Source: a virus
Length of the DNA stretch: 31,002 bases
Strand: one strand, 5' to 3'
IMG/VR virus record: IMGVR_UViG_3300030104_002831
Location: 1 to 31,002 of that record
Shown: positions 1 through 31,002 of the stretch, in pieces
Layout: every line of letters begins with the position of its first letter
Numbering within the stretch: position 1 is the stretch's first letter
Notes under the pieces: model-generated
Seen by the model: only the letters and a program-made list of their open reading frames with translations
The model's database searches: none
Told to the model about the DNA's origin: nothing
Translations under genes and position numbers: made by a program

Positions 1-3000
1 AAATTTCAGCGGCGTCAGCTATCTCCTGTTGTGCTTTATCGCTATAACGAACTGTACCTTGATTTTTGTATTCTTCTTTTACTTCCTTACTAATATTTGG
101 GTTAGCAAATATAATTTGTTTAAATCTTTTACTATCCATGTTTCTTATGGCCTCTGTATCAGCCATTAAAACCATTAGCTCTCTTACTTCCTTGGGTACT
201 TTTGGAAACTCTGTTTCTAATATAAAGCTTAAGTCTTCCGGTGATACTAAATCAAAACCAATGTTGTCTTCTATATATCTAGCTACTTTACCGGCATCTT
301 GTTGCCAACCCTCAGGCATTGTTTCACTGTTCATGAAAAATACCTCGCCTTTAGAGTTAGAGAACATAACATTAGCACCTCTATCTATTTTCATACCAAT
401 AGTAGCTATAGTAGCGTCTGTAATGTCGTGCTTACTTAAAAACTCCTCGCTATTAATAACTTCCATGGTAGCATCGAAACCTAAATACCACGCCATTAAA
501 TCAATAAGAGAATCTTGCTTTGAAGCTGGTCTACCTTGTCCTTCTGGTGGATTTAAGAAATTATCTATCCACTCTTGCTCAACCTCCGAATAAGGTTTTT
601 TCCTGTAAAGACTTGGTCCAGAATTTATATTAGTATCTTTTGGAAGTTTTCCTTCAGCTATAAGCTCTTTAACCCTTGTTGGGTTTATGTTTTCTTCAAC
701 TAACTCGTAAAAACCAGGGAAACTCTTATTAAATACTTCTTGTGGAAAGAGATTGTATAAAAGCTTTCCATTTTTTTTGATAAAATCTTGATACTCTACA
801 GAACCAGGCGTGCCCATCATTTTCTTTAGCTTATTAAATAACCTATCTTTCCAGTATTTTTTAAGTTTTGTAGTGAATTTTTTATCTAGTATGTTGTCGG
901 CTCGGTAGTTTGTGAGAACTTTTTCCAATGTCAAACCCATAACTCTCACCACGCCTTCTTTTATAAAATAGTAAAGCGGATCTCCTTTTTGAGTAACCTC
1001 ACCTGTTGCTGGGTCTACTATTTCTCTTTTTATACCTAATATATCCAATAATTGACTATATGTTATGTCATTCGTGATAACAGCGTCTATATCTACAAAC
1101 TCTTGAGATTCTATATCATTAACAAAAGAACTTTCGTCTTCTATACTTACATCAAAACGTTCTTTAGTACCAGCATCGTCTTTTTTAAATACATTTTTAG
1201 CTTTATTCCCAATTTGAGAGTTTATCCAACCAAAAAGACTATCGTTAACCTCTGGGTTAAAGTTTCTAATGTGGGTTATGAGCTCCGCGTAAGTAGATTG
1301 TATAAAGTCTTCTTCAGAAAAACCAGGCGGCTTTTCATATGGTATTTTTGACTTAATCAAACCGTCTAATTCTCCAAAAATCTGTACTATAGCTTCATCA
1401 GCACCTGTGCTATCCCACTCCTCTTTAGTCATTTTACCTAAAGCATCAATTTTTGGTTTTAAATCAACAGATGAAGAAAACATTGTCGGACCAGTTACGT
1501 TTGCCTTAACTCTATTTACAGGTGATTTATTACTTTGAATATCTCTAACGTAAGCGTTTAACCAGCTTAATATATCGTTAGGGTTGTTAAACTCTATATT
1601 CTCGTAACCGTTTTCTCTAAGTTTGTTTTCAACGTCTTTACCAACCGCCCTTAAAAACGTTTTAGTTGGTTTTATTTCTTTTTTAAGTACCATATCTACA
1701 TAAGCAGTTAGGTATTCTTCGACGTGATTTGGATCATTCCACACCTTCTGACCTTCTTTATTTATCTTAGTTCCAGTGTCGTAGCTAGCGTTAACTCTTT
1801 GTGTTATAAGTGCAAGGTCTTTTTTAGATAATAATTTTAGAAAACCAATAACTGTTTTTACACCTTCTGTAGTTATATTACCAGTACCATCTCTTAGCGA
1901 CGCGCCGAATATATAATGTACTACCTCGTGTTGCGCCACTGTTACAGCTCCTTCTTCTATAGCTACTTCTTTGTTTATATATATTTTTTTAGTATTAGGA
2001 TTGTACCAACCATCTTTTGTCAGGTACTCAGCTATTTCAGCTTTTGTAAAACCTTCGTCTATTAAATGCTGTTCTAATTCAGCTACAGTATTAAATATTT
2101 GGAAAGTACCTTCAGCTGTCCACTCTTCACCCTTTTTTATACCCTCATTAATCAGTCTCTCATTAGCTTTATTCTTAATTTGAACCATTAGATTATTTAT
2201 ATTATCTAATTGCTCGTCATAATATTTTAAAAGCTCTAATCCTTCTGGGTTTGTTGGATCATATTTTAAATAATTATCTTTAATATCTTTTCTTTCTCTA
2301 GCAATATTATCATACTCCTCTTTAAGCTGTAGCATTTGCGCTACTTCTAACTGGGTTAAGTAATCAAATTTACTAGCTTCCTTTTTTAAAAACTTTACCA
2401 ACTCATCTTGTAAACTTTTTATTTTATTATAATATGCGTCTTTTGCGTTTTGAGTTTTAGCTTTTAACATTGCTTCGTGGGCAGATTGTTGTTTTGAAAG
2501 ATTATCTTGCACTGTTTTTATAACGCTTTTATCTCTCCACATTACGCTTTTAATAGCTTGACCTCCTCCAGATATAAAACCACCACCAACAAACCCCATT
2601 AAAAACCTTTCTAAACCTTCTTCAGAAAACATCTGATCAAACGCCATTTCTAACGCCTCGTCCATTGAATATCCCTGCGCTAGAGCTCTGTTTATAATCT
2701 CAGTACCAAACTGACCAAACTCCGTTATACCCTCTGTAGAACCCGTTGTAAATATAGTTGCTATAAACTTACTCTTACCAGCGTCGCCTAGTAGTGCTTT
2801 TTTTATACTTTTAAAACCAATTCTTTCCATCACAAAAGCAGCAGCTGCTAAAACACTAGGTGTAAACAACTCGTGTTTTTCTTCTTCGTATAATTTCGTC
2901 ATAGCATCTTCCTCGCTTAGTTCTGGATAGTATCTTTTAGCTAATTCTAAATTATAATCAGTAACCATAGGCGCCCATATTTGAGGCGCTAAAGACCAAC

Positions 3001-4351
3001 CTCTAGACAAAAACGCAGGAACAAGGGTTTCCATCATACTATTCACGGCCAGTAGACCTCCTCCAAAAAACTTAACGGCATCTCCCTCTTTGAAACCCTT
3101 AACCATGTGAACATCCATTTCTTTTAAAAGCTTCTTATTAGCCATTAGCATTTCTATATTTCGAGCTAATTCAGCAGTGTAGTAATCACCAACTTGTACT
3201 TCTGGATTATTTAAGTAAACATGTTTCCAACCGTCTTCAAGGAGTTGTTTAGCCCATTGGTCTTGGTTTGTTGTGGTAGCAAAATTATACTTTTCTATAA
3301 CTTGTTCTTTAGTGTATAAAACGCCATTTGTGTCTAGCCAACCAGCATCCCCACCATCATAACCACCGATTAATCTATCGGCTAAAGTACTGTTATCGCC
3401 AATGTAATCATTAAACATTACTTTAGGCTGTATAACAAACGCGTTGTACATCCAGTTAAAATAATTATTATCCCAATTACTTTTTAAGTCCGACTGTATA
3501 TCATATAGTTTTTTCCACGTTTCTTTCTTTGTGAGTCCCTTAAATATTTTAGATATTAAAACAGGAGCCGTATCAGAGTCTGGATCCGGATCAGTTCTGT
3601 AAGGCATTATATCAACCGTGCCTTTAGGATCAGCTTTTTTATTCTTTACAAAATCTCTTTTTTGTTTATCTAAAGAAGGGCCAGATGGATCATAAACAAA
3701 GCCTTCTAGTTCGGTTCCTTCATACTGGTTTCTAATAGCGTCCATTTGGTTTTCAAACTTTATGTCTTCAACAACGTCGTCTCCTATAACATCATCTTCG
3801 TTAGGCGCTACTTTTTTGTCTTCTATGATAGGTATTTCTTTTAACACGAAGTTTATTTCATTACCAGCATCATCAACCCACATGTCATCTACTATTTCAC
3901 CGTCTTTTTTCTTCGGTTTTACATTTTTAGGTGGGTCGTCTACTACGTTAGATAGGTCTATTTTTTTACCTTCTTCATAATCGCCACCTATAACAGTGCC
4001 TTCGTATGTTAATTCGCTATATTCTTCAGTCTCCTCCTCTTTTTCCTCTTCTTGATTTAGATTAAATTTTTTATCAAATTTTTCTTTAAATTTAATAAAC
4101 TTATCAGTAAAATCATCGTCAGGCTTAACTGTAACCTCTGGTAATTCACGTGGTTCGGTATCATCTTTTCCTTGTGGACTACCAAATTTACCAAAATCAG
4201 GCAACTCATCTTCTTTGGTTCTATAAGCAGAGTCAGGTGAGTTGTAAGTATTTACAACTTGTTCAATATCAGACTCAGTAACGTTTGGTTCGTTCTCTAT
4301 AATCTGATTGATAATATTTTCTAACTCCTGACTATTGTTTGGTGTAGACAT
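1..4351 (-). CDS. Giant internal/ejected virion protein with zinc-metallopeptidase motif (partial, C-terminus beyond window)
   Basis: The frame is open from the ATG at 4349-4351 to the left edge, giving 1450 codons without a stop. Visible in order: an acidic low-complexity N-terminus (about 1-210); a mixed region with Gly-rich hydrophobic stretches between about 425 and 600 (FFGGGLLAV, LAAAAFVM, GFVGGGFISGGG); a charged helical, probably coiled-coil part (about 600-720); then AVTVAQHEVVHYIFG with HEVVH at 808-812 and EEYLTAY at 878-884, which fits a zincin with a downstream Glu ligand. Another patch (about 1014-1075) has the sequence HIRNFNPEVNDSLFGWIN. The start lies 1 base after the stop of the 803-aa gene, so it is the last visible gene of the tail/ejection operon. 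Very large multi-domain proteins with peptidase domains in this position are known from phages (polyvalent-type proteins) and are thought to enter the cell with the DNA. That role is inferred here. Confidence 0.8.
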   Translation of the reverse strand, partial: MSTPNNSQELENIINQIIENEPNVTESDIEQVVNTYNSPDSAYRTKEDELPDFGKFGSPQGKDDTEPRELPEVTVKPDDDFTDKFIKFKEKFDKKFNLNQEEEKEEETEEYSELTYEGTVIGGDYEEGKKIDLSNVVDDPPKNVKPKKKDGEIVDDMWVDDAGNEINFVLKEIPIIEDKKVAPNEDDVIGDDVVEDIKFENQMDAIRNQYEGTELEGFVYDPSGPSLDKQKRDFVKNKKADPKGTVDIMPYRTDPDPDSDTAPVLISKIFKGLTKKETWKKLYDIQSDLKSNWDNNYFNWMYNAFVIQPKVMFNDYIGDNSTLADRLIGGYDGGDAGWLDTNGVLYTKEQVIEKYNFATTTNQDQWAKQLLEDGWKHVYLNNPEVQVGDYYTAELARNIEMLMANKKLLKEMDVHMVKGFKEGDAVKFFGGGLLAVNSMMETLVPAFLSRGWSLAPQIWAPMVTDYNLELAKRYYPELSEEDAMTKLYEEEKHELFTPSVLAAAAFVMERIGFKSIKKALLGDAGKSKFIATIFTTGSTEGITEFGQFGTEIINRALAQGYSMDEALEMAFDQMFSEEGLERFLMGFVGGGFISGGGQAIKSVMWRDKSVIKTVQDNLSKQQSAHEAMLKAKTQNAKDAYYNKIKSLQDELVKFLKKEASKFDYLTQLEVAQMLQLKEEYDNIARERKDIKDNYLKYDPTNPEGLELLKYYDEQLDNINNLMVQIKNKANERLINEGIKKGEEWTAEGTFQIFNTVAELEQHLIDEGFTKAEIAEYLTKDGWYNPNTKKIYINKEVAIEEGAVTVAQHEVVHYIFGASLRDGTGNITTEGVKTVIGFLKLLSKKDLALITQRVNASYDTGTKINKEGQKVWNDPNHVEEYLTAYVDMVLKKEIKPTKTFLRAVGKDVENKLRENGYENIEFNNPNDILSWLNAYVRDIQSNKSPVNRVKANVTGPTMFSSSVDLKPKIDALGKMTKEEWDSTGADEAIVQIFGELDGLIKSKIPYEKPPGFSEEDFIQSTYAELITHIRNFNPEVNDSLFGWINSQIGNKAKNVFKKDDAGTKERFDVSIEDESSFVNDIESQEFVDIDAVITNDITYSQLLDILGIKREIVDPATGEVTQKGDPLYYFIKEGVVRVMGLTLEKVLTNYRADNILDKKFTTKLKKYWKDRLFNKLKKMMGTPGSVEYQDFIKKNGKLLYNLFPQEVFNKSFPGFYELVEENINPTRVKELIAEGKLPKDTNINSGPSLYRKKPYSEVEQEWIDNFLNPPEGQGRPASKQDSLIDLMAWYLGFDATMEVINSEEFLSKHDITDATIATIGMKIDRGANVMFSNSKGEVFFMNSETMPEGWQQDAGKVARYIEDNIGFDLVSPEDLSFILETEFPKVPKEVRELMVLMADTEAIRNMDSKRFKQIIFANPNISKEVKEEYKNQGTVRYSDKAQQEIADAAEI

Positions 4352-4352
4352 A

Positions 4353-6764
4353 TTAACTGTATTTTTCTATTAATTCACGACTTTTTGAAGTCAAACTTTT
4401 ATCTTCCGCCGCACCACTGATAAGTGTTCCTCGTGTATACTTCGCGACTAGTTCCTTAGCGTTAAGTTTTGGCTTTGGCTTAGAATTATTAAATTCTCTT
4501 TTTAAATAACTTTTTAAAGCTATTTTAACAACATCTTCTAAATAAGCCTCGCTAAACTCACTGTGGTTAGGATGTAAAGCGCTTATAGTTTCACTACCAT
4601 ACATTTCAGCTAAATGACCAGCTATATCTATCCCTAAGTGGTCTTCACCATCCCAAAGAAAAGATAGTTGTGCTTCCTTGTCTTTAGCCATTTGCGATAC
4701 TAAAGCATCTACATTACCCTCGCTATAGGCTTCACCTGCTTTAGCGGATTGCCTTAGTTGGTTTACCGCTGTGCCATATAGGGTCATGCTTTCTAGATCT
4801 GTTTGAAAAACATTATCTGTTAACTGAGAAGAATTATATATTTCATCTACACCGTCTACTTTGAAAAATATCTCAGGTTTACCACCTCCCATTATAGCCA
4901 TTTTAACTAAGGGACTTTCTGAATAAACCAAATCAGCCATAAACATGTTATCTATTTTAGAACCTTTTGATAGGTTATTATCTGTTTTTGCCTCAATCCA
5001 TAAAGCTTTGTTTTCAGCTATAACATTAAATTTAGAAGCGACCTTTTTTAAGTCCATCATTGTCGTTTCTATTTGGTTTTTACTAGCAGGATCTCCTTGT
5101 TGGGACATTTGATTTATTATTTCTTTTTGTTCATTCATAAACCTACCTATCTCCATTTTAGCATCTGAACCTAGGGTTTCAACTGACTTTTCATCGCCAA
5201 ATAAGCTTAAGTTACTTATATATTCGTCTGTCATTTTATCAACCTTATCGGGTGTTAAAACACTCATAACGTCCCATATGTTTGACCTAGGTATATTGAG
5301 ATCTTGGGTTGGTACTTCTTCATTGTTATCTGCGGGTAGATTTTGTGTTACCACCTCTTCGTTAGGATCCGCGGGTAGATTCTGCTCTATGTACTTAAAA
5401 GGACCTGGGTTTAACTTGCTTTTTCTACCAAGCCTATATTGAAGTGCTGATTCTTTATTACTATATTTAACAGGTGAAATATACTTACCAGGACTTTCTT
5501 GGCCATAACCACCTGGATTAGTATAGTTGTAATTAGAATACTGATAACCTTCTTTGTTTCTTTGAGAGCCTAAAAAACCACTTCTAACCACTTTACTACC
5601 ACCATATGTTGTTTTAGGATTATCACCAGACCTATTGTACTTATCTCTATTTCTTGCTGCCCATCTACTTTCCTGAGGAGATGAGACGTCATTTCTATAA
5701 AAATGCCTTTTTCCATCTTTGTAAACAGACTTCACATGTGGACCTATACTCTCGTTATATTGTTGCTCGGTTATTTTAAATGTTTTTCCTTTGCTTTTTA
5801 TTTTGTATATTTTTTCACCTTTATCATTCTTTCCAACATCTTTAACGGTAAAACTACTAGGATTACCGCTTTTGTCTGTTGGCAATAACTCATCAACAGA
5901 TTGTAGTGGTTTTCCCTTTATATCAACACCATCTCCAAATTTCACCTCAGGACCTTGGTATTTAAATTCTGGATAATCAGGATTTAAAACGCCAGCAGAA
6001 ACATTTGTTACGGTGTTAGTGTTGTTAACGTCTGTGGTTTTATTATTAACAATATTTTCTTGGTTGGTGTTACTTTTTTTATTATCAACTTTGTTTACGT
6101 TGGGATCTACGACATCAGGTTCTACGACATCAGGCTCAACTACATCAGGTTCTACTACGTCAGGTTCTACTACGTCAGGTTCTACTACGTCGGGCTCGAC
6201 TACATCAGGCTCTACTACGTCGGGTTCATCGTCTTCAACTACTTCGTTTGTATTTTGGTTAGTTGTTTTGTTTAAATCACCATCACCGGTTTCTATGTCA
6301 CCACCTTCGCTATTTATGCTATTGTCTACTTGACTGTTGTCCGTTTGACTATTGTCTGTTTGACTGTTGTCTATGTCTTTATTTATATCGCCTTCAGCGT
6401 AATCACCACCTACGTTTTGTTGGTTTTCAATATTTTGAGTATTGGTAGAATTATCAGTATTTATAGTCGTAGAGTTGTCTGTGTTTTCTGTATTAACATC
6501 TCCATAATAATTGTTCGTGGTTCCACCAGGTTTACCACCTTGTGTTGTAGCATCTTTCTTGTTTAACCTACTTCTAACACGATCGAAAGACGAATTAAAA
6601 GCCTTATCAAAAGCATTGACATCCCAATCACCAGCACTTAAACTGGTCTCGCCTCCCGTTTGATAGTTAGACCACGCTGCGCCTTTCACTAACGTCTCGT
6701 TAATTTCTAAAGGAGATTTTTTCTCCTGTTTTTTCTTGCTTGTAAATAATATTCTTCTAGCCAT
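4353..6764 (-). CDS. 803-aa repeat-bearing virion-associated protein
   Basis: Unrecognised by function, probably structural or ejected. The basic start ([19 protein letters not shown]) is followed by a [20 protein letters not shown] segment near 48-66, then an Asn/Thr/Asp-rich low-complexity stretch (about 80-260). That stretch contains DNSQ(T/V) repeats (132-149) and eight exact EPDVV pentapeptides (180-219). A Lys/Tyr/Gly-rich middle follows, with a duplicated LPADxNEEVxTQ segment near 5300-5385. The C-terminal 300 residues look globular and mostly helical, starting near [18 protein letters not shown]. It sits between the Ala/Gln-rich internal virion protein (12 bases after that gene's stop) and the giant metallopeptidase protein, which suggests a shared role in the particle interior. 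The plus-strand frames inside it are shadows of the repeats. Confidence 0.8.
6108..6227 (-). repeat. Eight tandem 15-bp units encoding (EPDVV)8
   Basis: Eight in-frame 15-base units encode Glu-Pro-Asp-Val-Val at residues 180-219 of the 803-aa protein. The units are not identical in DNA: third positions vary (GAA/GAG, CCC/CCT, GAC/GAT) while the peptide is exact, which indicates selection on the protein rather than a fresh slippage product. The result is a stiff, strongly acidic linker between a low-complexity N-terminus and the rest of the protein. Confidence 0.9.
6318..6371 (-). repeat. Short tandem DNSQ(T/V) repeat
   Basis: Residues 132-149 of the 803-aa protein read [18 protein letters not shown], a second array with 15-base periodicity about 90 bases away from the EPDVV array. 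The two arrays have unrelated unit sequences but the same unit length. It forms part of a long Asn-rich disordered linker. Confidence 0.75.
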
Positions 6765-6776
6765 GTTATATTTTTA

Positions 6777-7448
6777 TTATTCCCAGATTGTACCTGCTTT
6801 CAAATTACCCATAAAAGAACCTGTTTGCCCACCAGCTCCTCCTTGAATTCCTTTTGTTAAACCGCCAGCCAAAGCGCCACCAATAGAACCTATACCTGAC
6901 GAAACAGCGGCTCTTGCTCTTTGTCTAGCCGCATCAGCAGCTCCTTTTCTTTGCTGAGCCATTCCTAATAGTGTTTCTGCTTTATCTTTTTCTTGCGCTC
7001 TAGAATATACCTCTCCTTTTCTTTCCATCATCTGTATATTACCAGCCATTTGAGCTTCTTTCATTTGGTTGGCAGATTCTTGTTGACCAATAGAAGCTGA
7101 AGCCGCTTGAGCTTGTTGAGCGCCTTGATTAGCCATAGCTTGTGCTAAACCAGCAATACCAGAACCACCAGCAGCGCCTTGCATACTCTGCATAATGTTT
7201 GCTTGATTTTGTTGGTTTTGTTGAGCCATGAAATCAGCTTGCTGCGTGTTAACGGTTAGATCTTCCATAGTATTCTCCATATTAAGATATGGGTTACTAG
7301 TATCTAAGTTCTCATACGTAGCCTTTCTTTTTGCTAGTTCTCTAGCTGCTGCCTTTTGCTCTCTTCTACGAGCTCGACCACCAGAAAGTGCCATACCTAT
7401 TTTTGCAGCCCCACTGGCTACACCTACTCCTACTAATACGAACGACAT
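6777..7448 (-). CDS. Ala/Gln-rich internal virion protein (ejection-protein-like)
   Basis: 223 aa. The N-terminus (SFVLVGVGVASGAAKIGMALSGG) is hydrophobic and Gly-rich and could insert in a membrane. It is followed by a basic patch (RARRREQKAAARELAKRK) and a long helical Ala/Gln/Met-rich body (QQADFMAQQNQQNQANIMQ and later). The C-terminus is another Gly-rich segment (about 180-210, SSGIGSIGGALAGGLTKGIQGG). This architecture, small with a helical Q/A core and glycine-zipper-like ends, is that of internal virion proteins of short-tailed phages such as the T7 gp14 type, which build the DNA-translocating channel. No catalytic motif is seen. It begins right after the stop of the cupin gene (3 bases) and precedes the 803-aa gene. 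Function is inferred from composition and position. Confidence 0.75.
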   Translation of the reverse strand: MSFVLVGVGVASGAAKIGMALSGGRARRREQKAAARELAKRKATYENLDTSNPYLNMENTMEDLTVNTQQADFMAQQNQQNQANIMQSMQGAAGGSGIAGLAQAMANQGAQQAQAASASIGQQESANQMKEAQMAGNIQMMERKGEVYSRAQEKDKAETLLGMAQQRKGAADAARQRARAAVSSGIGSIGGALAGGLTKGIQGGAGGQTGSFMGNLKAGTIWE

Positions 7449-7451
7449 AAG

Positions 7452-7916
7452 CTATTTGTTTTTGTTAATATATTTTTCATATTCTTCATAATTTTTTGAA
7501 ACAATTTCTGCTTCTAGTTTGTCTAAATCCTGTGTATTGCTAGGGTTTTTATGTATATTTACAAATATACTATCCTCATTAGCAAAAATAACTCTTTTAA
7601 CACCAGGCGTTGAAACAACGTAACACGGCGCTATAAAATCTTCTTGTGCATTTTCTGTAGTAACAGTTATATTACCAGTTAATAAAAACCAAACATGTAA
7701 GTGGTTATGTATTGCTCCAATTACAGCTGATTCTTTTTTCATACTCATTTGTCTAACGTATATACCGTCAGCAAAAGAATGCTTTAATGGAAAAACTTCA
7801 GACCTAACTATACTCTCCCCCTTGTTGCTTATAATGTTTTTTCCATCTGTATTATCTATTAGAACTTTTTCAAGTTCTAGTATACCTTTTCTTGATACTA
7901 GTTTGTTTTTAGACAT
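7452..7916 (-). CDS. Cupin-fold protein
   Basis: 154 aa. The core GAIHNHLHVWFLLTGNITV (67-85) matches the first cupin motif (Gly, His-x-His, then Gly), with His70, His72 and His74 as possible metal ligands. The second motif is degenerate: APCYVVSTPGVKRVIFANED (96-115) keeps the Pro-Gly and Asn positions, but the usual His is replaced by Arg108. His122 follows in FVNIHKN. The last 25 residues are charged and helical (LEAEIVSKNYEEYEKYINKN). Cupins are small beta-barrels that bind metals or sugars, and enzymatic activity here is uncertain. It lies between receptor-binding/virion genes and internal virion genes, so it may be a particle component or act on host sugars. The start is preceded by an A/T-only leader in a 42-base gap. 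Confidence 0.75.
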   Translation of the reverse strand: MSKNKLVSRKGILELEKVLIDNTDGKNIISNKGESIVRSEVFPLKHSFADGIYVRQMSMKKESAVIGAIHNHLHVWFLLTGNITVTTENAQEDFIAPCYVVSTPGVKRVIFANEDSIFVNIHKNPSNTQDLDKLEAEIVSKNYEEYEKYINKNK

Positions 7917-7958
7917 TTATATTATTTAATATAGTATAATAATCACACTTTTTTTGCA

Positions 7959-8336
7959 TTATTTACTACTTTCAAAGATATCGGCGCCAACGCTAAATAA
8001 CTCTGATACTTTGTCTAGCTCGTTGTTTTTCATTGTGGCCTCAGCGTAGTAACCTATTAAACCACTTGGGTTTACATTTTTGTGTTTACTAAATAATATA
8101 AAGTAACTACTAATGGCAGAGCCATAAGGGCTCGTGCCCGGCGTGGGACCACCAGTTGGATATGTCACGGTCATTACTAACCTAGCAGCATTAATACTAG
8201 CACAAGGACCAATAGAGACTACCTCACCACCTACGCTTGCACCACCTACAGTAGCAACTGGTGTAAAGAAAATTTCATCACCTACTTGCACTGAGTCTTG
8301 TATTGGATTTTCAAAAGTTAAAGTTAATGTTGGCAT
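7959..8336 (-). CDS. Conserved small virion-type protein
   Basis: 125 aa, beta-rich. It opens with a strand and a repeated hydrophobic pattern (MPTLTLTFENPIQDSVQVGD) and ends with FSKHKNVNPSGLIGYYAEATMKNN and SELFSVGADIFESSK. I recognise this C-terminal pattern (a 'GYYAE...KN...ELF.V...ESSK' series) as common in small structural proteins of marine phages, but its precise role is not known to me. It starts 2 bases after the stop of the 828-aa receptor-binding candidate, which suggests co-translation and a role in the same tail assembly. No catalytic residues are evident. A small tail or fibre accessory protein is the most likely reading. Confidence 0.7.
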   Translation of the reverse strand: MPTLTLTFENPIQDSVQVGDEIFFTPVATVGGASVGGEVVSIGPCASINAARLVMTVTYPTGGPTPGTSPYGSAISSYFILFSKHKNVNPSGLIGYYAEATMKNNELDKVSELFSVGADIFESSK

Positions 8337-8338
8337 AA

Positions 8339-10825
8339 TTAAACGTTTATATAAGTTATTACAGCTGTTAAACCTGTTGTAGCATTACCATAAGCGTCTG
8401 TCATGGTGTATGTTATTGTTACAGCCGCAGGCGTTACTCCTGGTTTTGTAGTTGGATTACGGAATTTTATTATATTGTTCTCAACAGTAGCTGTACCACT
8501 ACCCGAGGTACCTGTTACTGCTATAGTCGCGTTGTTTATGCCACCAAAAATAAAATTATCACCATCTAAATAACCATTAGAAGGGTAATCTTCAAAAGGA
8601 TTTATTTCTATAGAAGCACCTACAGCGACATCTCTAGCTATAGCTGCTTTTGTTGGTTTTCTATAAGGACCTACACACTCTGATATATCTAATGTAGAAA
8701 CATGCGATACGGTATCACTGGAATAACATGGTGTTTTAAAAACTTGTGCGGATGTTGTGTATTGTACGCTTGTAGATAATACATTCGCGGTAGTGTTTGT
8801 TAAAGTGTGTCCACCTGTGAAATTCACACTACCACCATTCATAGTGCTTAGCACTAACTCATGACCAGGTTGTATATCTGGTAGCGAAGTGTTTATACCA
8901 TTTTGCACGGTGTTTGCTATAGTTATTATAGTGTTTTCATCAGCGGCAACCGGCGCCCCAACAAGATAGGTTAAAGGTATAATATTCACGCCAAAAATAC
9001 CAACATAAGAAGCTGCATGTGGTGTTACTATTAAAGCGTTTAACCTCGTTCTGTCCGCGCTACTTAAATCTACTAATAGTTGACACGTACTAGACGAGGG
9101 AGAACCAATTCTAGCTAAAACGTTACACACAAACTTGTGTTCAGATGTCCAGTCTGTTGATACTGGTTGTCTTTTGATACCTAGTTGGTTAGCAAAAGTT
9201 ATACTAGCACCAACACCAAGCCCATGAGCTTGATTACATACCAGGGTTGTGCTGTTTGTTATACTAAGTACCGTGGTATTAGCGTTTACGCCTCCTCCAG
9301 CAATTTCAGCACCAAAACTTATCGAACTAGTATCAGCAACAACAATAGTGCTACCTGTTGTACCACCAGCTGTTGTTCCTGCTATAGGTACCATTGTTAA
9401 AGTATTAGTAAAAGCGGTTATAGGATTATTTGTTAAATCTTGTAGGTCTTGATCAAAACATGGTGAAAGCAATCTATCAGTAGCAAGAGAAACGTCAGAA
9501 CTAAGGGTAGTTGTAAAGTTGTTAGATATACCGTTGTATATAACAATATCATTTAGTTTTACCGTATTTCTACCCATAACTGTTAGGATCGGCAATCTAA
9601 GCGCTTCGTCGTTTATAGTCCCAGGCGATGGTTCTATTGATGCTTGGTAATACATTGGAACACTTGAGGCGTTAGGTATCACTATGTCACGTTGCCATTC
9701 TTCAATACCAAACCTAGAGAACCTTTGTAAAAGACTTTCTGGCGCTTGTTTTAAAGTTGTTCTTTTTGTTGTAAAATAGCCTGTATTAAAATCATATGTT
9801 GTCGCGCTGTCAAGTTGAGTTAAAACAACATCATAATCAGCGGAAAGAGAGCTTGTGATTTTTAAACCAACCGTTGCGCCACCTTGTATTACAGCTGTAC
9901 CTAATCGAATGTCTTGTGCCATAATATTTGTCCATGAGTTGTTCATTATTCTAGGCATCACTGGGGACGGTAAAGTACCACACTCAGGTGTTCTCCAAAT
10001 TATACTGTCTGTCTTATCAGGATTTATCGAATGCGTACCGCATATGTACTCTATATCAAATCTAATTGACGTTGGTAAACCGGTGGTGTCGTCTGAAACC
10101 AAAACAACTTCGTTAATAATATACGAATTTGAATTAATAACTGATAAAAATGGGTTTGGAAAATTATGAAAATAAAAACCATTTCTACAAGTAAAAGTTC
10201 TAGAATAATGAAGATAAGAAGAGTTAGCACAACACTTACCACTCATTAGTCTTCTAGTTACACTACCAATTGTTGTTGGTTGCCCAACCACGCATGTAGT
10301 ACAACCTGTATTAAGTACAATTTCAGACCAAAAAAGAACATTTGTCCCGCTGAAACTATTTGCGTCAGTTGGCCAATACGAAGGTATATCCTCGTTAAAA
10401 GAGTAACCATGTGTTACGCATTGTGTGGAACCATCAATATCTATTTGTATTGTCGTGTTAGACGTAGGAAAAGTACCAGTCAAGGTTACAAATTGGATAG
10501 CTATCATATTGGCAGAGGTGTGGGGAGCAGCTGTATCACGCATTTTTAACGCAGTTAAGTAAGTGTTTGGTAAAACACAACCTCCGCTTCCATGTGTAAA
10601 AGTTCTTTCCACTCCGCCGGTAGCGGCGTACGCGGTGCTAGCAGAAGGCGTTGAACCTCCTATAGTAAAATCCGCGGCTGAGATAGTCCAACCTTGATGG
10701 GGTATTATCAACATATGCATATTTTGGCCGTACCCACCGGTGAGACCACCAAAATCATTAGCAGTTAACGTGGCTCCAGCCGCATCAACACCAATTGCAC
10801 TTAAAACATCGTAATTATTTGCCAT
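8339..10825 (-). CDS. Putative tail fibre / receptor-binding protein
   Basis: 828 aa, rich in Thr, Ser, Gly and beta-strand-like alternation, without enzymatic motifs. The first 300 residues hold about nine cysteines in pairs or clusters (NTGCTTCVVG, SGKCCANSS, TFTCRNG, EYICGTH, TPECGTL). A module near 490-560 (STIVVADTSSISFGAEI, then NANTTVLSITNSTTLVC) resembles repeats widespread in phage and bacterial surface proteins. The C-terminus (PAAVTITYTMTDAYGNATTG) looks like an Ig/cadherin-type beta-sandwich strand pair. It lies directly downstream of the giant tail protein, where podoviruses often encode their adhesin. The start follows an A/T-only leader (ATTAAAAATAAAATAA). Receptor-binding function is inferred. 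An appendage or head fibre is the main alternative. Confidence 0.65.
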   Translation of the reverse strand: MANNYDVLSAIGVDAAGATLTANDFGGLTGGYGQNMHMLIIPHQGWTISAADFTIGGSTPSASTAYAATGGVERTFTHGSGGCVLPNTYLTALKMRDTAAPHTSANMIAIQFVTLTGTFPTSNTTIQIDIDGSTQCVTHGYSFNEDIPSYWPTDANSFSGTNVLFWSEIVLNTGCTTCVVGQPTTIGSVTRRLMSGKCCANSSYLHYSRTFTCRNGFYFHNFPNPFLSVINSNSYIINEVVLVSDDTTGLPTSIRFDIEYICGTHSINPDKTDSIIWRTPECGTLPSPVMPRIMNNSWTNIMAQDIRLGTAVIQGGATVGLKITSSLSADYDVVLTQLDSATTYDFNTGYFTTKRTTLKQAPESLLQRFSRFGIEEWQRDIVIPNASSVPMYYQASIEPSPGTINDEALRLPILTVMGRNTVKLNDIVIYNGISNNFTTTLSSDVSLATDRLLSPCFDQDLQDLTNNPITAFTNTLTMVPIAGTTAGGTTGSTIVVADTSSISFGAEIAGGGVNANTTVLSITNSTTLVCNQAHGLGVGASITFANQLGIKRQPVSTDWTSEHKFVCNVLARIGSPSSSTCQLLVDLSSADRTRLNALIVTPHAASYVGIFGVNIIPLTYLVGAPVAADENTIITIANTVQNGINTSLPDIQPGHELVLSTMNGGSVNFTGGHTLTNTTANVLSTSVQYTTSAQVFKTPCYSSDTVSHVSTLDISECVGPYRKPTKAAIARDVAVGASIEINPFEDYPSNGYLDGDNFIFGGINNATIAVTGTSGSGTATVENNIIKFRNPTTKPGVTPAAVTITYTMTDAYGNATTGLTAVITYINV

Positions 10826-10836
10826 TTATTTTATTT

Positions 10837-13800
10837 TTAATCTAAATCACCTAAATCCTCAATAACTATAATTGAGTTACCAGTAGCGCCACCGCTAACA
10901 TCAGTTGGTATATCTATTCCTTGTGTGTTAAATTGTTGCACATCTAAATCAGTAATTGAAGTTCCATAATCTTTTCCTTTTATATAGTTAAAGTATTTAC
11001 CTTCTTTTTCTTTAAATTCATTTATTAATCCTGTTTCTAAATTAGTTGTAATCTCACCAGTGTACCAACCATTTTGCCCTGTTATATTATAATACTCCCC
11101 ATCAACGTTAAAAGCTTGTGTAGTAAAATAATTTTCCGAACCTTCATAGTTTAACGTGTTAAACGTTTTAACCGACCCAGGCGAATCGTTTAGTAGAACC
11201 GTTACGCTAGGTTCATCATATATTTCGTTTGAAGAACCAGGGTAATAAGTGGCGATTTTACTCCCAACGTAGTGCTCGTACATGCTACCACCTTTAAAAG
11301 TAAAGAATTTATTATTTGTTGAAACACCCGCTTCTTGCATCCAAGACTTTAAACTAACCCAACCACCTACGTTTTCACTATAACTAACTGTTTTTGGTAG
11401 AACAGGTGTTTCTTTAGGAGCGTACCATAGTTTTAATACAACTTCATGAGCGTCTACATCAAGATTTCCAGAAACATGTTGAACGGTTCCTACTGTGTAG
11501 AACGCGTGATATATTGTATCACCAAAAGTATCTGTACCATTGTTTGACAAATATGTATGTGGAACGTGTCCTAAGAGCGCAGGAATACTGTCAACACATG
11601 TACCTGACGAGCAGTCAAATCTTTGATAATAAGGTGCAACGGACTTAAAAACAGCTCTACCCGCTGTTGGATCATTAAAATCTGTCACTTCAATATAAAG
11701 ATCAACAGAAACACTATCATATAATGCATATCCTAGATTTCCCACCAGCGAAGTATCAACAAGGTTTACGCCGTTGTTTATTATGTTTTGCCCATATACA
11801 TCAGTTATAGACATAGTAATGTTTTTTACTAGGTGCGCTTGACCTACAGCGGCTCCAGTTGAACCATAAAAACCAACGTCACCACTATCTAATGCTATAT
11901 TTTCTTCCCACCAAGAAAAGTTATTATCACCTCCAACAGCAGGGTTAATAGTACCCTTATTGAATTGAATACCTCTACCACCATTACCAACTTTACCTCT
12001 TACGTGGTTCCAAGTAGTCGACGGTGGTATATAAGTTGATTCACTATTATCAGCAGGAACATTGTCTATACTGATATGGTACATACCCTTACGTTCGTCC
12101 CAACTACCAATTATAGAATTTATATTACCTTTGAGTCTATCGTGAAAATAATCTCTCATTCCAGCTTCAGATATAGGTGTTAAGCCATCAGCTGACAATC
12201 TCATTATAGCCCCTCTATCTTTGTCTGAGAAATAAGATCTATAAGAATCAAATGCGAATGACTCAGGATTTCTAGATATCCCAAACTCCCCTGCGTAAGG
12301 TATAGCTTGACCTAAAACATTGTTATTAGCTGTAACATTACTGTTTCCGTCAGCATTATATAACGCGTCCTTATTAGCTAATATTTTTAATATTTTATCT
12401 TCACACAAAGCTATTAAATCTCCATCAGCAGTAGATCTTGAATGTAATTTTTGTATACTACCATAAGCTGGTTGTAAATCTTTTGTTATAGCTTCCGCTT
12501 GTATAAATTGATTTAATCTATTAACACCACTAGAGCTATTAAATATACCGGAGAATATAAGGCCACTCCACTTTCTTTCTTCCATATATTGTTCAGCTAG
12601 AGGCATAGACACTTTAGGTCCTTTATCTATTAAAGGTGTGTTGTAATCATCTCTAATTCTATTTGACTCCACGCCGTTAGCAAAAGAATAACAGTTATAC
12701 CAATCTAGTGGATTCCAACTACCATGATAATAGTAATTGTCCCCAATAGGGTATGCTGGACTAGCTTCGTAATATAAATCTAAACCAACATCTTCTTTGG
12801 GCTCTGTTTCCCATATAGCTGGATTATCACTCGTAAAGTCAGAATCTTCAGCATATTCTACATCAACAATTTCAATAGTTCTTTTTTCACCACTTTGCCT
12901 TCTTTCACAGTTATTACAATTGTTCCAGTGGTTACCATCGCCAAGAACAAGCATGTGCCTAGGATCGTAATTAGTTAATATTTGCTGAACACCGCCAGGT
13001 AACTCACCCGGTGTACCGTTAACTGTTGGTATAGGTGGTGAAAATCTAATGTAAGCTCTTCTTCTGTGGTTACCACAATCATAATAATCATCACCTGGGT
13101 ACTTATCATTATCGTAGTTTTCTAGCTTAGCTTGTTTTACATTTGCACTACCGTCTGGAGAACCCTCTATTTCGTAAACATTTGTGTCGCCCTGCCATCT
13201 AAATCTTGTACCAGTTCTTGTTATGTGTTTCCAAAAAGCTTTTTCCGCGTCGTTAGTTTTGTGATCTCGAGCCGGGTCTCTATCTGTATCATCGTCACAT
13301 AAATGACTATAACTAATCATCATTGAATCAGCGACTACATCTGAAGAGTTTTGACCATGCAACCCAGAATCAAATAAACCTATACCAATAGGATGTAAAC
13401 CGGATAATTTAGCCCAGTTTGAACTACCGCTAACACCATTTGATGCGCCGTTGCTAGATCCAAATCCAGAACCCGAACCACTTGTTATATAAGAGTTACT
13501 AAATCTACCCGAGCTATTAGGAGGGTTACCATCAACACCAACACCATCATAAGGATCAGTGTTAGCCGTACCTGTTGAACTCCAACCAATAGTACCTGAC
13601 CCGGTAACACCAAGAGCTTGGCCATTTTCAGGGCTTGAAAGAAAAGAAGCTCCCATGACAGACGATTCGTCTAAGAAAAAACCTCTTCTGTCAGCCGTGC
13701 TGTCTGAATTGTACCACGTCTCTTTATGACCAGATTTACCCGCGTGCCTTGCTTTTATTCTTTGTAATTCTTGACTTTGTAGAGTGAAATAAGTAGGTTC

Positions 13801-16743
13801 TCCTTGGCCTACCAATATGTTTTGTTCTAAAGTTATATCTCTATGTATTTTAACAAAAAACCTACCTTCAAATTCTGGTAATTGAGCTATAACTTGTCTA
13901 GCTAATTCTATTTTTAAGTTAGGTTTGTATTCTAAAGGATTTGCACTTGGATCCACCGTGGTGAAATGCATGTCAAAGCTAAATGGTTTAGTAGCAGATA
14001 GTCTCATATGGTTATTTACCATATTTTTACCAGCAACAGTATACCATCTAGAGGCGTGCTCATCAAGTTTGACTCTAAATACTAAAACATCTGGATCATC
14101 ACCTTGCCCGAAGTTGTCACCGTAATTATCTTCCCAAAGAGTTTTTGGTATATCTACAGTTCTAGCGCCCTCTTTTGGCTCACCGTCAACTCCAAAGTCA
14201 CAAATAACAGAACCCATTGATCTTTGTTGTGTTTTTACGAATGTAGGTGCCTCATTGTTTATTGCTAAAATCTTATACCTAGCATCAGCTTTAACAGCGG
14301 TATCGTTGTCATGTTGTTTTTTAAGTATTATATAAGTCTCCTCATCTACCTTGTTTCTTTCTGATGAAGGAAAAGAAAGCCAAACGTTACCATCTTCAGC
14401 GTCATAAAAACGATCCATAGCTAAATTATAATACTCGTTAGAAGTTTCTTTTATAAAATATTTATAGTGAGTTGCCCAGTGTGGAGCTGATGGATAACTT
14501 GGACTTTGGAAAGTACCGTCATCTAACCTAACGTTTAAAAAGTTATAACTAGTTGCCTCTGATTTTTCTACTTGTATAGTACCGCTCTCGTCTGTTAAAA
14601 CGGGTGTTTGTCTACCAAACTCATCCATATATACAACTCCTATTTGGTATTTCCTTATTGACTTTATAGATTTTTCAGGTTTAGCAGCAACGCCACTTAT
14701 TGTTTGCCAAGGTGAAGGGCTTAAAACTCCAGTTGAACTTCCAGTTGTGTCGAAATCTGGATCATAGTTTAGTGGTTGATCACCACCAAAAAGACCGTAT
14801 CTATTTTTACGTGGACTCAAACGAATCATAAATTTAGGAGATATAGTTTTTCCATTTGCGCTTTTTAAGTCATATTGCTGCAAGTAATTACCATATATTA
14901 GTCTATTGCCAGAAACTTCTTGGGCTAAAGCTTTTCTTGGAACGTTATCGTAAGGTCTTAGTAGTTGGTTAGCTGGTACAGCCGCGTGTATAAGTTCGGA
15001 TTCTATTTTTAAAGAACCCTCTGGGTGTTTTTCAAATAGCGCTTTGTCTGCTTCTGAAGGATACTGAGAGGTTAATCCAGAAGGAAAATACTTGTCAACA
15101 GGAGCACCTACAGATGGATCAGTATATTTTATTTTTCCATCCCAACCAATATCAGCTGGGGAGTTCTGCGTGCCTAATGTAGTATTGGCTACCTCTGGCC
15201 CTTTAATTGTTTTTACTGTATATACGTTTGTGGAATTTGATTCTTTGTAAAGCACATCAACCTCAACTACGTCTAAAGGTGTTTTGTGCTTCATTAAGCT
15301 TGAATCCTCGTGAGTTGGGTTAGGTAAGAACTTGGAAACAACTAAAAACCTTATTTGGTTTGACATACCTAGATTGTAACCTTTTTTTGGAAAATAATCA
15401 AATTCACCAGGTAAAAAAGCTACCTCCGAAAAAGGAGAGTAAGCGGAGTATTCCCCATCTTCATACTTCCACCTGTAAGCAAACCTTGGAAATTTAAATT
15501 CAAACAAAGGGGTTTTTTGTTCTAGTTTTGCTTCAAATGAAGCTGGATTTCCAGTCTCATCAACCGTTACTATACCGCTACTTATTGATAGGATTTCAAA
15601 TTGTATTATTGAACCTGATGTAAAGGTTGTCATATTTACTATTTGTATTCTAGCCACAACCGACTCTGAAAAATCGCTAGCACTGTTTTGGTAATTAAGT
15701 TCTAACGTGTCTCCAGGTTGCCAAGAAGGTGTTGTACCTGATAAGATTATGTGTAAAACATTTACACCATCACTTTCAACACCAGCTGTAAGCGGTTCCC
15801 CTATATCTGGCCCGGCCGCGTAGGTAAAATTATAATTAATTATTGCCTCTGTTTCCGCCCCTCCATAATTACCAAACCCACGTTCAGTTGTTTGCATTGT
15901 TAAAACAGGTGGTGTTATAGGGAACTTCTTAGCAACGGTTACGTGTTCTTCAAGCATCCTACCTTTATTCGCTCCCATTACCCACAAACTAGTACAACCA
16001 TTAACAAGGTTAGCATTTAAACTACCGTATTTACATCTTGTAATATTTATTTTTTTAGGCTCTGTATTGTTGTCTGTCCACAGTAGTAAATCCTCTAATA
16101 TATTTACACCAGTGATAAGATAGTTAGGGTCAAATCCTAGTGTTCTACCTCCTCCAACTGAAAACTTTAAAGTACAATGGTCAGGTATAGTAGCTGGAGA
16201 GGTCAGTTGAACCATCCAACCAGATACGTTACCATAACTAGCGCCTTGCACTTCAAATGGACCTAGCACATTACCCGTCGCTGGATCATGAGCGGTAAAT
16301 GTCATTCCTGGTTGAATACCTAGTAAAACTGAACTAGCTTGGCCAGCGGCAACAGGCATAAACACATTGTTGTTTAAAGCCCCGTTTATTTTTGTAGTAA
16401 CCGAGTGGTACTCTTGAAAAACAACAGCTACAGTATCTAAATCTACATCATACTCATAAATAAAATCTACTTGAGTGCTAGATCCTTCTAATGAAGTAGC
16501 AAACCAAATAACTTTATTTTCCTTTTCCCAAACTATAGAACCTATACATTTTAAACTTTCGTTCGCTGTGCCTGAGGCTACGATTTTATTACCCCAGAGC
16601 GTCTGTACGGTACCAACCGCAGATCCTTCTGAAGTAGAAACTTCTACATTTAATGCGTCTCTATATTCACCGTTAGGAACTAATCTCTCGTCGAGATCTT
16701 TGTTCATTCTCCCCGCGGTGAACTGATGATTAATCTCAGCCAT
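10837..16743 (-). CDS. Giant tail protein (stabilisation/muzzle-like)
   Basis: 1968 aa. The N-terminus INHQFTAGRMNKDLDERLVP followed by NGEYRDALNVEVSTSEGSAV carries the signature of phage tail stabilisation proteins, including the large muzzle-type proteins of crAss-like phages. The bulk is beta-rich. The conserved-looking stretch YNCYSFANGVESNRIRDDYN lies near 1350 and GDLIALCEDKILKILANKDA near 1455. Cys1276 and Cys1279 (NNCNNCERR), with His1272 nearby and DCGNHRRR about 55 residues earlier, could form a metal site. It follows the ring/adaptor genes with a 3-base gap and precedes the adhesin candidate. It most likely forms the distal short tail closing the portal channel. The size and N-terminal motif are the strongest evidence. 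Detailed structural assignment is inference. Confidence 0.75.
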   Translation of the reverse strand: MAEINHQFTAGRMNKDLDERLVPNGEYRDALNVEVSTSEGSAVGTVQTLWGNKIVASGTANESLKCIGSIVWEKENKVIWFATSLEGSSTQVDFIYEYDVDLDTVAVVFQEYHSVTTKINGALNNNVFMPVAAGQASSVLLGIQPGMTFTAHDPATGNVLGPFEVQGASYGNVSGWMVQLTSPATIPDHCTLKFSVGGGRTLGFDPNYLITGVNILEDLLLWTDNNTEPKKINITRCKYGSLNANLVNGCTSLWVMGANKGRMLEEHVTVAKKFPITPPVLTMQTTERGFGNYGGAETEAIINYNFTYAAGPDIGEPLTAGVESDGVNVLHIILSGTTPSWQPGDTLELNYQNSASDFSESVVARIQIVNMTTFTSGSIIQFEILSISSGIVTVDETGNPASFEAKLEQKTPLFEFKFPRFAYRWKYEDGEYSAYSPFSEVAFLPGEFDYFPKKGYNLGMSNQIRFLVVSKFLPNPTHEDSSLMKHKTPLDVVEVDVLYKESNSTNVYTVKTIKGPEVANTTLGTQNSPADIGWDGKIKYTDPSVGAPVDKYFPSGLTSQYPSEADKALFEKHPEGSLKIESELIHAAVPANQLLRPYDNVPRKALAQEVSGNRLIYGNYLQQYDLKSANGKTISPKFMIRLSPRKNRYGLFGGDQPLNYDPDFDTTGSSTGVLSPSPWQTISGVAAKPEKSIKSIRKYQIGVVYMDEFGRQTPVLTDESGTIQVEKSEATSYNFLNVRLDDGTFQSPSYPSAPHWATHYKYFIKETSNEYYNLAMDRFYDAEDGNVWLSFPSSERNKVDEETYIILKKQHDNDTAVKADARYKILAINNEAPTFVKTQQRSMGSVICDFGVDGEPKEGARTVDIPKTLWEDNYGDNFGQGDDPDVLVFRVKLDEHASRWYTVAGKNMVNNHMRLSATKPFSFDMHFTTVDPSANPLEYKPNLKIELARQVIAQLPEFEGRFFVKIHRDITLEQNILVGQGEPTYFTLQSQELQRIKARHAGKSGHKETWYNSDSTADRRGFFLDESSVMGASFLSSPENGQALGVTGSGTIGWSSTGTANTDPYDGVGVDGNPPNSSGRFSNSYITSGSGSGFGSSNGASNGVSGSSNWAKLSGLHPIGIGLFDSGLHGQNSSDVVADSMMISYSHLCDDDTDRDPARDHKTNDAEKAFWKHITRTGTRFRWQGDTNVYEIEGSPDGSANVKQAKLENYDNDKYPGDDYYDCGNHRRRAYIRFSPPIPTVNGTPGELPGGVQQILTNYDPRHMLVLGDGNHWNNCNNCERRQSGEKRTIEIVDVEYAEDSDFTSDNPAIWETEPKEDVGLDLYYEASPAYPIGDNYYYHGSWNPLDWYNCYSFANGVESNRIRDDYNTPLIDKGPKVSMPLAEQYMEERKWSGLIFSGIFNSSSGVNRLNQFIQAEAITKDLQPAYGSIQKLHSRSTADGDLIALCEDKILKILANKDALYNADGNSNVTANNNVLGQAIPYAGEFGISRNPESFAFDSYRSYFSDKDRGAIMRLSADGLTPISEAGMRDYFHDRLKGNINSIIGSWDERKGMYHISIDNVPADNSESTYIPPSTTWNHVRGKVGNGGRGIQFNKGTINPAVGGDNNFSWWEENIALDSGDVGFYGSTGAAVGQAHLVKNITMSITDVYGQNIINNGVNLVDTSLVGNLGYALYDSVSVDLYIEVTDFNDPTAGRAVFKSVAPYYQRFDCSSGTCVDSIPALLGHVPHTYLSNNGTDTFGDTIYHAFYTVGTVQHVSGNLDVDAHEVVLKLWYAPKETPVLPKTVSYSENVGGWVSLKSWMQEAGVSTNNKFFTFKGGSMYEHYVGSKIATYYPGSSNEIYDEPSVTVLLNDSPGSVKTFNTLNYEGSENYFTTQAFNVDGEYYNITGQNGWYTGEITTNLETGLINEFKEKEGKYFNYIKGKDYGTSITDLDVQQFNTQGIDIPTDVSGGATGNSIIVIEDLGDLD

Positions 16744-16746
16744 ATA

Positions 16747-17619
16747 CTAGTGTTTTATCCACTTAGATTTTCCTCTAAGTATTTGAGTAATTTCTTCTAT
16801 TTTAATATTTGATAATCTTAGTTTTGCTTTTCTTGTTTCGGCAAATCTTTCTTTTTTGTATCTCTGTACAACATATTCTGGTATATCAGATTTTAAAGAT
16901 AATATACCATACATAATCCACTTGTACATTGCTTCTTCAGCAAACTTATGAACTTTCATTTCAGCATCTGTTCCTAAACTATCGCTTATATATTCTAATA
17001 TTACAGTTTGTCCAGCTAAGTTAGAGCTAAAATGTATTTTACCAGTGGCACAATCTATAAAAAATGAACCATTAGTTTGGGAGTGTTGAGGATCAATACC
17101 ATATCTATTACCAGTTATACTCCAATATTCATCGTCATCATAATCTTGGTTTTCACTAGGTGTGTTAGACACATAATTAGCGTTAGTTGTTGATGTATTA
17201 TCAGTGTCTAGCGCTGTACCATCATACTGATAAGTACCTGCCGCATCCTGTTGCACTTGTACAGGGTTAGACGTTTTAGAAGTCGGATATATAACATGTT
17301 CAACACCGTTGTTGTCAGACCAAGTAAGCTTTACATAGTTTACATAGTCTTGTGGTAAAACCATTGTTAAACTTGCTGGTAATCTAATTTCTTGAGTTTT
17401 ACAAGATTTAAAAGTATCAAAGGACATTTCCTGCAAAGCACGCATTGCGTGAAACTGAACGTCTGTTCTATTAACCTTGTTTATTAGCTTACCCTCTCCA
17501 GTATACACAAACATAAAGTGCTTTATTATATTATCTAAGGATGTAAATTGATAATCACCAAACGGCGTTGGTGAGGCCGTGCTGTAATACTGTTGTCCCG
17601 TCTGTGTTATTAATGCCAT
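16747..17619 (-). CDS. Ring/tail-adaptor protein (P22 gp4-like superfamily candidate)
   Basis: 290 aa. The segment NRTDVQFHAMRALQEMSFDT (about 49-68), then a beta segment with LPASLTMVLPQDYVNYVKLT (79-98), shows the pattern of head-tail adaptor or tail-tubular proteins of the P22 gp4/T7 gp11 type: an N-terminal helical ring-forming part, then a beta domain. A disordered Asn/Thr/Asp-rich loop follows (about 130-160). The C-terminus is a helical, basic region (YKKERFAETRKAKLRLSNIK). It lies 3 bases after the stop of the second ring protein and immediately before the giant tail protein, exactly where a portal-to-tail adaptor is expected. Family assignment is from pattern and order, not a search. 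Confidence 0.65.
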   Translation of the reverse strand: MALITQTGQQYYSTASPTPFGDYQFTSLDNIIKHFMFVYTGEGKLINKVNRTDVQFHAMRALQEMSFDTFKSCKTQEIRLPASLTMVLPQDYVNYVKLTWSDNNGVEHVIYPTSKTSNPVQVQQDAAGTYQYDGTALDTDNTSTTNANYVSNTPSENQDYDDDEYWSITGNRYGIDPQHSQTNGSFFIDCATGKIHFSSNLAGQTVILEYISDSLGTDAEMKVHKFAEEAMYKWIMYGILSLKSDIPEYVVQRYKKERFAETRKAKLRLSNIKIEEITQILRGKSKWIKH

Positions 17620-17622
17620 TTA

Positions 17623-18354
17623 TTATGAGTTTTTTGTTTGTAAAATTTCTGCTTCTTCTTGGTTTGCTACTTGAATTAATCCAGGTTTGTTTAGTGTTAT
17701 ACCAGCTAATTCTAATATCTTTATAACCAAAACGCTTTCTTCAGAAGGGTGTAATTGGAAATTAGTTGAAGTACCCGCGTTGTACATGGCTTCTAAATTA
17801 ACCACTGAATATCCCCAAACAACTAAAGTTGGTTGCTGATAATAAGAATACGTAACGCCACTTGTTGCTGCCGTTGTGTTAGAACTAGAATAACAATTTA
17901 TAACATTGTGTGACACTCTTCTGTAAACTGGCCTATCTACAAATGGGTTTAAAAGATTAGGTGTCAAATCAGAACCTGTTGCCATCATTAAACTATATTC
18001 TTTTTCTGTTATCTCTTGGCAAAATTGAGAACCGCTATTACTAACAGCTAAATATACGTTTTCCAACCTATAAAGATCGGCGGCTAAGTTTATACCACTA
18101 CCAGCCGAAACAGAATCTTCGTAAAATGACTTTAGCTTCTCGTTAATCATATGAATAGCATCAGTAGCTGTGTTGTTACCCCTACCGGAACTATCTGCTA
18201 AGGCTTTGTCTTTTTCGTAGAAATAATTTTCATATATAGACATTTGAGCTTGATTAGCGAACAAGTTAAACTCTTGAGGTGTTATATAACCTCTTTGCTC
18301 TTTATTAGCTAAAGCTAAAACTCTTTGATATACTGTATCTACTGGTACCGCCAT
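17623..18354 (-). CDS. Ring/head-tail connector protein
   Basis: 243 aa. The N-terminal motif VYQRVLALANKEQRGYITPQ, continuing EFNLFANQAQMSIYENYFYE (8-47), is one I recognise as strongly conserved in connector genes of marine and crAss-like phages. The middle is an alpha/beta part with CQEITEKEYSLMMATGSDLT, then a beta part and a C-terminal helix (EESVLVIKILELAGITLNKP). It stands 2 bases after the 58-aa gene and 3 bases before the P22 gp4-like gene, between capsid and tail genes. It probably forms a ring stacked under the portal. It has no enzymatic motif. Confidence 0.65.
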   Translation of the reverse strand: MAVPVDTVYQRVLALANKEQRGYITPQEFNLFANQAQMSIYENYFYEKDKALADSSGRGNNTATDAIHMINEKLKSFYEDSVSAGSGINLAADLYRLENVYLAVSNSGSQFCQEITEKEYSLMMATGSDLTPNLLNPFVDRPVYRRVSHNVINCYSSSNTTAATSGVTYSYYQQPTLVVWGYSVVNLEAMYNAGTSTNFQLHPSEESVLVIKILELAGITLNKPGLIQVANQEEAEILQTKNS

Positions 18355-18356
18355 AA

Positions 18357-18533
18357 TTATTTTTTGTTTTTATAAGGAAATATTTTGTTTAATTTTTCTT
18401 GTCTACCTTTGCAACCACAATCTTCAGGTTCTCTACCTGTTGCTTTTTGCATTTTATTAACAACTATTTTAACCCCTGACATTTCTAAAAAATTAGCCAA
18501 AGTGTCTCCAAATCCTTTTGGTTTATTTTCCAT
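18357..18533 (-). CDS. Small Cys-x-Cys conserved protein (58 aa)
   Basis: Start at 18531-18533, stop at 18357-18359, two bases before the connector gene ATG. The sequence opens MENKPKGFGDTLANFLEMSG, continues with a basic helix, then REPEDCGCKGRQEKLNKIFP and a short basic tail. A Cys-Gly-Cys pair followed by a basic helix and 'LNKIFPY' is a pattern I recognise from short genes among phage connector genes, but no function is known to me. The cysteines could bind a metal or form a disulfide. The short intergenic distances and a clean A/T leader (AAAAATATT) support it as a real gene despite its size. Confidence 0.7.
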   Translation of the reverse strand: MENKPKGFGDTLANFLEMSGVKIVVNKMQKATGREPEDCGCKGRQEKLNKIFPYKNKK

Positions 18534-18543
18534 AATATTTTTA

Positions 18544-18580
18544 GTAGATTAGCGATCGCCCGAAGACGACCGCTTTCTAC
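18544..18580 (-). terminator. Long UUCG-loop hairpin
   Basis: On the minus strand a 10-bp stem (AGCGGTCGTC / GGCGATCGCT, with two G-U pairs) closes a C(UUCG)G tetraloop. An outer GTAGA/TCTAC stem extends it across a small internal loop. It sits between the 279-aa gene (stop at 18583-18585) and the 58-aa gene. The following bases are AATCTACTAAAAATATT without a long T tract, so it may be a weak terminator, an RNase processing or mRNA-stability element, or both. Confidence 0.65.
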
Positions 18581-18582
18581 GT

Positions 18583-19422
18583 TTATTTTAAGTGTTTTTC
18601 AATCGTTCTATAAACATCTACACCTTCGTCAGTTTTGAACCAAGCGGCTAAAGCTGAATAAGGATTTTCGTCAAACGGAACTGTCATTAGCTTTCTACCA
18701 GTACTTGTCCAACTGAAAGTTCTTTGATCTTGAGATAAGGTTATAACACCTTCTTCCGTCGCTTTAATACCAAAATTTCTAAGTATAACATTATCGTCTT
18801 TAGCGAGCTCTACGAACAGTTGAGGATTTCTCCTTGCTAGTAGTATCAAATCACGTTTGATCTCCTTAGAGCTCATCTTAGACGCAACAGAGCCCATTTG
18901 TACTCTTAAAATAGCTTCTGCGTGGTCAATATCCATGTGTTGTGCTAAGTTTAAGGCAGCTAATTCCCATTCTAAATAATCTAAAGTTTGTTCAGCTTCT
19001 ACTTCTGGTTTTACTTCATAGTAAAGATTATCTAATTTTGGATGATATATAGATAAGAACTTTTGTAAAATAACCTCTTCTCCAGGTACAAATAAATTAC
19101 CATTTCTAAACACTATATGTTCTCTATGTATATCACCTTTCATGTCCTCTACAAAAACAGTTGTTTGATTCTTACTGTATTGTATAGATCTTTGATAACC
19201 CGCCTCCTCATCAAACCAACGTAGATTTGAAGATGGTACAGAAAAACTAATAGGTTTATTTTTTCCTTTTAATTTGTACAATCTATCTTTTATAACCCAA
19301 CCTTCTTCTGAAGACGGGTCTTTTTTTATTTTTGGTTTTGGAGCCTCCATAACCACTGTTTCAACTTTTGGTTCTTCAACCTGTGGAGTTGATTCCACTT
19401 TTGTTTTTTTATTTTTTGCCAT
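18583..19422 (-). CDS. Conserved head-region protein
   Basis: 279 aa. A Lys/Glu/Pro-rich disordered N-terminus (1-35, VEEPKVETVVMEAPKPKIKK) precedes a globular part with SVPSSNLRWFDEEAGYQRSI, EHIVFRNGNLFVPGEE and a mostly helical C-terminal half (DYLEWELAALNLAQHMDIDH; SKEIKRDLILLARRNPQLFV; TSTGRKLMTVPFDENPYSAL). I recognise the whole pattern as recurrent next to capsid genes of marine phages but know no established function. It is the first gene after the capsid gene terminator, and is flanked on its other side by a second hairpin, so its mRNA level may be set apart from its neighbours. Head decoration, completion or an inner-core role are possible. Confidence 0.7.
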   Translation of the reverse strand: MAKNKKTKVESTPQVEEPKVETVVMEAPKPKIKKDPSSEEGWVIKDRLYKLKGKNKPISFSVPSSNLRWFDEEAGYQRSIQYSKNQTTVFVEDMKGDIHREHIVFRNGNLFVPGEEVILQKFLSIYHPKLDNLYYEVKPEVEAEQTLDYLEWELAALNLAQHMDIDHAEAILRVQMGSVASKMSSKEIKRDLILLARRNPQLFVELAKDDNVILRNFGIKATEEGVITLSQDQRTFSWTSTGRKLMTVPFDENPYSALAAWFKTDEGVDVYRTIEKHLK

Positions 19423-19440
19423 GATAATATATAATAAAAT

Positions 19441-19480
19441 TAATAAAATAAAGGGGTCGAGGCCGAAGCCCCGACTCCTT
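19441..19480 (-). terminator. Rho-independent terminator after the capsid gene
   Basis: Minus strand: AAGG, A, GTCG, G, GGC, loop TTCG, GCC, T, CGAC, C, CCTT. That is a 13-position stem with one A-C mismatch and one G-U pair, closed by a very stable C(UUCG)G tetraloop (19451-19480). It is followed by TATTTTATTA. It begins 11 bases after the capsid stop codon (19492-19494). The stem is a GC-rich island in an otherwise A/T-only gap. It should limit read-through from the highly expressed capsid gene into the connector/tail genes. Confidence 0.85.
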
Positions 19481-19491
19481 AATTAGTTATA

Positions 19492-20961
19492 CTAAGACTT
19501 TAATAACATAAAGTTATTTGCACCTTGAGTAATTAGACATCTTTCAGATAAATAGTGAACTTCCATCTTGTCAATTGAAGAAGTAATATTTCCTCCAACA
19601 GAACCAGTAGTCCATGTTTTTAATCGTCTGTCATCCATTTGTGAAGCTCTATAACGAACGTGTAAGAAAGGTCTCTTAAGATTCTTTCCTAAAACTTCGT
19701 CGTATACAGAAGTAACACCAGCAGGTACTAAAATACCTTCTAACTTGTTAGCATCTAATATACCTCCTCTCGTTCCTTTGTCGTTTAAGTATTTCCAATC
19801 AGTCTTGTAGAAATCGTAAGACGCACGTCTGAAACCAGAGAAACCTAAGTTTATTGCCATGTCTTCTTCGTTACCGAATACACCATAAGATGTACCACCA
19901 GTTCCATAAGAATTCATACCAGCTAACATATCATCAATAAGTAGAGAGTGACCTCTTCCTAAGAATAACATGTTTTCTTCAATAGCACCTTGGTTATCTA
20001 ATTCTTTAAGAATTAAATCAAAAGTTGCTAAGTTTTGAGCAGCAGTGTTTGTACCAACAATACCACCAGTCTCAACGTTACCTCTTGAAGATATAGCAGC
20101 TAGTAAACCTTCAGTACCAGCACCAGCAGCAAGAGCACCTTCAGCACCAGATGAACCAACAGCTTTTTCAGCTTCAATCATTGTCATCTCTAAGTAGTCA
20201 GTAAAACGAGTTCTTGTTTCACCTTCTGCTTTTAGATACCATAAGTAACCACCTACACCAGATTCTCCAGCTACTTCAACCCAACCAATTTGAGCAGTGT
20301 CAGAACCACTTACGTGATACTTGTCTTTCATAATAATTGGTTTGTTAGTAAAGCTTTTGAAAATAGGCTCGTTAGCTCCAGTACTATTAGTATCAGTACC
20401 TTTTAAGAATTCAGAACCATAAACAAACACGTTTACTGCTACAGTACCAGTACCAATACCAGCAGCTGCAAGAGTTGCGTGTGAGTAAGGTTTAGCTGTA
20501 ATTGTATGTGTAGTTGAAGAAGATCCTGTACCAGCAGATACAGCAGCTGTAACGTAACATCTAACTGTTTCAGCAGCAGAAGATACGATAACCGTATCGC
20601 CTATTCTAATACCGTGACCAGCTTCGTTAGCAGCGTCAACTGAATTTCCATCAGCATCTGTAAGGATATTGATAACGTCAGCAGCAGCCGTTGTACCACC
20701 ATAACTTAAGTGTAATCTACCTTGCTCAGACCAAACAACTTGGTCAGAAGTCATAGGCATCTCTGCACCTACTTGAGATAAGAAACCTGAAACTGTTCTG
20801 TTACCAAAAACTTCAGCTTCTTGCTCCATTAATTCAGGTAAGTATTGTTGCGCCCAACCAGCGGTTGCCTGCGCAGTAAAGTCGATATAATTCGACTGTA
20901 GTGTCATTTGTTGAACACTTGGGACGCTATTTAATAAGCCCCCCGGATTTGTAATTGCCAT
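19492..20961 (-). CDS. Major capsid protein
   Basis: 489 aa. It sits directly after the scaffold-like gene and before a strong terminator, the usual place of the major capsid gene. The N-terminus (SVQQMTLQSNYIDFTAQATA, then WAQQYLPELMEQEAEVFGN) and C-terminus (LHVRYRASQMDDRRLKTWTT) frame a long body. Residues about 85-190 form a Gly/Ala/Thr-rich beta segment that looks like an insertion domain. A helix FTDYLEMTMIEAEKAVGSSG (about 260) is consistent with the spine helix of the HK97 fold. Length near 490 matches capsid proteins of crAss-like phages. The start has an A/T-only leader (AAAATTATTACAAA). Codons are visibly more regular (GCA/GCT, ACA, CCA) than in neighbours, as expected for the most expressed gene. 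Confidence 0.85.
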   Translation of the reverse strand: MAITNPGGLLNSVPSVQQMTLQSNYIDFTAQATAGWAQQYLPELMEQEAEVFGNRTVSGFLSQVGAEMPMTSDQVVWSEQGRLHLSYGGTTAAADVINILTDADGNSVDAANEAGHGIRIGDTVIVSSAAETVRCYVTAAVSAGTGSSSTTHTITAKPYSHATLAAAGIGTGTVAVNVFVYGSEFLKGTDTNSTGANEPIFKSFTNKPIIMKDKYHVSGSDTAQIGWVEVAGESGVGGYLWYLKAEGETRTRFTDYLEMTMIEAEKAVGSSGAEGALAAGAGTEGLLAAISSRGNVETGGIVGTNTAAQNLATFDLILKELDNQGAIEENMLFLGRGHSLLIDDMLAGMNSYGTGGTSYGVFGNEEDMAINLGFSGFRRASYDFYKTDWKYLNDKGTRGGILDANKLEGILVPAGVTSVYDEVLGKNLKRPFLHVRYRASQMDDRRLKTWTTGSVGGNITSSIDKMEVHYLSERCLITQGANNFMLLKS

Positions 20962-20986
20962 TTTGTAATAATTTTAAATTGTTAAT

Positions 20987-22126
20987 TTACTTTCTTTTTT
21001 TAATTTTGAACTTGAAATCATCAACACTATCACCAAGAACTTTAAACGTCATGCCACCAGGATTTTTTTGATCACCTTCGTGTGATTGTCTTGGTTCCAT
21101 GTTTATGTTCTTAGAAGATTCTATACTATTTTTTAGTGCATCAGCTTTTCCTTGTTCATAAAAATGATTCGCTATAGCGTCAGCGTTAGAAGCAGTAAAT
21201 AAAGACTTGTGATATTCACCAGCGTTTGTAATTTCATTTTTTTCGTTCAAAAACTTTTTGACAAAATTATTTAAATCACTCTGCTGTTCCTTTACTGAAT
21301 CTACGTCATTAACGTTAAACCTAAATCTTTTATCACCAACGTTATATTCAAAACCTTTGAATTCGTTGTTAAAAACCTCATTGGTTTTTTCTTTGAAAAT
21401 TTTGGTTTGACTTTCGTTAACAACCGCTTGCTCTGCGGAATCCTTGTTGTATTTATTATAAAATTCAATCGCCTCTTTTTGAGCGTCTGTTAAACTAGCT
21501 CCCGCGTTAATCTCATCGTAATACTTGGACTTTAAGCCGTCCAGGTGCTTTCTAGCCTCGGCAACTTGCTCTTTTAAGGCTAGCTTTTTTCTTTTTACTT
21601 CTTTTTCGTCATCGACATCTGAGTCGTACGAAAATTTATCCTCCAACATAAATGAGATTTCCTCTACATCTAAATGTGGTTTTGTGTTTTGATAATATTC
21701 TTTTAATATAACGTCTACATCAACATCGTCATAATTTTTATTTAACCTAACATAATCCTCTAAACTACCACCTGTGTCATTTACAAAGTCCACTACTTTT
21801 TGAATGTTCTCTGGTAAATCAATTTTAGGTTTTACGGTTTCAAGTGGTACTTCTTTAGTGGCTTCTGGCTGAACCTTTATCTCTTCTAAAACAGCTGGTT
21901 TTTCTTTTACTTCAGCCACCTCTTCTTTTACCTCAGGTATTTCTACTTTAGTAACATCACTTTTTAGTGGAGCAGGAGGTTCAGCGCTCATGTCTACTTT
22001 TGAAATGTTATCTTTAGGTTGTTCAAATATTTTTTTTGCCTTCTTTTTTACCGTAAGTTTTTCTACTTTATTGTCAACTTGCGGTTGTTCAGCAACTTCT
22101 GTTACTGGTGTTTTGTTTTCTTCCAT
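20987..22126 (-). CDS. Scaffold-like capsid assembly protein
   Basis: 379 aa. The first 110 residues are Glu/Lys/Pro/Val-rich and disordered (EVPLETVKPKIDLP and similar). The centre is acidic and helical (DVDVDVILKEYYQNTKPHLD; KRKKLALKEQVAEARKHLDG). The last 20 residues end in a basic tail (KVLGDSVDDFKFKIKKRK). Composition, coiled-coil tendency and position between portal and major capsid genes are those of a scaffolding protein, whose basic C-terminus usually binds the capsid protein. There is no protease motif, so maturation cleavage, if any, must come from elsewhere. The start is preceded by AATTATTATTATATTATATT, with no Shine-Dalgarno sequence. Confidence 0.7.
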   Translation of the reverse strand: MEENKTPVTEVAEQPQVDNKVEKLTVKKKAKKIFEQPKDNISKVDMSAEPPAPLKSDVTKVEIPEVKEEVAEVKEKPAVLEEIKVQPEATKEVPLETVKPKIDLPENIQKVVDFVNDTGGSLEDYVRLNKNYDDVDVDVILKEYYQNTKPHLDVEEISFMLEDKFSYDSDVDDEKEVKRKKLALKEQVAEARKHLDGLKSKYYDEINAGASLTDAQKEAIEFYNKYNKDSAEQAVVNESQTKIFKEKTNEVFNNEFKGFEYNVGDKRFRFNVNDVDSVKEQQSDLNNFVKKFLNEKNEITNAGEYHKSLFTASNADAIANHFYEQGKADALKNSIESSKNINMEPRQSHEGDQKNPGGMTFKVLGDSVDDFKFKIKKRK

Positions 22127-22151
22127 AATATAATATAATAATAATTAATAA

Positions 22152-24527
22152 TTAGAACCCAAATATATCATCACTTGCTTTCTCAAAGTTTTTAGGTGCT
22201 CCGTTAGTATTTCTTTGTTCTATAAGTTCTGATTGTTGTGTTGCTTGGATCCTCGTTCTTTCGTCTTTACGATCTTCTTTTTCCTTTTCTTTATCACCAC
22301 CCTGTCCTAATTCAAGTTGCTTAAGCTGCATGTTAAACATAAACTCTTGCTCCATGATTTCCTTTTTTAACTGAGCTTCTTCTTGGGCTAGTCTAGATTT
22401 AAAACCAGCTTTTGCTTCTTCTAATTGTATAGAATGGTCTATATCCATTTTCTTTTTCTGCATCTCAGATTCAGCAGCGGCTTGCTGTGTCTCTATATTA
22501 GCCTGAGCTTGGGCTTGCATGTTTTGTTCTTGCATAGCTTGATCTCTTTGTAGCTTCTTTTGTCTTCTTATCTTTAAAACTTGATTAGCTAACTTTATAT
22601 TGTGAATGTCTCTTAAGTCTATAGCGTCTTCTAAATCTATAGATTGTTGTGCTAATGCTGCTTGAATATTATTTTCTAATATAGCTTTCTGTTCTTCGTC
22701 TGGCTGTAACTGTATAAATATTCCAAAATCATACAAATGTAGTTCAGTCATCTCCTCGAGAGTAGCTACATTGTGAGCTCCTATAGCTTGTATAAAAGCG
22801 CTTTTAGTTGGTGAATACTCTATAATATCAGATACTCTAAGTGATAAAGCGTTACAAACATCGGCTGTTAGGAATAGTCCAGATTGCAATATGTGTCTTG
22901 TTGCTGTGTTGCTATTTGCAGCGGCTAATTTTTGTACGCCTACTAAAGAATATTTATCAGGTGTTGTACCGTCAGAAGCTTCGTTTAATCCGGTTACATC
23001 TCTTATCATCTGTAAGTAGTAGTTGTATGTCTGTATTAAACTTTGTAATTTATTACCACCAGAACCAGCCTGTATTTCTTGTATAGGCATTTTACCTGGG
23101 TTTCCATCACCATCTTGAGTAAATGATCTACCTATAACAGAACCCGTTTGGAAGTACATATTTAAAGCTTCTTGTGGGTTATAGTTTGTGCCGTTACCTA
23201 AATCTATCTCAGCTAAACCATCAGCGTCTAAATAAACACCATCGGGCGTCATTCTAGACATAACTTGCTGTAATTTTAAGTGTGTTAACTGTATCATGTC
23301 AGCAAAACCGGTAATTCTTTTTACTAACGAATCTATTTTTCCGTTATACATTCTAGGAGCTACAATGCTGTAATTCATTTTAACTTTAGTGAAATCACTT
23401 TTAGGTCTCATCATATTTTCAGCTTTCTCCCATTTTATTAATTTATCAGTTCCTAATATTAAAGCGCCATCAAATAAACATTCTATTTGTCTATATAATT
23501 TCTCGTATTTACCTTCAGCTCCAGGAGGAGGATTAAAACCATCATCTTTAGGTATTGCTTTGTTAGCGCCTGTTCCAGTTTCTTTAACTTTGTAAACCTC
23601 GTTCATGTAGGTTTTATAGTTAAAGTATAATACTTGGACTTTGTTTTTATCTGAATCTTCATAATTTGTAGTTCTAGCGGCAAACGTATTGTTTTGCTCT
23701 ACTATCTCTTTTAAATCTTCATTTGATAAATGTGGAAATTCTTTTACTAACTCGTTAACAGGAATACTTTTTGTTTCACCAACGTAGTATACATCTTCAA
23801 AATAAGGAGAGTCTGTGTAAGAATAAACAAGGTTGGCTGGATCGACATAATCAACTGTAACGCCTTCAGAGGTATTAAATCCAGTTTTTACAGCGCCAAT
23901 ACCACAAACAACCAGGTCATAGTAAAATCTCTTTTTAGTTAATTCATAATTATTACCCTCTAATAATACTTTTAAAGCTTGTTCTTCGGCTAACTCTACA
24001 GATTGCTTGTAGCTAAGTTGCATGTGCAACGCTAACTCCTCTTCAGAGTCCGGTAACATTTCTTTTGGATTTGTGTTTAGTGGAATACCAAACGCTTGTT
24101 CTGAGAATTCGCTTAGAGTTTTTGTTCTCATATCGGCTAGCACCGACTCCATATATGCCGTTCTCTTGCTAACACCGTATGGATCTTGTGAGTAAGCTTT
24201 TATGTCATACATTCTTTCAGCTATACCATTTACAACGATATCTACGAATTTTGAGATAATTGGAACTGGTTTCCAATCTAAGTTTAGATAAGATAAATCA
24301 CCGTTTATAGATAATTCGTCTTTGTATTTTTGTATTGGTTGTTCTCCTCTAGCGTACAGTCTTAGGTTGTGAAAATTATTTTTGTGACCTGTGTACTTGT
24401 TCATACCACTAGTACTGTCAAACCATTCTTTTTCTATAGCTTTACCAACCTTTAAACCATATTCAAAGCTTATTTTTTCAACGTCACTAACGACTTGACT
24501 AGGAAAATTACTATTTGTATAAGCCAT
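22152..24527 (-). CDS. Portal protein
   Basis: 791 aa, the usual size of crAss-like and related podoviral portals and larger than T7-type ones. Diagnostic stretches: HNLRLYARGEQPIQKYKDEL (53-72), SYLNLDWKPVPIISKFVDIV continuing VNGIAERMY (79-107), and the later YSIVAPRMYNGKIDSLVKRI. The last 150 residues are a Gln/Glu/Lys-rich helical region (QDQAMQEQNMQ, MQKKKMDIDHSIQLEEAKAG) that likely forms the portal barrel or crown facing the packaged DNA. It lies 2 bases after the large terminase stop and upstream of the scaffold gene, the classical packaging/head order. Forms the dodecameric DNA entry vertex on which terminase docks. Confidence 0.85.
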   Translation of the reverse strand: MAYTNSNFPSQVVSDVEKISFEYGLKVGKAIEKEWFDSTSGMNKYTGHKNNFHNLRLYARGEQPIQKYKDELSINGDLSYLNLDWKPVPIISKFVDIVVNGIAERMYDIKAYSQDPYGVSKRTAYMESVLADMRTKTLSEFSEQAFGIPLNTNPKEMLPDSEEELALHMQLSYKQSVELAEEQALKVLLEGNNYELTKKRFYYDLVVCGIGAVKTGFNTSEGVTVDYVDPANLVYSYTDSPYFEDVYYVGETKSIPVNELVKEFPHLSNEDLKEIVEQNNTFAARTTNYEDSDKNKVQVLYFNYKTYMNEVYKVKETGTGANKAIPKDDGFNPPPGAEGKYEKLYRQIECLFDGALILGTDKLIKWEKAENMMRPKSDFTKVKMNYSIVAPRMYNGKIDSLVKRITGFADMIQLTHLKLQQVMSRMTPDGVYLDADGLAEIDLGNGTNYNPQEALNMYFQTGSVIGRSFTQDGDGNPGKMPIQEIQAGSGGNKLQSLIQTYNYYLQMIRDVTGLNEASDGTTPDKYSLVGVQKLAAANSNTATRHILQSGLFLTADVCNALSLRVSDIIEYSPTKSAFIQAIGAHNVATLEEMTELHLYDFGIFIQLQPDEEQKAILENNIQAALAQQSIDLEDAIDLRDIHNIKLANQVLKIRRQKKLQRDQAMQEQNMQAQAQANIETQQAAAESEMQKKKMDIDHSIQLEEAKAGFKSRLAQEEAQLKKEIMEQEFMFNMQLKQLELGQGGDKEKEKEDRKDERTRIQATQQSELIEQRNTNGAPKNFEKASDDIFGF

Positions 24528-24529
24528 AT

Positions 24530-26749
24530 TTATTTTTTAATTATTTTTGATGCTAAACCTTTATTTGAATACCTCGCTAAACTTATATTTAATGCGGGTT
24601 TTTCAATTTTTGCGTTTGGCGTATATAAATGCTTGTTGTTAGCCATAATAGCTAAACCAGAACTTATCGTTGCATCAAACTTTGTTCTTTTATTTATATC
24701 AAACCTTGCCCAATCATTTAGTAACGTGTTAAAAACAACTTTACCAATATTACCATCTGAGTTGTAACCTACATGATCTTGTATATACATTTCAATTGCG
24801 GCTGCGTGGGCTTGTTTAATATCTTCGCTAGAGTTAGGTATTCCACCTACCTCTTTCTCTGCAACAGATAACTTGTTCCATAATCTATCAGGTCTATTCA
24901 TACTAAACCCTCTATAACCTCTACGTCTTAAATAATACAAGAGACGAGGTTTATTGTTCTCTGCGAGTATAGGCATCCCATAAAATACTAAAGCCATTAG
25001 AACGTCCTCAAAGAATATCTCTGCTGTCGGGGGTCTATCTAAGTATTCACAGAAAAAAGTGTTAGAAGGAGCTTCTTCCATGCTAAATTTAGTTAAGCCG
25101 TGTAATGCTCCTTTAGAACCTCTACCATCTACGGTTCCTGATATATCGTAACTATCACAACCAAAAGCTCCTATATGCTCGTTACCTGGCCATCTAACAC
25201 CATTCTTAACAATACTGTTATTTTGAAGATGTTGAGGTGGGAACCAGTTAATTTTAAACCTACCTTTTGGATCTGGATAAAATATCACATTTGTATCTTT
25301 AACACCGTTAACCCATTGAAAGTTACCAGTTGAAATACCTAGCGACCTACCCATCTCTTCGTTGTAATCTATTTGTTCGTATATTTTAACTAAGTTAAAT
25401 ATACTACCTTTTGCTTCATCTCTAAAAGCATGTTCTGTCGTTCTTGGGAACTGGCGGTAAAACTCGTTTAAACCATCTTGATCGTTTTTTAAACCTTCAG
25501 CCTCGTTGTTCCAGTGTTCAATTATACCATAATCTATTAATTCACCATCTGGTCCGAGGACATCATTATCTGGGTTGTTAAATACTGGAATACCGTGTTC
25601 GTCAATAAATCCCTCGTAGTTCCACTCCATTGGGATAAAAAGAGAATATAAACCAGATTTTGTTTGTCCATTTCTGTTTCTTTGAGTAACGTCTGAAGCA
25701 TTATATAGTTTTTTAAAATTATCCCCACCTTTATCTAAAGCATTAGATGTTGATCCCATCATACACTTACCAACTATTCTACTACCTAACCGTAAACATG
25801 TTTTTGTAACCCTCCAGTTATTTAATATATTATCAGGCCTCTCCCATTTACCACTCTCATCGTGTACTAGTAACGCTAATTTTTCACCGTCATAACTATT
25901 ATCACCTGTATTCTTCCAATCAATCGTAGTGTCCAAACCCTTAATGTCCTCAAGCTTTTCGTTTGCTGTAATCTTTTTTCTTGTAAACTTACTAGCAGGT
26001 ACTCTATAAGCAAGTTCGGATTTAGGCCGATCCATACCATCTTGGATAGGTTTAAAAAAGAATGGATAATTAATTGATATAGGAACAACTTTGTCTGTAA
26101 ACATTTTCTTAGCATCAGCACCTGATTTAGATAGTATACCATATCTACTATCACTTGCAAGTGTGGCTAAATTAACTGTTTCGGCAGAACTCATGAAAGA
26201 AAACCCAGATCGTCTGTTTTTCAAGTAACACATTCCATAACACCTCTTGTCTGCCTTGCAGGCCTCCCAAAATATAAAGAACAATCTATTTGCCTCTCTA
26301 AAATCAGGTGCACCAACATCAATCTTACTCCATTGTAAGTACATGTAGTGCGTTCCCACTATGTAAGTTGGTTTACCATTATTCATAAACCAAAAACCTT
26401 CATCTCTCCTTTTGAACTCTTCATCAATATAATCAAACCATTGCTCTTTTTGTTCGTCAGGATAATTTCTCCAATCGAATATGTTTTTTAGACGTTCTAG
26501 TTCTTTAGGTTGTTCTATTTTTTGCCACTTGTTTTTGGGGTGCACGTACACGTTTTTCGGTTCCAATGGCAACCCAATTCGCAAATTTTGAATCTCCACC
26601 ACTTGTCCAATTTTTCCAGTTTTAGAGATAACCACAATGTCATGTTCTTTATCATATCCATATTTCCATTTTTTACCCTTATTAAGCCTACTAATAGTAG
26701 TCTTCTTGATAGGTTCTATTATTTTAACTAATGTTTGTTCGTACTTCAT
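24530..26749 (-). CDS. terL: Large terminase subunit
   Basis: 739 aa ATPase-nuclease that packages the genome into the prohead. N-terminal DEGFWFMNNGKPTYIVGTHY (116-135) and REANRLFFIFWEACKADKRC (151-170) are typical of large terminases of crAss-like phages. The ATPase has a deviant Walker A LKNRRSGFSF (176-185) without GK(S/T), Walker B LLVHDE (293-298) and a GSTS coupling motif (332-335). The RNase-H-like nuclease shows GCDSYD (530-535, Asp532), the AEIFFEDV acidic motif (576-583) and the third acidic patch near ARFDINKRTKFD (681-692). The start overlaps the stop of the 91-aa gene by 4 bases (ATGA), indicating translational coupling. The portal gene follows after 2 bases. Confidence 0.92.
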   Translation of the reverse strand: MKYEQTLVKIIEPIKKTTISRLNKGKKWKYGYDKEHDIVVISKTGKIGQVVEIQNLRIGLPLEPKNVYVHPKNKWQKIEQPKELERLKNIFDWRNYPDEQKEQWFDYIDEEFKRRDEGFWFMNNGKPTYIVGTHYMYLQWSKIDVGAPDFREANRLFFIFWEACKADKRCYGMCYLKNRRSGFSFMSSAETVNLATLASDSRYGILSKSGADAKKMFTDKVVPISINYPFFFKPIQDGMDRPKSELAYRVPASKFTRKKITANEKLEDIKGLDTTIDWKNTGDNSYDGEKLALLVHDESGKWERPDNILNNWRVTKTCLRLGSRIVGKCMMGSTSNALDKGGDNFKKLYNASDVTQRNRNGQTKSGLYSLFIPMEWNYEGFIDEHGIPVFNNPDNDVLGPDGELIDYGIIEHWNNEAEGLKNDQDGLNEFYRQFPRTTEHAFRDEAKGSIFNLVKIYEQIDYNEEMGRSLGISTGNFQWVNGVKDTNVIFYPDPKGRFKINWFPPQHLQNNSIVKNGVRWPGNEHIGAFGCDSYDISGTVDGRGSKGALHGLTKFSMEEAPSNTFFCEYLDRPPTAEIFFEDVLMALVFYGMPILAENNKPRLLYYLRRRGYRGFSMNRPDRLWNKLSVAEKEVGGIPNSSEDIKQAHAAAIEMYIQDHVGYNSDGNIGKVVFNTLLNDWARFDINKRTKFDATISSGLAIMANNKHLYTPNAKIEKPALNISLARYSNKGLASKIIKK

Positions 26750-27021
26750 CTCGATCTACCTTCTGCGAATCCTTTGAAAGTAGTTTCTTTTTTCTCTTCA
26801 GGTGCTTTACCCTTAAGTAAGTTCTCTTCCTCTTGTATTCTGTTGAGTATTTCAAATGCGTCAAATATTGCTAGCTTTTTAGTAGCTGCCGCATTTTTTA
26901 GTCTATCTGCTGATATATCATCGTCTGAATCTACAATAGGTTCTTTAGCGACTTTAATCAACTCTTCAACTGCTCTCTGCCCAGCTTGGATTATATTCTT
27001 CTTCGTTTCCTTGATATTCAT
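26746..27021 (-). CDS. Putative small terminase subunit
   Basis: 91 aa, helical, with a conserved-looking core DRLKNAAATKKLAIFDAFEI (39-58) and LNRIQEEENLLKG. It lies immediately upstream of the large terminase and overlaps it by 4 bases, the usual position of the small subunit, which recognises the phage DNA. I recognise this core from the same position in other marine phages but have no functional proof. No clear helix-turn-helix is visible. Its only Met is the first residue, so the start is fixed unless a non-ATG codon is used. That makes its first 56 bases overlap the end of the GroES-like gene in another frame. Confidence 0.5.
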   Translation of the reverse strand: MNIKETKKNIIQAGQRAVEELIKVAKEPIVDSDDDISADRLKNAAATKKLAIFDAFEILNRIQEEENLLKGKAPEEKKETTFKGFAEGRSR

Positions 27022-27574
27022 ATTTAATAGTAATGTCTTCAGTTCTTATTCTATAAAGCCTTTGTCCGTCTACAACAAATTCAAATTCACTTTTAGGTGT
27101 AAAACCGACTAATTCATCTTTTTTAAGTGAACCGTCTGTGTATTTTATCACACCCATATTTGGGACTTCGTTTACGTGTCCTCTACTACTATTATTATTG
27201 AATATATTATTGGATTTAATTGGTTTTACAAAACAATAACCTTTTAATGGTTTCCATTCGTTGTCGTTTTTGTACATATAGACCTGCATAGGATCTACTG
27301 CATATAAATTTTCAGATATATAAGATCTAGAGTTTTTCTCAATACCATGTTGATTATGCCATCTCCTAAACACGTTGTGATGTATCAAAATTGTGTCACC
27401 GACTTTAATCTCTGTTTTTAAAGCGGATGGTGTTGCAATTACCTCAGCTTCTCGGTTTATGTATTGGTGGTTAAATATTTCGGTATTAATAATAAGTTCA
27501 GATTCTCCAATCTTCTTTTTGTTATTATAGCGATCGCCTTTAGGTGATACTATAAAACTATATACACTTTTCAT
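26966..27574 (-). CDS. GroES-like (co-chaperonin fold) protein with two repeats
   Basis: 202 aa. Two halves each look like a GroES-type beta-barrel. The first half runs from VYSFIVSPKG through REAEVIATPSALKTEIKVGD (41-60) and TILIHHNVFRR. The second starts with GYCFVKPIKS (112-121), then NMGVIKYTDG, ELVGF and EFVVDGQRLYRIRTEDITIK (165-184). The 'VxVGDTIL..HH' and 'VKPI...MGVIKY...VG' patterns are those of co-chaperonins. Phage co-chaperonins (T4 gp31 type) support folding of the capsid protein with host GroEL, and this gene lies in the packaging/head region, but length and duplication are unlike T4 gp31. The start overlaps the upstream stop as TAATG. The C-terminal 56 bases overlap the next gene. 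Confidence 0.55.
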   Translation of the reverse strand: MKSVYSFIVSPKGDRYNNKKKIGESELIINTEIFNHQYINREAEVIATPSALKTEIKVGDTILIHHNVFRRWHNQHGIEKNSRSYISENLYAVDPMQVYMYKNDNEWKPLKGYCFVKPIKSNNIFNNNSSRGHVNEVPNMGVIKYTDGSLKKDELVGFTPKSEFEFVVDGQRLYRIRTEDITIKYEYQGNEEEYNPSWAESS

Positions 27575-27792
27575 TAGTACTCTAGGTTATACTCTACAGA
27601 TATTGCCATGTTTTTATTAAAATCTTTCCATGGTAATACCTCTCTACCTTTTTTAATATATATAGAGAATTTATCTTGCTCTTCTAATATATCACAAATA
27701 GTATGTCCTCCATAAACCTCTTGCCCAACGGCGTAATGCATCGCATCGTTTTTATAATCTCTACCTACACTAATCTTTCTTATCAGCCTCAT
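27574..27792 (-). CDS. Small conserved protein (72 aa)
   Basis: Short beta-rich protein: MRLIRKISVGRDYKNDAMHY, then AVGQEVYGGHTICDIL, KFSIYIKKGREVLPWKDFNK and AISVEYNLEY at the end. I recognise the pattern 'ISVG.DYKN.MHY.VGQ' as one that recurs in marine Bacteroidota phages, but the function is unknown. The first 23 bases overlap the end of the 94-aa gene in another frame. The stop overlaps the next ATG as TAATG. Both overlaps point to translational coupling. Nothing catalytic is seen. Confidence 0.7.
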   Translation of the reverse strand: MRLIRKISVGRDYKNDAMHYAVGQEVYGGHTICDILEEQDKFSIYIKKGREVLPWKDFNKNMAISVEYNLEY

Positions 27793-28054
27793 CTTCGTAG
27801 TGTATTGTTCCGTCGTGTATATTTATATTATCAGTCCCATAGTCTTCAACAAAAGCTTTTTGCAATGTTACCAACGAAGCTTGCTTGGTCATTAACTCTC
27901 CCATGATATAAGCTTTCTTTGTCTCTAAAGCTCCTATTTGAATTTGTTGTTGGTTTATAAAGCTAACAACATCTTGAAGTGTTTTTAATTGATGTTCTGT
28001 TATTTTTTCTACTTTTGGTTTTAAGTCTACTATTTTTTCTTTTGTTTTTGCCAT
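27770..28054 (-). CDS. Coiled-coil small protein (94 aa)
   Basis: Residues 15-70 form one long amphipathic helix with heptad-like spacing (HQLKTLQDVVSFINQQQIQI, GALETKKAYIMGELMTKQAS). It is followed by DYGTDNINIHDGTIHY (71-86) and an acidic tail. I recognise the 'YG..NINI.DGTI' ending as common in small phage proteins next to head genes, but no function is established. It starts 25 bases after the holin stop, behind a leader of only A and T. A head-assembly helper or spacer is possible, by position only. Confidence 0.65.
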   Translation of the reverse strand: MAKTKEKIVDLKPKVEKITEHQLKTLQDVVSFINQQQIQIGALETKKAYIMGELMTKQASLVTLQKAFVEDYGTDNINIHDGTIHYEDEADKKD

Positions 28055-28079
28055 TTTATTTAATTTAAGTTAATTTAAT

Positions 28080-28466
28080 TTATTTTTTTACTTTTTCTAG
28101 TGATCTACCACCAAAGTACGCGCCAATAACGGTTATCAATACCAACTGCAATAGATCGGTCCATTTGTTTTCTACTTTGAAGTTTATAGCTCCAGCATCA
28201 ATAAATATTAATAATATAGTTGATACAACTAAAAACACTAAAACTAGTGGTCTAATATTTTTACTAAGCCAAGAGTCTGACTTCATATCCATAGACCAAC
28301 GTTCGGTTATTTGCTTCTGCATCTCAGCCTCGTAACCCATTATCATATCTTTTATCTTTCTTTCTGCTTCTAATTTTTCCTCAGCAGAGGTGTGTAAATT
28401 ATCTATAACGCCACCCACGCCCTTTACTAAATCTGCAGCTCCTCCTGAAAATAATTGTCCTAACAT
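28080..28466 (-). CDS. Holin, three-helix GTA type
   Basis: 128 aa from the ATG at 28464-28466, placed 4 bases after the upstream stop. A longer frame reaches to 28616 but would overlap the upstream gene by 146 bases and lacks membrane-type logic there. N-terminal SGGAADLVKGVGGVIDNLHT (7-26) is amphipathic. A charged helix follows (EEKLEAERKIKDMIMGYEAE), then WLSKNIRPLVLVFLVVSTIL (66-85, first clear membrane helix) and WTDLLQLVLITVIGAYFGGR (102-121, second). This order and the 'WLSKNIRPL' motif match the holin family described for gene-transfer-agent release (3TM). It would permeabilise the inner membrane at lysis. No endolysin is visible in this window. Confidence 0.85.
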   Translation of the reverse strand: MLGQLFSGGAADLVKGVGGVIDNLHTSAEEKLEAERKIKDMIMGYEAEMQKQITERWSMDMKSDSWLSKNIRPLVLVFLVVSTILLIFIDAGAINFKVENKWTDLLQLVLITVIGAYFGGRSLEKVKK

Positions 28467-28470
28467 ATTG

Positions 28471-29064
28471 TTATTTTTTATAGTCTTCGTACTTTTTTGT
28501 TTTTGGATTATAAGTTTTTCTTTTACCAGTAGCAGGAGCGCCTTTATAAGGATCGTAATCTCCATCAACATCAACACCGTGCCAAGCCTCGTGGGTAGTT
28601 TCATCAAGATAATCACCTTCTTTTACCTCTCCTTGCCAGTCAGAAAATCCTTGGGGATATCTAGTTGTGTCAGACACAGAGTGTGGCCCAAGAAAATGTC
28701 TACTACCTTCAGTTTCTGTTCCAGTTGTGAAAAGTCCTTTGTCATCTTTCTGAACTTTACTTATTTCTTCTACTAAATTAGGGTACTCCCCTTCTTTAAT
28801 TTTACCAAACTCATCTCCATCTTTCTTTTTTTTCTGTTCCAGTGGAGATTCTACTTTTACGTATTTCACTTCACGGAATTCCTTTTGTCCCTTTGGTACT
28901 TCTGGATAAGTTATTTTTCTAGGTTCGTTTCTTTCTTTAACTAGCCTTTTCATTACTTCTCTATTCTCTTTAGTATCCTGTAGTTCCGATTTCTTTTGTT
29001 TTAAAGCGCTTGAGTGTCCGCTTGTCCCGTCTATCGTTGGGAATGATTTTCTTGTAAATGCCAT
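28471..29064 (-). CDS. MAFT/SALK-family protein (197 aa)
   Basis: The N-terminus MAFTRKSFPTIDGTSGHSSA (1-20) followed by LKQKKSELQD is nearly the same as the start of the adjacent 117-aa protein. The rest is hydrophilic, Lys/Glu/Pro/Tyr-rich and probably disordered (KEVKYVKVESPLEQKKKKDG; ETTHEAWHGVDVDGDYDPYK). The C-terminus is basic (RKTYNPKTKKYEDYKK). Function unknown. It lies just upstream of the holin, 4 bases apart. With its neighbours it forms a cluster of short genes that begin with the same type of tag, suggesting they enter the same particle or are processed alike. Confidence 0.7.
   Translation of the reverse strand: MAFTRKSFPTIDGTSGHSSALKQKKSELQDTKENREVMKRLVKERNEPRKITYPEVPKGQKEFREVKYVKVESPLEQKKKKDGDEFGKIKEGEYPNLVEEISKVQKDDKGLFTTGTETEGSRHFLGPHSVSDTTRYPQGFSDWQGEVKEGDYLDETTHEAWHGVDVDGDYDPYKGAPATGKRKTYNPKTKKYEDYKK
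29041..29064 (-). repeat. 24-bp direct repeat of gene start (copy 1; copy 2 at 29399-29422)
   Basis: The first eight codons of the 197-aa gene and of the 117-aa gene match at 23 of 24 bases, encoding MAFTRKSF. Similarity continues at protein level through 'PTI.GT..H.SALKQ'. This marks a local duplication of the leader-encoding segment with divergence of the rest. Confidence 0.85.
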
Positions 29065-29068
29065 ATTA

Positions 29069-29422
29069 TTAATGTTTAGATTTTCTTAGTATTGCTAGTT
29101 CTTGTCTTAATGTAGCTAAATCTTTTTTCTGTTGTTCACTTCCTTGTGATTCGTCTGCTGGCGCATCAGCAGGTCCAGACTGCTTGTTCCAAATATCTTC
29201 TTTAATAAAAGATATTCTTCCTTCTAAATCTATAATTCTTTCTTGTCTCTTTCTATCTTTTGACGATCTATCATCTTTAGTTGGATCATATACCCAAGTG
29301 TCTTTATGTTCAGATGGTTGTAGTTCCATTTGCTTTTCGTCTATTGGTCCTTCTTGTTTAAGAGCGGAAGCGTGACTAGTTGTCCCTTTTATAGTAGGGA
29401 ACGATTTTCTTGTAAATGCCAT
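29069..29422 (-). CDS. MAFT/SALK-family protein (117 aa)
   Basis: Begins MAFTRKSFPTIKGTTSHASA, then LKQEGPIDEKQMELQ, a paralogue start of the 197-aa protein. The rest differs: a charged linker with VYDPTKDDRSSKDRKRQE, then an amphipathic helix RIIDLEGRISFIKEDIWNKQ, a short acidic linker, and a final helix DLATLRQELAILRKSKH that could form a coiled coil. Function unknown. It stands 2 bases after the 63-aa gene and 4 bases before the 197-aa gene. Shared leader and unrelated bodies suggest domain shuffling behind a common tag. Confidence 0.7.
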   Translation of the reverse strand: MAFTRKSFPTIKGTTSHASALKQEGPIDEKQMELQPSEHKDTWVYDPTKDDRSSKDRKRQERIIDLEGRISFIKEDIWNKQSGPADAPADESQGSEQQKKDLATLRQELAILRKSKH

Positions 29423-29424
29423 AG

Positions 29425-29616
29425 TTAACTATTTTTTGTGTGTGATGAGAAATATGTTCTCTTTAATCTTTTTATTGGGCTTGCCATTCTTTCCATCATA
29501 TATGGTAAGCCTGATGTCCTTGGTTTCATACGGACAACCTTGTCATCTTCTTTTACTATACTAAAGTTTCTAACGTTGTTAGCTGTTTTTCTACCATGCT
29601 TTATTGGTGTTTTCAT
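29425..29616 (-). CDS. Small basic protein (63 aa)
   Basis: Very basic: MKTPIKHGRKTANNVRNFSI, then KPRTSGLPYMMERMASPIKR and LKRTYFSSHTKNS. It contains an 'MASPIKR' motif resembling the S-(A/P)-L/I-K tags of neighbouring proteins. It lacks a recognisable domain; the charge fits nucleic-acid or capsid-interior binding. It is spaced 3 bases after the zincin gene and 2 bases before the next, within a tightly packed run of genes, which supports it being real. Confidence 0.6.
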   Translation of the reverse strand: MKTPIKHGRKTANNVRNFSIVKEDDKVVRMKPRTSGLPYMMERMASPIKRLKRTYFSSHTKNS

Positions 29617-29619
29617 ATT

Positions 29620-30003
29620 TTAATGTTTTTCCCATGGCAGGTTATAATCTCCTTCTGGATAATCCTGTCCTTGGTATGTTATAAATCCATTTTGGCGAGG
29701 GTATTTAATACCATTCCACGTTATATCATTATCTGTATAACTAAGTTTACCTGTTTTCATATCGGTCATATGTTTCATTTCGTGAGCTAATACTTCTCTT
29801 TCCATCCCACTACCTGGTTTTATATCCGAACTTATAAATATAGTACCATCAATATTAGCTTCTCCCATTACTCCTTCGGCTAAATCATCTTTTCTATACA
29901 AAGGAACACCTGGAGCGGCTTCTTCTCTACCGCTAATATTCAACTTTCTTCCTTTTATAGAATTAGTTGAGCCCATATTGTGTTTTCTTAGTTTAAATGC
30001 CAT
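29620..30003 (-). CDS. Small zinc-metallopeptidase-like protein
   Basis: 127 aa. The motif REVLAHEMKHMTDMKTGKLS (70-89) contains HEMKH (74-78) with Asp81. The C-terminus DYNLPWEKH (119-127) places Glu125 where small gluzincin-like phage proteins carry the third zinc ligand in a 'PWE' motif. The middle is beta-rich (GTIFISSDIKPGSGME; DITWNGIKYPRQNGFITYQG). The N-terminus MAFKLRKHNMGSTNSIKGRK is a basic tag like that of the neighbouring genes. With no signal peptide it is likely cytoplasmic or packaged in the particle, where it might cleave head or ejected proteins. Activity is inferred from the motif only. Confidence 0.7.
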   Translation of the reverse strand: MAFKLRKHNMGSTNSIKGRKLNISGREEAAPGVPLYRKDDLAEGVMGEANIDGTIFISSDIKPGSGMEREVLAHEMKHMTDMKTGKLSYTDNDITWNGIKYPRQNGFITYQGQDYPEGDYNLPWEKH

Positions 30004-30004
30004 A

Positions 30005-30235
30005 TTATTTTTTTACTAATCCGTTAGAGTCATATTGCCTAGGTCCACCGCCGAAAGTTGGGCAATCTAAGCCGTTTATCTTTTGCACTTCTTTAACTTC
30101 TGAATTTTCAACCGTTTTCTTAACGTTATTTGATTTAGCCGTAGCGTTAAAAGCTTTATCAAAACTCTCAGAAAAACTAGCTCCAGTAGATTTAAAAGGA
30201 AATGCTGACTTTGTATATTTTTGTTTATAGGCCAT
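30005..30235 (-). CDS. Small tagged protein with FDKAFN motif (76 aa)
   Basis: Begins MAYKQKYTKSAFPFKSTGAS, followed by FSESFDKAFNATAKS and a hydrophilic, Lys-rich remainder ending in a Gly-rich patch (LDCPTFGGGPRQYDSNGLVKK). The FDKAFN hexapeptide recurs at residues 52-57 of the 803-aa virion protein far downstream. The N-terminal tag is of the same type as in the zincin and 142-aa proteins. Function unknown. It is separated from the zincin gene by one base and from the 142-aa gene by 5 bases. Confidence 0.65.
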   Translation of the reverse strand: MAYKQKYTKSAFPFKSTGASFSESFDKAFNATAKSNNVKKTVENSEVKEVQKINGLDCPTFGGGPRQYDSNGLVKK

Positions 30236-30240
30236 GATAT

Positions 30241-30669
30241 CTAGTCTATGTTTTTCTTTTTCTCTTCTTCAGTCATTTTCTTAATTTCCTCTTTGCTGTA
30301 ATCAGCGCCTGGATAAGCTGGCGTCCAATCTTCTTGACTGGTTTTTGCCTTAGTTTTTGTAGTATCACCAGGTACTGGTTTGCCTTGTTTTCTCCAAATA
30401 GCTTTACCTTTCTCGTCTAAGTCCTGATATCTAACTACATCTTCGTTTTGCTCTTCTAAGAACTTTATGTCTTCTTTTGTATAACTCGGTGGATATGTCT
30501 TTGTAGTATCTTTTTGATACATTGGGCTTTGCTCGTCATAATACTTGTCCATTGGGCTTTGTTCGTCGTCCTCTCCAAACTTAACTCCTTTTGTTGAGTA
30601 CGCGGCCATATTTTTGTAGTTTTTCAAAGCTGACCTGAAAAACAAAGGTCCTTTCTGTTTAAATGCCAT
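30241..30669 (-). CDS. MAFK/SALK-family small protein (142 aa)
   Basis: The start MAFKQKGPLFFRSALKNYKN carries both the MAFK opening and the SALK motif. A duplicated DEQSPM peptide follows (about 35-50, 'DEQSPMDKYYDEQSPM'), then a hydrophilic region with YTKEDIKFLEEQNEDVVRYQ and a Lys-rich C-terminus (KEEIKKMTEEEKKKNID). No domain is recognised. It is placed 1 base after the stop of the truncated upstream gene. It is probably a packaged or assembly-related protein by association with the other tagged genes. Confidence 0.65.
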   Translation of the reverse strand: MAFKQKGPLFFRSALKNYKNMAAYSTKGVKFGEDDEQSPMDKYYDEQSPMYQKDTTKTYPPSYTKEDIKFLEEQNEDVVRYQDLDEKGKAIWRKQGKPVPGDTTKTKAKTSQEDWTPAYPGADYSKEEIKKMTEEEKKKNID

Positions 30670-30670
30670 A

Positions 30671-31002
30671 TTATCTTGTTTTATCTTTAATCATATCATC
30701 TATAGCTTTATTATAAACTTTGTCTGTGTATGATTTGTTATTATAAAATATACTTCTTTCTGATGTAGGAAGATCTTCCTCACCTAGAAGTATTCTGTAA
30801 ATTCTACTTATCATTTGAGAGCATTTCCACGAGGTTTTAAATATAGAGTATTTTATTGTTGTTCTATTTCTATGTCTCCAAGTATCTATCCAACCTTCTC
30901 GTTTTAATCTCTCCCATCTGTTTTTATCCCACGAATATGTATAAACTCCGTTGATAAAATCGTTTCGTGTAAATCTTCCTTTACAATCTAAATAAATTAA
31001 TA
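30671..31002 (-). CDS. C-terminal part of a basic, possibly DNA-binding protein (partial)
   Basis: Stop at 30671-30673. The frame is open to the right edge, giving 109 residues of the C-terminus; the start lies outside. The visible part contains FTRNDFINGVYTYSWDKNRW, ERLKREGWIDTWRHRNRTIK and SIFKTSWKCSQMISRIYRIL, then a polar tail. It is rich in Arg, Lys, Trp and Tyr. The order (basic helix, 'REGWI', then a hairpin-like 'TWRHRNRTIKYSIFKTS') resembles a winged-helix domain. That reading is tentative. It could be a regulator or a structural protein of the region upstream. Confidence 0.6.
   Translation of the reverse strand, partial: LIYLDCKGRFTRNDFINGVYTYSWDKNRWERLKREGWIDTWRHRNRTTIKYSIFKTSWKCSQMISRIYRILLGEEDLPTSERSIFYNNKSYTDKVYNKAIDDMIKDKTR

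Follow-up and report, generated by a model that had tools for sequence, protein, structure and literature searches.

We describe a giant phage protein, P0001, in which an intact zincin metallopeptidase site is followed closely by a helical domain predicted to have the fold of sigma-70 region 2. P0001 would work like the polyvalent proteins that contain a zincin peptidase, which are an already known kind, and we propose, at roughly even odds for the reading as a whole, that it is a polyvalent-like cargo protein whose zincin cuts P0001 and frees the sigma-2-like module onto the host RNA polymerase.

Results

Gene and genomic neighbourhood

The source virus is marine and infects bacteria. The window, by which we mean the whole analysed stretch of 31,002 nucleotides, starts at base 1 of a linear virus record of 45,028 bases, and therefore the rest of P0001 is absent from the data. 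The reading frame begins with ATG and stays stop-free for 1450 codons up to the window edge; the N-terminus is complete, while the C-terminus is cut by the contig end and the C-terminal half is not recovered, which agrees with the size of at least 1450 residues given in the initial annotation. Features of the protein and of its neighbours are collected in Table 1.

Table 1. Features of P0001 and of the neighbouring genes, in window coordinates
Feature	Position	Strand	Basis or remark
P0001, giant protein in cargo position	2..4351	-	1450 aa seen
Conserved helical block, aa 1116-1450	2..1006	-	common to 48 sequences
Sigma-70 region-2-like helical domain, aa 966-1068 (predicted)	1148..1456	-	Pfam, PHROGs and PDB profiles, two AlphaFold models
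Zincin metallopeptidase domain, aa 779-942	1526..2017	-	profile, AlphaFold model, lethal-factor-type fold match
E879, third zinc ligand by prediction, located on a later helix	1715..1717	-	95/95 relatives; model helix 191-202
HEVVH, aa 808-812 (general base plus two predicted zinc ligands)	1916..1930	-	conservation in relatives
Block with glycine-rich hydrophobic stretches, aa 328-660	2372..3370	-	common to 66 sequences
Acidic head, aa 1-260, probably disordered	3572..4351	-	composition; almost no aligning relatives
803-aa protein with PDVVE repeat, second cargo position by synteny	4353..6764	-	upstream of P0001
223-aa Ala/Gly/Gln-rich small protein	6777..7448	-	'virion structural protein' position in phi38:1 and elemoF
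Muzzle (tail tip) protein	10837..16743	-	crAss_MUZ and crAss_MUZ_C, E 5e-7 and 2e-6

By its gene neighbourhood the phage is a podovirus of flavobacteria whose muzzle is of the crAss type, both muzzle profiles scoring 28.6 bits, above the curated cut-off of 27. The muzzle, portal, terminase and capsid genes form one block on the same strand, and the P0001 gene comes after the muzzle and structural genes, in the cargo position. The cargo genes of crAss001 (gp45, gp46, gp47, gp49 and gp50) likewise follow the muzzle gene, and their products, large proteins which that phage stores in its capsid and tail and then ejects (PMC10172136), are those to which P0001 is likened by position. A cultured counterpart is gp18 of the Flavobacterium phage elemoF (YP_010108995.1, 3694 aa), which occupies the gene position of P0001 behind the same structural genes; it is annotated as "structural protein" and carries HEIFH with a later Glu (zincin profile E 3e-18). 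Unlike P0001, it contains DUF3293 and has no detectable sigma-2 block.

The annotation of elemoF lists no RNA polymerase gene, and a search of the giant relatives for the virion-polymerase motif DxDGD gave nothing convincing, with three isolated matches only, the window genome being incomplete. The motif search thus gave no sign of a crAss-type virion RNA polymerase within the giant proteins, and early transcription would probably be left to the host enzyme.

The zincin site

The initial annotation had read a zincin out of HEVVH and a downstream EEYLTAY, and both stand exactly at residues 808-812 and 878-884 of the translation. An HExxH appears in 0.5% of shuffles of P0001 and in 1 of 420 shuffles of the complete relatives, against 118 of 119 real relatives, so the motif in P0001 is more than a chance occurrence. 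Among 95 non-redundant relatives the columns H808 (89/89), E809 (89/90), H812 (90/90) and E879 (95/95) are the four most conserved, and they are the sole invariant columns in an alignment of 56 sequences; the H-E-H-E set is also retained in all 39 aligned loci that had been retrieved by patterns free of HExxH. The distance from HExxH to the third Glu varies from 46 to 108 residues among relatives. The zincin profile matches elemoF gp18 and all 119 relatives, the latter having been retrieved with the zincin.

The AlphaFold model of the domain, with a core pLDDT mostly above 90, consists of three strands, the HExxH helix (model residues 118-132) and the Glu helix (191-202), and its fold matches the catalytic domain of lethal factor across 170 residues with a Z of 6.5; it is the lethal-factor superfamily to which Iyer et al. 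assigned the polyvalent MPTases (PMC5512222). Pfam searches of P0001 and the giant relatives returned no significant match at the zincin, and among 56 members there were weak matches to Peptidase_M78 (12 members) and SprT-like (5 members). Loss of the motif in close homologues, named in the initial annotation as a point against its zincin reading, is not seen, the relatives keeping both HExxH and the later Glu; nor does the model, at the level of fold and secondary structure, speak for a HEVVH buried away from any third ligand, the other such point, as the helix that bears the Glu follows that of HExxH. That P0001 carries an intact zincin site, with E879 as the predicted third ligand, is thus strongly supported by conservation and modelling, and the domain would be expected to bind zinc and to cut proteins. 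Its median position in the giant relatives is at 28% of their length, with conserved blocks on either side.

The sigma-70 region-2-like domain

The domain that lies right after the protease had been missed by the initial annotation. A corresponding block follows the zincin in 93 of 119 relatives at a distance of 15-292 residues (median 34), and it is undetected in the other 26. Pfam Sigma70_r2 was the commonest match among 53 members, being found in 5 of them with a best value of 7.8e-5; the P0001 fragment itself scores 18.2 bits, below the family cut-off of 24. PHROGs gave no match with whole P0001 and a sigma factor match on P0001 with E 0.0028, a weak region 2-like motif is seen around FNPEVNDSLFGWI, and PDB profile searches with the block returned sigma factors almost exclusively. 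With VIA, the top rows for the first AlphaFold model were sigma region 2 (Z 8.1, 2.7 A, 90 residues), and a second model, made from a different alignment, gave sigma region 2 in 47 of 50 rows; Foldseek E-values for these models exceeded 0.3. From these data the domain is predicted to have the sigma-70 region 2 fold, as in RpoS, RpoE, RpoH and RpoD, and by that likeness it may bind RNA polymerase. It differs from the sigma-70 factors in being embedded in a giant protein, in its sub-cut-off sequence and in that no region 4 was found in the part seen: no helix-turn-helix of that region, which serves -35 recognition, is listed for aa 1070-1450, a segment barely covered and cut by the contig end. 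Kinship with the phage's own stand-alone sigma factor gene was considered and dropped, as the profiles of the two do not match.

Other parts of P0001 and its relatives

The acidic head proposed earlier is real, with 57 D/E against 24 K/R in aa 1-200, and jackhmmer with aa 1-300 found one relative. The glycine stretches exist too (16 Gly in aa 501-600), but the label 'membrane-active' attached to them is unsupported by composition alone, since the best 19-residue hydropathy of P0001 is 1.39, below the usual membrane-helix threshold of about 1.6. We accordingly rejected transmembrane helices in these stretches, and the suggested crossing of the envelope by means of them draws no support from hydropathy. 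For the C-terminal helical block no known fold has been found so far.

Several functionally unrelated domains are thus joined in one polypeptide, zincin and sigma-2-like in P0001, and the relatives add others: a HAD domain, as judged by its motif, in 57 of the 84 that are complete, and a P-loop kinase in two. A tblastn search with whole P0001 found none of the known phages as a near relative, and no relatives were found in bacterial genomes, so the family looks phage-only at that sensitivity. An alignment of eight diverse members proved too divergent for scanning, and two closer alignments were used. Common ancestry with the proteins at the same position in other phages (phi38:1 gp101, phi13:2 gp127 and Panino CDS0069) was rejected, all three being without HExxH and without a profile match. 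The papers that we found on virion proteomics of the relatives do not report these giant proteins.

Discussion

P0001 resembles the polyvalent proteins with zincin-like MPTases, such as P1 DdrB and the N4-like ones (PMC5512222), in being a giant late-gene protein with unrelated domains joined, in the HExxH helix with a Glu on a later helix in a lethal-factor-like fold, and in modules that occur also as stand-alone genes. It differs in host group and partner domains, and no polyvalent-named Pfam model matches it, 12 clades of polyvalent MPTases having been published; the word 'sigma' is absent from the text of Iyer et al. 2017 (PMC5512222). The initial proposal of a polyvalent ejected protein fits both this described class and the crAss-type synteny of muzzle and cargo; its ejection we infer, P0001 being probably packaged and ejected by analogy. 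Another parallel is N4 virion RNA polymerase, about 3,500 residues long, whose C1 domain carries HExxH (PMC12633501); it is ejected, as P0001 would be. Unlike N4, which has its own T7-type polymerase, P0001 has a sigma-2-like domain as neighbour of the zincin, and a polymerase motif is not seen. In crAss001, gp47, gp49 and gp50 are RNA-polymerase-related, and the available part of that report (PMC10172136) describes neither a zincin nor a sigma domain in the cargo. The literature searched yielded no description of a sigma-like domain that is delivered by the virion.

It would be logical to suggest the following sequence of events. P0001 would be packaged close to the portal, pass through the tail as an unfolded thread when the phage infects, and regain its fold inside the host; the zincin, with H808, E809, H812 and E879, would most likely cut P0001 itself, either within the virion or once inside the cell, and such self-cleavage would release separate modules. 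The sigma-2-like module would most likely bind the host RNA polymerase, and because of this the phage could steer or block host transcription before its own genes are expressed. A bolder version, in which the particle-borne sigma-like domain, freed by its own zinc protease, seizes the host polymerase core at entry and so takes the place of the whole virion RNA polymerase that related crAss phages bring along, we consider rather unlikely.

The active site, intact and invariant in relatives, would suit an effector that cuts a specific host protein, for instance a defence protein or a sigma or anti-sigma factor, the remainder of P0001 serving for delivery and targeting. Enzymes of the IrrE/M78-like and SprT-like types have specific protein targets, and the weak Peptidase_M78 and SprT-like matches point the same way. 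For the polyvalent MPTases, Iyer et al. (PMC5512222) name such a role among the alternatives. The embedded position of the zincin suits processing equally, however, and we regard the effector as a doubtful candidate. That the HExxH domain does not cut at all and owes its retention to a part in folding, in zinc-dependent structure or in packaging, as may hold for N4 vRNAP C1, is in our opinion improbable: N4 vRNAP retains HExxH and is yet packaged unprocessed (PMC5512222; structure PMC12633501), which counts also against self-cleavage of P0001, but the general base E809, needless for zinc binding alone, is conserved almost without exception.

As to the second domain, a mere sigma-2-like helical bundle, structural or DNA-binding and without contact to RNA polymerase, is a real though lesser possibility, as the sequence scores are sub-threshold, its profile does not match that of the sigma factor encoded by the phage, and a Z near 8 in an all-helical domain can come from helical bundles, which counts against the sigma reading. 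The Foldseek values and the 26 relatives and elemoF gp18 in which the block went undetected also weigh against the main proposal. Nevertheless, the sequence profiles of three separate libraries and both models point to sigma region 2 and to little besides. P0001 might finally be a late-operon assembly factor that stays in the infected cell, where self-cleavage could serve assembly; we hold this very unlikely, as the related phages elemoF, phi38:1, phi13:2 and Gundel have giant proteins with a structural annotation and the crAss001 cargo was detected in virions by mass spectrometry (PMC10172136).

A protease adjoining a sigma-2-like domain in a cargo protein, as we propose for P0001, is a testable answer to the question of how transcription starts in crAss-related phages that possess no virion RNA polymerase. 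The sigma-2-like domain would add a transcription module to the toolbox of polyvalent proteins, and a sequence profile centred on four residues can reveal unannotated giant proteins in marine flavobacterial phages. The adjacency of the zinc-protease site and the sigma-like domain suggests that the phage particle may deliver its own tool for hijacking host transcription.

The giant gene and its neighbourhood

The large minus-strand ORF described in the initial annotation was recovered with an ATG start and 1450 codons up to the window edge; the virus record is linear and 45,028 bases long, and the window takes up its bases 1-31,002, so the gene is cut at its 3' end. Its product, P0001, carries HEVVH at residues 808-812 and EEYLTAY at 878-884, as initially placed, and residues 1-200 are indeed acidic. 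Glycine-rich stretches were found at 501-600, but composition does not bear out their supposed membrane-active look, the best 19-residue hydropathy being 1.39.

Matches to PHROG head-and-packaging families cover the terminase, the portal and another three virion proteins, one of them probably the major capsid protein. The portal shares 26-50% identity with its counterparts in flavobacterial podoviruses (Maribacter phage Panino, Flavobacterium elemo phages, Cellulophaga phi38:1 and phi13:2, Tenacibaculum Gundel and one environmental genome). Flavobacterium phage elemoF has the same order of terminase, portal, capsid, tail, muzzle-sized protein, small proteins and giant protein (gp18, YP_010108995.1, 3694 aa, annotated 'structural protein'), and the crAss001 genes that follow the muzzle gene are described as coding for cargo proteins present within the virion (PMC10172136). 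By synteny with these phages, P0001 appears to occupy the place of an ejected cargo protein; of the polyvalent ejected protein proposed initially, domain architecture and cargo position stand, and ejection is deduced from synteny. The position is kept and the content differs in phi38:1 gp101, phi13:2 gp127 and Panino CDS0069, giant proteins placed alike, which lack HExxH and gave no profile match. GroEL and GroES genes occur in related phages too.

Features of the window, its record and related loci
Feature	Location	Observation
Giant ORF (P0001)	window 2-4351, minus	
Zincin domain	P0001 aa 779-942	
Sigma-2-like block	P0001 aa 966-1068	
803-aa protein	window 4353-6764	upstream of giant gene; ~8 PDVVE repeats in a run
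154-aa protein	window 7452-7916	PHROG short tail fibre match; between muzzle-side and cargo genes
Muzzle protein	window 10837-16743	Pfam cut-offs passed for crassvirus muzzle and its C-terminal domain
GroES	L004 (same record) 5479-5736; record 31507-31764	
GroEL	L004 5720-7288; record 31748-33316	
HAD-type phosphatase	L004 11478-12026	stand-alone; outside window
Sigma factor, 251 aa	L004 18054-18809; record 44082-44837	stand-alone; over Pfam cut-off; outside window
Giant relative	L168 4108-7260	HDTGH, single natural variant
Gundel giant protein	L095 10109-17554	HEFGH, weak acetyltransferase match; precedes terminase rather than following muzzle
UOF82488.1 (MW202828.1)	L096, ~aa 1615 and 2500	two HExxH sites (HEFGH); possibly two zincins in a single protein
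P-loop kinase, zeta-toxin/AAA_33 type	L098 ~aa 2235-2377	C-terminal half of giant protein
P-loop kinase, zeta-toxin/AAA_33 type	L106 ~aa 2776-2914	C-terminal half of giant protein; close to HAD motif, perhaps a kinase-phosphatase pair

The zincin domain

Relatives were collected via the portal gene and via two zincin-region alignments, giving 119 giant ORFs, with five contigs found through both routes. HExxH is present in 118 of them; its absence from homologues, named initially as counter-evidence, was not seen. Across a profile-based alignment of 95 sequences sharing less than 80% identity, the four most informative columns are E879 (95/95), H812 (90/90), H808 (89/89) and E809 (89/90). The second zincin search used the patterns IYINKE and EYLT..D, without HExxH, and all four residues are kept in 39/39 of its aligned members, so that HExxH conservation is not a search artefact; the case for E879 rests on the wider set, because that glutamate belongs to one search pattern.

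An AlphaFold2 model (56 sequences; zincin core pLDDT >90) has helix 118-132 carrying HExxH and the later helix 191-202 carrying E879 (model numbering), as would suit the suggested third ligand, and VIA-align relates residues 708-951 to the lethal factor catalytic domain (Z 6.5, 170 residues). No Pfam model calls this zincin clade, the weak matches among 56 members being Peptidase_M78 in 12 and SprT-like in 5. The same architecture was described for polyvalent MPTases (PMC5512222). A giant protein that carries a zincin and sits at the cargo position adds a new member to an already known kind.

A sigma-2-like block and other modules

Five approaches agree in pointing to a resemblance of the block downstream of the zincin to sigma-70 region 2; none is decisive, sequence scores are sub-threshold, and it is their consistency that carries weight. 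A jackhmmer search with residues 960-1110 gave 103 sequences, and the block follows the zincin in 93/119 relatives (median gap 34 residues, range 15-292), with F/Y1031, P1033, L1039, Y/W1042 and R/K1050 among its conserved positions. Pfam finds sigma-70 region 2 in 5/53 members (best 7.8e-5) and below cut-off in the window fragment (E 0.0022), PHROGs return a sigma factor for the window protein (E 0.0028), and sigma factors make up 6/7 and 13/13 matches in PDB profile searches (E 0.02-0.5). The top VIA-align rows of a first model are sigma70, sigmaE and sigmaS (88-91 residues, 2.7-3.2 A, Z ~8, a score that helical bundles can attain by chance); a second model, from a different alignment, gave sigma-70 region 2 in 47/50 rows. 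Foldseek E-values exceed 0.3. The block is not universal in the group, as it was not detected in elemoF gp18.

A HAD motif occurs in 57/84 complete relatives, a median of 821 residues downstream of the zincin. The stand-alone HAD gene of the window's own genome matches 80 collected sequences, with its homologue fused inside their giant proteins; polyvalent proteins are described as having domains that occur both in fusions and on their own (PMC5512222). Stand-alone sigma genes similar to that of this genome are found in ~10 related phages.

Discussion

The pairing of the zincin with the sigma-2-like block appears to be a new variation on this kind. Sigma is unmentioned in the polyvalent protein paper (PMC5512222), and our literature search gave no account of a virion-packaged or injected sigma factor, which is weak evidence, coverage of the literature being incomplete.

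We propose that P0001 is most likely packed in the capsid and most likely traverses the tail partly unfolded, refolding in the host, where the zincin would cleave P0001 itself and separate its modules, and the sigma-2-like module would bind host RNA polymerase. A protease aimed at a host protein seems a rather unlikely role for the zincin, and a non-catalytic zinc domain, of which N4 is perhaps a case (PMC12633501), somewhat unlikelier still. A helical bundle without polymerase contact is a tentative but more serious alternative for the sigma-2 block, given the Z scores within reach of bundles, the sub-threshold sequence scores and the lack of a match when the block was compared with the sigma factor of the phage itself.

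No RNA polymerase is annotated in elemoF, a cultured relative, and no convincing DxDGD motif was seen in the giant relatives, from which it would be logical to suggest that such phages need host RNA polymerase early; a delivered sigma-like piece would help at this early stage, reliant on the host polymerase.
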